A stretch of DNA of 64,000 bases from assembly GCF_000153465.1 (NCBI RefSeq), contig NZ_CH672387.1:2333903-2397902 (forward strand), in the 5' to 3' direction. Positions 1-64,000 of the stretch are shown in pieces. Source of the DNA: Aurantimonas manganoxydans SI85-9A1 (lineage in GTDB: Bacteria > Pseudomonadota > Alphaproteobacteria > Rhizobiales > Rhizobiaceae). A program made the translations under genes and the position numbers. The notes below the pieces were generated by a model, which was given only the letters and a program-made list of their open reading frames with translations, made no database searches and was not told the origin of the DNA. How positions within the stretch are numbered: position 1 is the first letter of the stretch; each line of letters starts with the position of its first letter.

Positions 1-1
1 G

Positions 2-1459
2 ATCGAGACGCTGGAAGCGGCCGGCAAGGACGCGCTCGACCTCTCGCCCAATCTGTGGCGCGACATGGTCGGCGCGACGCGCGGCGAAGACGTCGCGATC
101 CTGTGCACCACCTCCGGCACCACGGCCCATCCCAAGCTCGCCATGTGGACCGGCACCGCCTTCATCGGCCATGCGGCAAGCTATCTTCGGGCCGATCCGC
201 GCGGGCCCGACGACGAATATGTAGCGGTCCTGCCGCTCTCCTGGGTGATGGAGCAGATGTATTCCGTCGCCTGGAACTTCCTTGCGCGGATGAAGGTGAA
301 CTTCCCCGAGGAAGAGCAGACCACGATGGCCGATCTGCGCGAGATCGGACCGACCTTCGTCCTGTTCTCGCCGCGCGTCTGGGAGACGGTCGCCGCCGAC
401 ATCCGCGCCCGGATCATGGACAGCAAGCGCTGGAAGCGGGCGATCTACGACTGGGGCGTCGCCAAGGGCATGGCCGCGGTCGAGCATGGCGGCCATTCGG
501 GCGCCGCCGACCTTCTCCTGTTCCGGCACCTGCGCGACCGGCTCGGCTTCACCAACCTGAAATCCGCGGCCACCGGCGGCGCCGCCATGGGGCCCGACAC
601 TTTCCGCTTCTTCCAGGCCATGGGCGTGCCGCTGAAGCAGCTCTACGGCCAGACCGAGGCGCTGGGCGCCCATACCATCCACAAGGACGGCGAGGTCGAC
701 AACGAGACGGTGGGCTATCCGATGCCCGGCTGCGCGCTGAAGATCCGCGACCCCGATCCCGAGGGGCTCGGCGAGGTGCTGGTCAAGCATCCCAACATGA
801 TGAGCGGCTACTACCGCAACGAGGCTGAGTCCGCGGCCAGCCTCGATGCCGAGGGCTGGTTCCAGACCGGCGACGCCGGCTACCTCACCGACAAGCGCCA
901 TCTCGTCGTCATCGACCGGATCAAGGATCTGGCGACCACCGCCAAGGGCGTGCGCTTCTCGCCGCAATTCATCGAGAACAAGCTGAAATTCTCGACCTAT
1001 GTCGCCGAGGCGGTGATCCTCGGCAACCGGCGGGACTACCTGACCGCGATGATCTGCATCCGCTTTCCGATCATCTCGAAATGGGCGGAGGAGCGGCGGA
1101 TCTCCTTCACCACCTATTCCGACCTCGCCGCCCGGCGCGAGGTCTACGACCTCTTGCGCGCCGAGGTGGAGCGGGTCAACGCGACGCTGCCCGCCCAGCA
1201 ACGGATCGCCCGGTTCCTGCTGCTCTACAAGGAGCTCGACGCCGACGACGGCGAGTTGACCCGCACCAAGAAGGTCCGGCGCAGCGTGATTGCCGAGAAA
1301 TACGAGGACATCATCGCCCGCCTCTATTCCGACGCCGACCACGTCGACGTCGACACGGTGATCCACTTCCAGGACGGCTCGAAGCAGCGCATCGTCACGA
1401 CGCTGCCGATCGAGACGCTGGTACCGGATGCGGGCCACAGGCAGGAGGCAGCCGAATGA
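2..1459 (+). CDS. AMP-binding acyl-CoA synthetase, 5' end cut by window
   Basis: Adenylate-forming enzyme expected to activate a carboxylic acid to its CoA thioester through an acyl-AMP. The frame is open from base 2, so the N-terminus lies outside the window and 485 residues are visible. Motifs in order are the phosphate-binding loop TTSGTTAHPK (visible residues about 36-45), YGQTEA (about 215-220), the TGDAGYL adenylate motif, the hinge DRIKDLATTAKG, and a late lysine-rich TRTKK that may carry the adenylation lysine. The long form resembles the ACSL (long-chain) subfamily, but the substrate cannot be read. Its stop overlaps the livH start, so it is translationally coupled to a Liv-type ABC transporter, which suggests that the imported acid is the substrate. 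Confidence 0.9.
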   Translation: METLEAAGKDALDLSPNLWRDMVGATRGEDVAILCTTSGTTAHPKLAMWTGTAFIGHAASYLRADPRGPDDEYVAVLPLSWVMEQMYSVAWNFLARMKVNFPEEEQTTMADLREIGPTFVLFSPRVWETVAADIRARIMDSKRWKRAIYDWGVAKGMAAVEHGGHSGAADLLLFRHLRDRLGFTNLKSAATGGAAMGPDTFRFFQAMGVPLKQLYGQTEALGAHTIHKDGEVDNETVGYPMPGCALKIRDPDPEGLGEVLVKHPNMMSGYYRNEAESAASLDAEGWFQTGDAGYLTDKRHLVVIDRIKDLATTAKGVRFSPQFIENKLKFSTYVAEAVILGNRRDYLTAMICIRFPIISKWAEERRISFTTYSDLAARREVYDLLRAEVERVNATLPAQQRIARFLLLYKELDADDGELTRTKKVRRSVIAEKYEDIIARLYSDADHVDVDTVIHFQDGSKQRIVTTLPIETLVPDAGHRQEAAE

Positions 1460-2349
1460 ACACCGAACTCCTTCTCCAGCTCGTCATCAACGGCGTCATC
1501 GTCGGCATGCTCTACGGCATCGTCGCGATGTGCTTCGTGCTGATCTACAAGTCGACCCAGGTGGTGAATTTCGCGCAAGGCGAATTCGTGGTGCTGGGCG
1601 CCTGGGTGTGCCTTGCCCTCGTCGTCTCCCTCGGCCTGCCCTTCTGGCTGGCCTTCATCTTCTCCCTCGTCTTCATGACCCTGTTCGGCATCCTGGTGCA
1701 GGTGCTGCTGCTGCGCCCGCTGGTCGGCGAGCCGGTGATCTCGGTCATCATGGCGACGATCGGCCTGTCGATTTTCATGCGGGCGCTGATGAACTGGATC
1801 TTCGGCAACAACGCCGTGCGCTTCCCGCAGGTCTTCGACCGGAGCACCGTTTCCATCGGAGGCCTCAACGTCGAGACCGCCTATCTGATGAGCCTCGTCC
1901 TGTCGCTCATCGTCATGGTGATATTCTTCTGGTTCTTCCGCTATTCGCGCTGGGGCCTGGCCATGCGCGCCACCGCCTACAACCAGCAGGTCGCCCAGTC
2001 GCTCGGCGTCAATGTCGGGCGCGTCTTCGCCATGGCCTGGGCCATCTCGGCGGTGGTCTCGGGGATCGCCGGCGTCGTCATCGGCCTCGTCAGCGCCGTG
2101 TCCAACTCGCTGGCGATCATCGGCATCAAGGTGTTTCCGGCGGTCATCGTCGGCGGCCTCGATTCCATCGTCGGGGCGATCGTCGGCGGCCTGACCATCG
2201 GGCTTCTGGAGAACCTCGCCGAATTCGTCGACGGCCAGTATCTGCAGGTCGGCAACATGTACCAGGTCGCGCCCTTCTACGTGCTGATCGTGATCCTGAT
2301 GATCCGTCCCTACGGGCTGTTCGGCACGCCCGACATCGAGCGCATCTGA
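1456..2349 (+). CDS. livH: Branched-chain amino acid-type ABC transporter permease LivH
   Basis: Inner-membrane permease of the LivH family, 297 residues, starting at an ATG that overlaps the stop of the preceding ligase (ATGA). It shows the family's hydrophobic helices, the N-terminal NGVIVGMLYG segment and the conserved VNFAQGEF loop near residue 37. The cytoplasmic coupling region around GLAMRATAYNQQVAQSLGVN is also present. It pairs with the LivM permease that follows directly. With adjacent CoA ligases, the substrate is more likely an aliphatic or aromatic acid than leucine, but that is inference from context. Confidence 0.95.
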   Translation: MNTELLLQLVINGVIVGMLYGIVAMCFVLIYKSTQVVNFAQGEFVVLGAWVCLALVVSLGLPFWLAFIFSLVFMTLFGILVQVLLLRPLVGEPVISVIMATIGLSIFMRALMNWIFGNNAVRFPQVFDRSTVSIGGLNVETAYLMSLVLSLIVMVIFFWFFRYSRWGLAMRATAYNQQVAQSLGVNVGRVFAMAWAISAVVSGIAGVVIGLVSAVSNSLAIIGIKVFPAVIVGGLDSIVGAIVGGLTIGLLENLAEFVDGQYLQVGNMYQVAPFYVLIVILMIRPYGLFGTPDIERI

Positions 2350-3410
2350 TGGCCCACGTTCCCAATCCGCGCCCGGCGGGCGACTTCCGCACCAGCTACA
2401 AGGCGGACCAGTCGCTGTTCTGCACCCATTTCGAGCAATGGGCGGTGGTCACGCTTGTCGTGCTGGTGGCCCTCATGCCGCTGGTCTTCGGCGGCTATGT
2501 CCTGTCGCAGATGATCCTGATCGGCATCTACGGGATCGCCGCCCTGGGCCTCAACGTCCTCACCGGCATGACCGGGCAGATCTCGCTCGGCCACGGCGCG
2601 TTTTTCGGCTTCGGCGCCTTTGCCTCGGCCTGGATCGCGTCGAAGGGCATCCCGGTGCTCATCGCCATCCCGCTCGCCGGCCTGATGACCACGGCGGTCG
2701 GCATGATCTTCGGCATCCCGGCGGCCAGGCTGAAGGGCCTGTATCTGGCGATCGCCACCCTCGCCTCGCAGTTCATCCTGGAGGATTTCTTCGGCCGGGC
2801 GGCGTGGTTCACGGGCGGGCCCTACGGCTCGCTGGCCGAGACGGCGACCCTGTTCGGCTTTCCGCTGAACACCGACGAGCGCTATTTCTACCTCGTCCTG
2901 TTTTGGGTGGTGATCTGCTTCCTGGCGGTGGCCAACCTCGCCCGCACCCGCGACGGGCGGGCGCTGGTGGCGGTGCGCGACCATTATCTCTCGGCCGAGA
3001 TCATGGGCATCAACCTGACCCGCTACCGGATCATGTCCTTCGGCATCTCCAGCTTCTTCGCCGGCATCGGCGGCGCCCTCTACGGCCATTATCTCGGCTT
3101 CGTCTCCGGCGAGGGCTTCACCATCCTCCTGTCGATCGAGTTCCTGGCGATGATCATCATCGGCGGCCTCGGCTCGGTCTCGGGATCGCTGCTCGGCGCG
3201 GCCTTCATCCTGCTCTTGCCTCAGGTGATGGAAATCTTCGCCAACGGCCTCGCCGACGTGTTCCCCGCCATCGCCCAGGGCACCGCCTACATCAAGCAGA
3301 TGTCGGTGGGCGCGGCGATCATCCTTTTCCTCGTGCTCGAGCCGGAAGGGCTTGTCCATCGCTGGCGGCTGATGCGGGCCAGCTGGAAGCTCTTCCCCTT
3401 CTCGCACTAG
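2349..3410 (+). CDS. livM: Branched-chain amino acid-type ABC transporter permease LivM
   Basis: Second permease of the transporter, 353 residues. The ATG at 2349 shares bases with the livH stop (ATGA overlap), so the longer upstream open frame is only a shadow of livH. Family features include the GIYGIAALGLNVLTGMTGQI segment near residue 60, the following SLGHGAFFGFGA, and the coupling region GRALVAVRDHYLSAEIMGIN. The N-terminal cytoplasmic stretch of about 30 residues is normal for LivM. The heterodimer with LivH should form the membrane channel. Confidence 0.95.
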   Translation: MAHVPNPRPAGDFRTSYKADQSLFCTHFEQWAVVTLVVLVALMPLVFGGYVLSQMILIGIYGIAALGLNVLTGMTGQISLGHGAFFGFGAFASAWIASKGIPVLIAIPLAGLMTTAVGMIFGIPAARLKGLYLAIATLASQFILEDFFGRAAWFTGGPYGSLAETATLFGFPLNTDERYFYLVLFWVVICFLAVANLARTRDGRALVAVRDHYLSAEIMGINLTRYRIMSFGISSFFAGIGGALYGHYLGFVSGEGFTILLSIEFLAMIIIGGLGSVSGSLLGAAFILLLPQVMEIFANGLADVFPAIAQGTAYIKQMSVGAAIILFLVLEPEGLVHRWRLMRASWKLFPFSH

Positions 3411-3518
3411 CCATCTTGCCCCGAACCCGGCGTCAGACCGGACGGGGCACCCCGGGTCCGGCGGGCTTCGCGGCACCGCCGCCTTCGGATCGAACCAGTC
3501 CGCGAACGGGAGGAAGAC

Positions 3519-4751
3519 ATGACCAAACTGAAGATCCTGGCTGGCGCGGCGCTCGCCGCCGGCACCATGCTCGGCACCGCGCACGCGCAGGACAGCGTGC
3601 TCGTCGGCCATCTCGCCGACTATACCGGCCCCACATCCTTCGTCGGCAAGCAATACGCGCCGGGCGTCGCCGACGCCTTCAAGCAGATCAACGCCGATGG
3701 CGGCATCGACGGCACGTTGGTCGAGCTCGACACGGTCGACTACGCCTACAAGGTCCCCGAGGCGATCTCGCTCTACAAGCGCTGGATCGGCAACGGCATG
3801 GTCGCGCTGCAGGGTTGGGGAACCGCCGACACCGAGGCGCTGATCACCTTCATCACCCGTGACGAGATCCCCAACATCTCCGGCTCCTATTCGGCGCATC
3901 TGACCGATCCGCAGGGCAAGAACCCCAACACCAAGCTGCCGGCACCGTTCAACTTCTTCTACGGGCCGTCCTATTCCGACGCCTGCCGGGCGCTGGTGCA
4001 GTGGGCCTCAGAGGACGCCAAGGCGAAGGGTATCGATAACCCGACCTTCGTCCATACCGGCGACAACCATCCCTATCCGAACGCCCCCAAGGAGGCCTGC
4101 GCCGCCTATGCCGAGGAGCTAGGCATGACCGTCGCGCCGCCGGTGGTGGTGCCGCTGGCGCCGGGCGACTTCAAGGCCCAGTGCCTGACCATCAAGGATA
4201 CCGGCGCCCAGTACGTCTACATGGGCAATCTCGGCGGCTCGGTCGTGTCGCTGATCAAGTCCTGCAACACGGTCGGCGTCGAGGCGACCTACATGGGCAA
4301 CCCCTGGGCGGGCGACTATCAGACGGTGGAAGCGGCCGAGGCGCAGAACCTGATCTTCCCGACCTCGACGCCGTTCTACGGTGCCGACGTCCCGGGCATG
4401 ACGCTGGTCAAGACCATCCTCGAGAACGGCGGTGGGCAGGTCGGCGACCGGCCGACCCATCATTATCTGCGCGGCGTCTGCGCGGCCTACTACATGAAGG
4501 AGGCCATGGAGTGGGCAAAGGCCAATGGCGGCATCACCGGCAAGGGCATCCGTGACGGCATGTACCAGAAGAGCGAATGGGTGCCCGAGGGGCTGGAAGG
4601 CGTGTGCCTGCCCTCGACCTGGACGCCCGAGGATCATCGCGGCCTGATGACCGTGGCGATCAATTCCGGCTCGATGACCGACGGCAAGGCGGAGATCAAG
4701 GAGATCGCCGAGATCCACCTGCCGCGCCGCGACGACTGGCTCGGCCAGTAA
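3519..4751 (+). CDS. Periplasmic substrate-binding protein of the Liv-type transporter
   Basis: Type I periplasmic binding protein (Peripla_BP_6 / LivK-like), 410 residues, preceded by a strong ribosome site (GGGAGGAAG) seven bases before the ATG. A Sec signal peptide of about 23 residues ends at AHAQD. The mature protein opens with VLVGHLADYTGP, typical of Liv-family ligand binders. It determines the specificity of the transporter. Its length and divergence from classical LivJ/LivK fit the large group that binds acids, amides or aromatics, and the ligand is not assignable from sequence. It lies in the operon between livM and livF. Confidence 0.92.
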   Translation: MTKLKILAGAALAAGTMLGTAHAQDSVLVGHLADYTGPTSFVGKQYAPGVADAFKQINADGGIDGTLVELDTVDYAYKVPEAISLYKRWIGNGMVALQGWGTADTEALITFITRDEIPNISGSYSAHLTDPQGKNPNTKLPAPFNFFYGPSYSDACRALVQWASEDAKAKGIDNPTFVHTGDNHPYPNAPKEACAAYAEELGMTVAPPVVVPLAPGDFKAQCLTIKDTGAQYVYMGNLGGSVVSLIKSCNTVGVEATYMGNPWAGDYQTVEAAEAQNLIFPTSTPFYGADVPGMTLVKTILENGGGQVGDRPTHHYLRGVCAAYYMKEAMEWAKANGGITGKGIRDGMYQKSEWVPEGLEGVCLPSTWTPEDHRGLMTVAINSGSMTDGKAEIKEIAEIHLPRRDDWLGQ

Positions 4752-4824
4752 GCCCGACCGCATCGGCCGGGGCGTTCCGCGTCCCGGCCGGCCGCATCCA
4801 GGGAAATGAAAAGGGTCGCCCCCC

Positions 4825-5658
4825 ATGACCGTCGCAGAGCCGCTCTCCGCTCCCCAGCCCGCAACGGCGCCAGCCGAGGACATTCTCTCCCTCAACAATG
4901 TCGAGGTGATCTTCAACGACGTCATCCTCGTCCTGCGCGGCATGTCGATGGCTGCCAGGCGCGGGCAGATCACCGCGCTGCTCGGCGCCAACGGCGCCGG
5001 CAAGTCGACGACGCTGAAGGCCATCGCCGGCCTGCTGCACACCGAGGACGGCGCCATCACCCGCGGCTCGGTGTCCTATGAGGGCGAGGACATCACCCGC
5101 ATGTCGCCGGACCAGAAGGTCTGCAACGGCATCTTCCTGGTCATGGAAGGCCGCGGCATCGTCCAGGACATGACGATCACCGAGAACCTCCGGCTCGGCG
5201 CCTTCACGCGTCCGAAAGCCAACATCCGCGAGGAGATCGAACAGGTCTACGAGTTCTTCCCACGGCTGCGCGAGCGCAGCGGCCTCGCCGGCTATCTGTC
5301 CGGCGGCGAGCAGCAGATGCTGGCAATCGGCCGGGCGCTGATGGCCAAGCCGAAACTGATCCTGATGGACGAGCCGTCCATGGGCCTGTCGCCGCTGCTG
5401 GTGAAGGAGGTGTTCGGCATCATCCGGCGGCTGAACCGCGAGCTCGGCATCTCGATCCTGCTGGTCGAGCAGAACGCCAACATGGCGCTGAAGGCGGCGG
5501 ACTACGGCTACATCATGGAGAACGGCAAGATCGTCCTCGACGGCACCGGCGCCGAGCTCGCCGACAACGAGGACGTCAAGGAATTCTACCTCGGCGGCGG
5601 CGAGCGGCGCTCGTTCAAGAACGTCAAGAGCTTCCGCAGGCGCAAGAGATGGCTGTGA
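4825..5658 (+). CDS. livF: Liv-type ABC transporter ATP-binding protein LivF
   Basis: ABC ATPase of 277 residues. Walker A (GANGAGKST) lies near residue 54, followed by the Q-loop region, the signature LSGGEQQ, Walker B LILMDEPSMGLSP and the switch region LLVEQN typical of LivF. The N-terminus is about 20 residues longer than Escherichia coli LivF, and a basic tail (KSFRRRKRWL) follows the core. Only this ATPase is present in the operon within the window; the LivG partner should lie upstream of base 1 or elsewhere, because these transporters normally use a LivG/LivF pair. Confidence 0.93.
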   Translation: MTVAEPLSAPQPATAPAEDILSLNNVEVIFNDVILVLRGMSMAARRGQITALLGANGAGKSTTLKAIAGLLHTEDGAITRGSVSYEGEDITRMSPDQKVCNGIFLVMEGRGIVQDMTITENLRLGAFTRPKANIREEIEQVYEFFPRLRERSGLAGYLSGGEQQMLAIGRALMAKPKLILMDEPSMGLSPLLVKEVFGIIRRLNRELGISILLVEQNANMALKAADYGYIMENGKIVLDGTGAELADNEDVKEFYLGGGERRSFKNVKSFRRRKRWL

Positions 5659-5713
5659 CGGCGCCGCGCGCCCTGCCCCCGACCTGCACAGAACGATCCC
5701 GGAAGGCTCCGGC

Positions 5714-6952
5714 ATGAGCGACCATTTCGACGACCGCGAAACCCGCGATCCCGCCGCCCGCGAGGCCCACCTGTTCGAGCGGCTGCGCGTGCAGTTGCGG
5801 CATGCGATCGACACCTCGCCGCATTACGCCGGCAGCCTCGCAGGCATCGATCCCGACGCCATCAGCGACCGGGCGACGCTTGCGGCCCTGCCGGTCCTCT
5901 ACAAGTCCGACCTGATCGAGATGCAGGAGGCCCGTCCGCCCTTCGGGGGGCTGACGCCACGCGGCGCCGGTGGTTTTCGCCGGCTGTTCCTGTCGCCCGG
6001 CCCGATCGTCGAGCCGGAGGCCGAGCACGAGCACTGGCGCATGGCCCGGGCGCTTTATGCCGCCGGCTTTCGCCGCGGCGACATCGTCGCAAACTGCTTC
6101 GCCTACCATCTGACGCCGGCGGGCTTCATGTTCGACCACGCCGCCGCCGCGATCGGCTGCGCGGTGTTTCCGGGCGGCGTCGGCAATACCGAGACGCAGG
6201 TTGAGGCCTTCGCGAAGCTCGGCGTCGGCGGCTATGTCGGCACGCCGGACTTCCTGAGGATCATCCTGGAAAAGGCCGATGCGGCCGGCGTGGCGCTGGG
6301 CTCGGTGACCAGGGCGCTGGTCAGCGGCGGGCCGCTGTTCCCCAATCTTCGGCAATGGTACGCCGAGCGCGGCATCGCGGTGCGCCAGTGCTACGGCACC
6401 GCCGAGCTCGGCCTGATCGCCTATGAGGCGGCCGGTCCCGGCGACGGCATGGTGATCGACGAGGATGCGCTGGTGGAGATCGTGCGGCCGGGCACCGGCG
6501 ATCCGGTCCCCAACGGCGAGGTCGGCGAGGTCGTGGTGACCACCTTCAACGCCGCCTACCCGCTCATCCGCTTCTCCACCGGCGACCTGTCGGCGGTGAT
6601 GACCGGGCAAAGCCCGTGCGGGCGGACCAACCGCCGGCTGAAGGGCTGGATGGGCCGGGCCGACCAGACCACCAAGGTGCGCGGCATGTTCGTGCACCCG
6701 CGCCAGGTCGCCAACATCGTCCGGCGCTTCCCACAGATCGCTCGGGCGCGGCTGGAGGTCGGCGAGGATGGCGGTCGCGATACGCTGCTGCTGCATATCG
6801 AGAGCAGCGAGCGCGGCGAGGCCTTCGCCGAAACCGTGGCCGAGGCCGTCCGCGCCGAATGCCGGGTGCGCGGTGAAGTCGCCTTTGCCGAGGCCGGCGC
6901 CCTGCCCAACGACGGCAAGGTCATCGACGACAAGCGCGCCCTCGGCGTCTGA
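5714..6952 (+). CDS. Phenylacetate-CoA ligase-like adenylate-forming protein
   Basis: PaaK-family protein of 412 residues, with a purine-rich ribosome site (GGAAGG) before the ATG. Recognisable elements are the N-terminal arrangement with DTSPHYAG, the CYGTAELGLIAYE adenylate-binding motif (about residue 226), FSTGDLS, and the C-terminal hinge region GRADQTTKVRGMFVHP. The usual glycine/threonine-rich phosphate loop is replaced by LFLSPGPIVEPE near residue 93, a variant I recall from PaaK-like proteins in Liv clusters. It is the last gene of the plus-strand operon and probably ligates the imported acid or a downstream metabolite to CoA; activity is inferred. Confidence 0.85.
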   Translation: MSDHFDDRETRDPAAREAHLFERLRVQLRHAIDTSPHYAGSLAGIDPDAISDRATLAALPVLYKSDLIEMQEARPPFGGLTPRGAGGFRRLFLSPGPIVEPEAEHEHWRMARALYAAGFRRGDIVANCFAYHLTPAGFMFDHAAAAIGCAVFPGGVGNTETQVEAFAKLGVGGYVGTPDFLRIILEKADAAGVALGSVTRALVSGGPLFPNLRQWYAERGIAVRQCYGTAELGLIAYEAAGPGDGMVIDEDALVEIVRPGTGDPVPNGEVGEVVVTTFNAAYPLIRFSTGDLSAVMTGQSPCGRTNRRLKGWMGRADQTTKVRGMFVHPRQVANIVRRFPQIARARLEVGEDGGRDTLLLHIESSERGEAFAETVAEAVRAECRVRGEVAFAEAGALPNDGKVIDDKRALGV

Positions 6953-6976
6953 GCCGGGGACGTCGTCTGGAAAAGC

Positions 6977-7624
6977 CTACCGGCCCGCGGGAAACGCCGC
7001 GTCATAGGCGGCGATTGCCTTGTCGGCGCGCGCGCGCACCGTCGCCGCGTCGTCGCCCGGCTTGTAGAGCGACGAGCCGAGCCCGAAATGTCGGACGCCG
7101 ATGGCGCCATAGGCGGTAAAGTCCGCTTCCGAGACGCCGCCGACAGCACCCACCGCGAGGTCCTTGGGCAGCACGGCGCTGATCGCCTTGATGCCGTTCG
7201 GCCCAAGCACATTCGCCGGGAAGAATTTCAGCGCCGAAGCGCCCGCCGCCGCCGCTGCCAAGGCCTCGGTCGGGGTGAAGACGCCGGGCATGGTCACCAT
7301 GCCGTGGACCGCCGCGCGATGCAGCACCGCGGGGTCGACATTCGGGCTGACCAGCAGACGGCCGCCGGCCGCATGCAGCCGGTCGGTGTCGTCCGGCGTC
7401 AGCACGGTGCCGGCGCCGATGAGCACGCCGTCCGGCGCCATGCGGGCCGCGGCGGCGATCGATGTGAAGGCGTCCGGCGAGTTCAGCGGAATCTCGATGG
7501 CCTCGAAGCCGGCCTCCAGCAGCGCGCCGACGACCGGTTCGCAATCGTCCGGCGTCAGGCCGCGCAGGATCGCGACGAGGTCGCGCTTCAGCTTCGGCCA
7601 TGGGGCGGAGCGAAGGTCGGTCAT
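6977..7624 (-). CDS. dgoA: 2-dehydro-3-deoxy-6-phosphogalactonate aldolase
   Basis: Class I KDPG/KDPGal-family aldolase, 215 residues, which splits 2-keto-3-deoxy-6-phosphogalactonate into pyruvate and glyceraldehyde-3-phosphate. The Schiff-base lysine is in ALKFFPAN (Lys133) and the catalytic glutamate in EAIEIPLN (Glu44). The ATG overlaps the stop of dgoK by four bases, which fixes the start and shows translational coupling. It is the last gene of the gguAB-gal-dgoKA string and ends 24 bases from the convergent PaaK-like gene. The DgoA (galactose) assignment rather than Eda rests mainly on the adjacent dgoK. Confidence 0.92.
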   Translation of the reverse strand: MTDLRSAPWPKLKRDLVAILRGLTPDDCEPVVGALLEAGFEAIEIPLNSPDAFTSIAAAARMAPDGVLIGAGTVLTPDDTDRLHAAGGRLLVSPNVDPAVLHRAAVHGMVTMPGVFTPTEALAAAAAGASALKFFPANVLGPNGIKAISAVLPKDLAVGAVGGVSEADFTAYGAIGVRHFGLGSSLYKPGDDAATVRARADKAIAAYDAAFPAGR

Positions 7625-8532
7625 GCAAGAATCTCCCTGGCGGCGGCGAAGAGGCCGCGGCGCACCGCCGCGTCCGCATCGGCGGCCACGGCTTCGATGC
7701 CCGCCAGTTCGCATGCCACCGTATAGATGTCGAGAAGCTGTCCCGAGGCGACCAGTGTGACCGCCGGCGTCACGCCGAAGCGGCTGCGGGCGCCGGCGAA
7801 TTCGAGGCCGAGAACGAGGCCTGAAAGTTGCGATCCGCCGTCGCCGCCCGCACCGACATCCAGGAGCCCGCCGGCGCGGATCGCGAACATGCGGTTGGTC
7901 GCTTCGGCGGGCGAGCCCAGCCCGGCGCGGAAGCCGTCGGCAAAACCGGCCCGATCGAAGGGCGCGGCAGGATCGGCCACCGAATGGCGCAGGATCGTGT
8001 GCTTGGCCACCGCGGCGAAGAGGTCGCCGGTGATGAAGGTGGCAAAGCCGGCGATGCGGCCCGCCTCCAGCGCGACCCATTTCGAATGCGTGCCCGGCAT
8101 GCAGACGAGGTCGCGGCCATTGCCGCCGGGCCGCTCCGGCAGGCCGAGGATCTGGGTTTCCTCGCCGCGCATGACGTCCGGCGTCGATGCGTTGCGCTGC
8201 GCGACGCCCGGCAGGATGTACACCGGTCGCTCAAGGCCCGGCACGCGGCAGGCGCTGGCGGCGATGGAGGCGGCGGTCGCCGGGGTCTCGACATAGGGCG
8301 CCTCGACCCAGCCCTGGCGCGCACCGACCATGCCGCAGGCGATGACCGGCAGATCGGCGGCTGCGCCGACGGCCGACAGGTGCGCGTCGAGAATGGCGGC
8401 AAAGCCCTCCGGCCCGGCGGCGAGCATGCCCTCGTCGCTGCGGCGTTCGGCAAGGATCTCGCCGGCGGCGTCCAGCAGCCAGAGACGGAAGCTGGTGGTG
8501 CCCCAGTCGACGGCCGCGCAATAGGCGTTCAT
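7621..8532 (-). CDS. dgoK: 2-dehydro-3-deoxygalactonokinase
   Basis: DgoK-family sugar-acid kinase, 303 residues, phosphorylating 2-keto-3-deoxygalactonate at C6 with ATP in the De Ley-Doudoroff pathway. The ASKHA-type N-terminus VDWGTTSFRLWLLD contains the phosphate-1 motif. The family segments CGMVGARQGWVEAPYV, RGEETQILG and MPGTHSKWV follow. It overlaps the preceding dehydrogenase and the following aldolase by four bases each, forming a tight operon. The galactonate dehydratase that should supply its substrate is not in this window. Confidence 0.93.
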   Translation of the reverse strand: MNAYCAAVDWGTTSFRLWLLDAAGEILAERRSDEGMLAAGPEGFAAILDAHLSAVGAAADLPVIACGMVGARQGWVEAPYVETPATAASIAASACRVPGLERPVYILPGVAQRNASTPDVMRGEETQILGLPERPGGNGRDLVCMPGTHSKWVALEAGRIAGFATFITGDLFAAVAKHTILRHSVADPAAPFDRAGFADGFRAGLGSPAEATNRMFAIRAGGLLDVGAGGDGGSQLSGLVLGLEFAGARSRFGVTPAVTLVASGQLLDIYTVACELAGIEAVAADADAAVRRGLFAAAREILA

Positions 8533-9479
8533 GCAGTGTCCCGGTTCGGTTGGTCGTGGAACGGCTCGACCGTCACATGACGGCCCAGCATGAACGCGTC
8601 GGCGACATGGCGGAGCGGTGCGAGATCCACGTCGGACCCGCCGCTCGCCACCAGTTCGGCGAAGCGTGCATAGATGCCGTCATATTCGGCTTCGGCCTGA
8701 TCGACCACCGATTCCCCGTCGATCCACAGGCGCGCGCCGCCCGACGACAGGAGAAGATCGCCGGCATCGGTGCCGACATGGATGTCCCAGGTCTGCGGCC
8801 CGGTCTGGCGCCAGTCGAATTCGGCAGTCATCACCGCACCGGACACGCCGGCAAACTGCAGCGAGGCGGCGATCGGCGCCGCGCGGTTCTCCGGGATGGA
8901 CAGTTCGCCGCCAGTCAGGAACACCGGCTCGGGCAGGATGTCCGTGACGATCGACAGCGCATTGATGCCCGGATCGAAGACGCCAAGCCCGCCCGGCTCC
9001 CAGATCCAGGCCTGGCCCGGATGCCAGTGGCGGACATCCTCCTTCCACTCCACCCGTACCGATCGCACCTGCCGTCCGGCAAGCCATTTGCGCGCCGGGG
9101 CGACGCCGGGGGCAAAGCGCGAATGCCAGGTGGCGAACAGGCTGACGCCTTGCGTCTCCGCCAGATCGGCCAGATGCGCAACCTCCGACAGCGTCGCGCC
9201 GGGCGGCTTTTCCAGCAGCACGTGCTTGCCCCGGCGCAGCGCGTCGGCCGCCATGCCATGACGCACCTGGGGCGGCACGCAGAGGGCGACTGCATCGATC
9301 TGCGGCATGGCGTCGAGCATTTCGGCGGGCGTCGCGAAGCGCGCGACCCCGTCGACGGACGCGCTGCGGCTCGCCGTCGCGACGAGCTCGAAGGCCAGGT
9401 TGCGGCCGATCGAGGGGATATGCTGGTCGCGGGCGATCTTGCCGACGCCGACGAGGCCGAGCCGGATCGGCGCGGTCAT
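8529..9479 (-). CDS. D-galactose/L-arabinose 1-dehydrogenase (Gfo/Idh/MocA family)
   Basis: NAD(P)-dependent dehydrogenase of 316 residues that should oxidise the sugar C1 to the lactone. The N-terminal Rossmann motif is GLVGVGKIARDQHIPS. The Gfo/Idh catalytic-lysine motif LLEKPPGAT lies near residue 90, and the conserved GVFDPGINALSI segment near residue 170 contributes to the sugar site. Homologues characterised as galactose dehydrogenase (Gal) and as Azospirillum L-arabinose 1-dehydrogenase are close relatives, so both substrates are plausible. Its position between gguB and dgoK supports galactose. No lactonase gene accompanies it here. Confidence 0.85.
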   Translation of the reverse strand: MTAPIRLGLVGVGKIARDQHIPSIGRNLAFELVATASRSASVDGVARFATPAEMLDAMPQIDAVALCVPPQVRHGMAADALRRGKHVLLEKPPGATLSEVAHLADLAETQGVSLFATWHSRFAPGVAPARKWLAGRQVRSVRVEWKEDVRHWHPGQAWIWEPGGLGVFDPGINALSIVTDILPEPVFLTGGELSIPENRAAPIAASLQFAGVSGAVMTAEFDWRQTGPQTWDIHVGTDAGDLLLSSGGARLWIDGESVVDQAEAEYDGIYARFAELVASGGSDVDLAPLRHVADAFMLGRHVTVEPFHDQPNRDTA

Positions 9480-9552
9480 CGGCGCCCGCTCCCTGCGGAC
9501 CTCGGTTCACCGGGGCGAAAGCCGCCCCGCTCTGGTTCACAGCGCAACCGGG

Positions 9553-10764
9553 TCACCCCTTGTTCTTGTTGTAGACGTCGAAGATGACGGCGAGCAGCAG
9601 GACGAGGCCCTTGATGACCTGCTGGTAGTCGATGCCGATGCCCAGGATCGACATGCCGTTGTTCATCACGCCCATGATGAAGGCGCCGATCACCGCGCCG
9701 ACGATGGTGCCGACGCCGCCGGACATGGAGGCGCCGCCGATGAACACCGCGGCGATGACGTCGAGCTCGAAGCCGAGGCCGGCCTTGGGCGTCGCCGTGT
9801 TGAGGCGCGCGGCGAAGACGAGGCCGGCCAGCGCCGCCAGCATGCCCATATTGGCGAAGGTCAGGAAGGTCAGCCGCTCGGTCTTGATGCCGGAGAGCTT
9901 GGCCGCCTTCTCGTTGCCACCCAGCGCATAGATGCGCCGGCCGACGGTCGTGCGCGAGGTGACGAAGGAATAGAGCGCGATCAAGAGCGCCATGACGATG
10001 AGGACGTTCGGAAAGCCCCGGAAGGTCGCGAGCATCCAGGCCAGATAGAGGATCGCGCCGACAACGATGACGATCCGCGCCGCGAAGAAGGCGAAGGGCT
10101 CGTCCTCGCCGCCATGGGCCTGGCTGCGCATGCGCGCCCGCACCGCCAGGAACAGGATCAGCCCGGCCAGCGCCACGCCGAGGGCCAGCGACAACAGGTT
10201 GATGTCCTCGCCGCCGAAGAGGTCCGGAAGGAAGCCCGAGGAGATCAGCTGGAAGCCGCGCGGGAACGGCCCGACCGACTGGCCGGCCAGGAGCCAGAGC
10301 GTCAGGCCCTTGAAGACCAGCATGCCGGCCAGGGTGACGATGAAGGAGGGAATGCGCCAGTAGGCGATCCAGTAGCCCTGCATGGCGCCGATGACAGCGC
10401 CGACGAACAGGCAGATGACCCCGGCCAGGACATAGTTCATGTCCCAGTTGACGATCATCACCGCGGCCAGCGCACCGACGAAGCCCAGCACCGAACCGAC
10501 CGACAGGTCGATGTTGCCGGAGACGATCACCAGCAGCATCCCCAGCGCCATGATGATGATGTAGCTGTTCTGCAGGACGAGGTTGGTCAGGTTGATCGGC
10601 TTCAGGAGAATGCCGTCGGTCATGATCTGGAAGAAGGCCATGATGACGACGAGCGCGACGAGAATGCCGTATTCGCGCATGTGTCGCCGCACGAAGCCCC
10701 AGGACGCGCCGGGTGCGGCCCGGTCCTTTTCCAGATCGATCTGCTGCGTCGCCTGTTCAGACAT
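9553..10764 (-). CDS. gguB: Multiple sugar ABC transporter permease GguB
   Basis: Integral membrane permease of the RbsC/XylH class, 403 residues, with about ten hydrophobic helices. It has the conserved [17 protein letters not shown] segment near residue 100 and the coupling region [20 protein letters not shown] cytoplasmic loop near residues 205-225 ([14 protein letters not shown]) sits between helices. The start codon lies inside the end of gguA (8-base overlap). Together with gguA and chvE it makes the ChvE-GguAB importer known from Agrobacterium for glucose, galactose, arabinose, fucose and related sugars. Confidence 0.94.
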
Positions 10765-12307
10765 CGCTGTTTCCTCGGTTTCGGTGCCCGGCGCGGATGA
10801 TCATCGCCATGATCTTCTCCTGCGTGGCATCTGACGTGGGGAGTTCGCCGACGAAGCGGCCCTCGTTCATGACGTAGACGCGGTCGGTGATGCCGAGCAG
10901 CTCGGGCATTTCCGACGAGATCACGATGATCGCCTTCCCGCTGGCGGCGAGTTGGGCGATGATCGCGTAGATTTCGTATTTGGCGCCGACATCGATGCCG
11001 CGCGTCGGCTCGTCGAGGATCAGCACTTCGGGGCCGGCGAACAGCCATTTCGACAGCACCACCTTCTGCTGGTTGCCGCCGGACAGGTTGATCACCTCCT
11101 GGCCGATGCTCGAGCTCTTGATGCGGACCCGGTCGCGATAGTCTCGCGCGACGGCCGTCTCCTTCTCGGAATCGAGGACGATGCCGTTGGCGACGCCCGG
11201 CAGATTGGCCAGTGGGATGTTGCGCCGGATCGTCTCCTCGAGGACGAGACCGTAGGTCTTGCGGTCCTCGGTGACGTAGCAGAGGCCGTTGTCGATCGCC
11301 CGCGAGATGGTCGAGACGTCGACCTTGCGGCCGTCGATCTTCACCTCGCCGGAAATGTTGACGCCATAGGCGCGGCCGAACAGGCTCATTGCGAGCTCGG
11401 TGCGCCCGGCCCCCATCAGCCCGGCAATGCCGACCACCTCGCCGCGCTTCACATGCAGGCTGACGTCGTCGACCACCTTGCGGTCGGAATGGATCGGGTG
11501 ATGCGCCGTCCAGTTCGACACTTCCAGCACCGTCTCGCCGATCTTCGGCTCGCGCGGCGGAAAGCGGTCGGTCAGGCTGCGGCCGACCATGTCGCGGATG
11601 ATATCGTCCTCGCTGATCGTCCCGGTACCGCAGTCGAGCGTCGAGACGGCGCTGCCGTCGCGCAGGACCGTGATGGTGTCGGCGACCTTGGCGATCTCGT
11701 TCAGCTTGTGGGAGATCAGGATCGAGGAGATGCCGCGCGCCTTGAACTCCAGGAGCAGATTCAGCAGCGCCTCGGAATCGGTTTCGTTGAGGCTTGAGGT
11801 CGGCTCGTCGAGGATCAGGAGCTTGACCTCCTTGGACAGCGCCTTGGCGATCTCCACCAGCTGCTGCTTGCCGAGGCCGATATCGGTGACCAGCGTCGTC
11901 GGCGATTCCTTCAGCCCAACCTTGGCGAGCAGTTCGCGGGTGCGCGAGAAGGTCTCGTTCCAGTCGATGATGCCGTTCGTCGCCCGCTCGTTGCCGAGGA
12001 AGATGTTCTCGGCGATCGACAGAAGCGGCACCAGCGCCAGCTCCTGGTGGATGATGATGATGCCGAGGCGTTCGGAATCGGAAATGCCGGAGAAGCGGCA
12101 TTCCTCGCCCTGATAGGTGATGGCGCCGTCATAGGAGCCGTGTGGATAGACGCCGGACAGCACCTTCATCAGCGTCGACTTGCCGGCGCCGTTCTCGCCG
12201 ACAAGGGCGTGGATCTCGCCCGCCTCGACGCTCAGGTTGACATCGTCCAGCGCCTTCACACCGGGGAAGGTCTTGGTGATGTTGCGCATTTCCAGGATGG
12301 TCGTCAT
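10757..12307 (-). CDS. gguA: Multiple sugar ABC transporter ATP-binding protein GguA
   Basis: Sugar-importer ATPase with two fused nucleotide-binding domains (516 residues), as in AraG/XylG/RbsA. The first domain has GENGAGKST (about residue 38) and Walker [12 protein letters not shown]. The second has the signature [10 protein letters not shown] and Walker [16 protein letters not shown]. The second domain lacks a canonical Walker A, as is usual in this family. The order chvE-gguA-gguB matches Agrobacterium. It is separated from chvE by 155 bases that contain a stable hairpin. Confidence 0.95.
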
Positions 12308-12392
12308 GGCGGCTCTTCCGGCAGATCGGCAGCCGCGGGCGGCGCCTCGATCCGAATGGATGGGTCACGGCGCTTCGGCCGTCCGTCAGGAA

Positions 12393-12422
12393 GCCGTGGC
12401 CGCTCTGGTGAACGGCCACGGC
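12393..12422 (-). terminator. Intercistronic hairpin between chvE and gguA
   Basis: A perfect 9-bp inverted repeat (GCCGTGGCC / GGCCACGGC) around a 12-base loop lies between the binding-protein gene and its ATPase gene. No T-run follows it on the minus strand. Such hairpins often stabilise the upstream message or partly terminate, giving excess binding protein over membrane subunits; that role is inferred from position. Confidence 0.5.
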
Positions 12423-12462
12423 GTGGCAAGGGCGGACGCCGGCAGGCGCCCGCCGGATCGCC

Positions 12463-13536
12463 CTACTTGATCTGGTCTTCGGTGTAGTAACCGCCGCCGA
12501 CCAGGACCTCTTCCCAGTTCTCCTCGGTGACCAGCACCGGCTTGAGCAGGTAGGACGGCACCACCTTGACGCCGTTGTCGTAGGTCTTGGTGTCATTGAC
12601 CTCGGGCTCGTTGCCCTGCAGCACGGCATCGACCATGTTCACGGTCACCTTGGCGAGCTCGCGGGTGTCCTTGAAGATGGTGGAATACTGCTCGCCGCGC
12701 AGGATCGCCTTGACCGAGGGGACCTCGGCGTCCTGACCGGAGACGATCGGCATCTTCTGGTCGCCCGAGCCGTAGCCGACGCCCTTCAGCGAGGAGATGA
12801 TGCCGATGGACAGGCCGTCATACGGCGACAGAACGCCATGCAGCTGCTGGTCGGTATAGTTGGCCGACAGCAGGTTATCCATGCGGGCCTGCGCCACCGC
12901 GCCGTCCCAGCGCAGCGTGCCGACCGTGTCCATGCCCATCTGGCCGGAGACGATCTTGACCTTGCCCTCGTCGATCAGCGGCTGCAGCACGCTCATGCCG
13001 CCGTCGTAGAAGAAGTAGGCGTTGTTGTCGTCCGGCGAGCCGCCGAACAGCTCGACGTTCCAGGCTTCGGCATCGGGGAAGCGCTGCTCCAGCCCGGCCA
13101 CGAGGGACTCGGCCTGCTGCACGCCGACCTGATAATTGTCGAAGGTGGCGTAGTAGTCGACATTCTCGCTGTCGCGGATCAGGCGGTCATAGGCGATCAC
13201 CGGAATGTCCATCGCCGCGGCGTTGGCCAGGACGTTGGAGAGCGTCGTGCCGTCGATCGAGGCGATGACCAGCGCGTCGACGCCCTTGGTCACCATGTTC
13301 TCGATCTGGGCGAGCTGGTTGGGAATGTCGTCTTCGGCATATTGCAGGTCGGTGGCATAGCCGGCCGCCTCGAACTGCTTGACCATGTTGTCGCCATCGG
13401 CGATCCAGCGGGCCGAGGATTTCGTCGGCATGGAGATGCCCACGGTGCCCTTGTCCTGCGCGCTCGCACCGAGCGGCACCGACAGCGCCATGACCGTCGC
13501 GGCAAGCCCCGCGATCAGCGTCTTCGTCACGTTCAT
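12463..13536 (-). CDS. chvE: ChvE-type periplasmic multiple sugar-binding protein
   Basis: Sugar-binding protein of the GGBP/ChvE family, 357 residues, with a signal peptide of about 26 residues ending ASAQD. The start is set at the ATG preceded by AGGGAGGA rather than at the longer upstream frame. The mature N-terminus [17 protein letters not shown] and the segment [17 protein letters not shown] are characteristic. In Agrobacterium, ChvE delivers aldoses to GguAB and also signals to VirA/chemoreceptors; here only the transport context is visible. It lies 56 bases downstream of a GntR regulator gene in the same direction. Confidence 0.95.
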
Positions 13537-13592
13537 GATTGTCCTCCCTGGACCTTGGTTCGGCGCATGACGCGCCCTCTGCAATGCTCCCG

Positions 13593-14405
13593 TCACGGCG
13601 CGGACCTTGCGCCGTGATCCCGTTCGCGGTGGCCGGCATTTGTATCACCGGCCTCGCCTGCATCGTCGCCCCGGGTGCCGTCGTCGGCGTAGAGGGCGAG
13701 GATGACGTCGTTGAAGGCACTCTCGATGAGCCTCCGCATGAACAGTTCCGCCGCCTCCCGGTCGCCGGCGAGGATGGCGTCCATCACCCGGCCATGCTGG
13801 CGCAGCGTCTCCTCCTGCGGATTCTGCCGCCAGGACAGGGAGAAGGAGATCGACAGGCTGCGCTCGATCATCGCGCCCAGCGACACCAGCATGGGGTTTC
13901 CGGTCGCCTCGAGGATGACCCGGTGGAAGGCGAGATCGGCGGCAATCAGCTCCGGCGAGCCGCGCGGGTTCTCGCGCATGCCGGTCATGGCCGCCTGGAG
14001 CCGCGCCGCCTGTTCCGGCGAGATCCGGTCGCAGGCAAGCCGCGCCGCCTGGGGCTCGTTGATCAGCCGCATTTCGTAGAGCGACTCGATGAAGGGCCGC
14101 CGGATCGCCGCGGTCAGGTGCCAGCCCATCACGTCCGGGTCGAGCATGTTCCACTCGATCCGCTCGCGCACCCGCGTGCCGACCTTCGGACCGACGCTGA
14201 CCAGCCCCTTGGCGACCAGATGGCGGACGGCCTCGCGCACGACGGTCCGCGAGACCCGGTATTGCGTCTGCAACTCCTTTTCGGTGGGCAGTGCCTCACC
14301 GCAGGCCAGCCGGCCGGACGCGATCCGGCGGCCAAACGTGGCCGCCAGGCTCATGGTGCGGCTGGCCCGCTCGCCATGCATCGTCCGCGCATTCACCTGA
14401 AGCAC
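13593..14405 (-). CDS. GntR-family (FadR/FCD type) regulator of the sugar operon
   Basis: Transcription factor with an N-terminal winged helix ([21 protein letters not shown]) followed by an FCD ligand domain with the metal-binding pattern [13 protein letters not shown] ... [19 protein letters not shown] at 14405, nine bases after GGGGGAGG, is the best start; the next in-frame ATG is at 14381. It heads the minus-strand string into chvE-gguAB-gal-dgoKA and faces the SDR/FAH pair, so it probably responds to a sugar-acid intermediate and controls both directions. Its role matches GguR-like regulators by context only. Confidence 0.88.
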
Positions 14406-14479
14406 CTTGCCGAGCCTCCCCCTCTGCAATGGTCCGATGATTGCGTGAAGTATCGCCCGGAGGCAACCGCGAATTGCTT

Positions 14480-14498
14480 CGACTATGGTCTATAGTCG
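14480..14498. promoter_or_regulatory. Dyad operator candidate CGACTAT-N5-ATAGTCG
   Basis: Perfect inverted repeat with 7-bp arms and a 5-bp spacer in the 335-bp gap between the GntR gene and the divergent SDR gene. Its size and AT-rich core in a GC-rich background fit a dimeric FadR/GntR operator. The right arm is reused by the 19-bp tandem repeats beginning at 14491. Binding is inferred, not known. Confidence 0.5.
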
Positions 14499-14528
14499 TA
14501 CCTTACCCTTATAGTCGTACCTTACCCT
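14491..14528. repeat. Two tandem perfect copies of a 19-bp unit
   Basis: The unit TATAGTCGTACCTTACCCT occurs at 14491-14509 and again immediately at 14510-14528 without a mismatch. It overlaps the dyad at 14480-14498 and lies in the divergent control region of the sugar genes. It may be a recent slippage duplication of an operator half-site or of a promoter element for the gntR-side transcript. Confidence 0.75.
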
Positions 14529-14613
14529 GCCCATCGGCGAGCCGCGTCGGTCGACGATGCCGACGGGTGCGCCCCTGCCAGCGCGGCCCGACCGGCCCAT
14601 CCCGTCGCCGGAT

Positions 14614-14627
14614 CAACGTATACATTG
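14614..14627. promoter_or_regulatory. GTATAC-centred operator-like box
   Basis: An AT-rich near-palindrome CAACGTATACATTG with a perfect GTATAC centre lies 114 bases before the SDR start in otherwise very GC-rich DNA. FadR-subfamily GntR regulators often bind GTA-TAC-cored boxes. This could be a second operator, for the plus-strand SDR/FAH transcript. The evidence is motif and position only. Confidence 0.35.
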
Positions 14628-14740
14628 CAACCGCCGGGTGGATATGGCATCCCGGCGGGAACGCGATGGCGGCGAAGCCGCGGGCACCGGCTCGGCGGGA
14701 CGGCGCGAACGGCCATCGGCGCGACTTCTGGGGGGATGTC

Positions 14741-15487
14741 ATGAACAAAATCGATCTCGACGGCCGCACCGCGATCATCACCGGCGGGGCGCGCGGCATC
14801 GGCTATGCCACGGCCGAGCGCATTCTCGAGAGCGGTGGATCCGTCGTCCTTTGGGACATCGACGGCGCGGCGGTCGACAAGGCGGTCGCGGATCTGGGCG
14901 CGCGCGCCAGCGGCACGGCCGTCGAACTGACCGACGAGGCGGCCGTCGCCGCCGCGACACGGCAGGCGATGGACGCTGCCGGCAAGATCGACATCCTGGT
15001 CAACAATGCCGGCATCACCGGCGGCAACGGCAAGACCTGGGACCTGGCGCCGGACGTCTGGCGCAAGACCATCGAGGTCAATCTGATCGCGCCGTACATT
15101 ACCAGCCGGGCGATCGTGCCGCTGATGATGGAGGCCGGCTACGGCCGGATCATCAACGTCGCCTCCATCGCCGGCAAGGAAGGCAATCCCAACGCCTCGC
15201 ATTATTCGGCGTCCAAGGCCGGCCTGATCGGGCTGACCAAGTCGCTGGGCAAGGAGCTCGCCGGCACCGGCGTCCTCGTCAACTGCATCACCCCGGCCGC
15301 CGCGCGCACCTCGATCTTCGACCAGATGAGCCAGGAGCATATCGACTTCATGCTCTCCAAGATCCCGCTGCAGCGCTTCCTCGAGCCGGCCGAGGTCGCC
15401 GCGATGATCGCCTGGCTTGCCTCGGAAGACTGTTCCTTCACCACCGGCGCGGTGTTCGACATTTCCGGCGGCCGCGCCGTCTACTGA
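14741..15487 (+). CDS. SDR dehydrogenase, probable 2-keto-3-deoxy-sugar-acid 4-dehydrogenase
   Basis: Classical short-chain dehydrogenase, 248 residues. It has the cofactor motif TGGARGIG (about residue 14), Asp in WDIDG after strand 2 suggesting NAD preference, NNAG, Ser in NVASIAG and the YSASK catalytic pair. The ATG follows GGGGGATGTC; longer upstream frames are spurious. It is immediately followed by an FAH-family hydrolase. The SDR+FAH pair is known from the non-phosphorylating L-fucose and L-2-keto-3-deoxypentonate routes, in which C4 is oxidised and the diketo acid is then cleaved. That role is inferred from pairing and from the adjacent sugar operon. Confidence 0.82.
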   Translation: MNKIDLDGRTAIITGGARGIGYATAERILESGGSVVLWDIDGAAVDKAVADLGARASGTAVELTDEAAVAAATRQAMDAAGKIDILVNNAGITGGNGKTWDLAPDVWRKTIEVNLIAPYITSRAIVPLMMEAGYGRIINVASIAGKEGNPNASHYSASKAGLIGLTKSLGKELAGTGVLVNCITPAAARTSIFDQMSQEHIDFMLSKIPLQRFLEPAEVAAMIAWLASEDCSFTTGAVFDISGGRAVY

Positions 15488-15525
15488 TCCCTCCCCAACC
15501 CATCGACAGAATGCGAAAGGACGCC

Positions 15526-16368
15526 ATGAAACTCGTTCGCTACGGCCCCGCGGGCCAGGAAAAACCCGGCATGATCGATGCCGACGGCCAGCTGCGCGAT
15601 CTCTCCGGCCAGGTCGCCGACATCTCCGGCGAGGTCCTGTCGGACGCCGGCATCGCCAGGCTCGCTGCGCTCGACCCGGCCTCGCTGCCGGCGGTCGACG
15701 GTTCGCCGCGTTTCGGCCCCTGCGTCGGCCAGACCAGCAAGATCCTGTGCATCGGCCTCAACTATTCCGACCATGCCGCCGAGACCGGCGCCGAGCCGCC
15801 GACGGAGCCGATCGTCTTCGCCAAGGCGCTCAACGCGCTCTGCGGCCCGAACGACGACGTCGAGATGCCCCGCAACTCGCAGGCCCTCGACTGGGAGGTC
15901 GAGCTGGCGGTCGTCATCGGCACCAAGGCGAAATACGTCTCGGAAGCCGACGCGATGAACCATGTCGCCGGCTTCGCCGTGATGAACGACGTTTCCGAGC
16001 GCGACTTCCAGACCAAGCGCCAGGGCCAGTGGACCAAGGGCAAGAGCCACGACACCTTCGGCCCGCTCGGCCCCTGGCTGGTGACGCGCGACGCCGTCGC
16101 CGACCCGCACAACCTCTCCATGTGGCTCGACGTGAATGGCGAGCGCCGCCAGACCGGCAACACCAGCACGCTGATCTTCAACGTGCCGCATGTGGTGTCG
16201 TACCTGTCGCAGTTCATGACGCTGATGCCGGGCGACGTCATCTCCACCGGCACGCCTCCGGGCGTCGCCATGGGCATGAAGCCGCCGCAGTATCTGAAGG
16301 TCGGCGACGTCATGACGCTCGGCATCGAGGGCCTGGGCGAGCAGAAGCAGACCGTCATCGCCGCCTGA
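15526..16368 (+). CDS. FAH-family hydrolase, probable 2,4-diketo-3-deoxy-sugar-acid hydrolase
   Basis: Fumarylacetoacetate-hydrolase-fold enzyme of 280 residues. Visible motifs are CIGLNYSDHAAETG (about residue 76), the metal-binding acids in DWEVELAVVIG, the loop NDVSERDFQ, KSHDTFGPLGPWLV and STGTPPGVAMG. These match the ureidoglycolate lyase / diketo-deoxyfuconate hydrolase subgroup. The ATG at 15526 follows GAAAGGA; an in-frame ATG at 15511 is less well placed. It should cleave the diketo acid made by the preceding SDR into pyruvate plus a hydroxyacid; the substrate is inferred. Confidence 0.85.
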   Translation: MKLVRYGPAGQEKPGMIDADGQLRDLSGQVADISGEVLSDAGIARLAALDPASLPAVDGSPRFGPCVGQTSKILCIGLNYSDHAAETGAEPPTEPIVFAKALNALCGPNDDVEMPRNSQALDWEVELAVVIGTKAKYVSEADAMNHVAGFAVMNDVSERDFQTKRQGQWTKGKSHDTFGPLGPWLVTRDAVADPHNLSMWLDVNGERRQTGNTSTLIFNVPHVVSYLSQFMTLMPGDVISTGTPPGVAMGMKPPQYLKVGDVMTLGIEGLGEQKQTVIAA

Positions 16369-16390
16369 CCGGCCATGCACTGACATCGAA

Positions 16391-16428
16391 AGGCCTCCGT
16401 CGCGATCCGCGGCGGAGGCCTATTTGTA
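16391..16428 (+). terminator. Rho-independent terminator after the FAH-family gene
   Basis: A 13-bp stem (GGCCTCCG, a T-G wobble, CGCG) around the 3-base loop ATC, followed by TATTTGTATT. It lies 23 bases after the stop of the plus-strand pair and before the convergent lipoprotein gene. Confidence 0.8.
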
Positions 16429-16485
16429 TTCGGGCTGTGAAACGTCGCCGGCAACTGCGCTGGCGCGCGGCCGGTGCCTTTCGGC

Positions 16486-17070
16486 CTAAACGAGCTGGAT
16501 CGTCCAGTCGACGATCTCGGCGGAGACCTGTTCGAACGCCTTGTCCAGCGCCGCGACGAAGGCCGGGTTACCGGCGCCGTTGACCGGAGCCTGCGCGTTG
16601 AAGATGCGGGTGCGCAGGACGGTGCCGTTGCGATCGTTCAGCACCTTCACCGAGATCTGCACCTCGGCGGTCGCCGCCCCGGTGACGTTCACCTCGAAGC
16701 GGCGGATCTCCATCACCAGCTGGTAGTCGATCGCCAGCCCCTGCCCCGGCACGCCGATGGCGCCGATCGAACCGGTGTTCTCGAAGGCCTGCAACAGGCG
16801 CAGCTGGACGAGCCGCGGCAGGCGGTCGCTCCACTGGCTGTCGCCGAGGAACTGGATCGAGTTGGGCGACGGCTTGATGATGATCCGCTTGCTGTCGATC
16901 GTCTCGAGCGCCGTCGGCTCCGGAATCAGGAGCTGGCGCCGGGACTTGCCTTCGCGCACGTCGCTGAACGGCGGCGGCGAAATCTCGTAGGTGTCCGGCG
17001 GGGTCGACGCGCAGGCCGAAAGTCCGAGCGCCAGAAGCGCGACAAAGCTCGATTTCAGTGCTGCGCGCAT
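16486..17070 (-). CDS. ABC-type transport auxiliary lipoprotein (Mla/Pqi-associated)
   Basis: Lipoprotein of 194 residues. The signal peptide ends in the lipobox LSAC at about residue 20, so the mature protein is lipid-anchored, probably in the outer membrane. The body (LLIPEPTALETIDSKRIIIKP, FLGDSQWSDRLPRLVQLRLLQAFENTG) matches the ABC_trans_aux / PqiC-like family that partners MCE transporters. It is the last gene of the mlaE-mlaF-MCE string, 94 bases after the MCE gene. It likely forms the outer-membrane contact of the lipid transport complex. Confidence 0.88.
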   Translation of the reverse strand: MRAALKSSFVALLALGLSACASTPPDTYEISPPPFSDVREGKSRRQLLIPEPTALETIDSKRIIIKPSPNSIQFLGDSQWSDRLPRLVQLRLLQAFENTGSIGAIGVPGQGLAIDYQLVMEIRRFEVNVTGAATAEVQISVKVLNDRNGTVLRTRIFNAQAPVNGAGNPAFVAALDKAFEQVSAEIVDWTIQLV

Positions 17071-17164
17071 AAAATTGGTACACCTTGACCCGGTCGCCGA
17101 CAGCCCCGGTTGCTTGCATCCGCAACCCGGCCTGTCAACGAAAGCTTTCGTTTACCCACAGCCG

Positions 17165-19114
17165 TTAGCGGCGGGTGCGGCCGTCATACTGCTTCACATC
17201 CTCGCCGCCGTAGATCAGCCGGCTCGGATTGGTCGTGAAGTCCTCGACGGCACTGTCGATGCGATCGACCGTGCGATTGACGTTGCTGATCAACCCGCGC
17301 ACTTCGCGCAGCCCCTCCCCGGAGAAGCGCTGGAGATTGGCCGAGATCGGCGTCACCTGCGTCTGGATCGAGTCCGCCGCCCCGCGCACCGAGCGCAGCG
17401 CCCGGGCCAGATCCACGCCCAGGCTGGTGCCGTCGCCGGCGCCCGCCAGCACCCGGTTGACCGAGTTCACGACGCTGTCGATGCGGCCCGAGGCGGCCGA
17501 AAGCTGTTCGCTGGTCGTCTTGGCGTTGGTGATGATCGCGTCGATGTCCTCGCGCCGGGCGCCGACATCATTGGCGACCTTGGCGATGGAATCGGCCGCG
17601 GCGGCAACGTTGCCGGTGGCGGCGGAGACGTTCTCGACCGCCGTGTTCACCTTGCCCGGATCGATCGAGGCGAGCAGCGTGTCGAACTGGGTCCGCGTCT
17701 CGGTAAAGCCGGTCAGCGTCGTGTCGAGGGTCTGCACCGTGCGTTCGACGCCGTCGATGATCGACTGGATCTGCTCGGTCTTGCCGCTGACGGCGCCCGT
17801 CACGCGCTGGACGTCGCCGATGGCCTGGTTGACCGTGGCGGAATCGACCGAACCGATGAGCGCGTTCGCCGAGGCGACTGCCTCGTTGAAGCCGGTGCTC
17901 GCCTGGGTGATGTTGTCGGTGATCGGGCCGAGGCTCGCCAGCAGCTTGTCCACGTCCTCGCTGCGCTCGACGATGGTGGTGGTGATCCGGTTGACGTTCT
18001 GCGCGGCGTTCGACGCGCCGGCGATCGCCGAATTGATCGCTTCCTTCTGGGCGCCGATGGTCTCGGCCAGCGACGAGACGTTCTCGGCCGCCGAGGAAAT
18101 GCCCTCGATGGTCTTGGACACCTGCGCCGGGTCGATCGCCGCGACGACCGTGTTGGCCGATTGCAGCGTCGTGTCGAGCCGGTCGGCCACCGCCGTCGCC
18201 TTCTCGGCCAGCGGACCGAGATTGCTGACGAAGCTGTCGATGCCGGTGGTGTTGCGGCGGATCACGTCGCCGACCTCGCCGACGCTGTCGGCCGCCGTCT
18301 GCACCGAGGCGAAGATGCTGTCGAGATTGTCCGACTGGGCACGCAGCGTGTCGGAGACGGCGGCGACATTGTCGACCACCGTGGTGACCGACGCCGGGTC
18401 GACCGCGTCGAGAATGTTCTTGGCCTGGCGGATGGCGCCCGGCAGCTCTTCAGCCACCGTGTTCGCCGAACTCGACAACTGGCTGAGGCTGGTGAGGAAA
18501 TTGTCGATGTCGTCGGAGTTCTCGGCAAGGCTCGCCGTGAAGGTCTCGATGTTGCGCGAGGTCTGGGCGACGTTCTCGACGGTCGTTTCGACCGACGGTC
18601 CGACGGTGCCCACGAGGCTCTCGAACTGGCCGAGAATGCTGTTGGCGCGGTCGGCGATGTCGCGCGCCGTCGCCAGGATGTCGGTGACGTCGGACGGATT
18701 GGCCTTGATGACGGGGACGGTCCCCTGTTCGGCGGCTTCGCCGATGATGTCGGCCTCGTCGGCCTGGCCGCCCTTCAGCTCGACGAAGGCGGCGCCGGTC
18801 AGGCCCTGGAAGCCGATATTGGCCTGGGTCGATGCCTTGATCGGCAGGTCGGGATCGACCTCGGTGGTCGCGATGACGACTTCGGGATTGTTGGAATCCA
18901 GCCGCAGCGCCTTCACCGAGCCGACCGGCAGGCCGTTGAACAGCACCTGGCTGCCCTGCTGCAGGCCGGTGACCGAGCCCTCGATGCGCACCAGCAGCCG
19001 CACGCGCTCGCTGCCGCTGGTGGCGAAGATCGCCCAATAGACGAAGCCGAAGGACAGGGCGATGACCAGCATCGTGAACAGCCCCACCCGGACGTAATTG
19101 GCTTTGGTTTCCAT
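17165..19114 (-). CDS. MlaD-family MCE protein with long repetitive helical tail
   Basis: Lipid-binding subunit of a phospholipid ABC transporter, 649 residues. A single transmembrane helix (residues about 11-31) anchors it in the inner membrane. One MCE domain follows (about 38-117, with GLPVGSVKALRL and the pore-loop stretch GFQGLTGAAFVEL). The remaining 500 residues are low-complexity amphipathic helix. A recurrent (I/V)(D/G)P-x-x-V-type phrase appears near residues 171, 238, 327, 423 and 484. Single-MCE proteins with extended helical tails can form periplasm-spanning tunnels. Its ATG overlaps the mlaF-like stop. Confidence 0.9.
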   Translation of the reverse strand: METKANYVRVGLFTMLVIALSFGFVYWAIFATSGSERVRLLVRIEGSVTGLQQGSQVLFNGLPVGSVKALRLDSNNPEVVIATTEVDPDLPIKASTQANIGFQGLTGAAFVELKGGQADEADIIGEAAEQGTVPVIKANPSDVTDILATARDIADRANSILGQFESLVGTVGPSVETTVENVAQTSRNIETFTASLAENSDDIDNFLTSLSQLSSSANTVAEELPGAIRQAKNILDAVDPASVTTVVDNVAAVSDTLRAQSDNLDSIFASVQTAADSVGEVGDVIRRNTTGIDSFVSNLGPLAEKATAVADRLDTTLQSANTVVAAIDPAQVSKTIEGISSAAENVSSLAETIGAQKEAINSAIAGASNAAQNVNRITTTIVERSEDVDKLLASLGPITDNITQASTGFNEAVASANALIGSVDSATVNQAIGDVQRVTGAVSGKTEQIQSIIDGVERTVQTLDTTLTGFTETRTQFDTLLASIDPGKVNTAVENVSAATGNVAAAADSIAKVANDVGARREDIDAIITNAKTTSEQLSAASGRIDSVVNSVNRVLAGAGDGTSLGVDLARALRSVRGAADSIQTQVTPISANLQRFSGEGLREVRGLISNVNRTVDRIDSAVEDFTTNPSRLIYGGEDVKQYDGRTRR

Positions 19115-19962
19115 CAGGCGGCTCCCACGGGGGCATTGGCGGTTTGGGTCGGCTGGACGATCGTGCGGGCGCGCTTGCCACGAAAATACGAATGCACCCA
19201 GGGATGGTCGAATTCCAGCATCATCGACAGCGGCCCCTCGACCAGCACCTTGCGTTCGCCCAGGACCGCGATCCGGTCGCAGGCCTGGAACAGGCTGTCG
19301 AGGTCGTGGGTCACCATGTAGACGGTGAGGCCCAGCGTATCGCGCAGGGTCATGATCAGCTGGTCGAAATCGGCGGCGCCGATCGGATCGAGACCGGAGG
19401 TCGGCTCGTCGAGAAAGACGATGTCGGGATCGAGTGCCAAGGCGCGGGCCAGCGCGGCACGCTTGATCATGCCGCCCGACAGTTCGGACGGGAACTTGTC
19501 GGCCGCGTCCGGCGCAAGGCCGACGAGGTCGATCTTCAGCCGCGCCAGTTCTTCCATCAGGCCGGGCGACAGATCGAGATATTCGCGCATCGGAACCTGG
19601 ATGTTCTCCAGTACCGTCAGCGAGGAGAACAGCGCGCCATGCTGGAACAGGACGCCCCAGCGGCGCTCCACGGCCAGCCGCTCGGCATCGTTGGCCCGCT
19701 CGTAGTCGGTGCCGAGGATCTCGATCGTGCCGGCCTGCTTGGGGTTCAACCCCAGGATGGTGCGCAACAGGACGGACTTGCCGGCACCTGACGGCCCGAC
19801 AAAGCCGAGGATCTCGCCACGCCGCACGTCGAGGTCGAGGTTGTCGAGAATGGTCTTCTCGCCAAAACTCACGGTCACGCCGGTCGCGCGGATGATGACG
19901 TCGTCATCGTCCGGCGTGGCGCGGCCGTTGGGCGAAGGCCTATCAGAGTCCGATGGATGCAT
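19114..19962 (-). CDS. MlaF-type ABC transporter ATP-binding protein
   Basis: ATPase of the Mla/Ttg2 phospholipid transporter, about 282 residues. Walker A GPSGAGKSV lies near residue 51 of the longer frame, followed by Q-loop Q in GVLFQHGALFSSLTV, signature ELSGGMIKR, Walker B IVFLDEPTSGLDPIGA and switch His in VTHDLDS. The chosen ATG overlaps the permease gene's end by 20 bases. An alternative in-frame ATG at 19983 would add seven residues, and neither has a strong ribosome site. It works with the following MCE protein and the preceding permease. Confidence 0.9.
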   Translation of the reverse strand: MHPSDSDRPSPNGRATPDDDDVIIRATGVTVSFGEKTILDNLDLDVRRGEILGFVGPSGAGKSVLLRTILGLNPKQAGTIEILGTDYERANDAERLAVERRWGVLFQHGALFSSLTVLENIQVPMREYLDLSPGLMEELARLKIDLVGLAPDAADKFPSELSGGMIKRAALARALALDPDIVFLDEPTSGLDPIGAADFDQLIMTLRDTLGLTVYMVTHDLDSLFQACDRIAVLGERKVLVEGPLSMMLEFDHPWVHSYFRGKRARTIVQPTQTANAPVGAA

Positions 19963-21133
19963 AGAAAATCGCGAACAGGCCATCCATCAGGATGACGAGG
20001 AAAATGGATTTGACGACGGATGCGGTGACGCGCAGGCCGAGGCTTTCGGCGCTGCCGCCGACCTTCATGCCTTCGGCCGAGGCGATCAGGCCGATCATCA
20101 CCGCCATGAACGGCGCCTTGATGACGCCGGAGAACACGGTGAACATGTCGACGGAGTACTGCACGCCCTGGCCGAAGCTGGCAAAGCTGATGTCGGAATA
20201 GATGTTCAGCGTCAGCATCGCGCCGAGGAGGCCCGCCAGATTGGCGATGAACGCGAGGAGCGGCAGCACGATGACCAGCGCCACGAGGCGCGGAAACACC
20301 AGGACGCCGATCGGGTTCAGGCCGATGACGTGCAGCGCGTCGATCTCTTCGCGCATCTTCATCGAGCCGATCTCGGCAGTGATGGCGCTGCCGGACCGGC
20401 CGGCGATCATGATCGCGGTCAGAAGCACGCCGATCTCGCGCAGGATGAGGATTGCAGCGAGATTGACGGCATAGAGCTCGCCGCCGAAACGCCGAAGCTG
20501 GAACGCGCCCTGCTGGGCGATGATGGCGCCGATGAGAAAGCTCATCAGGAAGATGATCGGCACCGCGCGCAGGCCCATCTGCTCGACCTGCGCGAAGATC
20601 GCGGCGGGGCGGATCTGGGTCTTGCCGGTCAGGCGCTGCACGCCGCCGACCATTGCGCCGCCGATGATGTTGAGCGCGACGACGATCTCGTCCTTCACCG
20701 CCACCGATCCACGACCCGTGGCCGCGACGAGGTCGAGGATGCGGTTGGTCTTCCGCTTCTCCGGCTGCGGCCGCTCCCGGTCGAGCGCCTTGCGGACGAC
20801 GTCGAAGAGCGGCTGGTCGCGTTCGCTGACGGCCTCGAGCCGGACGTCGCGGCCATTCGCTCCGAGGCCGCGGACGAGCTTTTCCAGAAGCAGTGCGCCG
20901 GCCGTATCGATGCGCGCGACGTCGCCGCAATCGACGACGACCTGCCGGCCGAGATCGGCCGCGCCGGCCTCGGCAACGGTGTCCTCGACCGAGCCGACCG
21001 TGCGCGCCAGCCAGTCGCCCGACGCCCGCAGCACGAGCCCGCCGTCACGCTTCTCGCCTTCGAGAGCAGGCGCCACCGTGGAACGGCGGCCTCCGGCCGG
21101 ACCGGAGGATGGGGCTGCGGAGCCATCAAGCAT
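19943..21133 (-). CDS. MlaE-type permease with N-terminal STAS domain
   Basis: Permease of the MCE-linked lipid transporter, 396 residues. Residues about 25-115 form a STAS domain (VVVDCGDVARIDTAGALLLEKL), which in enterobacteria is a separate protein (MlaB). The MlaE domain follows, with GLRAVPIIFLMSFLIGAIIA, GRSGSAITAEIGSMKMREEIDAL and the terminal YASIGL. The STAS-MlaE fusion is common in alphaproteobacteria. It is the first gene of the lipid-transport operon and diverges from the dipeptide epimerase gene. Confidence 0.92.
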   Translation of the reverse strand: MLDGSAAPSSGPAGGRRSTVAPALEGEKRDGGLVLRASGDWLARTVGSVEDTVAEAGAADLGRQVVVDCGDVARIDTAGALLLEKLVRGLGANGRDVRLEAVSERDQPLFDVVRKALDRERPQPEKRKTNRILDLVAATGRGSVAVKDEIVVALNIIGGAMVGGVQRLTGKTQIRPAAIFAQVEQMGLRAVPIIFLMSFLIGAIIAQQGAFQLRRFGGELYAVNLAAILILREIGVLLTAIMIAGRSGSAITAEIGSMKMREEIDALHVIGLNPIGVLVFPRLVALVIVLPLLAFIANLAGLLGAMLTLNIYSDISFASFGQGVQYSVDMFTVFSGVIKAPFMAVMIGLIASAEGMKVGGSAESLGLRVTASVVKSIFLVILMDGLFAIFYASIGL

Positions 21134-21326
21134 CGATATGCGACTTCACTCCTTGGAAGAACCTGCTTGAGAACCATGTCAGCGCCACGGGCGGGCACCA
21201 CGCTTGACGCGGTGCCGATTCGCGGCGACGCAGAACAGGGGCCTATCTGGCACCACCTTTAGGCGTCCAGTCACGTCTTGTCATGGAATGACCGCCGCAG
21301 CGGCGGCCGTTGAGGATGTTTTCACC

Positions 21327-22307
21327 ATGCCGCGTCGTCTTTCAGTCACAGTCGAGCATTTCCCGCTGGCGCAGGAGTTCCGGATCGCCCGCGGCGCGAA
21401 GACCGAGGCGGTGGTCGTGACGGCGCAGATCGGCGACGAATTCGGCGAGGGTCGCGGCGAATGCGTGCCCTATGCGCGCTATGGCGAGAGCATCGACAGT
21501 GTCCGCGAACAGATCGAGGAGGTGCGCGCCGCGATCGAGGCCGGCGCGTCGCGCGAACGGATCGGCGAGCTGCTCCCGGCGGGCGCGGCCCGCAACGCGG
21601 TGGACTGCGCCCTGTGGGACCTGGAAGCCAAGTCGAACAGCCGGAGAGCCGCGTCGATCATCTGCGGCAGCGCTCCGCGCCCGGTGGAAACGGCCTATAC
21701 GATCGGGCTCGGCGATGCCGACAGCATGGGAGCCGCCGCACGGGTCGCCAACCGCTCGCTGTTGAAGGTGAAGGTCGGCACCGCCGACGATGTCGGTCGC
21801 ATCCGGGCCGTCCATGCCGCCTCGCGGCATTCGAAGCTGATCCTCGACGCCAATGAGGGCTGGAGCGCCGACAACATTCGCGAGCACATGCTGGCGGCGG
21901 CCGCGGCCAACGCCGTTCTCGTGGAGCAGCCCCTGCCGGCCGGCGACGACGCCATCCTCGCCGACATTCCGCATCCGGTGCCGATCTGCGCCGATGAATC
22001 GGTGCACACCGCGGATGACCTCGACAAGCTCGTCGGGCTCTACGACTTCGTGAACGTCAAGCTCGACAAGACCGGCGGGCTGACCGAGGGCCTGCGGTTG
22101 GTCCAGCGCGCCCACGAGATGGGGTTTGGCGTGATGATCGGCTGCATGGTGGGCACCTCGCTGGCGATGGCGCCGGCGGTGCTGCTCGCGCAGGTGGCGG
22201 AGTTCGTCGATCTCGACGGCCCCCTGCTCCTGGCCAAGGACCGCAGCGGCGGCCTCGTCTATACGGATGCCACGGTCTCGCCGCCGAGCGCGAAGCTCTG
22301 GGGCTAG
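21327..22307 (+). CDS. Dipeptide epimerase (L-Ala-D/L-Glu epimerase-like)
   Basis: Enolase-superfamily enzyme of 326 residues, likely interconverting L-Ala-D-Glu and L-Ala-L-Glu during murein peptide recycling. The first catalytic lysine motif is LLKVKVG. Metal ligands are in LILDANEG, VEQPLP and CADESVH, and the opposite-face lysine is in VNVKLDKTGG. The start is the ATG at 21327 with a GAGG about 12 bases upstream; the longer frame from 21204 has no support. The MR/AEE-like ligand pattern fits YcjG-type epimerases, though other dipeptides are possible substrates. Confidence 0.87.
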   Translation: MPRRLSVTVEHFPLAQEFRIARGAKTEAVVVTAQIGDEFGEGRGECVPYARYGESIDSVREQIEEVRAAIEAGASRERIGELLPAGAARNAVDCALWDLEAKSNSRRAASIICGSAPRPVETAYTIGLGDADSMGAAARVANRSLLKVKVGTADDVGRIRAVHAASRHSKLILDANEGWSADNIREHMLAAAAANAVLVEQPLPAGDDAILADIPHPVPICADESVHTADDLDKLVGLYDFVNVKLDKTGGLTEGLRLVQRAHEMGFGVMIGCMVGTSLAMAPAVLLAQVAEFVDLDGPLLLAKDRSGGLVYTDATVSPPSAKLWG

Positions 22308-22361
22308 GCGATTTGTCTCTGCCGAGCTGATGCAACGCATTCGGCGCTGGCGCCGAACCGG

Positions 22362-23390
22362 TCAGCCGGCGAGCTGAAGTTCCGGCTGAACCTGCAGCGC
22401 CTCGGTCGCCGACAGGAAGATGTCGGCGCAGGCCTGCCAGCTATAGGCGAGCGAGCGCTCCAGCGCGTCGGCCCGATCCAGCGTCAGCGCGGCAAGGCAC
22501 GCCTCGCGCAGATCTGAGGAGATGCAGCCGGCCTTCGTGTTGCCGGCGACATCCAGGGGTCCGGGCTCCGGATAGGCCGCCACCGGCACGCCGCAGGCCA
22601 GTGCCTCGATGAGCACGATGCCGAAAGTGTCGGTGAGCGACGGGAACACGAAGACGTCGGCCGCCGCGTAGCAGCGGCTGAGCGCCTCGCCGGTCTGGCT
22701 GCCGGCAAAATGCACGTCCGGGTAGCGCCGGCGCAGTTCGGGCAGCATCGGCCCGTCGCCGACGACGACCTTGGAGCCCGGCAGGTCGAGATCGAGAAAG
22801 GTCTCGATGTTCTTTTCCGGCGCGACCCGCGAGACGGTCAGGAAGACCGGTCCCGGCAGGCCGAGATCGACCTTCGGCTGCGGCCGGAACAGGCTGCGGT
22901 CGACGCCGCGGGTCCAGGTGACGAGATTGGCGAAGCCGAACCCCGCCAGCGTCCGGCGCATCGATTCGGTCGGCACCAGGCAGGCGGTGGCCGGCGCATG
23001 GAAACGCCGCAGCAGCGCGTAGGTCAGGTTCTCGGGGATCGGCGCCCGCTTGCTGAGATATTCGGGGAACCGGGTGTGGAAGCTGGTGGTGAAGGGTCGG
23101 CCAGTGCGCAGCGCCGCCCGGCGCGCCGCATAGCCGATCGGTCCTTCGGTGGCGATGTGGATGACGTCGGGCTGATAGTCGCGGATGATGCGGCCGAGCG
23201 CGTCGGCCGAAGCCAGCGCCAGCCGGATCTCCGGATAGGTCGGACAGGCGACGGTGCGAAAGTCGGAGGGGCCGACGATGCGCACGTCCCTGCCCCGGCC
23301 CCGAAGCTCCTGGGCAAGGCTCGACAGGGTGCGCACGACGCCGTTGACCTGCGGCTCCCAGGCGTCGGTGGCGATCAGGATGCGGGTCAT
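22362..23390 (-). CDS. agt: Glycosyltransferase family 4, probable glycolipid synthase Agt
   Basis: GT-B glycosyltransferase of 342 residues. The N-terminal domain opens with ILIATDAWEPQVNGVVRTL. The C-terminal nucleotide-sugar domain shows VSRVAPEKNIETFL, VVVGDGPMLPEL and the EX7E-like FPSLTDTFGIVLIEALACG. It starts one base after the stop of the metallophosphoesterase gene, giving a plcP-agt order. In Agrobacterium and marine bacteria that pair replaces phospholipids with glycolipids under phosphate starvation: PlcP yields diacylglycerol and Agt adds a sugar. The agt name rests on this pairing; a mannosyltransferase role is the main alternative. Confidence 0.8.
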   Translation of the reverse strand: MTRILIATDAWEPQVNGVVRTLSSLAQELRGRGRDVRIVGPSDFRTVACPTYPEIRLALASADALGRIIRDYQPDVIHIATEGPIGYAARRAALRTGRPFTTSFHTRFPEYLSKRAPIPENLTYALLRRFHAPATACLVPTESMRRTLAGFGFANLVTWTRGVDRSLFRPQPKVDLGLPGPVFLTVSRVAPEKNIETFLDLDLPGSKVVVGDGPMLPELRRRYPDVHFAGSQTGEALSRCYAAADVFVFPSLTDTFGIVLIEALACGVPVAAYPEPGPLDVAGNTKAGCISSDLREACLAALTLDRADALERSLAYSWQACADIFLSATEALQVQPELQLAG

Positions 23391-23391
23391 G

Positions 23392-24234
23392 TCAGGCCGC
23401 CTCGACGCGAGCCGCGTCCGGCTCGGCGGTCTCGCGCTGGGATACCACCTCGGGCGCCGCGGAGCGCTCGCCGGCCAGATGCGCCCAGTGGATGAGCTCG
23501 AAGGAGCCGTCATGGCGCTCGGCCACCGCGGTGCAGCTTTCGACCCAGTCGCCGGTATTCACATATTCGACCGCGCCGTGACGGGTCATCTGCGCATGGT
23601 GGATATGGCCGCAGATGACGCCGTCGCAGCCATGGCGCGCCGCCTCGTCGGCCAGCGCCGTCTCGAAGGCGCCGATGAAGTTGACGGCGTTCTTGACCTT
23701 CAGCTTGGCCCATTGCGAGATCGACCAGTAGGGAAAGCCGAGCCGCCGGCGGACATAGTTGAAGACGACATTGATGGAGATCGCCATGTCGTAGGCCCAG
23801 TCGCCGAGATAGGCCAGCAGCCGGGCGTTGCGGACGACCACGTCGAATTCGTCACCATGCATCACCAGGAAACGGCGGCCGTCGGCAGTCGTGTGGATGT
23901 CGGTGCGCTTGACCTCGACACCGCCGAAATGATGGCCGGGAAAATCGCGCAGGAACTCGTCGTGATTGCCGGGCACATAGACGATGCGGGCGCCCTTGCG
24001 CGCCTTGCGCAGCAGCTTCTGCACCACGTCGTTATGGGCCTGCGGCCAGTGCCAGGAGCGCTTCAGCCGCCAGCCGTCGATGATGTCGCCGACGAGATAG
24101 ATCGTCTCGGCATCGTGCAGGCGCAGGAATTCGACCAGCATCTCGGCCTGGGCCGCCTTGGAGCCCAGATGCACGTCGGACAGGAACAATGTCCGGAAAT
24201 GCCGCGCCGTCGTCAGCTTGTGCATGGTCGCCAT
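23392..24234 (-). CDS. plcP: PlcP-type metallophosphoesterase (LpxH-like fold)
   Basis: Calcineurin-like phosphoesterase of 280 residues. Metal ligands appear in order: FLSDVHLGS, VGDIIDGW, VPGNHDEF, VMHGDEFD and CGHIHHAQ. It resembles UDP-2,3-diacylglucosamine diphosphatases, but the rhizobial relatives (PlcP of Sinorhizobium) are phospholipases C that degrade phosphatidylcholine and related lipids during phosphorus limitation. The one-base gap to the agt-like glycosyltransferase supports this. The ATG at 24234 is chosen; another in-frame ATG follows at 24225. The longer open frame upstream runs over the maeB control region. Confidence 0.8.
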   Translation of the reverse strand: MATMHKLTTARHFRTLFLSDVHLGSKAAQAEMLVEFLRLHDAETIYLVGDIIDGWRLKRSWHWPQAHNDVVQKLLRKARKGARIVYVPGNHDEFLRDFPGHHFGGVEVKRTDIHTTADGRRFLVMHGDEFDVVVRNARLLAYLGDWAYDMAISINVVFNYVRRRLGFPYWSISQWAKLKVKNAVNFIGAFETALADEAARHGCDGVICGHIHHAQMTRHGAVEYVNTGDWVESCTAVAERHDGSFELIHWAHLAGERSAAPEVVSQRETAEPDAARVEAA

Positions 24235-24289
24235 CCCGTGCCTTGCCCCGGTTAAAGCCTTTGCGCTGCTCGGGAAATGCACGATTCTG

Positions 24290-24307
24290 ATTGCAGTCGT
24301 GTGACGC
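24290..24307 (-). promoter_or_regulatory. Weak Pho-box-like direct repeat upstream of plcP
   Basis: On the minus strand, GCGTCAC and CTGCAAT occur exactly 11 bases apart, each matching 5 of 7 bases of the PhoB half-site CTGTCAT/C. The site is 56 bases before the plcP start. It is suggestive because plcP-agt pairs are PhoB-controlled elsewhere, but the match is imperfect. Confidence 0.3.
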
Positions 24308-24436
24308 TCCGGCAGCTCGCCCCGGCGGTGGACGAGCGGCGCGGTCCGGTTGCCTGCCGGGATCGATACGTTAGAAGAAGCGCGACACGTCGCCGCCGCC
24401 ATCATCGCGCGGCGACGCCGGGATGGAGGAGCAGGA

Positions 24437-26743
24437 ATGTCCGAACAGGAAACCGCCAAGGATCGGCCGAACATGGGCGATCTCGACGAACAGGCCCTCT
24501 TCTATCACCGCTATCCCAAGCCCGGAAAACTGGCGATTCAGGCGACCAAGACCCTGGGCAACCAGCGCGATCTGGCGCTGGCCTATTCGCCGGGCGTCGC
24601 CGCGCCGTGCCTCGCCATCGAGGCCGATCCGTCGCTGGCGGCTCTCTACACCAGCCGCGCCAATCTCGTCGGCGTGGTCTCCAACGGCACCGCCGTTCTC
24701 GGTCTGGGCAATATCGGCCCCCTCGCCTCCAAGCCGGTGATGGAAGGCAAGGCGGTCCTGTTCAAGAAATTCGCCGACATCGACGTCTTCGACATCGAGA
24801 TCGACGCCCACGAGATCGACCATATCTGCGACGTCGTCGCGGCAATGGAGCCGACCTTCGGCGGCATCAATCTCGAGGACATCAAGGCGCCGGAATGCTT
24901 CGAGGTCGAGTCGCGGCTGCGTGAGCGCATGGCGATCCCGGTCTTCCACGACGACCAGCACGGCACCGCGATCATCGTGGCGGCGGCAATCCGCAACGGG
25001 CTGATGCTGGCCGGCAAGTCGCTGGAGAACGCCAAGATCGTCACCTCCGGTGCGGGCGCGGCGGCGATCGCCTGCCTCAATCTCCTTGTCGAGCTCGGCG
25101 CCAAGCGCGAGAACATCACCTGTACCGACATCGAGGGCGTGGTCTATGAGGGCCGCGAGAAGCGGATGGACCGCTGGATGGCGGTCTATGCCAAAAAGAC
25201 CGACAAGCGGACCCTCGCCGAGGTCATCGACGGGGCCGACGTCTTCCTCGGCCTGTCGGCCGGCGGTGTCCTGAAGCCCGAGCTTCTGGAAAAGATGGCC
25301 GCAAAGCCGATGATCATGGCGCTGGCCAATCCGAAACCGGAGATCATGCCGGACCTCGCCAAGCAGGTGCGGCCGGACGCGATGATCTGCACCGGGCGCT
25401 CGGACTTCCCGAACCAGGTCAACAACGTCCTGTGCTTCCCCTACATCTTCCGCGGCGCGCTGGACTGCGGCGCCACCGGCATCACCGAGGGCATGAAGAC
25501 CGCCGCGGTCGACGCCATCGCGGCGCTGGCCCGCGAGGAGGTCTCCGAGGTCGCGGCCAAGGCCTATGGCTCGGACACGCCGGTCTTCGGGCCGGACTAT
25601 CTGATTCCCGCCCCCTTCGACCCGCGGCTGATTCTGAAGATCGCCCCGGCCGTCGCCCGGGCCGCGGTCGCCGACGGCGTCGCCACACGGCCGATCGAGG
25701 ACATGCCGGCCTATCTCGACCGGCTGAACCGCTTCGTCTTCCGCTCCGGCCTGATCATGAAGCCGATCTTCCGCATCGCGACGGATTCCGGCAAGCGCGT
25801 GATCTTCTCCGACGGCGAGGACGAGCGGGTGCTGCGCGCCGCACAGGTGCTTCTGGAAGAGAAGATCTGCGCGCCGATCCTGATCGGCCGTCCCGGCGTC
25901 ATCGCCGCCCGGCTCGAGCGCTACGGCCTGCGGATCCGGCCGAACGAGGATTTCGAGGTCATCAACCCCGAGGACGATCCGCGCTACCGCGACTATGTCG
26001 ACCATTATTTCTCGAAGGTCGGCCGCAAGGGCGTCAATCCGGACACCGCCCGCACGATCGTGCGCACCAACACCACGGTGATCGGCGCCGTCGCGGTGTC
26101 GCGCGGCGAGGCCGACGCGCTGGTCTGCGGGCTGGAAGGACGCTTCCCGCACCATGTCCGCGACATCAGCCAGGTCGTGGGTGTGCGTGACGAGGCGCAC
26201 AAATTCGCCGCCATGAGCCTCCTCATCTCGCAGGAGGACACCAAGTTCTTCCTCGACACCTATGTCCAGCGCGATCCGTCGGCGGAAGATCTGGTGGAGA
26301 TGACGCTTCTGGCGGCCGCCGAGATGCGCCGCTTCGGCATCGAGCCGAAGGTTGCCCTCGTCTCGCATTCCAATTTCGGCTCCGACGACACGAGCGCGAC
26401 CCGCAAGATGCGCGACGCCGTGAAGATGCTGAAGGCGCGGGCGCCGGAGCTGGAAGTCGACGGCGAGATGCATGGCGATTCGGCGCTGAACACGACGATG
26501 CGCGAGCGCACCATGCCGCAGTCGACGCTGAAGGGCGAAGCCAACCTCCTGGTCTTCCCGAATATCGACGCGGCCAACATCACGCTCAACGTGGTCAAGG
26601 AGATGACCGGCGCGCTGCATGTCGGGCCGATCCTGCTCGGCGTTTCCTCGCCCGCCCATGTGATGACGCCGTCGGTGACCTCGCGCGGCGTGGTCAACAT
26701 GGCCGCCATCGCGACCGCCCAGGCGGTGCAGCTCAGCGACTGA
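24437..26743 (+). CDS. maeB: NADP-dependent malic enzyme with phosphotransacetylase-like domain
   Basis: Oxidative decarboxylation of malate to pyruvate and CO2, 768 residues. The N-terminal malic domain has YSPGVAAPC and the catalytic region [20 protein letters not shown]. The Rossmann domain follows with [12 protein letters not shown] near residue 200. From about residue 440 onward is a phosphotransacetylase-like domain ([24 protein letters not shown]), catalytically inactive and acetyl-CoA-sensing in known MaeB proteins. The start ATG lies after GGAGGAGCAGGA. The gene stands alone, divergent from plcP and convergent with gltX. Confidence 0.93.
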
Positions 26744-26749
26744 TCAGAC

Positions 26750-26775
26750 GCGCCCGGCGAAGACTTGCCGGGCGC
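26750..26775. terminator. Hairpin between convergent maeB and gltX
   Basis: A perfect 9-bp stem (GCGCCCGGC / GCCGGGCGC) with an 8-base loop fills the gap between the maeB and gltX stops. No long T-run follows on either strand, so it may act bidirectionally but weakly. Confidence 0.55.
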
Positions 26776-26779
26776 TCGC

Positions 26780-28153
26780 TCAACCGAGACGGGCGAGCGT
26801 GCGCTGCCGGCCGATGAGCGGCAGCAGGGCGGCGAGTTCCGGCCCGTGATCGCGACCGGTCAGCGCGAGGCGCAGCGGCATGAACAGCGCCCTGCCCTTG
26901 CGCCCGGTCGCCTGCTTCAGGGCGCCGGTCCATTCGCGCCAGGTCTCGGGGCCGAACGCGCCCTCCGGCAGGCTGTCGCGCGCAGCCGTCACGAACTGCC
27001 GGTCCTCGTCGGACAGCTCCGGCGTCCGGTCGAGATCGCCAAAGGCCACCTCGGCCCATTCCGCCGCATCGGCGACGCGGGCGCAGTTGGCTCGCACGGT
27101 CAGCCAGAACGCCTCGGCATCAGTTGACGGCACGCTCATCGCCGCGAGGCGGTCCGCGACATCGGCGTAGGGCATGGCGTGGACGAGATCGGCGTTGAGG
27201 CGGTCGAGTTCCGACGGATCGAACTTCGACGCCGATTGCGAGCTGCCCTCGAACTGCATCCGCTCGGCCAGCGCCGCCAGATCCGGCATGGCGTCGATGG
27301 CGCCCGGCAGGCCCACCAGCACCGCAAGGGACGCCACGGCCATGGGCTCGAGGCCGTCCTCGCGCAGCGAGACCAGCGACAGGGCGCCGGAACGCTTCGA
27401 CAGCCCCTCGCCCGTAATCGTCGTCAGAAGATTGTGGTGGCCGAAGACCGGCGGCGTCAGGTCGAGCGCCTCGAAGATGGCGATCTGGACGCCGGTATTG
27501 GTGACGTGGTCGTCGCCCCGGATGACATGGGTCACGCCGACGTCGCCGTCATCGACAATGGACGGCAGGGTGTAGAGGTAGCTGCCGTCGCCGCGCATCA
27601 GCACCGGGTCCGACAGCGAGGCGAGGTCGACGGTCTGGGGACCGCGCACGAGATCGTCCCAGTGGATCTCGGTGCGCTGGGGCTGCAGCGGATCGTCGGC
27701 GAAGTTCGGCAGCAGGAACCGCCAATGCGGCCTGCGCCCCTCGGCCTCCAATGCCTGACGCTCGTCGTCTGTCAGCCGCAACGCCTCGCGGCCATAGACC
27801 GGCGGCAAATTGCGCGCAGCCAGCCGCTTGCGCTTGCGGTCGAGTTCGTCCGGCGTCTCGTAGCACGGATAGAGAAGGCCCGCCGCCTTCAGTCGCTCGG
27901 CGGCGCCGTCGTAGAGCGCCAGGCGCTCGGACTGGCGGATGACGCGATCGGGCGCAACGCCGACCCAAGCGAGATCGGCGGCGATCTGGTCGGCGAACTC
28001 GGTGCGCGAGCGCTGCTTGTCGGTGTCGTCGAAGCGCAGCACGAAGCGGCCGCCCTGCCGCTGCGCGAACAGCCAGTTGAACAGCGCGGTGCGCAGATTG
28101 CCGATATGCAGATGCCCGGTGGGCGACGGCGCGAAGCGGACGGTGACGGTCAT
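26780..28153 (-). CDS. gltX: Glutamyl-tRNA synthetase
   Basis: Class I aminoacyl-tRNA synthetase of 457 residues. The HIGH motif appears as HLHIGN near residue 14 and the KMSKS loop as GLSKRSG. Conserved blocks [25 protein letters not shown] and [19 protein letters not shown] complete the Rossmann core, and the C-terminal anticodon-binding helices are present. Many alphaproteobacteria carry two GltX proteins with different tRNA specificity; which one this is cannot be told from the sequence alone. It lies 59 bases downstream of an MFS gene on the same strand. Confidence 0.92.
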
Positions 28154-28212
28154 GGCCTCGACCTAGCGAACGCCGCGCCGGGTGGCAATCGGCACCGGTA
28201 GCGACGGGCCGA

Positions 28213-29493
28213 TCAGGTCTCGTGCGGCTGCGGGTCGATGCGGTCGACGGTGCGGCTTGCCCCCGGCGCGGGCGCGTTGCCCAGATTCGCTTTCGGCGCC
28301 AGCCGGCCGGCCAGCAGCGCCATGGCGATGGTCATCACCAGGCAATATAGCCCCATGGCGTCGATCTGCAGCGGGTAAGGCACCCCGAGATCGATGAGGA
28401 TGCCGGTCACGCCCGGCCCGAGCGCCGAGGCCAGCACCATCAGAGCGACGGTCAGGGAGCGGATCGCGCCCAGATGCTTGACGCCGTAGAGCTCCGGCCA
28501 CAGGGCGCCGAGCAGCGTCGAGGAGAAGCCGTTGGACACGCCGAGGCAGATCATGAAGACGAAGATCGCCGCCTCGGCGGTGAAATTGGCCGCGATGAAA
28601 CAGGCGATCGTCAGTGGGATCAGGAAATAAGGCAGCAGTCTGAGGGCACTGTAGCGATCGACCATCCAGCCGCAGACGAGTGCGAAGACGACGGTGACCG
28701 CCGACATCACCGCGAAGCCCGCGGCGAAGACCTCCAGCGACCAGCCGCGCAGTTCGGTCAGATAGACCTGATGGAAGAACAGCGTCGTGCCGATGAACGG
28801 CGGCGCCAGTACGCTCATCGAGACGAGGTAGAAGCGCGGGCTGCGCAGGACCTCGGCCATGGTCCAGTCGGCAACGTCGGGGATCAGCGTTCCCGGCGGC
28901 TCCGACTGGGGATCGCGCTCGCGATGGACCAGCGCGACGATGGTCGGGAGCGCAACCAGGATGAGGATCGCGGCGCTTGCGACCCAGGTGCCGCGCCAGC
29001 CGAAGGCACCGGCGGCGAGCACGAAGATCAGCGGAAAGAAGCCGGTGCCCGCATGATTGCCAAGGGTCACCAGCGCCATGGCGCGGCCCCGATTGGCGGC
29101 GAACCAGCGCCCGGTCGTCGTCATGGAGATTTCGGTCATCATGCCCTGGCCGAACAGGCGCAGCAGGTAGATGGCGAGGATCAGCAGCGGCACCGAGCTC
29201 GACACCGCCATGGCCAACGTCGCGATGGCAAGGCAGACGACGGTGACCGCCGCGACCCGCCAGGCCGGATAGCGGTCGAGGGTCCAGCCGAGAAACGGCA
29301 GCGTTGCGGCGCTGGCGAGGGTCGCCAGCATGTAAATCATGCCGAACTCGCCATTCGTCAGATCGTAGTCGCGCCGGATATCGCCATTCGACAGCGAGAC
29401 GAAGAAGGTCTGTCCGAAGGACGAGAAGAAGCACAGCAGGAAACCGCCGCCGAGCCAGCGCGCATTCGTGCCGATGAAGGTCAGAAACTGCAT
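28213..29493 (-). CDS. Major facilitator superfamily transporter
   Basis: Twelve-helix MFS permease, 426 residues. The loop after helix 2 reads GWTLDRYPAWRV and the symmetrical loop GWMVDRYSALRLLP separates helices 8 and 9. Central charged loop RERDPQSEPPG links the two halves, and a short polar C-terminal tail follows. It looks most like the NarK/oxalate-formate antiporter branch of MFS, but no substrate-specific motif is evident. It may be co-transcribed with gltX below it; the two functions are not obviously related. Confidence 0.85.
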   Translation of the reverse strand: MQFLTFIGTNARWLGGGFLLCFFSSFGQTFFVSLSNGDIRRDYDLTNGEFGMIYMLATLASAATLPFLGWTLDRYPAWRVAAVTVVCLAIATLAMAVSSSVPLLILAIYLLRLFGQGMMTEISMTTTGRWFAANRGRAMALVTLGNHAGTGFFPLIFVLAAGAFGWRGTWVASAAILILVALPTIVALVHRERDPQSEPPGTLIPDVADWTMAEVLRSPRFYLVSMSVLAPPFIGTTLFFHQVYLTELRGWSLEVFAAGFAVMSAVTVVFALVCGWMVDRYSALRLLPYFLIPLTIACFIAANFTAEAAIFVFMICLGVSNGFSSTLLGALWPELYGVKHLGAIRSLTVALMVLASALGPGVTGILIDLGVPYPLQIDAMGLYCLVMTIAMALLAGRLAPKANLGNAPAPGASRTVDRIDPQPHET

Positions 29494-29641
29494 GGGACTC
29501 CGGGCCGTGGGCGGCGTCGCCGGGCAGGCCCGAAGGCGGCGCGGCGGAAAAGACCGCCTCCCTTAGCATTTGAGAGGCTGCCCGCGCCAGAGCGCCCCTG
29601 CCGCGACATCGCAGAGCGTCAGCCGGCCATGGTCCCGAGGG

Positions 29642-29938
29642 TCAGACCGCGACGCGAATGGGCACGCCCGTCGCCAGCAACCAGCCGAACAGCAGCAGGC
29701 CGGCGATCAGGAAGACGCCACCGAGCACGAGCTGGCGCGCGGCATAGCGGCGTTCGGGCTCGAGCTCGGCACCGAAGGCCCCGGACCGCAAGACTTGGAA
29801 ATAGCCGCCGAACTGGAAGCTCACGCGGTGCCCCGTCGCCCTCCAGATGCGGCGCATGACGAGGAAATACCGCAGCATGAACAGCGCCCCGACGGCAACG
29901 CCGACGGTGGCGAGGGTATCGGGCGGTGGTATCTCCAT
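29642..29938 (-). CDS. Small two-helix membrane protein of unknown function
   Basis: Protein of 98 residues, starting at an ATG seven bases after AAGGAGA; the in-frame ATG at 29956 lacks such a site. Hydrophobic segments lie near residues 11-25 (TLATVGVAVGALFMLRYF) and 66-88 (LVLGGVFLIAGLLLFGWLL). Between them is a basic, aromatic stretch (RRIWRATGHRVSFQFGGYF). No family is recognised. It lies 38 bases downstream of the degenerate NadE-like gene on the same strand and may be co-transcribed with it. Confidence 0.65.
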   Translation of the reverse strand: MEIPPPDTLATVGVAVGALFMLRYFLVMRRIWRATGHRVSFQFGGYFQVLRSGAFGAELEPERRYAARQLVLGGVFLIAGLLLFGWLLATGVPIRVAV

Positions 29939-29976
29939 CGGGTCGTCTCCTTGCATGTCCGCCGGCGAAGCGGTGG

Positions 29977-31593
29977 TCAGATGCGGCCGGTGCGCGGTGG
30001 GGTGGCTCTCGCATCCAGCCTGAGGCCGGGTGTGGTCGGCGACCGGCGCAGCGCGGTCCGGATCAGCCTCTCGGCGATCGCTTGTACCATTGCCCGGTCA
30101 AATCCCGCCGCCACGACCGCATCGACGTCGCCGTCACAGGCGAAGAGCCGCTCCGCGACCGTCTCGGCGTCCTGCGCGCCTGCGTCGTCTGTCGGCGTTC
30201 CCGTCGGCGCAGCAACCGGCCATTCGAGGAACGGCATCGCGTCCGCGCCAAGACTATCGGCAGGACGATGGCCACGCCGCCACCGGGCAAGGTCGGCGAG
30301 ATCACTGCGGGATAGATCGGCGATCGGGTTCAATCCGGCGGCCAGAACGCCATCGGCCTCGCCGTTGCCCAGGCGCAAAGCCGTCCGATTTGTCGCGCCG
30401 AGCAAAGCCGCGCCGGTGCGCTCGGCCAGCGCGACAAGCAAGGCCCCACGCATCTGCGCGCGCGCCGCTCTCGACGCTGGTACGTCCGACACGTCGTCGT
30501 CGGCCGTCATCGCTGCGAGGACAGGCGTGAGGGGCAAAACATGGCACGCAATCCCAAGCTGGGCAGCGCCGGTCCTCACCGCGTCCGTATCGGCGGTGTC
30601 GCGGTCCGCGTCCGGCGTCAGCAGCCCCTTCACGAGCGACGGTCCCATCGCGTCCACGGCCATGGCCGCGACGATCGCCGTGTCGGCGTCGCCATGCAGT
30701 GCGAGCGCGACCGTCTCTGTGCCTTGCGCTTCGGCATGAGCGCGGATGGCGCAGACGCAGGCGCGCCAGATGGCTTCCTCCGGCCCCGGCAGATCGACCA
30801 CGTCCCGGGTCTCGCAGCGCCAGCCCGACGCGGTCCGCTGCCAGTCGGACAGGAAGAGCCCGGCCCCGAATTGCGGGCTTTGCAGCGCCAGCGTCCGGTC
30901 GGCCTGGAAGGCGAAGGCGCCGCCGTCCATGACGCCGACGCCCTGCCCGCCGACTCCATTGACGAACACCATCGGCAGATCGGTCTCGATCACCTGCCGC
31001 AGCACCGCCTGGTGGCGCCGGTCGATCCCGTCGCGGCGGAACGGCATGGCGCTGGGCGCCAGCAGCAACTCGGCCCCGGATTCGGCCAGGGTCTCGCAGA
31101 CGTCGAGATCGCCCCGGAGATCGTCGCCGATGGGAATGCCGAGGCGTAGGCCGCGAAAGGCCACCGGGCCCGGCATCGGTCCGGCCCGGTAGGCGGGCGG
31201 CTCCTCGAAGCTGCGGGCGTGCGGCAGGTCGACCCGGTCGCGCCAGGTCAAGATACGCCCGGCGTCAAGGACAGCGACCGAATCGTGCACACCGTCATCG
31301 CTGCGGCGCGGGCTGCCGATCACAAGGCCCGGCCCGCCATAGCCGGTGTCGTTGGCCAATTGATCGACGGCATCCATGCAGGCCGACACGAAGGCGGCGG
31401 CGAGCGGACTGTCGGGGTGCGGAGAGCCGGCCAGGAAGCCTGCGGGAAAGACGACGAGCTGGGCCCCGGCACCGGCCGCCTCGTCGCGGGCAGCACGGGC
31501 CTTGGCGAGATTGCCGGCGAGATCGCCCGGAATCGCCGCGATCTGGGCAATGGCCAGCCGCAGCCGTCCGTTGAGATTGTCGTCGTGCGGCAT
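29977..31593 (-). CDS. Catalytically degenerate glutamine-dependent NAD synthetase homologue
   Basis: A 538-residue protein that aligns end to end with two-domain NadE: nitrilase-type glutaminase (about 10-270) and NAD synthase (about 285-535). Landmarks survive, such as PGPVAFRGLRLGIPI, AAMAVDAMGP, GLNPIADLSRSDLADLARW and VVAAGFDRAMV. Active-site residues do not. The nitrilase Glu is Ala51 (VFPAGF for VFPEL-F), the Lys is Arg120, and the Cys is Gly156 (PIGDD for PICED). The ATP loop SGGxDS is HGDADT (300-305), and GNKSE is lost. The frame is intact, so this is probably an expressed pseudoenzyme rather than a decayed gene. Confidence 0.82.
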   Translation of the reverse strand: MPHDDNLNGRLRLAIAQIAAIPGDLAGNLAKARAARDEAAGAGAQLVVFPAGFLAGSPHPDSPLAAAFVSACMDAVDQLANDTGYGGPGLVIGSPRRSDDGVHDSVAVLDAGRILTWRDRVDLPHARSFEEPPAYRAGPMPGPVAFRGLRLGIPIGDDLRGDLDVCETLAESGAELLLAPSAMPFRRDGIDRRHQAVLRQVIETDLPMVFVNGVGGQGVGVMDGGAFAFQADRTLALQSPQFGAGLFLSDWQRTASGWRCETRDVVDLPGPEEAIWRACVCAIRAHAEAQGTETVALALHGDADTAIVAAMAVDAMGPSLVKGLLTPDADRDTADTDAVRTGAAQLGIACHVLPLTPVLAAMTADDDVSDVPASRAARAQMRGALLVALAERTGAALLGATNRTALRLGNGEADGVLAAGLNPIADLSRSDLADLARWRRGHRPADSLGADAMPFLEWPVAAPTGTPTDDAGAQDAETVAERLFACDGDVDAVVAAGFDRAMVQAIAERLIRTALRRSPTTPGLRLDARATPPRTGRI

Positions 31594-31854
31594 TGTCAGC
31601 CTGTTCCGGTTGTCGCCGCGCCGCGCCTTGCGGGATGGCGTTGCCGCCCCTTAGCAAGGCGGCCGGCCGCATGCGAGCCCACCGGTCATGCGAGCGCTCC
31701 GGCCCTTTCCCGAGGCGTCGCGAACCGCACCGCTGCGACACCGTGCATAGCGAGAACGCACGAAGCCACTTTTTTGCGCCTCAAAACTCTGCAACAAGCG
31801 CCGCCAGACTGGAACGCGACGGGACGGTCGGCGGCTGCACGCCGTTTCGCCGCG

Positions 31855-32550
31855 ATGTTCGGAGCCCACGTGTACGAAATCCTGCGCCTCATTTCCGAAT
31901 TCGGACCGATCATCGTCCTTGCCGGGACGTTCTTCGAAGGCGAGGTTTTTGCGATCATCGGCGGGTTTCTGGCCTATCGCGGCACCTATCCGTTCCAGAT
32001 GATGATCGCGCTGGCCTTCGTCGGCTCCTTCATCGGCGACTTCGCCGTGTTCCTCTTTGCGCGCTATTCGTCGAATCACCGCTGGGTGGCGCGCTGGCGC
32101 AGCCGCAAGAAATTCGCCAAGGCGCTGCAGCTCGTCGAGCGCTACCAGGCGTTCTTCGTCATCGTGAACCGCTACATCTACGGCCTGCGCATGCCGGGGC
32201 TGATCGCGCTCGGGCTGTCGCGCATCTCGATCGCCCGCTTCGCCATTCTCAATCTGATCGGCGCGGCCCTCTGGGCCGGCATCTTCACCAGCGTCGGCTA
32301 CGTCTTCGGCTATTCCATCGGCTCGGTCTTCGCGCGGCTGGAGGTCATGGAGCGCGGTCTCGGCATCACGCTGGCGGTCATCGCCGTCGCACTGACACTG
32401 TGGTTCGCCTGGCGGCAATGGGGACCGGCGCTGATCAGCCGGGTGCGCAACGGCCGCGGTCCCGACGACGACCAGCGCCGGCTGCCCTCCAAGCTCGCGC
32501 GGATCAAATCCCGATCGCAGCCTCTCCGCGGTCCAGGATCAGAGGAATGA
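31855..32550 (+). CDS. DedA-family membrane protein
   Basis: Polytopic inner-membrane protein of 231 residues (DedA / VTT domain), a family linked to undecaprenyl-phosphate or phospholipid flipping and envelope stress. It has the family's E-rich turn AGTFFEGEVFAIIGGFLAYRG near residue 20, GSFIGDFAVFLFARY, and the R-rich FVIVNRYIYGLRMPGLIALG loop. The C-terminus is basic and cytoplasmic. The ATG at 31855 begins the recognisable protein; the frame upstream is open but has no DedA similarity. Its last 47 bases overlap the convergent hemerythrin gene. Confidence 0.88.
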   Translation: MFGAHVYEILRLISEFGPIIVLAGTFFEGEVFAIIGGFLAYRGTYPFQMMIALAFVGSFIGDFAVFLFARYSSNHRWVARWRSRKKFAKALQLVERYQAFFVIVNRYIYGLRMPGLIALGLSRISIARFAILNLIGAALWAGIFTSVGYVFGYSIGSVFARLEVMERGLGITLAVIAVALTLWFAWRQWGPALISRVRNGRGPDDDQRRLPSKLARIKSRSQPLRGPGSEE

Positions 32551-33094
32551 TCAGGTCCTCCTCGTCGGCGAGATGCCGCACGAGGCGATCGAGCAGCCGG
32601 CCGCTCGCTTCGGCATAGGCATCGCCCGCATAGCGTGCCGCATCCGGCGGCACCGCCCCGCCCCCCGTCTCCTCTGCCAGAAACCGGTTTGCCGTTTCGG
32701 CTACCGCCATCAGGTCCGCGTGGATCACCTCATGGTCGTTCTCCAGAAGCTCGAAGCCCGGCGAGAGACGGGATTCGGCGCGCACGAAGACCGGAAAGTA
32801 ATGGTGGTCCTCGATCTGGTGATGATCTTCGAGCTGGGTCAGGAAGAATTGCAGCCGCGGCGCGAACCAGCGGCGAAACGGGTCGAGCGCCACTTCGCCC
32901 TCGCGGTGCTGCGACAGCGCCTCCTGCATCGCGGCGCCGAGTTCGCGGAACATGTCGTGGCGCTGCAGCCAGAACCGGGCCGTCGCACCGAGATTGGCAT
33001 GATCGGTCCATGTCTCCCGCGGATATTTCCGCAGGAGTTCGGTCAGATCGACCGGCAGGCCGGTGCGGGTGTCGAGATCGAAACTCTGCTTCAT
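32504..33094 (-). CDS. Hemerythrin HHE-domain protein
   Basis: Cytoplasmic four-helix protein of 196 residues likely to bind a di-iron centre. Ligand-rich segments are TDHANLGA (about residue 31), QLEDHHQIEDHHYFPVF (about 86), LENDHEVIHADL (about 115) and HLADEEDLIIPL near the C-terminus. The start ATG at 33094 (MKQSFDLDTRTG) is preferred over a much longer open frame that overlaps the next gene. Roles in the family include oxygen, nitric oxide or iron sensing; none is specifically indicated. It overlaps the 3' end of the DedA gene, tail to tail. Confidence 0.82.
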   Translation of the reverse strand: MKQSFDLDTRTGLPVDLTELLRKYPRETWTDHANLGATARFWLQRHDMFRELGAAMQEALSQHREGEVALDPFRRWFAPRLQFFLTQLEDHHQIEDHHYFPVFVRAESRLSPGFELLENDHEVIHADLMAVAETANRFLAEETGGGAVPPDAARYAGDAYAEASGRLLDRLVRHLADEEDLIIPLILDRGEAAIGI

Positions 33095-33131
33095 CGCTGC
33101 TGAACCTGCGTTTTCATTCCGGTCCCTGCCG

Positions 33132-33929
33132 TCAGCGGAACGCGAAGGCGTCCATAGACAGGACGCCGAAATCCCGGCTGGCATGCAGCCATTCGCCCTT
33201 TGCGCCTCGCCCTGCCGCCCCGAGCGCGACATGCAGCGGCATGAGATGCTCGTCGGTCGGATGGTTCTTCTCGGCGAAGGGCGCCTGCCGGCGGTAGTCG
33301 GCCAGGGCCGCGCGGTCTCCGGCAACGAGCCGGTCGCCCATCCAGTCGACGAATCGCGCCACCCAGTCCGGCGTCACATCGACCCTGATGCCCTGCCTGA
33401 TCCGGTCGAACGCTTCCGGCAGATTGTGGGTGAAGGACCCGGAGCCGATCACCAGCACGCCCTCGCCCCGCAGATCCGAGAGCGCCGCGCCGAGGTCCAG
33501 ATGATAGGCGGCATCGCGCGTCGGATCGACCGACACCTGCACGACGGGAATGTCGGCGCCCGGATAGGCCAGCAGGAGCGGCACCCAGGTGCCGTGGTCG
33601 AAGCCACGCCCGGCGACGGCTTCCGCGTCGAACCCCGCCTCCGCAAGAAGGAAGACGATCCGCTGCGCCAGTTCGGGATCGCCCGGCGCCGGATAGCGCA
33701 TCTCGAACAGCCGCGGATCGAAATTGCCGAAATCGTGGATCGTCTCCGGCGCCGCGTCGCTCGTGACGCCGACGCGGCCGTCACGCTCGAAATGGGCGCT
33801 GGCGACGAGGATCGCGCGGGGCACCGGCAGGTCGGCGGCGAGTGTCCGCAGGAATGCGGCGGCCTGCGTATCGGCGACGGCGGTATCGGGCGCGCCGTGG
33901 GAGAGGAAGAGCGTCGGCATCGCGGACAT
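33132..33929 (-). CDS. Class III extradiol ring-cleavage dioxygenase (DODA/YgiD type)
   Basis: Non-haem iron dioxygenase-like protein of 265 residues related to 4,5-DOPA dioxygenase and YgiD. Putative iron ligands are in FLSHGAPD (His11), ASAHFERDG (His46) and RGFDHGTWVPLLLAYP (His near 112). The family segments VLVIGSGSFTHNLPEAF and HPTDEHLMPLHVALGAAG are clear. In-frame ATGs at 33929 and 33920 are both possible; the first has GGAG about 13 bases upstream. The natural substrate is unknown, and it may serve detoxification of catechols. Confidence 0.87.
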   Translation of the reverse strand: MSAMPTLFLSHGAPDTAVADTQAAAFLRTLAADLPVPRAILVASAHFERDGRVGVTSDAAPETIHDFGNFDPRLFEMRYPAPGDPELAQRIVFLLAEAGFDAEAVAGRGFDHGTWVPLLLAYPGADIPVVQVSVDPTRDAAYHLDLGAALSDLRGEGVLVIGSGSFTHNLPEAFDRIRQGIRVDVTPDWVARFVDWMGDRLVAGDRAALADYRRQAPFAEKNHPTDEHLMPLHVALGAAGRGAKGEWLHASRDFGVLSMDAFAFR

Positions 33930-34021
33930 GGCGGGAACTCCGTTCGTATCTCAGCCTAACCGGTCATGGCCGCGGCGGCAGGCCCGCATATCCCGACAGA
34001 CCGTCCACCCCTCAAACGAAA

Positions 34022-34045
34022 ACCGGGCGCAGCGCTGCGCCCGGT
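34022..34045 (-). terminator. Terminator after the DAHP synthase gene
   Basis: A perfect 24-bp palindrome (arms ACCGGGCGCAGC) is followed, reading on the minus strand, by TTTTCGTTTG. It lies 56 bases beyond the DAHP synthase stop and is a good intrinsic terminator for that transcript. Confidence 0.8.
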
Positions 34046-34100
34046 CTCCATCATATCCTGTGCGCCGCCCATTGCCGGACGGCGCGAAGTGGCATGAGCC

Positions 34101-35480
34101 TCAGCCGGCTGCGACCTTGCGGGCCGCGTCCTCGGCATGGTCCTTCTTGACCAGCTCGGCGACGAGGAAGGCCAGTTCCAGCGCCTGGTTGGCGTTGAGG
34201 CGCGGATCGCAATGGGTGTGGTAGCGATCCGACAGATCCTCGGCCAGCACTGGCCGCGCACCGCCGGTGCACTCGGTCACGTCCTTGCCGGTCATCTCGA
34301 TATGGATGCCGCCGGCATGGGTGCCTTCCGCCCGGTGGACGTCGAAGAAGGTCTGCACCTCCGACAGGATCCGGTCGAAGGGCCGGGTCTTGTAGTTGTT
34401 CAGCGTGATCGTGTTGCCATGCATGGGATCGCAGGACCACACGACCTTGCGGCCTTCCCGCTCGACCGCGCGAACGAGCTTGGGCAGATGCGCCTCGACC
34501 TTCTCGTGGCCGAAGCGGGTGATCAGCGTCAGCCGGCCGGCCTTGTTGTCCGGGTTCAGCTTGTCGATCAGGCGCAGCAGCGCATCCGGCTCCATGGACG
34601 GGCCACATTTGAGACCGATCGGGTTCTTGATGCCGCGGCAGAACTCGACATGGGCATGGTCTTCCTGGCGGGTGCGATCGCCGATCCAGATCATGTGGCC
34701 GGAGGTCGCGTACCAGTCGCCGGAGGTCGAATCGACCCGGGTCATGGCCTCTTCATAGCCAAGCAGCAGCGCCTCGTGGCTGGTGAAGAAATCCGTCTCG
34801 CGCAGCGAGGGATGGCTCTCCGCGTCGATGCCGATCGCCCGCATGAAGTTCATGGTCTCGGAGATGCGGTCGGCCAGCGCCCGGTAGCGCTCCGCCTCGG
34901 GGCTGCCGCCAACGAAGCCGAGCATCCACTGATGGACGTTGTCGAGATTGGCATAGCCACCCTGTGCGAAGGCGCGCAGGAGGTTCAGCGTCGCCGCCGA
35001 CTGCCGGTAGGCCATCTCCTGGCGTTCCGGGTTCGGGATGCGCGAGGCCTCGTCGAACTCGATGCCGTTGATGATGTCGCCGCGATAGGACGGCAGCGTC
35101 TTGCCGTCGCGGGTCTCGTTGTTGGACGAGCGCGGCTTGGCGAACTGACCGGCGATGCGGCCGACCTTCACCACCGGCTGCGAGGCCGCGAAGGTCAGGA
35201 CGACGGCCATCTGGAGGAAGGCGCGGAAGAAGTCGCGGATGTTGTCCGCGCCATGCTCGGCGAAGCTCTCGGCGCAGTCGCCGCCCTGCAAGAGGAATCC
35301 GCGGCCTTCTGCGACTTCGGCCAGCGAACGGGTCAGCTTGCGCGCCTCACCCGCAAAAACGAGCGGCGGATAGGTCGCCAGACGCTTCTCGGTGTCGGCG
35401 AGCGCCGCCGGATCCGGATAGTCCGGTACCTGCTCGATCGGCATGTTGCGCCAGCTCGACGGGGTCCAGTCCTTCGCCAT
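34101..35480 (-). CDS. Class II 3-deoxy-7-phosphoheptulonate (DAHP) synthase
   Basis: First enzyme of the shikimate pathway, condensing phosphoenolpyruvate with erythrose-4-phosphate. The protein has 459 residues, and the plant/mycobacterial class II type is clear from [12 protein letters not shown] (about residue 62), [35 protein letters not shown], the metal site in [10 protein letters not shown], and [12 protein letters not shown] with the terminal THCDPRLN. The ATG at 35480 follows AGGAG by seven bases; an adjacent GTG at 35483 is less likely. It stands alone, with a terminator downstream, near gor and rpiA as in other Hyphomicrobiales (recalled, not checked). Confidence 0.95.
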
Positions 35481-35635
35481 CACATCACTCCTGACCGGTG
35501 CGCGCCGGCCGTTCTTCTCGTTGTTCGCTTTGCGAAATTGCGGCCGTGGACGTCACGATCTGACGATCCGCTCCGGCCGGGGCCGCGTTTAAGCATGTCC
35601 GGCCGAAATTGTCATCCTTCTCGGGTTCCGCGGCG

Positions 35636-36280
35636 TCAGATGGCCGGACCCGGATCGATCAGCCGGGCCCCGCGTGCCGCGACAAGCCGGTCGAAGAGCT
35701 CGGGTTCCCCGGGCTCCAGCGTCACCGGACGCGGGTAGCGCGGCGCCGCGCGGTCCCGCAGCACGCGGGTCTCGAAGCCTTCGGTCTCGTCGACGAAACG
35801 GCGCAGGCCGTCGTCGCCGTAAAGGGCCCGGAACCCCTGCATCACCGCATCGAGATAGCTCTGCAGGATCGCGGCCTGCAGATCGCCGGCGTCGGCCGCG
35901 CCACGATGCGCCTCGTAGATATAGATCGGAATGTCGGCGACGGGGGGCCCGTCTACCGTAAGCTTCGACAAATCGACGATCCGGCGAGCATAGCCGGCCT
36001 CGCGCTCGTCCACCGACGGCAGGTGGTCGGCGAGATCGTAGACGACGACGCCGTCGATGGCATGGGTGTCGTTCGGCTTGACCGACAGGAGCGCCATCTC
36101 GGCGGCAGCGTCGCGCGGCAGCCAGAAGCGCTGCCAGCCCGCCACACTGGCGCGGCGAATGCCGAGGAACCTGGTGCGCAGCGTCCGCCGGTTGACCAGC
36201 GAGCCGTAGCCGAAATAGGCGACGACCCGCCCTTCGGCGGCCAGTCGCGGCAGGTCCGGGTGATCGTCGTGAATATCCAT
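35636..36280 (-). CDS. Gamma-glutamylcyclotransferase-fold protein
   Basis: Protein of 214 residues with the GGCT/AIG2 nucleotide-free loop YFGYGSLVNRRTL near residue 22 and a catalytic-type glutamate in VDEREAGYARR (about residue 92). The family releases 5-oxoproline from gamma-glutamyl amines or peptides. The C-terminal third (ETRVLRDRAAPRYPRPVTLEPGE) is not diagnostic. It sits between DAHP synthase and an alpha/beta hydrolase that runs the other way. A glutathione-linked role is plausible because gor is close, but no direct evidence exists. Confidence 0.75.
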   Translation of the reverse strand: MDIHDDHPDLPRLAAEGRVVAYFGYGSLVNRRTLRTRFLGIRRASVAGWQRFWLPRDAAAEMALLSVKPNDTHAIDGVVVYDLADHLPSVDEREAGYARRIVDLSKLTVDGPPVADIPIYIYEAHRGAADAGDLQAAILQSYLDAVMQGFRALYGDDGLRRFVDETEGFETRVLRDRAAPRYPRPVTLEPGEPELFDRLVAARGARLIDPGPAI

Positions 36281-36412
36281 GGCGCGGCTCTAACGGAATG
36301 GGCGCGCAGATCAAGAGTGGCGGCACCTTCGTCGCGGCGGCGTGACCGACCATGCGGTCTCGCCCAGCCATTTAACCGTTGACGTAAACGGAAGACTGGA
36401 CACATTGGCGGC

Positions 36413-37327
36413 ATGGATATCGCCGCGACTGCTCCCGCCTCCGCCCGCCCCGTTGCCGGGCGCGACCTCACCCTGACGACGGCCGATGGCGTGACGCTGC
36501 CGGCGACGCTGTTTCGCGGCGAGCGGGCCGGCGACGGACCGGCCGTGCTGGTCTCGGCAGCTGCGGCGGTCGAGCGCCGGTTCTATCGCGGCTTCGCCCA
36601 GCATCTGGTCGACCAGGGCGCCCGCGGCGTTCTCACCTATGATTATCGCGGCATCGGCGCTTCCGCCCGCGATCGAGGCGCCGGCGCATACCGGATGCAG
36701 CACTGGGGCACGCAGGACCTTCCGGCCGCCCTCGCCGCGCTGGAAGCGGCCGCCGGCCCCGGGCCGGTGGTCGGCATCGGCCATTCCTTCGGCGGGCTCG
36801 CCATCGGCCTTTGCGGCCTGTCGGCGCGGTTCGACCGCTACGTGATGGTCGCCTCGCTCAATGGCTGGTACGGGCGCACCCGTGAGCCCATGTCGGTGTT
36901 CGCCCGGATGAATCTTCTGGGCGTGCCGATGTCGCGGCTGACCGGTCGCATTCCCGGTTCGATCGGCTTCGGCACCGAACTGGCCGGTCCGGTCTTTCGC
37001 GACTGGGCGCGCTGGTGCCGCCGGCGCGATTTCTTCTTCGGCGATCCGGCCGTGCCGGAAGCCGCCCGCTTCGCCGATGTCCGGCTGCCATTGCTGTCGG
37101 TGGGGATCGAGGACGATCCCTGGGGCACGCCGGCCGCCGTCGGCGCGCTGCTGCAGCGCTTCGAGAATGCCGACCTGTCGGAAATCTGGCTGTCGCCGCG
37201 CGACGCCGGCGGCCCGATTGGTCACAAGGGCTTCTTCCGGCGCGACATGCAGGCGACCCTCTGGCCGGTCGTGACCGACTACCTGCTGGCCGGCGTGGAG
37301 CCGATCCGGCCCCCCTCGCCGGCCTGA
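36413..37327 (+). CDS. Alpha/beta-fold hydrolase
   Basis: Serine hydrolase of 304 residues. The nucleophile elbow is GHSFGG (Ser near residue 124), the oxyanion region is VLVSAAAAVERRFY, and the strand-4 phrase LTYDYRGIGAS is typical of YqiA/monoglyceride-lipase-like proteins. A late GHKGFF offers the catalytic histidine, and Asp in VGIEDDPWG is a plausible acid. No lid or signal peptide is evident, so it is probably cytoplasmic. The gene is single, 10 bases from the convergent gor gene. Substrate unknown. Confidence 0.82.
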   Translation: MDIAATAPASARPVAGRDLTLTTADGVTLPATLFRGERAGDGPAVLVSAAAAVERRFYRGFAQHLVDQGARGVLTYDYRGIGASARDRGAGAYRMQHWGTQDLPAALAALEAAAGPGPVVGIGHSFGGLAIGLCGLSARFDRYVMVASLNGWYGRTREPMSVFARMNLLGVPMSRLTGRIPGSIGFGTELAGPVFRDWARWCRRRDFFFGDPAVPEAARFADVRLPLLSVGIEDDPWGTPAAVGALLQRFENADLSEIWLSPRDAGGPIGHKGFFRRDMQATLWPVVTDYLLAGVEPIRPPSPA

Positions 37328-37337
37328 GGGGCTCGCG

Positions 37338-38738
37338 TCAGCCGGTGATCTTCTCGCCGCCGCGGACCCGGTAGGTCGGCTCGTACATGGTCACCAGTTC
37401 CTCGGCGGCCGTCGGATGCACCGCCATGGTCGCGTCGAACTGGTCCTTGGTGACGCCCGCCTTCAGCGCGATGCCGAGTGCCTGGCTGAGTTCGCCGGCA
37501 TCGGCACCGAGAATGTGGGCACCGACGACCTTGCGGGACGCCGCATCGACGATCAGTTTCATCATCATCTTGCCGCTGCGGCCCGACAGCGTGTTCTTCA
37601 TCGGCCGGAACGAGGTCCGGTAGATTTCGATCTCATCGTAGGCCTTGCAGGCCTCGGCCTCGGTGATCCCGACCGTGCCGATCTCGGGCTGCGAGAACAC
37701 AGCCGTCGGGATCGTCGCATAGTCCGGCTTCGTCGGATTGTTCCGGAACGCGGTCTCGACGAAGCACATGGCCTCGTGGATCGCCACCGGGGTCAGCTGC
37801 ACCCGGTGGGTGACGTCGCCCAGGGCCCAGATGTTGTCGACGCTGGTGCGCGAATAGTCGTCGACGACGATGCCGCCGCGGGAATCGAGCTCGATGCCGA
37901 CCGCTTCGCAGCCGAGATTCTCGGTGTTCGCCTTGCGCCCGATGGCCAGCATCACCTGGTCGACCACCCGCACCTCGCCGCTGTCGCAACGCGCCTCCAT
38001 GCGGCCGTCATCAAGCTGCTTCACCTCCACGATGGTATCCTGGCAGACGACGTTGAGACCCTTGTCGACCATCGCCTGATGCAGGTCGTGGCGCAGATCG
38101 TCGTCGAAGCCGTTGAGGATCTCCATGCCGCGATAGATCAACGTCGTTTCGACATCGAGCCCGTGGAAGATGTTGGCGAATTCGACAGCGATATAGCCGC
38201 CACCCAGGATCAGAATCGACTTCGGCAACTCCGTCAGATGGAAGGCTTCCTCGGAGGTGATGCAGTGTTCGGCGCCGGGCAGGTCCGGATGCGGGTTCGG
38301 CCGGCCGCCCACGGCAATGAGGATCTGGTCGGCGGTGACGACGCGATCGTCGGCCAGAAGCCGGATCTCGTGCTGGCCCTCGAGCACGGCGCGGCTGTTG
38401 AAGATCTCCGCCCCGGTCTTGGCGACATTGGCCGCATAGAGGTTTTCCAGCCGCTCGATCTCGCGATCCTTGTTGGCCATCAGGGTCGACCAGTCGAAGG
38501 AGCGTTCGCCGAAGCACCAGCCATAGCCGGCCGCATCCTCATGCGCCTCGGAGAATTGCGAGGCGTAGACGAAGAGCTTCTTGGGCACGCAGCCGCGGAT
38601 CACGCAGGTGCCGCCGAAGCGGTATTCCTCGGCGATGGCGACCCGCTTGCCGAGCATGGCCGCACGCCGCGCGGCGCGGACGCCACCAGAACCGCCGCCG
38701 ATGACGAAGAGATCGTAGTCGTAGCTGTTGCCGCTCAC
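37338..38738 (-). CDS. gor: Glutathione-disulfide reductase
   Basis: FAD/NADPH disulfide reductase of 466 residues regenerating glutathione. The FAD-binding motif GGGSGGVRAARRAA is followed by the redox-active GGTCVIRGCVPKK (two Cys four residues apart). The NADPH fold has ILGGGYIAVEFANI, and the dimer-interface HPTAAEE provides the catalytic His-Glu. The GTG at 38738, seven bases after GGGAG, gives the normal length and N-terminus; the ATG at 38807 would add 23 low-complexity residues. It precedes the DUF2059-rpiA end of the cluster in opposite reading order. Confidence 0.94.
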   Translation of the reverse strand: MSGNSYDYDLFVIGGGSGGVRAARRAAMLGKRVAIAEEYRFGGTCVIRGCVPKKLFVYASQFSEAHEDAAGYGWCFGERSFDWSTLMANKDREIERLENLYAANVAKTGAEIFNSRAVLEGQHEIRLLADDRVVTADQILIAVGGRPNPHPDLPGAEHCITSEEAFHLTELPKSILILGGGYIAVEFANIFHGLDVETTLIYRGMEILNGFDDDLRHDLHQAMVDKGLNVVCQDTIVEVKQLDDGRMEARCDSGEVRVVDQVMLAIGRKANTENLGCEAVGIELDSRGGIVVDDYSRTSVDNIWALGDVTHRVQLTPVAIHEAMCFVETAFRNNPTKPDYATIPTAVFSQPEIGTVGITEAEACKAYDEIEIYRTSFRPMKNTLSGRSGKMMMKLIVDAASRKVVGAHILGADAGELSQALGIALKAGVTKDQFDATMAVHPTAAEELVTMYEPTYRVRGGEKITG

Positions 38739-38918
38739 GCTGGCGCTCCCGCTGCTGTCGCCGCCGCTATCCGGACCGCCACCCGGACGGTCGCGCTTGC
38801 GGCGCATCGTCGTCTGTCGCCAAAGCGTGCGGCGAGCGCCGCAGGATCGACGGACGTCATATCGGCACGATGACGGACGGCCGCTCCGGCCGACCCTGCC
38901 TTCCGTGCCGCCGCATCT

Positions 38919-39497
38919 TTACTGCGCGGCGTCGGCCGGCGTCATCGGCTCGATCGGCGCCTGGGCCTCGCCGTTCAACGGCGCGTCGCCGGCGGTGCCA
39001 TAGAGCTCGTTCATGCCCTGGAAGGCGCTTTCGCGCAGATCGCGAACGATGCCATTGCTCCAGACCTGCGCCGCCGCCATCATCTCGCGGGTGGCCACGG
39101 GGCCCTGCGCCAGAAGCTTCTTGCCGGGCTCGGACTGGTAGAAATCGGCGATGGCGCGCAGCTCTTCCTCGGTGAACAGCTTGGCGTAGACACGGGCGAC
39201 CTCGGTCTCCAGCGCCGCCCGGCGCGACGCAAGCGCCAACGCCCGGTCGTCGACCATGGTCGAGATCTTCTCTTCCATGTCAGGGTTGTTCGGGATCAGT
39301 TCCGCCTTGGTCTGGGTCGCCGCATTCATCAGGATATTGTCGAACTGGTCCGTCGCGTCGATGGCCTCGATCGTGTCACGGGCCGCGGCGAGATGGGATT
39401 CGGTGTATTCCTGAGCGATGGCGTTGGCCGGCAGCACCAGAAGCAGCGCTGCGGCGGCCGCGATGCGGCCCTGGCGTGTCACTCGACTAAACATCAT
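38919..39497 (-). CDS. DUF2059 exported protein
   Basis: Secreted or periplasmic protein of 192 residues with a signal peptide of about 28 residues ending at AIAQEY. The mature helical domain (ATQTKAELIPNNPDMEEKI, VYAKLFTEEELRAIADFYQSEPGKKLLAQGP) is the DUF2059 signature. Two adjacent ATGs (39497, 39494) could start it. The function of the domain is unknown. The neighbourhood gor, DUF2059, rpiA, gph is familiar from Rhizobium and Brucella relatives, which argues for a conserved housekeeping role. Confidence 0.86.
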   Translation of the reverse strand: MMFSRVTRQGRIAAAAALLLVLPANAIAQEYTESHLAAARDTIEAIDATDQFDNILMNAATQTKAELIPNNPDMEEKISTMVDDRALALASRRAALETEVARVYAKLFTEEELRAIADFYQSEPGKKLLAQGPVATREMMAAAQVWSNGIVRDLRESAFQGMNELYGTAGDAPLNGEAQAPIEPMTPADAAQ

Positions 39498-39623
39498 GAA
39501 CGTCTGTCTCCGTTCGGTTCGCTCCGACGCTGGTCGGACGCGTTCGGCGCTTGAGTATTGGAACTGGCGGCGTGCTGGCAAGGGGAAGCCGGTCGCAGGC
39601 ACGGCGCGAGGCGCCCGCCATGC

Positions 39624-40319
39624 TCAGGCTTCGAGCGTTTCCAGCCCGTCGTCCCCGGCCAGGATCACGGTGTTCGCCATGCCGAGGAACAGCCCGTGCT
39701 CGACCACGCCGGGCACCGCGAACAATGCCTGCGAGAGGGCTTCTGGATCGCCAATGCGGCCAAAAGATGCGTCGAGAATCAGGTGGCCGTTGTCGGTGAT
39801 GAAGGGCTCGTCGCCGCTGCGCCGCAGGATCATGTCGCCTTCCAGCCCCAGCCCGGCCGCCGCCTTGCGGATGGCCAGATAGGTGGCAATCATGCCGAAG
39901 CCGTTGATCTCGATCGGCAGCGGAAAGGCGCCCAGCGTCTCGACCTTCTTGGAGGCGTCGGCGATCACCAGGAAGCGCTCGGACGCGGCCGCGACGATCT
40001 TCTCGCGCAGAAGCGCGCCGCCACCGCCCTTGATCAGCCGCAGCGAACCGTCGACCTCGTCGGCGCCGTCGATGGTGAGATCGAGCTCGGGCACGGTCTC
40101 CAGCGTCTCGGTCGGCACGCCGAGTTCGGCGCACAAAGTCTCGGTGCGGTTGGAGGTCGTCACGCCGACGATCTTCATGCCATCGCGAACCCGCTCGGCC
40201 AGCACCCGCACGAAGGCTTCGGCGGTCGAGCCGGTGCCGATGCCGAGGCGCATGCCGTCCTCGACATGGGCCAGTGCGGCCTCGCCGGCCATGGTCTTCA
40301 GTGTCGCCGAATCCGTCAT
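39624..40319 (-). CDS. rpiA: Ribose-5-phosphate isomerase A
   Basis: Interconverts ribose-5-phosphate and ribulose-5-phosphate; 231 residues, the usual size. Conserved motifs are [13 protein letters not shown] near residue 26, the catalytic [12 protein letters not shown] (Asp pair near 82-85), [15 protein letters not shown] with Lys/Glu near 95-104, and [10 protein letters not shown]. The gene lies between the DUF2059 gene and the divergent gph-like gene and has its own 172-base upstream region. Confidence 0.95.
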
Positions 40320-40491
40320 GGGCGTTCAATCCTCCGCTCGCGCCTCCGAAGCGTCTAGACGGTCCGGCCGGGACTGTCGATGTCACGCGCCGGCCGGGTC
40401 CCTGCCAGGCTTGACCTTGCGGACGCGGATTGCGAAGCAAACGCCGATCCGCGGCGTCAGCGCCGGCTCCCGTCACCTGCAAGGACAGATC

Positions 40492-41190
40492 ATGACCGGC
40501 ATCGCCGTCTTCGACCTCGACGGCACGCTCGTCGACACCGCCCCCGATCTCGCCGCGAGCCTCAACCATTGCCTCGCCGCCGCGTGCATGGCGCCGATGC
40601 CGCTCGACGTCGTGCGCCCGCATGCCGGCCATGGCGCCAAGGTGATGCTGCGCGAGGCCTATCGCCGCGACGGCCGCGATATCGACGAGGCCGAGATGCG
40701 CGATCAGGTGACGCGCTTCATCGCCTATTACCAGGACCATATCGCCGACCAGTCGCGGCTGTTTCCCGGCGTCCTCGACTCGATGAACCGGCTGGAAGCC
40801 GCCGGCATGCGGCTGGCGGTCTGCACCAACAAATACGAGCGGCTGGCCGGCCTGCTGCTGAATGCGCTGGCCGTCGCCGATCGCTTCGCCGCGATCTGCG
40901 GCGCCGACACGTTTGCCCGGCGCAAGCCCGACCCGCTGCATCTGAACGAGACGATCGCGCTGGCCGGCGGACGCTCCGACCTGTCGGTGATGGTCGGCGA
41001 CACGGTGACCGACATCGACACCGCCGTCGCGGCAGGCGTGCCCTCGGTGCTGGTGGATTTCGGCTATGCGCCGGACGCGGCGGCAAGAGCCCGCGCCAGC
41101 GTCATCATCGAGGATTATGCCAGCCTCGATATCAGCCTCGTGGAACGGCTCGTCGCCGATGCGGGCAAAGTGACGCGAACGAAGCCGTGA
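40492..41190 (+). CDS. gph: HAD-family phosphoglycolate phosphatase-like protein
   Basis: Haloacid-dehalogenase phosphatase of 232 residues. Motif I is FDLDGTLVDT (nucleophile Asp near residue 8), motif II is CTNKYERLAG, motif III lysine is in ARRKPDPLHL, and motif IV is MVGDTVTDI. The cap of about 65 residues after motif I is the Gph type. It likely removes phosphate from 2-phosphoglycolate or similar metabolites. The start ATG follows AAGGACAG. It diverges from rpiA and ends just before the tRNA-Val promoter. Confidence 0.87.
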   Translation: MTGIAVFDLDGTLVDTAPDLAASLNHCLAAACMAPMPLDVVRPHAGHGAKVMLREAYRRDGRDIDEAEMRDQVTRFIAYYQDHIADQSRLFPGVLDSMNRLEAAGMRLAVCTNKYERLAGLLLNALAVADRFAAICGADTFARRKPDPLHLNETIALAGGRSDLSVMVGDTVTDIDTAVAAGVPSVLVDFGYAPDAAARARASVIIEDYASLDISLVERLVADAGKVTRTKP

Positions 41191-41197
41191 ATGGCGG

Positions 41198-41227
41198 TTG
41201 ACGCGGGCCACGAAGCGGCACTATATC
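41198..41227 (+). promoter_or_regulatory. Sigma-70 promoter of tRNA-Val
   Basis: TTGACG and TATATC are separated by 18 bases and end 34 bases before the tRNA. A GC-rich discriminator (GCGGCG) follows, as is common for stringently controlled stable-RNA genes. It lies directly after the gph stop. Confidence 0.75.
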
Positions 41228-41261
41228 GCGGCGTCCCCGACGCGGCTCGCCGCGCCGGCTG

Positions 41262-41336
41262 GGGCGCGTAGCTCAGCGGGAGAGCACCTCGTTCACACCG
41301 AGGGGGTCACAGGTTCAATCCCTGTCGCGCCCACCA
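41262..41336 (+). tRNA. tRNA-Val (anticodon CAC)
   Basis: A complete 75-base cloverleaf. The 7-bp acceptor stem pairs GGGCGCG with CGCGCCC, the anticodon stem pairs CCTCG with CGAGG around loop TTCACAC (anticodon CAC, reading GUG), and the T arm pairs ACAGG with CCTGT around TTCAATC. The 3' CCA is encoded. Confidence 0.97.
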
Positions 41337-41349
41337 TATTTTCCAGGCT

Positions 41350-41366
41350 CCGAGACCTCTCGGTTT
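41350..41366 (+). terminator. Short hairpin after tRNA-Val
   Basis: CCGAG and CTCGG pair around the loop ACCT, followed by TTT, starting 14 bases after the tRNA. It is small but correctly placed for a tRNA terminator. Confidence 0.45.
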
Positions 41367-41536
41367 CAGTCGTTCGACCCTTGCAGCGACTGTTGTCCGC
41401 ACCGACAGGTGGTCGGCTATGAATTCCACGCTACCGGCGGCATTGCGCTTGCCGCCGGGTGAACTTCTCGCCCGCTCGGGCGTCAGGATGGAGATGTCCG
41501 TCGGGCCGAAAACCGGCGTTCGAAGCGTCTCCTCAT

Positions 41537-42397
41537 TCATGCGGGTTCGCATTTGTAGAAGCCGCGATAACCGACCGTCAGCCCCTGATCGAGCGTGAAG
41601 ACCAGCTCGGCATCGGATCGCCAATCGGCGTCTTCCCCCAACGAACGGACGGCGACGGACACGCCCGACGCACTGTAGGCGACGCCGGTCTCCGTCCGGT
41701 CCCGCGCTTCCAGCGGTACGAGAACGCCGTTCAGTTTCATCGCCCCGTCACCGCCGTCCTGTGCGGCCCAGAAGATCGGATCGGTTTCGCGGCTGCGATG
41801 GAAGACGCAGCGCGAACCGCCCTGAAGGATCTGATCTGCCTCGGCCTTCGGCATCGGAGAGGGATCGAGCGTCGAGATCAGGGCCTGGCCAAGGGCGTCC
41901 TCCACGGTGCCGACCTTCGCCGGCGGGTCCTGATAGATGGAATCGACCGTGTTGCCGTCCGACACCTCGGCGATGAGGTAGCGCATCTCGGCAATCTCGC
42001 GCCGCTGCGCCTCGATGATTTCGTCCGCCAGTTTCCGAACGCGCGGATCACGAATCTGGGCCCGCTCCGAGGTCATGATGGCGATGGAGTGGTGCGGAAT
42101 CATCGCCTGCATGTAGCTCGAACCGGAAACCGTGACCTGGCTGCGCACGAGCCACAGGGAGAGCGCGAAGACGATGACGGCGCCCGCGAAGATCGCGATG
42201 TTCAGCGCCTTGTTGGCATACATTCCCAGCATGTAGGCCAGCATGATGACGGCCATGGTGGCGCCCATCAGGATCGCCATGTAGGTGCGCGTCTCCGAAA
42301 AGAAGACGTGCTCCAGGGCGTAGGTGTTGAGATACATCAGGACGAACATCACCACGGTCGAGGTGAGGATCATCAGTCCAAATCGCACGTAAGACAT
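41537..42397 (-). CDS. Membrane DUF305 protein with extra C-terminal domain
   Basis: Protein of 286 residues. Four hydrophobic helices occupy about residues 5-110. A DUF305 (ferritin-like) segment follows, with SYMQAMIPHHSIAIM and AQRREIAEMRYLI, whose His, Met and Glu residues suggest metal binding. Residues about 195-286 form a separate domain bounded by two cysteines (SRCVFHRSRETDP ... YRGFYKCEPA). A broken copy of this domain lies at 43585-43728. The ATG follows GGGAGAAG. Just upstream on the same strand are cytochrome c genes, so a role in copper or redox handling outside the membrane is plausible but unproven. Confidence 0.82.
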   Translation of the reverse strand: MSYVRFGLMILTSTVVMFVLMYLNTYALEHVFFSETRTYMAILMGATMAVIMLAYMLGMYANKALNIAIFAGAVIVFALSLWLVRSQVTVSGSSYMQAMIPHHSIAIMTSERAQIRDPRVRKLADEIIEAQRREIAEMRYLIAEVSDGNTVDSIYQDPPAKVGTVEDALGQALISTLDPSPMPKAEADQILQGGSRCVFHRSRETDPIFWAAQDGGDGAMKLNGVLVPLEARDRTETGVAYSASGVSVAVRSLGEDADWRSDAELVFTLDQGLTVGYRGFYKCEPA

Positions 42398-42412
42398 CAG
42401 TCTGGCTTCTCC

Positions 42413-43006
42413 CTAATCGGCCTTTGGGGCGGGGGCGATGCCGTCCCCATCTCGAGCTTCACCGCCACCCGCGGGCACACCGTTCCCGTCGGTATCGGCG
42501 GCGTCGCCTGTCATCATTCGAAAATCCTCAGAGGTCAGCCCGGGCAACCGCGCCACGAACGCGGTCAGGGCGACGATCTCGTCGGGTTTGTGGTGATCGC
42601 CGAAGGCCGGCATCCCCGTCATCCTGATGCCGTTCTCGATGATCCAGCGGATTTCTTCGGGTCGCCACTCTGCCGCTGCTTCCGCCAGATGTGGCGGCTC
42701 CGGTCGCATTCCTCGCGACCACTTCGCCGGGTCCTGACCCGGCGCGCCATGGCAGTAGACGCAACTTTCAGCGTAACGAGCCGCGCCTTCAGCGATAAGC
42801 TCGTCCGGGAAACTTTCGGGCAACACAACGTCCCCTGCACGTCGTTCGACTGAGCGACGCATCGTCGTGTCCAACGTCCAGCGCACGGCATCGGTATGCT
42901 GAGCGGAAGCAGCGATGTTGTATGCTCCGGTATATGTCACAGTGAGCCATATGGCGATTGCGGTCAGGACGGTTCCGAAGATGAGACCGAAACCGAACCT
43001 CTTCAT
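42413..43006 (-). CDS. Membrane-anchored mono-haem cytochrome c
   Basis: c-type cytochrome of 197 residues. An uncleaved N-terminal helix (about residues 5-25) anchors it in the inner membrane. The haem motif is CVYCH near residue 85, and the sixth ligand is probably Met in GIRMTGMPAFGDHH. A Gly/Asp-rich tail (GDAADTDGNGVPAGGGEARD) follows the haem domain. It lies 15 bases before the DUF305 gene, in one transcriptional unit, and could pass electrons to the nearby oxidase. Confidence 0.88.
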   Translation of the reverse strand: MKRFGFGLIFGTVLTAIAIWLTVTYTGAYNIAASAQHTDAVRWTLDTTMRRSVERRAGDVVLPESFPDELIAEGAARYAESCVYCHGAPGQDPAKWSRGMRPEPPHLAEAAAEWRPEEIRWIIENGIRMTGMPAFGDHHKPDEIVALTAFVARLPGLTSEDFRMMTGDAADTDGNGVPAGGGEARDGDGIAPAPKAD

Positions 43007-43584
43007 CGTTCATCTCTCCCGATAACATCGGTTGCTTGCCGGGTTATGTCCGGAGGCGCCATGTCGGTGCGCATCCAGTTGTCGTATGGAACTGTTGGCG
43101 GAACGGAAAACGACCAGGAGGGTTCCGCTCAACTCTGGTGGGCGGCTACTCACCCCGGATTGCGAGAGGCCCCTACGTAACGAAAGTTCGATAACTGGAA
43201 ACAGGGCGGTTGCTGAGCGGCGGACCTGCCGCTCAAGCCGTACGACGAGTTCGCCGCCGTGCCGCGCAGACGACACTTACGGCCGGCCTCTGCCCTGCCG
43301 AAAGACGGCGCCAGACGAGTTCGGCCTTCAGCATTTTGAATACTGGGCTGCAGCATCATTTTGCTGAACGCCTGCCTCCTCGGACAGCCAGATCGGGATG
43401 CCGCGCCGCCTCGGCTCAGATGTGCACTCGACGGCGCGGTGTCGTGGCGCGGTCGGTGTACCCATCTCGAGACTTTTTGCCTCTGGGTCGGCGGCACAAG
43501 CCGGGATGCTCGTTTCTACGTCCGCGTGCAGACAAGATCCCCGCACCCGTTGCATATTCGTCGGCAACTCTGCCGTGGACGCTC

Positions 43585-43728
43585 TAATGCGCCCTCCCTC
43601 GCAGTCGCGAAACCAGGTCCGTTCTTCCGCGCCGCACCGGACGGCGACGACGGGGCGGTGAGACTGAACGGCCTCCTCGTGCCGCAGGAAGCGCGCGGCC
43701 GGACGGAGGCCGGCCTCTCTTTGTGGGA
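43585..43728 (+). pseudogene. Broken copy of the DUF305 protein's C-terminal domain
   Basis: About 140 bases resemble the minus-strand stretch 41700-41840 at roughly 80% identity by eye, but in inverted orientation. The translation gives C-x5-SRET, then a one-base insertion, then DGDDGAVRLNGLLVPQEARGRTE. A TAA stands just before the equivalent cysteine. The rest of the 737-base gap 43007-43743 holds no gene that I can support, only upstream sequence of the cytochrome gene and unrelated short frames. Confidence 0.72.
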
Positions 43729-43743
43729 TGCCGCCGCCGGCGG

Positions 43744-44115
43744 TCACTGCAGCGTATAGAGATAGGCCGTGATGTCGCGGGCCTGCTGCTCCGTCAGTCC
43801 CATGTCGGGCATGACGCTGCCCGGTGCGATCGCCTGGGGCTCGCGCAGCCAGTGGATCATGTTGGCCGGCGTGTTGCGCAGCAGCCCGGCAAGATAAAGC
43901 CGGTTGGCCATATGGTCGAGCGGCGGGCCGACGAGACCCTCGGCCCCGTCGATGCCGGGGATGATGTGGCAGGCGCCACAACCGGCCTGGCGGATGCGAA
44001 CCGCGCCGATCGCGACATCGCCGATGGCCTCGGCTCGCGAGTGCGCCGCATCGTCCCCGCAGCCGGCGAGGACGAGCATCACCAGGCCCGCGGCGGCACG
44101 TATTACAGACCGCAT
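43744..44115 (-). CDS. Cytochrome c lipoprotein of the oxidase cluster
   Basis: Small cytochrome c of 123 residues. The signal peptide ends in the lipobox LAGC (Cys19), so it is lipid-anchored. Haem motif CGACH lies near residue 46, with a probable axial Met in GSVMPDMGLTEQQARDI. Its haem domain resembles the one fused to the oxidase subunit II in this cluster. It overlaps the preceding membrane-protein gene by 13 bases, and is the last gene of the oxidase operon. It is a likely electron donor to the CuA site. Confidence 0.87.
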   Translation of the reverse strand: MRSVIRAAAGLVMLVLAGCGDDAAHSRAEAIGDVAIGAVRIRQAGCGACHIIPGIDGAEGLVGPPLDHMANRLYLAGLLRNTPANMIHWLREPQAIAPGSVMPDMGLTEQQARDITAYLYTLQ

Positions 44116-44552
44116 AGGCTCGTCCAGAACAGCGAGACGGTGTTGAAGGCGATGGCGACGGTGAACAGCGTGCCGATTCCCACGCCCCAGAGGGCGAGGA
44201 AGCAGCTTCGCCCCTCCGCCGTGTCCAGAATGTCCCGGTGGAGCCCGGAGGATTGCTTGCGGGTCTGGCGGTAGGCGAGGAGCGCCAGCGTGAGCGAGGC
44301 CAGGGCAAGGACTAGGGCCGCGAGATTCGCCGCGACGATCATCGCGCCGATCCCGTCGAGATCGACAACCGGACGTTTCGCGCCGTCGCCAGCGATGCAG
44401 GCGTTTCCGGCCAAGGCGGTGGCCGCCGACAATTGCAAGGTCCAGGCCGCCGGAGCCCCGACAATGCCGACGATGAGGCGCCAGTTCGCAACCATGCCCG
44501 AGGCCGGCGCCGGATGTCCGATATGGAAGATCGGGCGTGTCCGTTCCGTCAT
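44103..44552 (-). CDS. Small membrane protein of the oxidase operon
   Basis: Hydrophobic protein of 149 residues with about three helices (near 24-46, 69-93 and 119-141). Its N-terminus opens with IFHIGHPAPASGMVANWR. It lies directly after the subunit III gene and overlaps the cytochrome c gene. The order subunit II, I, III, small membrane protein matches, from memory, the Bradyrhizobium coxMNOP operon, in which the fourth gene encodes a small subunit-III-related protein. It is probably an oxidase subunit or assembly factor. Confidence 0.72.
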   Translation of the reverse strand: MTERTRPIFHIGHPAPASGMVANWRLIVGIVGAPAAWTLQLSAATALAGNACIAGDGAKRPVVDLDGIGAMIVAANLAALVLALASLTLALLAYRQTRKQSSGLHRDILDTAEGRSCFLALWGVGIGTLFTVAIAFNTVSLFWTSLCGL

Positions 44553-44556
44553 CCGC

Positions 44557-45174
44557 TCACCTCAGATGGGGCGTGATGTAGAGGCTGAAGAAGACTGCCA
44601 GCCAGACGGCATCGACGAAGTGCCAGTACAGGGCGCCGATGGCGACCGGCGCCATGCGCTGGCGGTCGAAATAGCCCAGAGTGCTCCACACGGTCAGCAC
44701 GGCCAGGATGACCAGCCCGACCACGACATGGGCCAGATGGAATCCCGTCACCGTGAAATACATCGAGCCGTAGGAATGAGCCGACAGGGTGAAGGGCTTG
44801 TTGAGCCATTCCTTGAGCTGCAGACCGACGAATATCGTGCCCAGCAGAAGGCCGACCAGCAATCCCGCCACCAGCCGGCCGCGGGACCCGGTTTCGGCGC
44901 CCTTTTCCGCGAACCAGACGGCGATACTGCTGGCGATCAGGATGGCCGTGCTCGGCGCCGACAGCGTGAAGGACGGCAGTTCGGCCGGATACCAGTTCGG
45001 GCCGGACTGGGTGGCCAGATAGAAATAGCTGAACAGGAGATAGGAAAAGAGGACGGCCTCGGTCGCAACGAGGGTCACCATGCCCCACCAGCCCGAGGCC
45101 CGGCGGGCAATGCTGCCGACCGCCAGCGATCCGATCTGCAGGGGCGCCTCGCCCACGGGGACGGCATCACGCAT
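44557..45174 (-). CDS. Cytochrome c oxidase subunit III-like protein
   Basis: Haem-copper oxidase subunit III family, 205 residues, with five hydrophobic helices rather than the seven of mitochondrial-type subunit III. Characteristic segments are WWGMVTLVATEAVLFSYLL, YGSMYFTVTGFHLAHVVVGL and the terminal GALYWHFVDAVWLAVFFSLYI. The ATG at 45174 overlaps the subunit I stop by eight bases, which supports it over the longer frame. It supports the catalytic subunit; no cofactor is bound in this family. Confidence 0.9.
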   Translation of the reverse strand: MRDAVPVGEAPLQIGSLAVGSIARRASGWWGMVTLVATEAVLFSYLLFSYFYLATQSGPNWYPAELPSFTLSAPSTAILIASSIAVWFAEKGAETGSRGRLVAGLLVGLLLGTIFVGLQLKEWLNKPFTLSAHSYGSMYFTVTGFHLAHVVVGLVILAVLTVWSTLGYFDRQRMAPVAIGALYWHFVDAVWLAVFFSLYITPHLR

Positions 45175-47110
45175 GGCCCGGCTCCCGCTTCTGGCCGAGA
45201 TCGGCCCGTGGCCAGAGCCAGGCAAGCAGGCCGACAAGGATCGCCAGCCCAGCACCGGCCGCAACCCACCACCAGTGCAGGAGAAGCGCGGCGAAGCCCA
45301 GGGTCATGGCGAGGGTCACCAGGAACGGCCAGGGATCGTCGCCGGGCATTTTCACGATCAGGTCCGGCTGGGCGTCGATCGGCGTCGTCACCAGCATCTC
45401 CTTGCCATCGTCGAGCAACAGCCCGCGTTCGAGGGAGGAATCGCCGCGGCCTTCGTCGAGCCGGCTCTCCCACAGGGGATGGCGGCTGGCGATGACAGGC
45501 AGCACCGCGAAATTGTAGGGCGGCGGCGGCGACGAGACCGCCCATTCCAGCGTCGGCGCGTCCCAGGGATTGGCGCCGGCCGGCGCGCCGCGCCGCAGGC
45601 TGACCAGGACGTTGACCAAGAGCATGGCGAAACCGACGGCGAAGATGAAGCTGCCCACCGTGGTGAGCATGTTCATCGCGCTCCAGCCGATGTCCTGCGG
45701 ATAGGTATAGATCCGGCGCGGCATGCCCAGAAGCCCGGTCCAGTGCATTGGCAGGAAGCCGAGATTGAACCCGGCGAAGATGGTCCAGAAGGTCCAGCGC
45801 CCCAAGCGCTCGCCCAGCATCCGCCCGCTCATCTTGGGAAACCAGAAATGCAGCCCGCCGAGCACGCCGAACAAATTGATGCCGATCAGCACGTAATGGA
45901 TATGCGCCACGACGAAATAGGTGTCGTGCAATTGCAGATCGGCGGGCACCGACGCGGTCATCACGCCCGACACGCCGCCGATGACGAACATGGCGATGAA
46001 GGCGGCGAAGTAGAGAAAGGCCGCCGAGACGACGATCCGGCCGGTCCAGATGGTGGCGATCCAGGCGAAGACCGCGATCGCACTGGGAATGGTGATGATG
46101 AAGGAGGCACCGCTGAAGAACGACATCGAGAGGTACGGGATGCCGGTGGTGAACATGTGGTGCACCCACACGCCGAAACCCAGCGCCATGGTGCTGATCG
46201 TTCCAAGCACCACGAGCGTATAGGCGACCAGGGGACGCCGACAGAACACCGGCAGGACGTCGGACGCCATGCCCATGGCCGGCAGCACGATGATGTAGAC
46301 CCAGGGATGGGCGAAGATCCAGAACAGGTGCTGCCACAGGAGCGGCTCGCCGCCCCCGCCGGTCTCGTAGAAATGCGTCCCGAACTGTCGGTCCATCCAG
46401 AGCAGGAAGAAGGCGAGACTGACGGCGGGCACGGACAGGAGAATGCCCATCGAGATCGTCGTCGTTCCCCAGACCATGATCGGGATGCGGTTGATCGACA
46501 TGCCGGGCGCCCGGCACCGCAGGAAGGTGACGACGAAGTTCGCCGCGCCGACCGTGGTGGATATGCCGAGGAAGATCATGCCGAGGGCATAGAAATCCAT
46601 GTTCGGGCCGGGATTGAAGTCCTTCAGCGAATAGGGTGCGTAGTTGAACCAGCCGTCATTCGGCGCCGCGCCGATCAGGAAGCTTGAATACATGAACAGG
46701 CCGGAGGCGAGATACACCCAGTAGGAGAAGGCGTTCAGCCGCGGAAACGCCATGTCCCGCGAGCCGAAGAGCAACGGGAAAAGATAGTTCGAGAAGCCCG
46801 ACAGGATCGGCAGGGCATAGAGGAAGATCATCGTGATGCCGTGCATCGAGAACAGCTGGTCGTACTGTTCCGGGGTCACCACGCTCTGCTCGGGCCCGGC
46901 GAGTTGGATCCGCATGATCAGTGCCTCGATGCCGCCCGCGATGAGGAAGGCGAAGGCCGTGACGATGTAGCGGATGCCGATTTCCTTGTGATCGACGGTG
47001 CCGATCCAGCCCATCAGGCCGGACTCCGTCTCCCAGATCGCCCGGAGCCGAGCTTCCAGTTCCGGCGTCGCGACGCCCGCCTGCGGGATTTTCTGATGCG
47101 GCTCTGCCAC
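45167..47110 (-). CDS. ctaD: Cytochrome c oxidase subunit I lacking canonical channel residues
   Basis: Catalytic haem-copper subunit of 647 residues, GTG start after GGGGAGAG. Haem and CuB ligands are all present: His90, His268, the pair His317-His318, and His403/His405; the cross-linked Tyr272 and the His395-Asp396 metal pair also remain. The D-channel entrance Asp119 is kept. The HPEVY motif, however, reads HPWVY (Trp270 for Glu286 in Rhodobacter numbering), and the K-channel motif PTGIK reads PSAIA (Ala346 for Lys362). Two extra C-terminal helices end the protein. It should reduce oxygen; proton pumping is in doubt. Confidence 0.93.
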   Translation of the reverse strand: MAEPHQKIPQAGVATPELEARLRAIWETESGLMGWIGTVDHKEIGIRYIVTAFAFLIAGGIEALIMRIQLAGPEQSVVTPEQYDQLFSMHGITMIFLYALPILSGFSNYLFPLLFGSRDMAFPRLNAFSYWVYLASGLFMYSSFLIGAAPNDGWFNYAPYSLKDFNPGPNMDFYALGMIFLGISTTVGAANFVVTFLRCRAPGMSINRIPIMVWGTTTISMGILLSVPAVSLAFFLLWMDRQFGTHFYETGGGGEPLLWQHLFWIFAHPWVYIIVLPAMGMASDVLPVFCRRPLVAYTLVVLGTISTMALGFGVWVHHMFTTGIPYLSMSFFSGASFIITIPSAIAVFAWIATIWTGRIVVSAAFLYFAAFIAMFVIGGVSGVMTASVPADLQLHDTYFVVAHIHYVLIGINLFGVLGGLHFWFPKMSGRMLGERLGRWTFWTIFAGFNLGFLPMHWTGLLGMPRRIYTYPQDIGWSAMNMLTTVGSFIFAVGFAMLLVNVLVSLRRGAPAGANPWDAPTLEWAVSSPPPPYNFAVLPVIASRHPLWESRLDEGRGDSSLERGLLLDDGKEMLVTTPIDAQPDLIVKMPGDDPWPFLVTLAMTLGFAALLLHWWWVAAGAGLAILVGLLAWLWPRADLGQKREPGHA

Positions 47111-47120
47111 GGCTCTCCCC

Positions 47121-48215
47121 TCAGTCCAGCGTCGCGAGATAGGTGCGGATGGCGTGCAGTTCGGGGCCCGAAATACCCGTATCGGGCATGTGGCTGCCCG
47201 GCTTGAGTGCCTGCGGCGCGGCGATCCAGCCCGACAGATGCCCCTTCGTGTTGGGCAGCATTGCGGAGGCGATCGTCGTCCGGCTCATCAGATGGGTGAG
47301 ATCCGGCCCGACCTCGCCTGCGGACCGGGTGCCGCGCACCGTGTGGCAGGCGCCGCAGCGCAGGCGAAACGCCTGCCGTCCGGCGACCGCCAGCGAGCCG
47401 GGCGATGCCGGCTCCGCGTCCGCGGCCTGCGCATCCCACCAGGCCGTGAAGTCGTCGGGCGCGTCGACGAACATGCGCATGGCCATGTTGGTGTGCTGCT
47501 GCCCGCAATACTCGGTGCACTGGCCGCGATAGACGCCGACCCGATCGCCCTGGATCCAGGTCTCGTTGATCTGTCCGGGAATGGCGTCGGTCTTGCCGGA
47601 CAGCGCCGGAACCCAGAAGGAATGAATGACGTCGGTCGAGCGCAGCCTGATGCGCACCGGCTCCCCGAGGGGAATATGCAGTTCGTTGGCCGTCTCGAAG
47701 CTGCGTGCGGGATCGTCGGGATCGACGTAGCGCGCCTCCCACCAGAATTGCTGCGCCGTCACCTCGATCATGAAGGACGGCTCACGGCCAGGCGCGGCAA
47801 TCCGGGCCATGAGGTCCACCGTCCAGGCGGTGAAGCCGATCAGCACGAGGGTCGTCAGAACGAGGCCGGCATGGATCCAGCCGATCCCGCCGGGCGGGCG
47901 CGAGACAGCGATGATGCGGCCGCCCGCCTGCAGATCCGGGTCGCGGCGACGCAGGATCCCGGTGATCACCATGGCGCTGATGACGACGACCACCAGCACC
48001 GAGACCGCGATCAGCGCCCAGAGCAACGGGACGGTCATGTCGCCCTTCGCGCCGAAGGTCTCCAGGTAATACATCGGCGTGTCGGCTGCGCGCGCCGGCA
48101 GCGGGGCGGCCGGAACCGTCCCCCCCAGGGCGACCGCCATCACGGAGGCCGGCCGCACCCGAAAGGGCCGGCCCGCCTCGCAAAGATCGACTCGGGAATG
48201 CGGATCCGTGGTCAT
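47121..48215 (-). CDS. coxB: Cytochrome c oxidase subunit II with fused cytochrome c domain
   Basis: caa3-type subunit II, 364 residues. A signal-like N-terminus is followed by two helices (about 63-87 and 111-136). The cupredoxin domain carries an intact CuA site, with His in STDVIHSFW and the set C-x-E-x-C-x3-H-x2-M in QCTEYCGQQHTNM. A C-terminal cytochrome c domain has CGACH near residue 294 and a Met ligand in SHMPDTGISG. It is the first gene of the oxidase operon, ten bases before subunit I, and receives electrons from a cytochrome c. Confidence 0.93.
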   Translation of the reverse strand: MTTDPHSRVDLCEAGRPFRVRPASVMAVALGGTVPAAPLPARAADTPMYYLETFGAKGDMTVPLLWALIAVSVLVVVVISAMVITGILRRRDPDLQAGGRIIAVSRPPGGIGWIHAGLVLTTLVLIGFTAWTVDLMARIAAPGREPSFMIEVTAQQFWWEARYVDPDDPARSFETANELHIPLGEPVRIRLRSTDVIHSFWVPALSGKTDAIPGQINETWIQGDRVGVYRGQCTEYCGQQHTNMAMRMFVDAPDDFTAWWDAQAADAEPASPGSLAVAGRQAFRLRCGACHTVRGTRSAGEVGPDLTHLMSRTTIASAMLPNTKGHLSGWIAAPQALKPGSHMPDTGISGPELHAIRTYLATLD

Positions 48216-48452
48216 GCGGCTCCCGGAAAGGTCCTCTGAGGAACAGGTGTCCTGCAGACCTTCGGTATTGTCCCCATCTGTCAGATCGCTCCCGATTGCC
48301 GATGATATCCGAGTGACATCTCCGGGATGTAGGCGGCGGACCTTCAGATCAACCGGGTTGCTCCGTCACGGGCAGATCTTCGACGCTGCCCTGACATTGG
48401 CGAAGCGGTCATTGCCGGCACCACCGGAATGATGAGCCGGAATATCTCGGCA

Positions 48453-48704
48453 TCACCGATCCGGCCAGGATCGCCCGGCCCGCCGCCGCCCCTCTTCATA
48501 GGCGAAGCCGGCGAGCCAGATGGCGTGGTCGGCGGCGTTGGTGCCGGCAAAGCGCGCATTCGGGCCCTCTTCCCGGCAGGCGCGACGGCCCTCGGCCCAC
48601 ACGGCCCGTTCGCGTTCCGCCTCGCGCATGCTCGCCGCGAGAGCGCCGACCGACCGTTCGACCTCGCTCACCTGCTCGTCAGAGTGCCACGATGGTGCCG
48701 GCAC
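48453..48704 (-). CDS. Small hypothetical protein, weakly RMF-like
   Basis: A frame of 83 residues from a GTG that overlaps the end of the preceding small gene by 26 bases. The first half is charged helix (SEVERSVGALAASMREAERERA). The second half (WAEGRRACREEG, then GTNAADHAIWLAGFAYEEGRR) vaguely recalls ribosome-modulation-factor-like proteins, in which a charged repeat is followed by a W-x-x-G-x pattern. That similarity is weak, and the gene call itself is tentative because the start is a GTG. Confidence 0.45.
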   Translation of the reverse strand: MPAPSWHSDEQVSEVERSVGALAASMREAERERAVWAEGRRACREEGPNARFAGTNAADHAIWLAGFAYEEGRRRAGRSWPDR

Positions 48705-48930
48705 CGTCGTTCTTCAGACGCTCGACGGCCTCCCGCGATCCCGGTTCCATGGCGACGCCGAGCCGCCCGCCTTCGGCGATGATGAACCGGGCGAGATCGT
48801 CGATCCGCTCCTCGTCGGTGATGGCATTGGCCGCGGCGATCCGCCTTGCGGTCTGGCGGACGATCATCAGCGAGCCCGTCGCTGCTGCGCGTGCTACGGC
48901 TTCCACTGCCTGCTTCTGGGTCTGATCCAT
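48679..48930 (-). CDS. Small hypothetical protein
   Basis: A protein of 83 residues with an excellent ribosome site (GGAGG, six bases before the ATG at 48930). It is predicted soluble and mainly helical: QKQAVEAVARAAATGSLMIV, then an ITDEERIDDLARFII segment and the ending GREAVERL-type helix. No family is recognised. The long frame extending upstream to 49122 is unsupported. The 300 bases between it and the divergent phospholipase D gene (48931-49230) hold only its leader and possible promoters; I see no further gene there. Confidence 0.65.
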   Translation of the reverse strand: MDQTQKQAVEAVARAAATGSLMIVRQTARRIAAANAITDEERIDDLARFIIAEGGRLGVAMEPGSREAVERLKNDGAGTIVAL

Positions 48931-49230
48931 CGAATACCTCCACATCTCCTCCGTTCTGTCGAAACGGCGGAGACGTGTCCCTAAAGTAGGATAAGCACCG
49001 CCGTGGCGATCACCGGCCCCGAGGGTAACAGCCCCTGCGCCAAAGGGCGCATCGGAATTTCTGTTGCTTGCCAACGAATGGCGTTTCGCTGGGCGATCGC
49101 CGCTTATGCTCCGCATTGCCATCCAAGGACGTCCAATCGGGGATCCCGGGTGTGCGTCTTCCTGTTTCCGGCGAAAGTCACATGATTATATCCCTTGGAT
49201 GACGCCATCTTCACGAACAAGCGAGACGGA

Positions 49231-50730
49231 ATGAGGCAGGGCACACCCCACGCGCCAATCGGCCATGGACACGAAGAGGCGGAGGCGCGCGCACCTTCCG
49301 CTCTGTTGCAGGCGGGACGGAACTGCCGCAGCGTCTCGCGCGCCGAGACGGCCACCGTGCTCGTCGATGGCGCGCGTTATTTCGCGCGTCTGGACGCGTG
49401 TCTCGAAGAGGCCCGGCGCTCGATCGTCATCGTCGGCTGGGACTTCGACGCCAGTGTCCGCCTGCGCCCCGATGCCGACGGCAACGGCACCATGCTGGGC
49501 GACCGACTGCGCTCTCTGGTCGAGGCGCATGAGACGCTCGAGATCCACATCCTGATCTGGAGCTTCGCGGTCGCGCATGCCCCCAGCCATGGCATGTCGC
49601 TGCTCTTCGGCGGCGACTGGCAGGACCATCCGCGAATCCATCTCAAGCTCGACCGCACGAACCGTTTCTACGCGTCCCATCACCAGAAGATCGTCCTCAT
49701 CGACGGGGTTCTCGCCTTCGTGGGCGGGATCGACCTGACCGTCGGCCGCTGGGATACGCAGGAGCATCGCCCAGCCGACGAAAGACGGGTCGAGGCCGAC
49801 GGATCGAAGGCGCGGCCGGTGCATGATTGCCAGGTCGCCCTGACGGGCCCCGTCGTGGACGACCTCCTGGCCATTGCGGCTGCGCGCTGGCAGCGGGCCA
49901 CCGACGCGGCGCCGCGATTTGCAGGCCCGGCCACAGACCCGATCGCCGGCCAACCCGACCGATCCCCCGATTTCAGGCATGTGCCGGCGGGCATCGCGGT
50001 CACCGATCCGGGCGGCGGCTGGCGCGGTCCACCGCCCGTGCGCCACGCGGCCTGGCTGACGGTCGACGCGCTGCGCAGCGCACGGCGGACGATCTACATC
50101 GAGAACCAGTATTTCGCCGGCGCGCTTGCCCGCACCATCCTGCCCGAACTGCTCGAGGCCCCGGACGGCCCGGAGATCGTGGTCGTCACCACGCGCAGCA
50201 TGAACGGCTTCGTCGAGCAGTTGTCAGAAGGCACGAACCGGGACCGGCTCCTGCGCCATCTGAAGCGGTTCGACCGGCACGACAGGCTGCGGGTCTTCCA
50301 CCCGATGCAGGGTCCGGTCTCCGACCCCGACGAGATCTTCATCCATTCCAAGATCCTCGTCGCCGACGACAGCTTCCTTCGGGTCGGGTCGACGAATTTC
50401 AACAACCGCTCGATCGGCGTCGACACCGAATGCGACCTCGGCCTCGTCCCCGATACACCGGAGCATCGGGCGGCGATCCGCACGGTCATGGCCCGGCTGG
50501 TCGGCGAGCATCTCGGCGCCGATCCGGCGACGGTGCTGGAGACGTTCGCGGAAACCGGATCGCTGATCCGCACCATCGACCGGCTGAACGGCGGCGACCG
50601 GCGCCTCGTCGGCTTTCCCGCACTTGGCTCCTCAGGCCCGCAGCGGCCGCAACTCGGTACGCGTCTGCTCGATCCGATCGCTCCCTTCGGCACGGCAGCC
50701 TGGTGGCGCGGTCGCTTCAGCTGCTCCTGA
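49231..50730 (+). CDS. Phospholipase D-family protein
   Basis: Two-HKD protein of 499 residues. The first motif is HHQKIVLIDG and the second HSKILVADDSF, each with the H-x-K-x4-D pattern, followed by GSTNFNNRS. An NQYF segment (IYIENQYFAGAL) precedes the second motif, as in cardiolipin-synthase and PLD-like phosphatidyltransferases. No signal peptide is evident. The ATG at 49231 follows GAGACGGA; a TTG at 49195 is an alternative. It could hydrolyse or transfer phospholipid head groups. It meets the LPG-synthase-like gene tail to tail with a 14-base overlap. Confidence 0.87.
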   Translation: MRQGTPHAPIGHGHEEAEARAPSALLQAGRNCRSVSRAETATVLVDGARYFARLDACLEEARRSIVIVGWDFDASVRLRPDADGNGTMLGDRLRSLVEAHETLEIHILIWSFAVAHAPSHGMSLLFGGDWQDHPRIHLKLDRTNRFYASHHQKIVLIDGVLAFVGGIDLTVGRWDTQEHRPADERRVEADGSKARPVHDCQVALTGPVVDDLLAIAAARWQRATDAAPRFAGPATDPIAGQPDRSPDFRHVPAGIAVTDPGGGWRGPPPVRHAAWLTVDALRSARRTIYIENQYFAGALARTILPELLEAPDGPEIVVVTTRSMNGFVEQLSEGTNRDRLLRHLKRFDRHDRLRVFHPMQGPVSDPDEIFIHSKILVADDSFLRVGSTNFNNRSIGVDTECDLGLVPDTPEHRAAIRTVMARLVGEHLGADPATVLETFAETGSLIRTIDRLNGGDRRLVGFPALGSSGPQRPQLGTRLLDPIAPFGTAAWWRGRFSCS

Positions 50731-51679
50731 CCGAGGCGCCCCACGACGACGTCGTCGAGCGCCAGACGGCTTCGGTGATGGCCAGAACCAGGCCACCGAT
50801 GGCGAGCGGCACGAGGAAATAGGTGAAGCGGAAGACCAGCACCGCGGTCAGCAGGCCGCGACCGGACAGAAGCGTCACCACGACGGCTTCGAAGACACCG
50901 AGCCCGCCGGGCACGTGGGTCAGCATGACGCCGGCATTGGCCAGCACATAGACCGTGGCCGCCGACAGATACGGGACTTCGGCGATCCCGAGCAGCGCCT
51001 GGTGGAGGCAGGCCGCGACCAGGGCGAAATTGGTGGCGCCGAGCACGACCTGCCCCAACGCCAGGCGCAGGCTCGGCATTTCCAGAACGAAGGAGCGGAA
51101 TCTCAGGGGGCGGCGCAGGAAGGCGGCCAGAAGCAGATAGATGCCGACCCCCAGCGCCGCGACGACGCCGATGGCAAGGACCATGCCCTGGCCGAGACCC
51201 GTCACCTCCGCCGCGAGCGCGGGGCGCAAGAGCACGGCCAGTGCACCAAGAGTGGCGAGGCCGACGGTCACTGTGAGCCCGGAAAACAGGATCAGCTTGG
51301 CGACATCGCCGGTCGACAGGCCCCAGCGCCGGTAGAAGCGATAGCGGATCGCGCCGCTGCTCAGGCCGGCAAAGCCGATGGAATGGCCGAGCGATAGCGA
51401 CACGAATGATGCCAGCGCCACCTTGGGATAGGCCAGCCGGTGCCCGACATAGCGGGTGCCGAGAAGATCGAACAGCGTGAGCGTCGCGTAGCTTCCCGCC
51501 GCAAACATGCCGGAAAGGGCCAGATGGTCGAGGGGAAACGCCCGCAGCGCCTGCATCAGTTCGTCAATGCTGTAGTCCCGCAGCGTCCGCCAGATCAGAT
51601 AACCGGCCAGCGCCACGAAGCCGGCGATGCCGATGCGCCAGAGCCAGGTCAGCCATCGCCCCTTCGCATCCGCATCCAT
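50717..51679 (-). CDS. Lysylphosphatidylglycerol-synthase TM-region (UPF0104) protein
   Basis: Polytopic membrane protein of 320 residues with about eight helices (LPG_synthase_TM family, the flippase half of MprF without its transferase domain). Family phrases are SLGHSIGFAGLSSGAIRYRFY near residue 95 and NAGVMLTHVPGGLGVFEAVV near 250. Known relatives transport lipids or cationic lipids. The ATG at 51679 is the first in a sensible context; the longer frame runs through the DUF427 gene. Its pairing with a phospholipase D-like gene suggests a membrane-lipid role. Confidence 0.85.
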   Translation of the reverse strand: MDADAKGRWLTWLWRIGIAGFVALAGYLIWRTLRDYSIDELMQALRAFPLDHLALSGMFAAGSYATLTLFDLLGTRYVGHRLAYPKVALASFVSLSLGHSIGFAGLSSGAIRYRFYRRWGLSTGDVAKLILFSGLTVTVGLATLGALAVLLRPALAAEVTGLGQGMVLAIGVVAALGVGIYLLLAAFLRRPLRFRSFVLEMPSLRLALGQVVLGATNFALVAACLHQALLGIAEVPYLSAATVYVLANAGVMLTHVPGGLGVFEAVVVTLLSGRGLLTAVLVFRFTYFLVPLAIGGLVLAITEAVWRSTTSSWGASVRSS

Positions 51680-51864
51680 GTTCGTCTCCGATCGCAAGAA
51701 GTCAGTGGCCGGCGCCGCCGGATGCCGGCCGCGGCCCCGCGCCGCCGCCGAAGGCCACTGGAAAGCCGCCGCCCATCCGGCAGGCGGGCGGCGACGCGGC
51801 CGCGCCGCTCCATGCCGGCACGCTTGCAGGCCGCTGCCACGCGGCAGCGCCGCCCGATCACGCC

Positions 51865-52260
51865 TTACAGGGTCTCTTCGACCGCGCCGGCGGGCGGTCC
51901 TCCGACCTCGACCCGGACCTGGGTGGGATCGAAAGCGATATGGTCGCGCACGGCGCTCAGTTCGTCGACCGGGTCCGTATAGGCCCAGGCCGCGTCCTGG
52001 CCGGCGCGGTTCATCGCCGAGATCGTCCAGAACCGCGCCTGCCCCCTGGCTTCGGGTACGCCGCCGCGGTCGCTGTCGACGAAGAACGCCGTGTGAACGC
52101 GATCCTTGGGGATATAGTAGATCGGCTCGGCGCCCTCCTCGCGCACGAGAAGCGCATGGTCGGTGCTGGCGATGATGTCGTCGTGGAAATAGACCGTCAC
52201 CGGCTTGCGGATGTGGTCGATGGCATAACAGCCGGTTTGCAGGGTCCGGGCATCGGACAT
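51865..52260 (-). CDS. DUF427 domain protein
   Basis: A protein of 131 residues spanning a single DUF427 domain: IRKPVTVYFHDDIIASTDHALLV, then PIYYIPKDRVHTAFF and a late WAYTDPV motif, ending DHIAFDPTQVRVEV. The ATG lies eight bases after AAGGAG. The fold is a small beta barrel with no known enzymatic activity. It follows the zinc alcohol dehydrogenase gene by 54 bases on the same strand, a frequent companionship in soil alphaproteobacteria that has no established meaning. Confidence 0.88.
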   Translation of the reverse strand: MSDARTLQTGCYAIDHIRKPVTVYFHDDIIASTDHALLVREEGAEPIYYIPKDRVHTAFFVDSDRGGVPEARGQARFWTISAMNRAGQDAAWAYTDPVDELSAVRDHIAFDPTQVRVEVGGPPAGAVEETL

Positions 52261-52314
52261 GACATTCTCCTTTCCTTGACATGTGAACCGCCGCGCGGCG
52301 GACGGCGACGCGCC

Positions 52315-53535
52315 TCAAGCGGCGGGGTTCAGTTCCACTTTCACCCAGCCCTTGTTCTGGGCGTCGAAGGTCTCATAGGCAGCGATGACGTCGGTCATCG
52401 GTTCCATCTGGGACAGGATATGTTCGGGCTTCAGCCCGCCGCGCCGCACCAGTTCCACCAGTTCCTGGACGTACTTCTTGTGGTTGGCATTCCCCATCCG
52501 CATGGTGATGTTCTTGTTCATCGCCGTGCCGATCGGGAAGGCGTTGTGGCTCTGGGGATAGACGCCGATGATCGCCAGGGTGCCAGCCTTGGCCAGTGCC
52601 TCTGTGGCCCATTCGAGCGACAGGGACGGCGCGTCGCCGGCGGCAAAATGCGCCGCATTGGTGTCGGCACCCGCCTCGGCCAGCCGCTCGACCTGCTCGG
52701 CATATTGCTCGGCGCGCTTTTCCAGCACCCGCATCGGCCCCTTGGTGGGCATGAAGGCATCGACCCCGACGACATCGATCGCCCGGTCCGGCCCGATGCC
52801 GCCGGTGAGTTCGCGGATCGCCTCGATCGGGTTCTCTTCGTCGAAATTGATCGTCTCGGCGCCCAGTTCGCGTGCCTTGTCCAGCCGGTCCGGCAGACGG
52901 TCGACGGCGATCACCCGCTGGGCGCCCTTGTGCCAGGCCCCCAAAATGCTGAACAGCCCGACCGGACCGCAGCCCATCACCAGCACCGTCTTGCCGCGGC
53001 CGGCCTCGATATCGGCGATGTCGGCGCCGAACCAGCCGGTGGAGGCGATGTCCGAGAGGCAGATCGCCTGATGGTCGGTGATCTCCGGATGCAGCGGCAC
53101 GAGATTGACGTTGGCATGGGGAATGCGGGCATATTCCGCCTGCAGCCCGTCGAACGGGCCGGTTTGCTGCGGGCCGCCATAGAAGGCCGTCCCGGCGAGG
53201 TGACCGTTCGGATTGGCTTCGTCGCACTGGGCGGTATAGCCGTCGCGGCAGTAGGAGCAGTGGCCGCAGGCGATCGTCGACGGGATCACCACGCGCTGGC
53301 CGGGACGCAGATTGCGGACGCTGCTGCCCACCTCCTCGATCACGCCGACACCCTCGTGCCCCATGACGGTGCCCTCGACCATCCCCGGCATCGATCCGCG
53401 GATCATGTGCAGGTCGGTGCCGCAGATGGCGCTCGACGTGATCCGCACGATGGCGTCGGTCGGGTTCTTGATCGTGGGATCGGGGACCGTGTCCAGGCGA
53501 ATGTCGCGGATACCGTGGAAAACGACAGCTCTCAT
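52315..53535 (-). CDS. Zinc-dependent alcohol dehydrogenase family protein
   Basis: Medium-chain dehydrogenase of 406 residues. Catalytic zinc ligands are in SSAICGTDLHMIRG and GHEGVGVIEEVG. The structural zinc cysteines are in CGHCSYCRDGYTAQC. The NAD-binding motif is VLVMGCGPVGLFSILGA with Asp in AVDRLPDR, favouring NAD. The extra segment around residues 250-290 and total length resemble glutathione-independent formaldehyde dehydrogenase. It may oxidise formaldehyde or short alcohols. The start ATG at 53535 (MRAVVFHG) is the standard N-terminus. Confidence 0.9.
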   Translation of the reverse strand: MRAVVFHGIRDIRLDTVPDPTIKNPTDAIVRITSSAICGTDLHMIRGSMPGMVEGTVMGHEGVGVIEEVGSSVRNLRPGQRVVIPSTIACGHCSYCRDGYTAQCDEANPNGHLAGTAFYGGPQQTGPFDGLQAEYARIPHANVNLVPLHPEITDHQAICLSDIASTGWFGADIADIEAGRGKTVLVMGCGPVGLFSILGAWHKGAQRVIAVDRLPDRLDKARELGAETINFDEENPIEAIRELTGGIGPDRAIDVVGVDAFMPTKGPMRVLEKRAEQYAEQVERLAEAGADTNAAHFAAGDAPSLSLEWATEALAKAGTLAIIGVYPQSHNAFPIGTAMNKNITMRMGNANHKKYVQELVELVRRGGLKPEHILSQMEPMTDVIAAYETFDAQNKGWVKVELNPAA

Positions 53536-53705
53536 TTGCTGGATCCTCGTAGCTATGCGTGGTGGCTCGCTTTGATGGACAGGAGCAAGCGACAGCAGAC
53601 ACGGCGGACTGTGCCACTGCATTGAAGGTCAATGCGGACGGCCGGACCTTGATCCGTTGCAGTTTCGGTGGCTGGCTGCCGACCGCCCGTATGGTCGCGC
53701 CCCGC

Positions 53706-54100
53706 TGCGTTCGATCCGGCCCGCCTGGCGCTCATCGACGAAACAGGGCAGTCGATGAAGATGTTCCGCCGGCCTGCCCGGGCCCCCTCGCGGCGAACGT
53801 CGCCAAGCCTGGGTCCCTCACGGTCACTGCAGCCGATGACCCTCCCTGACGCCCTGCGACGGACCGGCATGGCCGCGCCGATGGTCCTCGGTGGTGCCGC
53901 GAACGGCATATCCTTGCGGGCCTGTGGCGAACAGGTGCACATGCCGACGCTCGCACGGGGGGAGACTCGACATCGTGTTCATGAATAGTCGAAGAAAGGA
54001 GAACTGGCGGGCTGGGACGCCGTCAGCGCTCCGATCCACATCGTCAAGCCGGGCGAATGCGCCAACTATGTTGCCGCGGCCGGCCAGGCACCGGATCAAG
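53706..54100 (+). mobile_element. Decayed IS630-type transposase remnant
   Basis: Fragments of an IS630/Tc1-like transposase in shifting frames. AFDPARLALIDETG carries the first catalytic Asp (IDET). LPDALRRTGMAAPMVLGGAANG and EQVHMPTLARG follow, then, after a frame change, DIVFMN (second Asp context, normally VMDN). A jump of about 60 residues leads to the C-terminal ECANYVAAAGQAPD. The N-terminus, inverted repeats and the DDE glutamate region are missing. The surrounding 53536-54255 holds no intact gene. Confidence 0.72.
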
Positions 54101-54255
54101 CCGGGTGTGTCTTGGTGGCGTCCCGGTGCTGGTCTGCGTTCGCGGCATCTGTCCGGACAGCTTCGATGTGCCCATCGCTTCGGTAAGCACGCCCCCGAAA
54201 CGAACCGCCGGACAAGGATCGGCCGGGTGTCCCGTCGGCCGATCCATGGATGCAA

Positions 54256-56058
54256 TCAGAATTCTTTCCATGCTGGCGCTGCTTCCGGCGCCCTGAGGGC
54301 AGCATTGCCGGCTACCGGCGCCGATCTCGACGTCGTCCTCAACTGGACGACCGACCCGCTCGCGACTGTCTTACTCTGCGATTGGACGCCGTCGTGGTCC
54401 GGCTGGACGACATCGAAGTGACCAAGCAGCCTGTTGAGCGTCGTTGTCTGATCCAGAAGATGATGGCAGGCGGCACTCGACTCCTCGACCATCGCGGCGT
54501 TCTGCTGCGTCCCCTGGTCGATCGAGCCGACTGCCTTGTTGATCTCGCTCAGACCGACGGCTTGGCTCCGGGCAGCTTCCACGATCGATGCGACATGCGC
54601 GCTGATGTCCTGCACCTTCGTGACGATCGCCTTGAGCGCCTGCCCGGTCTCCCCCACAAGCGCCGCGCCTGACTTCACCTGAGCATTGGATTCGTTGATG
54701 AGGGTCTTGATCTCTTTGGCCGCGGTCGCCGATCGCTGCGCAAGGGCCCGCACTTCCTGCGCCACCACGGCAAAACCGCGACCCGCCTCGCCAGCCCTGG
54801 CCGCCTCGACTCCGGCGTTCAGCGCCAGCAAGTTCGTCTGGAAGGCAATCTCGTCGATCACTGCGATGATACTGACGATCTGATCGGAGGATGTCTCGAT
54901 CTTCCCCATTGCGGCAACTGTCCGCTCAACGACTTCCCCGGATGCCTCCGCCTCGTTTCGTGTCTGCGTGACAAGGCTCCCGACCTCTTCTGCGCGACGC
55001 GTCGACACCTTCACGCTGTCGGTCATCTCCGCAATGGCCGATGCCGTTTGTTCGACCGACGCGGCCTGCTGCTCAGTGCGTCTCGCCAGGTCGTTGGAGG
55101 CAACCTGGATCTCTTTCGTGGCGGCGTAGATGGACTGGGCTGTCTCGCCGACTTGCCGCATGGCTTTCTCGACGACCTCGAGCGAAGCATTGAAATCGAC
55201 GCGAAGCTTGTCGAGCGTCGGGATGAAAGGCCTCTCCACCCGCTGCGCTATGTCGCCATCGGCAAGGCGCTTGAGCCCTTCGGCGATGGAATTGACCGCT
55301 TCGATGCGGCCCGTGATGTCGGTGGCGAACTTGACCACCTTCATGACCTTGCCGTTCATATCGAGGATCGGGTTGTAGGAGGCCTGGATCCAGACCTCGC
55401 GGCCATTCTTGCCGATGCGCTTGAATTCGGCGGACACGAATTGGCCACTACCGAGCTTTTCCCAGAAATCAGCATAGTCGGATGACGCCGCATATCTGGG
55501 CTCCACGAACATGCGGTGATGCTGGCCCTTGATCTCGTCGAGCCGGTAGCCGACGGCATTCAAGAAATTGTCGTTCGCATCGACGATCGTGCCATCGACG
55601 GTGAACTCGATCACAGCCTCGGCCCGGGAAAGTGCATCCAATCGTCCGGCGTTCTCGGCTGCCTTCAGCTTCTCCGCAGTGATATCCGTCGCCAGTTTCA
55701 CGACCTTGATCACCTTGCCGCGGCGGTCGATCACCGGGTTATAGGATGCCTGGATCCAAACTTCGCGACCTCCAGCGCCGACACGCTTGTACTCGCGCGT
55801 GTCGAACGTGCCGCTGCCCAACTTATGCCAGAACGCCTTGTATTCTGCCGACCGTGCGTAGGCTGGCTCGACGAACATCGAGTGATGGCGGCCCACGATC
55901 TCGTCTGCCCTGTAGCCCATCGCCCGGCAAAAGTTCTCATTCGCCGTGAGAATGTTTCCGATCGGGTCGAATTCGATGATCGCCAGCGATTTGCTCAGCG
56001 CGTCAAACACGAGCGATGGATCGGCCAAGCGGGACTGGCTGGAAAAAGGAATGTGCAT
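54256..56058 (-). CDS. Soluble chemoreceptor with two PAS domains
   Basis: Methyl-accepting chemotaxis protein of 600 residues without transmembrane helices. Two PAS domains (about 20-130 and 142-252) share YKRVG/FKRIG and [12 protein letters not shown] blocks, which suggests a duplication; such tandem PAS units can bind haem or flavin. A HAMP-like linker ([18 protein letters not shown]) precedes the signalling domain, whose hairpin tip reads [22 protein letters not shown]. The protein ends in WKEF, a CheR/CheB-tether-like pentapeptide after a flexible linker. It probably senses redox or oxygen in the cytoplasm. Confidence 0.92.
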
Positions 56059-56390
56059 CGCGAACTGGCTCCCATGGATCGGCTCGGCTCAAGCGAGCTA
56101 TCTCAAACCGAACTGTTGGCCCGAGATACCAAGGGATTTGCTCAATTCTGCCTAACGGCTTTGCGCCGTCGCTTCTTCTGCAATGGAGAAATCGTGAGAA
56201 TTCGATCAAGGAAACAGTCTGTTAGCGACTGCGGACACGACTTATAAGGTCAGCATATCAAGAAAAAGTCATAGATGCGTCCGCGTGTCACATCCTCTCC
56301 TGGCCGCCTGCAAACGGGTATCCCCGGACCAACAGACGTTCGCCGCCATCGACTTGAAACCAAGGTTGCTGTGGGGACGGACCGGTCGCC
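56059..56390. other. Intergenic stretch upstream of the chemoreceptor
   Basis: 332 bases between the chemoreceptor start and the P-type ATPase stop, noticeably richer in AT than its surroundings. It presumably carries the chemoreceptor promoter on the minus strand, but no convincing -35/-10 pair, RNA gene or repeat could be recognised. Confidence 0.5.
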
Positions 56391-58265
56391 TCAGGCCGGG
56401 CGCAGGGCTCTAAGGGCGTTGAGGATGACGGCGACGTCGATCAACTCCTGCAGGAGTGCGCCCTGCACGGGCGCCAGGTAGCCCGCCGCCGCCGCAAGCA
56501 TGCCGAGGCCGGACAGCCCCAGTCCGACCACGACGCTCTGCAGCGCGATGCGGCGCGAGCGGCGGGCGATGGCCATGGCGTCGGCCAGCCCGTCCAGACC
56601 GTCGCGCAGGAGAATGATGTCGGCCGCTTCCGCCGAGGCGGCGGCGCCCTCGACACCCATCGCCACGCCGAGATCGGCCGCAACCAGCGCCGGCGCGTCG
56701 TTGACCCCGTCGCCGACCATCATCACCGAGCCGCCGGCCTTTTCGCGGCCGACCAGCGCGACCTTGTCCTGCGGCACGAGGTCGGCGGCGACGGCGTCGA
56801 GGCCGAGGTCCCCCGTCACGGCGAGCGCTACGTCGCGACGATCCCCCGTGGCCAGGACGATCCGGCCGACGCCAAGGGCCCGCATCCGGGCCAGCGTCGC
56901 ACCGACACCGTCGCGCAGACCGTCCTGCATCAGGATCAGACCGGCAAGCCGGCCCTCCACCACCAGGGCGACGATCAGCGCGCCGGCGGGCACCGCCGCA
57001 TCGAGCGCCGCAAGCTCGTCCGGCGCCAGGGCCGACGCGACGTGTTGGCGTCCGCCGACAAGCATCGCGCGGCCGTCGATCGTGCCTTCCACGCCCTCGC
57101 CGGCCACTTCGCGGCCCTCCTGCGGCATGACGAGGACGAGGTCCCGCCGATGCGCCTCGGCGACCAGCGCCCTTGCGATCGCGTGCTGCGAGAGCTGGTC
57201 GAGACTTGCGGCCAGACGCAGGATCTCGGCCTCGTCCCAGCCCTTCGACGCGACGATCCGGGTGACCGTCGCAATGCCGTGGGTCAGCGTGCCGGTCTTG
57301 TCGACCACGAGCGTGTCGATCCGGCCGAGGGTTTCGAGCGCCCCACCGCCCTTGACCAGGACGCCTCTTCCGGCCGCACGGGACATGCCGGCGACGATGG
57401 CGACCGGGACCGCCAAGATCAGCGGACAGGGCGTGGCGACGACGAGGACCGCGACGGCGCGCACCGCGTCGCCCGACAGCAACCATGCCCCGAGAGACAG
57501 AGCGATGGTCACCGCCATGAAGCCCAAAGCGTAGCGATCGGCGAGCCGGGCCATCGGCGCCTTGGCCCGCGCCGCCTCCTCGACCATGCGCACGATGCCG
57601 GCATAGGTGCTGCGCGCCGCCGATTCGCCCGCCACCAGATCGAAGGCGGCGCCGACATTGCTGGCGCCGCTCATCGCGGTCTCGCCGTCGCTGCGCGCGA
57701 CCGGCAGCGATTCTCCCGTCAGCGCCGACTGGTCGAGCAGCGCCGCGCCGGCGACGGTTCCGTCCACCGGCAGCACGTCGCCGAGATGGATCAGCAGTCT
57801 GTCGCCGGGCACGATGGCGGCGATGGGCACGGTTTCCAGCGCGCCGTCGCGGTAGCGCGTCGCATGTTTGGGCACGCGGTCGAGCAGCGCGGTCATCTCG
57901 CGGCCGGCGCGGCCTTCGGCGAATGCTTCCAGCGCCTGGCCGCCGGCATACATCAGCGCCACCACCGCGGCCGCGAGCGTCTCGCCGACCAGAAGCGCCG
58001 CAAGCATCGCCAGTGCCGCGACGATATCGAGCCCGAAATTGCCCTGCCGCAGGCTGACGACGATCTCGCCGACGAGAATGACCAGGACCGGGATCACGCC
58101 CGCGGTCCACGCCAGATCGGCGATGTCGGGCCGGCCGATGCCCCAGGCGAGCAGGCCGAACGCCAGCCCGGTCAGCGCGCAGACGATCGCCCCGATCCGC
58201 GCCAGACGCCGGACCAGCGCCCCGTTCGGAGCGGCGGCCATACGCCCGTCCCTCGCCTCAGTCAT
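56391..58265 (-). CDS. Heavy-metal-translocating P1B-type ATPase
   Basis: Metal export ATPase of 624 residues. It has TGES (184-187), the membrane metal site TPCPL (278-282), DKTGTLT (Asp322) and GDGVNDAPAL. No N-terminal HMA or His-rich metal-binding domain is present. The usual nucleotide-domain SEHP motif reads SQHA (359-362), lacking the proline, as in some CtpD-like groups. The C-terminus LQELIDVAVILNALRAL is typical of Zn/Cd/Co-group pumps, but the exact metal is not evident. It stands alone in this accessory block. Confidence 0.9.
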   Translation of the reverse strand: MTEARDGRMAAAPNGALVRRLARIGAIVCALTGLAFGLLAWGIGRPDIADLAWTAGVIPVLVILVGEIVVSLRQGNFGLDIVAALAMLAALLVGETLAAAVVALMYAGGQALEAFAEGRAGREMTALLDRVPKHATRYRDGALETVPIAAIVPGDRLLIHLGDVLPVDGTVAGAALLDQSALTGESLPVARSDGETAMSGASNVGAAFDLVAGESAARSTYAGIVRMVEEAARAKAPMARLADRYALGFMAVTIALSLGAWLLSGDAVRAVAVLVVATPCPLILAVPVAIVAGMSRAAGRGVLVKGGGALETLGRIDTLVVDKTGTLTHGIATVTRIVASKGWDEAEILRLAASLDQLSQHAIARALVAEAHRRDLVLVMPQEGREVAGEGVEGTIDGRAMLVGGRQHVASALAPDELAALDAAVPAGALIVALVVEGRLAGLILMQDGLRDGVGATLARMRALGVGRIVLATGDRRDVALAVTGDLGLDAVAADLVPQDKVALVGREKAGGSVMMVGDGVNDAPALVAADLGVAMGVEGAAASAEAADIILLRDGLDGLADAMAIARRSRRIALQSVVVGLGLSGLGMLAAAAGYLAPVQGALLQELIDVAVILNALRALRPA

Positions 58266-58458
58266 GCGCGCGCTTCATTCCGGTTTTCCCTGCGATGAGA
58301 CGATGCGTCGAACCACAGAACCACATGACATGCGAAAAACGTAATGTTTTCGTCCTGCGCGAGCGGACGGGCGTCCGAACGTCGCGGGATGACTTATCGC
58401 TCTCGGTCTGGCACCTGCTCGGGATCTGAGGCGGCATGACCTCGTTGCCATGTGCAAA

Positions 58459-58481
58459 CGCCGCCGCAAGTTGCGGCGGCG
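58459..58481 (-). terminator. Hairpin downstream of the Gfo/Idh-SAF gene
   Basis: A perfect 11-bp inverted repeat (CGCCGCCGCAA / TTGCGGCGGCG) with a single central base, 67 bases beyond the stop of the minus-strand oxidoreductase gene. On the minus strand it is followed by TTTGC only, so termination strength is uncertain. Confidence 0.5.
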
Positions 58482-58547
58482 CTCCGTCTGAGGTCTTTGG
58501 CGCCAGCGCGCCACCCGGCGGGCAGATGCGCGCCGGGTCTCGTCGGC

Positions 58548-59921
58548 TCAGGCCGCGGCGGCGCGTTGGGTGCGGGCGCGATCCTCCATCGACCGGCGGA
58601 TCGTGACCGCCTGGCTCTCGGTCGCCTCGACATCGTCCCAGCTCAGCATCTGCCCCTCGGCGACGGCGCGCTTCAGCGGCATGTTGTGCGCCAGGCCGAT
58701 CGGCAGGCCGCCCATGGCCAGGGAATCCTCGGCGCGGGCGATCCGGCCCCAGACGGTGTAGCCGCCCTCGCCGTCGAGCACATCGCCCGGCTTCAGGGCC
58801 TTCTTGGCGACGGCCACGACATCGGAGACGAGCCCGTTGGTCCGGCCGGTCGGCTCGCCGCGCAATGCGGCGCTGGCGACGCTGACGCCGAGCTCCAGCC
58901 CGATGAGATGGGAGGGGCGGAACAAGGTCGCGTAGCGGCCGGAGCTGTCGGTGACGACCTGATATTCGCGGAAGCAGCGGCGCACATAGTCGGCGCCGCG
59001 CCCGTCGTCCTCCATCGCCTCGAAGGTGATGTAGACGCCCCATCTCAGATCGCCGAAGACGTGCCGGCCGTCGCGCTCCAGACTGGAGATCACCTCCACC
59101 ATGCCGGCCTGTTCGAGAATGCCGCCGGCCGAACGCGGCTTCAGGATCTCGGCGAGATCATGGGTGCCGACGGGGGGAAACAGCAGCCCGTCGCGCGGCG
59201 CCAGGAGGCCCGACGCGTTGGAGATCGCCGCCATTTCGAGCGCCGACTTGGTGCCGTCCAGAAACGAGTTGAACATCTGCGGGTTCATGCCGCCCTTCGC
59301 CGCCTCCTCGGGCGTCAGGCCGTAATGATCCCAGACCGTCTCCGGCGTCGAGGCGGCGTATTGCGGCAGGTACTTGGTGCCCTTGCCGGCGGCCACGACG
59401 CGGAAGCCGCAGGTGCGGGCCCAGTCGATCATCTCGCAGACCAGCGCCGGCTGGTCGCCATAGGCCATCGAATAGACCAGCCCGGCGCGGTCGAACTCCT
59501 CGACGAGATAGGCGCCGGCCAGAACGTCCGCCTCGACGTTCACCATGACCATGTGGCGACCGTGCTCGGCCGCCAGCAAGGCGTGGCGGATGCCGGCGGC
59601 CGGGTGGCCGGTCGCGTCGATCACCACGTCGAGGCCGTCGGCGCGGATCAGCGCCTCGCCATCCTCGGTGATGCAGGTTCGGCCCGAAGCCAGCGCATTC
59701 GCGAAGCTCGACGTGGTCGCCGCCTCGGCGTCCCAGCCGGTGTTGGTCAGCGCCGCCCGGGCGCGGTCGGCGGAGAGGTCGGCGATGCCGTAGAGATGCA
59801 TGCCGGGAATGTGCCGGACCTGCGACAGGAACATCGATCCGAACTTGCCCGCACCGATCAGGCCGACGCGAATGGGCTTGCCGGCGCTCTGGCGTGCGAG
59901 AAGCTTTGTGTAGAGGTTCAT
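58548..59921 (-). CDS. Gfo/Idh-type oxidoreductase with C-terminal SAF domain
   Basis: NAD(P)-dependent oxidoreductase-like protein of 457 residues. The Rossmann motif GLIGAGKFGSMFLSQV lies near residue 20, and the homoserine-dehydrogenase-type NAD domain runs to about 150. VVIDATGHPAAGIRHALLAAEHGRHMVMVNVE follows. The C-terminal region (about 330-430) is a SAF-like domain (VVAVAKKALKPGDVLDGEGGYTVWG) as in sialate synthase and flagellar FlgA. The reaction is unknown. The ATG at 59921 is chosen from the recognisable N-terminus. It is divergent from a LysR regulator that probably controls it. Confidence 0.82.
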   Translation of the reverse strand: MNLYTKLLARQSAGKPIRVGLIGAGKFGSMFLSQVRHIPGMHLYGIADLSADRARAALTNTGWDAEAATTSSFANALASGRTCITEDGEALIRADGLDVVIDATGHPAAGIRHALLAAEHGRHMVMVNVEADVLAGAYLVEEFDRAGLVYSMAYGDQPALVCEMIDWARTCGFRVVAAGKGTKYLPQYAASTPETVWDHYGLTPEEAAKGGMNPQMFNSFLDGTKSALEMAAISNASGLLAPRDGLLFPPVGTHDLAEILKPRSAGGILEQAGMVEVISSLERDGRHVFGDLRWGVYITFEAMEDDGRGADYVRRCFREYQVVTDSSGRYATLFRPSHLIGLELGVSVASAALRGEPTGRTNGLVSDVVAVAKKALKPGDVLDGEGGYTVWGRIARAEDSLAMGGLPIGLAHNMPLKRAVAEGQMLSWDDVEATESQAVTIRRSMEDRARTQRAAAA

Positions 59922-60230
59922 GGCGAAGGGTCTCCCTTGAAATGATGTTCGAACGGCCCGGACGGTTCTGCTGGATCGGCTATGCGGAACTCGGCGATAG
60001 CCGCCGCAGAGCGACCGCTGCCGACCGCCGGAAGCCGCAGTCTCCCGCCGGGCGCTCGTTCCCCATCGGCTCAGGGCCTCCCTCCCCGGCATGAAGCGTG
60101 TCTCCCCCGATCTGCGGCGGGCCTTCCCCCGATCCGATCGCGCGCCCGTCCACCCGGACGTGCGATGGCCTGACGTCTGGAATACCGGCCGGAGACGGGC
60201 CGAGGCAAACGACTTTCGCCGGCGCATTGA

Positions 60231-60243
60231 TTAGATTATCTAA
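60231..60243. promoter_or_regulatory. LysR-type operator box TTAGATTATCTAA
   Basis: A perfect 13-bp palindrome of the form T-N11-A, the canonical LysR box, in the 327-base gap between the divergent oxidoreductase and LysR genes. It ends five bases before the LysR ATG. This fits autorepression plus activation of the oxidoreductase. I see nothing else of note in the rest of this gap. Confidence 0.65.
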
Positions 60244-60248
60244 ATCCG

Positions 60249-61124
60249 ATGCAGATCCCGTTCCGTGCCATTCTCGCCTTTCACGCCACCGCCCGCGCCG
60301 GCAGCATGGTCGAGGCGAGCGCCAGCATCGGCGTCACGCCGTCGGCGATCAGCCAGCAGATCCAGCTTCTGGAAGCCTTTTTCGGCATGCGCCTGTTTTC
60401 GCGGACCGGTCGCGGCGTCATCCTGACGGAAGCGGGCGAACGCTATTTCGATCTGATCCGGCACGAGGTCGAGCGCGTCGCGAGCGTCACCGAACAGATG
60501 CGCGAGCGCCATTCCTACACGGTGCTGAACGTGCGCATCGCGCCGACCTTCGCCAACACCTGGGTGCTGCCGCGTTTGCCGGGCTTCATCACGGCGAACC
60601 CCGACATCGAACTGCATGTCGACGCCACGAACGAGCCGCCGGACTACAGCCGCGAGGCGATCGACCTGGAGATCCGCCACGGCTCGGGCGGCTGGCCGGG
60701 CCTTTACACCGAATTTCTGCGGGACGAGGAAATGTCGGTCCTATGTGCACCGGGCTGCGCACCGGCCGGCTCGCTCGACATCGCCGATCTGGCGCGCTTC
60801 CGGCTGCTGCATTCGGTCAAGAACGTCGTGCAATGGTCGCACTGGTTCGACGCCCAGGGTGAGGCGCCGCCCAAGGGGCTGCAACGCGCCCTCTTCGACC
60901 GGGCCCACATGTCGATCGACATGGCGGTCGCCGCCGTCGGGCTGGCGCTGGAATCGGACCTGACCGCGCAGCGCGAGATCGCCGATGGCCGGCTGGTTCG
61001 CCCCATGCGACACGAAAAGCGCGTGATGCAACGCTCGCTCTGGCTGGTCTGCCCTCACCAGCACCTCAGTCGCCGCAAGGTGCAACGCTTCGTCGACTGG
61101 CTGAAAGCAACGCTCGCCGAGTAA
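60249..61124 (+). CDS. LysR-family transcriptional regulator
   Basis: LysR regulator of 291 residues. The N-terminal helix-turn-helix is FRAILAFHATARAGSMVEASASIGVTPSAISQQIQ-like (residues about 5-40), with the linker helix to about 90. The effector domain follows (VLNVRIAPTFANTWVLPRLPGF), in the GcvA-like subgroup. It overlaps no other gene; the palindromic T-N11-A box sits just before its ATG. It likely regulates the divergent Gfo/Idh-SAF gene and itself. The inducer is unknown. Confidence 0.92.
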   Translation: MQIPFRAILAFHATARAGSMVEASASIGVTPSAISQQIQLLEAFFGMRLFSRTGRGVILTEAGERYFDLIRHEVERVASVTEQMRERHSYTVLNVRIAPTFANTWVLPRLPGFITANPDIELHVDATNEPPDYSREAIDLEIRHGSGGWPGLYTEFLRDEEMSVLCAPGCAPAGSLDIADLARFRLLHSVKNVVQWSHWFDAQGEAPPKGLQRALFDRAHMSIDMAVAAVGLALESDLTAQREIADGRLVRPMRHEKRVMQRSLWLVCPHQHLSRRKVQRFVDWLKATLAE

Positions 61125-61227
61125 GGCTTAGGACCCAGCGATGGCCAACGCGGGACCCGACCTTGGCGGGCCGATCGTCGCCTGAAGGAGCGTCCTCGCA
61201 ACTCGCGCAAATCGCCGGATTGTAGAG

Positions 61228-62601
61228 TCAGGCGCCCAGTGACTGCTCGACCGCAGCGGCAGCCCGCACGACGCTCGCCTCGTCGAAGGCTGCGCCGGCG
61301 ATCTGGAAGCCGATCGGCAGGCCGCGACTGTCGTCCCCGCAGGGCAGGCTGATCGCGGGCAGGCCAAGCAGGTTCCACGGATAGGTGAAGCGCCAGGAGG
61401 TTTCGAGCACGCTCTCGCGCCGGCCGCCCAGCACAACTTCGCGCTGGCCGATCTCCCAGGCGGTGATCGGCATGGTCGGCCCGACCACCACGTCGACCCG
61501 ATCGAACACCGTCTGGAACTTGCCGGCCAGGAGCCGGCGATAGCGTTCCGCCTGGAGGTAGTCGGATCCGGTCACGAGGCGTCCCATCTCGACGAGCAGC
61601 CTGACGTCCTCGCTGTAGTCGTCGACGTCGCCGGAGGCCAGATGCGGAAGATGATAGGCGGTCGAGGAGGACAGCTCGATAGCGAAGATCGCGCCGAGGC
61701 CATGGGCGAGTTCCGGCACCTCGAATTCGACGATCTGCGTGCCCGCAGCGGCCAAGCGCTCGATCACCGCCTCGACCGAGGCCGCGACTTCGCTGTCGAC
61801 CGCCTCGAAGAAATGGTTGCGGCAGACGCCGACGCGCAGCCTCGCAACGGGCGCGGCCGCGAGCGACGCCAGATCGGTCGGCGGCTCGTTCGCCGACGCC
61901 GCGTCGTGCGGGTCGTGCCCCGACATCACGTCGACGAGCAGTGCCGCATCGGCGACATTGCGGGTGAGCGGGCCGGCATGATCCAGCGACCAGCTGTGCG
62001 GCACAATGCCGGAGCGGCCGATCCGGCCGAAGGTCGGCTTGAAGCCCACCGTTCCGCAGAGGCTGGCCGGGATGCGGATGGAACCGCCGGTATCGGAGCC
62101 GGTAGCGGCGAGGCAGAACCCGGCGGCGACGGCAGCCCCCGATCCGCCGCTTGATCCGCCCGGCACCCGGCGCTCGTCATGCGGGTTGCGGGTCGGCGGG
62201 GTCTCCATGCCCCAGGCGAATTCATGCATCCGCGTCTTGCCGATGAGGATCGCGCCAGCCTTGCCCAGCCGGGCAATGGCGGCGCCTTCCTCCTTCGGAA
62301 AGGCGATCTCGGCGTCCGTACCAGCCGTCGTCGGCATGTCGGCCGTCAGGTAATTGTCCTTGACCGCGATCGGGATGCCGTGGAGCGGGCCCAATGCCCG
62401 ACCGTCGCGCACGCTTCGCTCGGCCGCTTTCGCCTGATCCAAGGCGTCGCCGGCCAGATGGACGAAGGACTGGAGCGTTCCGTCGCGAGTCGCGATCCGA
62501 TCCAGGCAGGCACCGACGAGATCTACCGGCGACAAACGCGCGTCCCGGATTGCTCTCGCCACCTCGCCGATCGGCGTGTCGAAGGCTGTGTCGATGTCCA
62601 T
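61228..62601 (-). CDS. Amidase-signature hydrolase (AtzE/GatA-like)
   Basis: Amidase of 457 residues with the Ser-cisSer-Lys triad: Lys81 in GIPIAVKDN, the Gly/Ser-rich loop VPGGSSGGSG (Ser150) and the nucleophile Ser174 in DTGGSIRIPAS. No signal peptide is present, so it acts in the cytoplasm. Its ATG overlaps the stop of a 58-residue GatC-like gene (ATGA), which suggests a two-subunit enzyme like AtzE-AtzG rather than a transamidosome. With livF and DUF1028 genes upstream, it should hydrolyse an imported amide; the substrate is not known. Confidence 0.9.
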   Translation of the reverse strand: MDIDTAFDTPIGEVARAIRDARLSPVDLVGACLDRIATRDGTLQSFVHLAGDALDQAKAAERSVRDGRALGPLHGIPIAVKDNYLTADMPTTAGTDAEIAFPKEEGAAIARLGKAGAILIGKTRMHEFAWGMETPPTRNPHDERRVPGGSSGGSGAAVAAGFCLAATGSDTGGSIRIPASLCGTVGFKPTFGRIGRSGIVPHSWSLDHAGPLTRNVADAALLVDVMSGHDPHDAASANEPPTDLASLAAAPVARLRVGVCRNHFFEAVDSEVAASVEAVIERLAAAGTQIVEFEVPELAHGLGAIFAIELSSSTAYHLPHLASGDVDDYSEDVRLLVEMGRLVTGSDYLQAERYRRLLAGKFQTVFDRVDVVVGPTMPITAWEIGQREVVLGGRRESVLETSWRFTYPWNLLGLPAISLPCGDDSRGLPIGFQIAGAAFDEASVVRAAAAVEQSLGA

Positions 62602-62777
62602 CAGGCGTTCTCCCCGCGGCGCAGCGGCCGGAACACGATGGCCGGGTGGGTCTCGCCCAGATCGAGGCGACGCAGCGCGGCAATCTGTTCAGCGATCGCG
62701 GCGTAGGCCGCCCGCACCTCCGTCATGCGATCGGTGCGGATCAGCGTCTCGGGATCGATGTCGCGTTCGTCCTGCAT
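62601..62777 (-). CDS. 58-residue GatC/AtzG-like small subunit
   Basis: A short gene with a textbook ribosome site (GGAGGAAGCCG before the ATG). It ends in translational overlap with the amidase. The sequence is helical (VRAAYAAIAEQIAALRRL) and ends DLGETHPAIVFRPLRRGE. The terminal PA-x-VFRP phrase is what GatC and AtzG/DUF4089 small subunits place in the amidase cleft. It is even shorter than AtzG (about 68 residues). Its function as amidase partner is inferred from sequence pattern and coupling. Confidence 0.75.
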   Translation of the reverse strand: MQDERDIDPETLIRTDRMTEVRAAYAAIAEQIAALRRLDLGETHPAIVFRPLRRGENA

Positions 62778-62797
62778 CGGCTTCCTCCTCGTTCCGG

Positions 62798-63535
62798 TCA
62801 GGGCTGGCTGCTGCCGCCGCCGCCCGGTCGGTCCGGCGGTGATTTGAGTAAGAGGTCCATGACCTCCTGTGGGAAGGCGCTTGGCCGTTCGCGCCGGGGC
62901 ATGCCGTCGATGAAGGGCAGGAGCTGGAGTTTGGCGATTTCGAAGGTCTGGCGAAGCCGCGCCACCGGATCGGCATCCTCGTCGACGCGCAGGTCGAGCC
63001 GCGCAAAGGCCTCGCCAGCATAAACGAGCAACGCCGCCGACTGCCTGCCGCGCATGTCGCCGCCGGCCACCTGAGCGGCTTCGAGGCAGCGCATCAGTCG
63101 TTCGCCGAGGGGCTCGTCCGCCGTCTCCTGGAAGCTGGCTTCCATGGCGGCGATGACCTCGGCGCCGGTCAGCATGTTGCCCTGCGCCGCATAGTCCGTA
63201 CCGGTCGCCGCGGCATGGGCGGGCGTACAGCTTGACCCGGTCCAGGACGCCGAGCCGCCGGCCGCGTCGACGACGCCGACCTGCCTCAGATGCGCTTCCG
63301 GGTCGGCCGCCATAGCCGCCGCGAGCGCCGCTTCGGCGCCCGCCCCCTCCCCGATCGCATCGAGAATGGCCGAGGCGAGATAGGGATTGACCCAGGACTG
63401 GGTCGTCACCGCGCCGAGGGCCGGTCGCACATAGGGGCACATCGACCCGACGGCCGGGACCGCCGAAGCCACCGCGACGCCCAGTTCGCCGGTCCGCGCG
63501 CATCGCGCAACGATGGAGAAGGTGTTGGCTTCCAT
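62798..63535 (-). CDS. DUF1028 family protein
   Basis: Ntn-hydrolase-like protein of 245 residues. DUF1028 hallmarks are the N-terminal NTFSIVARCARTGELGVAVAS, VGSMCPYVRPALGAVTTQSWVNP, GNMLTGAEVIAAM and the late LRVDEDADPVARLR. No activity is established for the family; several members sit beside peptide, amide or Liv-type transporter genes. The start at 63535 is the first sensible methionine. It follows the livF gene and precedes the mini-GatC/amidase pair on the same strand, so it is likely an enzyme or accessory factor in amide use. Confidence 0.85.
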   Translation of the reverse strand: MEANTFSIVARCARTGELGVAVASAVPAVGSMCPYVRPALGAVTTQSWVNPYLASAILDAIGEGAGAEAALAAAMAADPEAHLRQVGVVDAAGGSASWTGSSCTPAHAAATGTDYAAQGNMLTGAEVIAAMEASFQETADEPLGERLMRCLEAAQVAGGDMRGRQSAALLVYAGEAFARLDLRVDEDADPVARLRQTFEIAKLQLLPFIDGMPRRERPSAFPQEVMDLLLKSPPDRPGGGGSSQP

Positions 63536-63566
63536 GGCAGTGACGCAGCTCCCGTCTGGCTTGCCG

Positions 63567-64000
63567 CTAGATCCGCAGATGCTGTTCGAGCGTCGCGGCG
63601 GTGTCGGCGTGGGCCGCATCCCCCTGCTCGACGATCTCGCCGATCTTCAGGATCGCGTAGCGGTCGGCGACCGACAGAGCGAAGGGCAGGTTCTGCTCGA
63701 CTAGGAGCACGGCGACGCCGTTCTTCTGCTTGGTCTGACGCAGCACCTCGGCCATCTTGGTGACCATGGAGGGCTGCAACCCCTCGGAAATCTCGTCGAT
63801 CAGCATGATCTTCGGCCGGGCGACGAGGCCGCGCGACAAAAGCAGCATCTTCTGCTCGCCGCCGCTCAGCGTACCGGCGCGCTGGCGAAAGCGCCGGGCA
63901 ATGACCGGAAACGCCGCTTCCACGTCGCCCATCCGCTCGGCGAGGAGCCTGTCGCTCTCGACGCCGAGGCGGAGGTTTTCCTCCACCGTGAGGTCCTGGA
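63567..64000 (-). CDS. Second LivF-type ABC ATPase, 5' end cut by window
   Basis: Partial ATP-binding protein of a branched-chain-amino-acid-type importer; the visible 143 residues cover the C-terminal two thirds. The frame continues off the window edge (visible start QDLTVEENLRLG). Signature motif GTLSGGEQKML, Walker B IMLIDEISEGLQPS and the LivF switch VLLVEQNLPFAL are present; Walker A lies outside. Its livG, livH and livM partners should be beyond base 64000. It is 31 bases upstream of the DUF1028 gene and probably heads the visible part of the operon. Confidence 0.9.
   Translation of the reverse strand, partial: QDLTVEENLRLGVESDRLLAERMGDVEAAFPVIARRFRQRAGTLSGGEQKMLLLSRGLVARPKIMLIDEISEGLQPSMVTKMAEVLRQTKQKNGVAVLLVEQNLPFALSVADRYAILKIGEIVEQGDAAHADTAATLEQHLRI

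Follow-up and report, generated by a model that had tools for sequence, protein, structure and literature searches.

In family A oxygen reductases, site-directed work has found the K-channel Lys and the D-channel Glu each to be nearly indispensable, and there is a long-standing dispute over how this Glu divides protons between chemistry and pumping. The A2 enzymes of this family carry the motif YSHPxV. As classified in PMC3084760, type A1 is defined by a D-channel Glu at position 286 (278 in Paracoccus), type A2 has Tyr in its place, and NO reductases are defined by H-X-Arom-X-E. In bacterial A-type mutants as summarized in PMC12901375 (residues in bovine numbering), the oxidative phase is blocked by E242Q (Glu286), and reduction of haem a3 by K319M (Lys362). 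COX operon type a-II (Degli Esposti 2014, PMC4013037), later named “A1 oxidase, subtype a” (PMC6431628), is described as having a COX1 of 630–670 aa with a COX4-like C-terminal extension, a five-helix COX3 and frequent PQQ-dependent dehydrogenase neighbours (PMC4013037).

The window, i.e. the whole stretch of 64,000 nucleotides of Aurantimonas manganoxydans SI85-9A1 DNA that was analyzed, contains a complete caa3-type oxidase operon with the gene order coxII-cyt c, coxI, coxIII, orf149, cyt c (Table 1). The coxI product matched Pfam COX1 (485.6 bits) and NCBIfam CtaD (680.2 bits, cut-off 670.75), its AF2 model (pLDDT 89.3, pTM 0.92) had the caa3 oxidase 2yev_A as top-ranked fold match, and the model and hydropathy place two C-terminal helices at residues 594–611 and 614–631, an extension that is COX4-like by its helices. 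The CuA motif of subunit II is accompanied by the upstream His, as family A requires. The start of coxIII was taken at an inner ATG, giving an 8-base overlap with the coxI stop that is identical in Methylocystis. A homologue of orf149 is present in 23/39 other Trp-type loci. The second cytochrome c gene probably forms a transcription unit of its own. With one pattern, based on what we take to be the EcfG-type motif, no general-stress promoter was found before coxB; the single match lies at 43126 (minus strand), ahead of the second cytochrome c gene.

Table 1. Features of the oxidase locus and codons discussed in the text (positions within the window).
Feature	Position	Strand	Evidence or remarks
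DUF305/DUF6692 protein adjoining second cytochrome c; oxidase link uncertain	41537..42397	-	profile matches
Second cytochrome c (CBB3 type), candidate electron donor	42413..43006	-	membership inferred from proximity
Small cytochrome c, last gene of operon	43744..44115	-	
orf149, hypothetical protein with three predicted TM helices, 3′ of coxIII	44103..44552	-	
coxIII, five predicted transmembrane helices (hydropathy)	44557..45174	-	listed ORF 44557-45264
coxI/ctaD, oxidase subunit I, 647 aa, GTG start	45167..47110	-	ORF and profile matches
Ala346 codon, at Lys362 place	46073..46075	-	Ala 41, Ser 5, Thr 3, Gly 3 (n=52 Trp-type)
Trp270 codon, at Glu286 place	46301..46303	-	alignment to R. sphaeroides
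Asp119 codon, D-channel entry Asp132, kept	46754..46756	-	Asp 52/52
Tyr98 codon (R. sphaeroides Val110, helix II), clade-specific candidate relay	46817..46819	-	Tyr 50, Phe 2 (n=52)
coxB, subunit II: CuA site (CTEYCGQQH) and C-terminal cytochrome c domain (CGACH)	47121..48215	-	
Subunit II Ile114, column of K-channel entry Glu in Lys-bearing oxidases	47874..47876	-	

Residues of subunit I were numbered against R. sphaeroides subunit I (residues 93–556). A sequence-only reading had placed Trp270 and Ala346 at the Glu and Lys positions by an ungapped alignment over helices VI–VIII (offset 16), with the metal ligands, Tyr272 and Asp119 kept, and the R. sphaeroides alignment agrees: His268, Trp270, Tyr272, Ser343 and Ala346 correspond to His284, Glu286, Tyr288, Thr359 and Lys362 at a constant offset of 16, and Asp119 to Asp132 at an offset of 13. 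His90, 268, 317, 318, 403 and 405 and Arg465/466 are all present. The six His ligands and the helix VI active-site Tyr (Tyr288), which mark a family A oxygen reductase, were each found in 52/52 Trp-type sequences. None of these 52 has Lys at 362 and all have Ser for Thr359, so that the A1 K-channel pair is missing along with the A1 Glu. The window reads HPWVY with Tyr272 kept, which differs from the NO reductase motif.

The lack of a type-A2 YS substitute, noted from the sequence earlier, held across the clade. The window has FAHPW and the clade F[AG]HPWV, with Gly (27) or Ala (25) and no Tyr at 283 in the 52 sequences. At 112, presumably the known engineered relocation site for the acid, no acid occurs (Leu38, Ser9, Gln2, Ala1, Gly1, Met1). 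Neither an A2 type nor an acid relocated to either site was found. The Tyr/Thr/Ser set of the alternative type B/C K-channel was not found either: if, as we assume, its residues map onto positions 295 and 299, these hold Met and Ser, with no Tyr. The expected Trp-bearing clade was recovered among loci chosen by overall similarity, not by channel residues: Trp is present and Lys absent in every one of the 35 loci at 59% identity or more. The set spans Alpha-, Beta- and Gammaproteobacteria as well as one Acidobacteria bin and two Gemmatimonadetes bins. Chance or misalignment is ruled out by this constancy and by the ungapped helices. The sequences thus show a real, conserved respiratory oxidase without two amino acids thought essential for proton movement in family A.

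The D-channel has not been lost; among the tested residues only its terminal Glu is missing. Asp132, Asn139, Asn207, Ser142 and Ser200 occur in every one of the 52 Trp-type sequences, as does Tyr48, equated with Paracoccus Tyr35 by motif rather than via the R. sphaeroides alignment; Asn121 is found in 50/52, and the Ser201 site (Paracoccus Ser193) has Thr in 51 and Ser in one. Glu apart, the A1 D-channel set (Asp124, Asn199, Asn113, Asn131, Tyr35, Ser134 and Ser193 in Paracoccus) is therefore represented. For Asp132, Asn139, Asn207, Ser142, Ser200, Asn121 and the Ser201 site, the chance of all seven falling within conserved polar columns was 0.0016 (hypergeometric, earlier set, n=40). Besides Tyr98, clade-specific residues are Ser104 and Ser107 on helix II, where a one-residue gap leaves the periodicity ambiguous, and Val for Leu246 (49/52).

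The K-channel has been dismantled in two subunits, as the Lys of subunit I and the entry Glu of subunit II are both gone. The subunit II column holds Glu in 20/20 loci with a Lys-type enzyme and Ile, Val or Leu in 40/40 Trp-type loci; the Glu is absent from all 72 K-less loci covering it. The earlier proposal that both proton routes are broken thus stands for the K-route but not for the D-channel, whose tested polar positions below Glu are kept.

In a tree built without channel columns, the window's branch comprised 41 rows, all with Trp. A single branch separates the K-less rows from the rest (support values 100 and 99). These trees imply one change of Lys, two or more changes of Glu to Trp and, in a different branch, loss of Asp132. 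A single origin of all Trp variants was rejected (AU test, p 0.0066), with the Trp-bearing L047 placed among Glu/Asp rows in a quick tree. Outside the Trp clade, the majority of K-less relatives still have Glu or Asp; the gate is thus not necessarily lost along with Lys. Comparison of coxI with five relatives gave dN/dS of 0.09–0.24, which makes a pseudogene unlikely. The DNA pattern F[AG]HPWVY was found in 7/385 genomes of the class and 6/398 of the phylum (own genome counted in each); three class matches (L101–L103) lie in an unrelated protein, leaving 4/385, with the phylum count at 6/398. That protein presumably resembles an rRNA methyltransferase.

A PQQ or GMC dehydrogenase is encoded within 9 kb of 25/47 Trp loci, 2/25 CoxN-like loci and 0/21 Lys-bearing loci (18/35, 2/25 and 0/10 for loci with full flanks); PQQ-dependent dehydrogenases alone account for 20/47 Trp loci. 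In two same-genus relatives and one same-family relative such a gene lies upstream of the operon. The Fisher p values (6e-6; 0.003 and 0.0006 for full flanks) overstate the contrast, because of the kinship among rows and because most of the Lys set are Gemmatimonadetes and Chloroflexi bins, whose flanks are shorter; a fairer control is given by the CoxN-like set. No PQQ/GMC dehydrogenase was found near 22/47 Trp loci, including the window and its 98%-identical copy L139. Among the 17 such loci with full flanks, a 447-aa cytochrome c has a homologue at 13, most of them betaproteobacterial, which leaves four: L005, L006, L139 and the window.

The reading we prefer, at roughly even odds (about 0.5), is that of a caa3-type O2 reductase of the a-II kind whose chemical protons travel up the D-channel and then past Trp270, with little or no pumping. 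Electrons would come from a cytochrome c, reduced in many relatives by a dehydrogenase of the periplasm or membrane, and would pass from CuA through haem a to haem a3/CuB. With the K-channel removed (Lys362 to Ala in subunit I, entry Glu lost from subunit II), the D-channel, ending in Trp, would be retained as a water conduit, and all chemical protons would move from the cytoplasm through it and past Trp270 along a water chain. Without a Glu to alternate protons to the pump site, pumping would be slight or nil and energy would be conserved solely by chemical charge separation. As the mutant data predict hardly any turnover without Glu and Lys, some unseen compensation must exist.

Pumping might instead persist if Trp270 acted as the gate of a Glu-less D-channel water chain and the relay had moved elsewhere, e.g. 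to Tyr98. In an A-type oxidase studied by Backgren in 2000 the Glu was reportedly dispensable for proton translocation. The conserved D-channel, the clade-specific Tyr98, Ser104, Ser107 and Val246, and the A2 oxidases, which manage with Tyr in the Glu place (PMC3084760), also speak for pumping. We nevertheless consider it unlikely: positions 112 and 283 offer neither an acid nor a Tyr, and L047, in which Glu gave way to Trp independently, carries Phe in place of the candidate relay Tyr98. Cytochrome c dependent NO reductase draws its chemical protons from the periplasmic side, and an electroneutral oxidase working in this way would require neither Lys nor Glu; it would have no need of the conserved D-channel residues, however, and seems improbable. 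A main substrate other than O2 (NO or peroxide) would suit the unusual gate and the change at Leu246, a residue named in PMC4256069 among those of a proposed O2 channel near Glu286. It is quite improbable given that Tyr288 and all CuB/haem ligands are invariant (52/52), subunit II has its CuA and cytochrome c parts, and PQQ dehydrogenases often adjoin Trp loci.

Two further explanations carry little weight. Protons might be pumped via the H-pathway, with the D and K residues irrelevant to pumping; PMC12901375 argues that this pathway is conserved in all families, and conservation extends to Arg67, which would correspond to the Arg of the haem a formyl in that paper (R. sphaeroides R52); yet the same paper calls the matter debated, chemical protons would still require a route, and Arg67 is the sole H-pathway residue compared, so we hold this very improbable. 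A degenerate, inactive oxidase would explain the absence of two residues held essential, but is scarcely credible in view of the low dN/dS and of an active site and operon conserved across three phyla.

Since both residues are lost and relatives often adjoin alcohol or sugar dehydrogenases, the oxidase may consume O2 without pumping. A natural enzyme without both, with the remaining D-channel conserved in three phyla, offers a ready-made test of which parts serve chemistry and which pumping, and a dehydrogenase-linked electron sink is a physiological setting in which weak coupling could pay. More tentatively, and with rather less than even confidence, these enzymes could represent a widespread natural A-family class decoupled from pumping (two-subunit K-channel loss, Trp gate, D-channel as chemical-proton supply) and a dedicated, complex III-independent electron sink for periplasmic PQQ/GMC dehydrogenases, with a sister branch becoming similar through loss of Asp132; four-electron O2 reduction would then require neither of the two lost residues, Glu286 and Lys362.

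In COX1 length, two-helix extension and five-helix COX3 the operon corresponds to COX operon type a-II as described in the literature, and Trp loci often have a PQQ dehydrogenase nearby, although the window's own copy is without one. Where it describes a-II, PMC4013037 does not report that Glu286, Lys362 or the Glu of subunit II is missing; the type is by name a subtype of A1, yet the A1-defining Glu is absent from the window's clade. The A1 aa3 oxidases of Rhodobacter and Paracoccus share the fold, ligands, Tyr288 and the Asp132-Asn139-Asn121-Asn207 channel, but not Trp for Glu286, Ala for Lys362 or the missing subunit II entry Glu. A2 oxidases also lack Glu286 and have the caa3 architecture and the matching fold, whereas the window's clade has neither the YS motif nor Lys.

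The sequence-only reading had named Bradyrhizobium CoxMNOP as a related oxidase of uncertain function. A paralogue in the same genome (L003/L135), which we take to be CoxN-like, as we do its branch, keeps Glu, has Gln for Lys and has lost the Asn residues of the D-channel; it shares the K-less group with the window enzyme, but on a separate branch and as another enzyme, and CoxMNOP identity was accordingly rejected. CoxMNOP-like ccaa3 oxidases (KF707 example, PMC5492768) fall within that K-less group of the tree, with Gln for Lys362; they differ in keeping Glu286, losing Asn121 and Asn139 and having Glu for Asn207. The PQQ-/formate-linked oxidases of Sinorhizobium, Azospirillum, Roseomonas, Ensifer, Bradyrhizobium and Rhizobium etli (L111–113, L159–161), which adjoin a PQQ dehydrogenase (3/6) or an FdhF/YdeP-type oxidoreductase (3/6), are likewise K-less, but keep Glu286 and have Asn at Asp132, so that in them the D-channel is hit at its opposite end.

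The subunit II – subunit I – subunit III order on a single strand was found at all 39 other Trp-type loci scanned (with Trp in place of Glu286; numbering of Rhodobacter sphaeroides subunit I), among which orf149 was detected at 23 and the position of the cytochrome c gene was variable. A profile search gave four PF00115 matches in the host genome: this oxidase, L001 with canonical A1 motifs, L003 of the CoxN-like kind (Glu286 kept, Gln for Lys362) and L004, which by its sequence looks like a cbb3-type subunit. Genes for a phospholipase D, an LPG-synthase-like membrane protein, DUF427 and a zinc alcohol dehydrogenase lie upstream of the operon (window 49195-53622); a phospholipase D-like gene is also near the Dinoroseobacter oxidase L164, which lacks Lys362 (K-less). 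A GGAAC-N16-CGTT sequence (window 43102-43126, minus strand), about 100 bases before a cytochrome c gene (42413-43006), resembles an alphaproteobacterial general-stress (EcfG) promoter.

Genes of the Trp-type oxidase operon
Product	Position	Strand	Status
Subunit I, haem-copper oxidase	45167-47110	minus	ORF
Subunit II, cytochrome c domain fused	47121-48215	minus	operon member
Subunit III	44557-45174	minus	operon member
Hypothetical protein, three helices (orf149)	44103-44552	minus	operon member
Small cytochrome c	43744-44115	minus	operon member

Alignment with the R. sphaeroides protein bore out the sequence-only reading that Glu286 is replaced by Trp270 and Lys362 by Ala346, with the metal ligands and active-site Tyr288 in place. 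Among the best 80 of at least 593 matches, fetched by overall similarity, all 35 loci of at least 59% identity carry Trp at Glu286, and at Lys362 they have Ala (27), Ser (4), Thr (2) or Gly (2); the 52 Trp-type sequences have Ala in 41, Ser in 5, Thr in 3 and Gly in 3. Known gate substitutes were sought in these 52 sequences: Tyr at 283, the type-A2 substitute that the sequence-only reading had noted as absent from the window's enzyme, occurs in none, nor does an acid at 112, the site of the engineered substitute. The AlphaFold model of subunit I is confident (pLDDT 89.3, pTM 0.92); the structure ranked first among its matches is the 2yev caa3 oxidase.

The earlier view that both proton routes are broken held for the K-channel, whereas the D-channel, apart from Glu286, is intact. 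Asp132, Asn139, Asn207, Ser142 and Ser200 are each present in 52/52 Trp-type sequences, Asn121 is kept in 50, and the Ser201 site is Thr in 51. In an earlier set of 40 sequences, 36 of the 86 polar columns kept their residue in at least 39, and all seven D-channel sites fall within those 36 (chance 0.0016). The subunit II Glu at the K-channel entrance is found at 20/20 loci holding a Lys-type enzyme (19 plus L083, classed apart for its second, Met-type protein) and at none of the 72 K-less loci covering the column (40 Trp-type, 23 actinobacterial-type and 9 CoxN-like; L043 and L064 are gapped at this column). Judged from these residues, the K-channel is dismantled in two subunits, I and II. 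The second protein of L083 (1364-3445, a Rokuibacteriota MAG) is a divergent COX1-like protein with Met at the Lys362 site, encoded beside the Lys-type oxidase. The CuA-loop Glu (C-x-E-x-C) of subunit II is Gln in betaproteobacterial Trp-type loci (L013, L015-L018, L020-L026, L028, L029, L031, L033, L035 and L036) and Ala in the Acidobacteriaceae locus L030.

Comparison of coxI with five relatives gave dN/dS values of 0.088, 0.184, 0.132, 0.239 and 0.110 by simple counting, with synonymous sites close to saturation in the most distant pairs; this is a natural enzyme without Glu286 and Lys362 that is under purifying selection. In single-residue mutants, loss of Glu abolishes the oxidative phase and loss of Lys the reductive phase (PMC12901375, in part). 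As both residues are absent despite purifying selection, chemical protons must travel some other way, and conservation of the D-channel argues for their uptake from the cytoplasm through this channel, whence they would move past Trp270. Since a protonatable gate is lacking, pumping by the Trp-type oxidase is expected to be slight or nil. Leu246, listed with residues of a putative O2 channel that ends close to Glu286 (PMC4256069, in part), is Val in 49/52 Trp-type sequences, and Trp270 may influence O2 access as well.

Two maximum-likelihood trees, both unrooted, were obtained by quick searches from 87 rows with two channel columns removed and 107 rows with six removed. Clade sampling comprised the best 80 of at least 593 matches, genome samples and plasmid matches; many loci, including the sole Acidobacteria and Gemmatimonadetes members, are metagenome bins, in which misbinning is possible. 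K-less rows form one side of a branch (support 100 and 99), so a single change of Lys is enough in this sample. Within this side, the clade with Trp and without Lys that the sequence-only reading had called for as a check was recovered with 34 rows (95) and 41 rows (96), Trp being present in every row; in both trees it takes in the long-branched L043. L047 (Actinomycetota; Gln at Lys362, Phe at the position of Tyr98 in the window's subunit I) was placed among Glu rows and a single Trp clade was rejected (AU p = 0.0066, 87-row quick tree), hence Glu changed to Trp at least twice.

The K-less side also holds an actinobacterial group whose residue 286 is Glu or Asp and whose residue 362 is Gln (Asp in the Plantactinospora and Micromonospora oxidases L045, L046, L052, L053, L055-L058 and L063), and the CoxN-like group, with Glu, Gln, D-channel Asn lost and Asn207 changed to Glu. 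Seven plasmid-borne sequences (support 99), from Sinorhizobium, Azospirillum, Ensifer, Rhizobium, Bradyrhizobium, Roseomonas and Caballeronia, have Asp132 replaced by Asn in six and by Ser in L162. The six Asn132 loci (L111-L113 and L159-L161; rhizobial, Azospirillum and Roseomonas plasmids) keep Glu286, with PQQ dehydrogenases near three and FdhF/YdeP-type oxidoreductases near three. By these substitutions, the D-channel is altered in several different ways within the K-less group.

Of the 47 Trp loci, 25 have a PQQ or GMC dehydrogenase at most 9 kb away (PQQ in 20, one of which is only 34% identical; GMC in 5, two of which are partial). The same holds for 2 of 25 CoxN-like loci, one of these being a match of 27%, while a further, third locus carries an Fdh-type oxidoreductase. 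It also holds for 3 of 25 loci of the actinobacterial set, including Trp-bearing L043, and for 0 of 21 Lys loci (Trp versus Lys, Fisher p = 6e-6, kinship ignored). As flanks differ, the count was repeated on loci with 6.9 kb or more upstream and 8.6 kb or more downstream, giving 18/35 Trp versus 2/25 CoxN-like (p = 0.0006) and 0/10 Lys (p = 0.003), kinship again ignored. Taxonomy may explain part of the Trp/Lys contrast, since most of the Lys set consists of Gemmatimonadetes and Chloroflexi bins. Three relatives, of which G004 and G002 belong to the same genus and G034 to the same family, encode a PQQ dehydrogenase and a substrate-binding protein upstream of the operon (L140-L142); both are absent at the window's operon and at its 98%-identical copy L139. 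The only TIGR03075 dehydrogenase over the cut-off in the window's genome lies elsewhere and is only 49% identical to that of the module.

According to NCBI annotation, the Methylocystis iwaonis plasmid order is PQQ methanol/ethanol dehydrogenase, substrate-binding protein, cytochrome c, coxB, ctaD, cox3, hypothetical, assembly protein; the Mesorhizobium sp. INR15 plasmid copy has the module plus pqqABCDE, and that of Paraburkholderia sp. D15 has a GMC oxidoreductase and gluconate-dehydrogenase subunit 3. The Methylocystis module (L109) is on a 133-kb plasmid, so it may move between genomes.

K-channel loss per se is already known from archaeal oxidases, in which K- and D-channel variants, and several K-channel losses under one scenario, are described (PMC8239418, in part). 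Literature searches, which took in openly accessible articles, and the portions of text covered gave no report of Trp for Glu286 or of double Glu/Lys loss. In a 1216-sequence survey (PMC3084760, in part), all but four sequences had the channel residues of one type or another, and the four exceptions are B-like; by the A1 residue definition of that paper the Trp clade does not qualify. Types a and a-II are classed elsewhere as A1, subtype a (PMC6431628, in part). In 'COX operon type a-II' (Degli Esposti, 2014; PMC4013037, in part), COX1 has 630-670 aa and is fused to COX4, COX3 has five helices, and PQQ dehydrogenases are frequent companions; the dehydrogenase link is therefore already known. 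The window's operon shares the features of this type, except for a local dehydrogenase.
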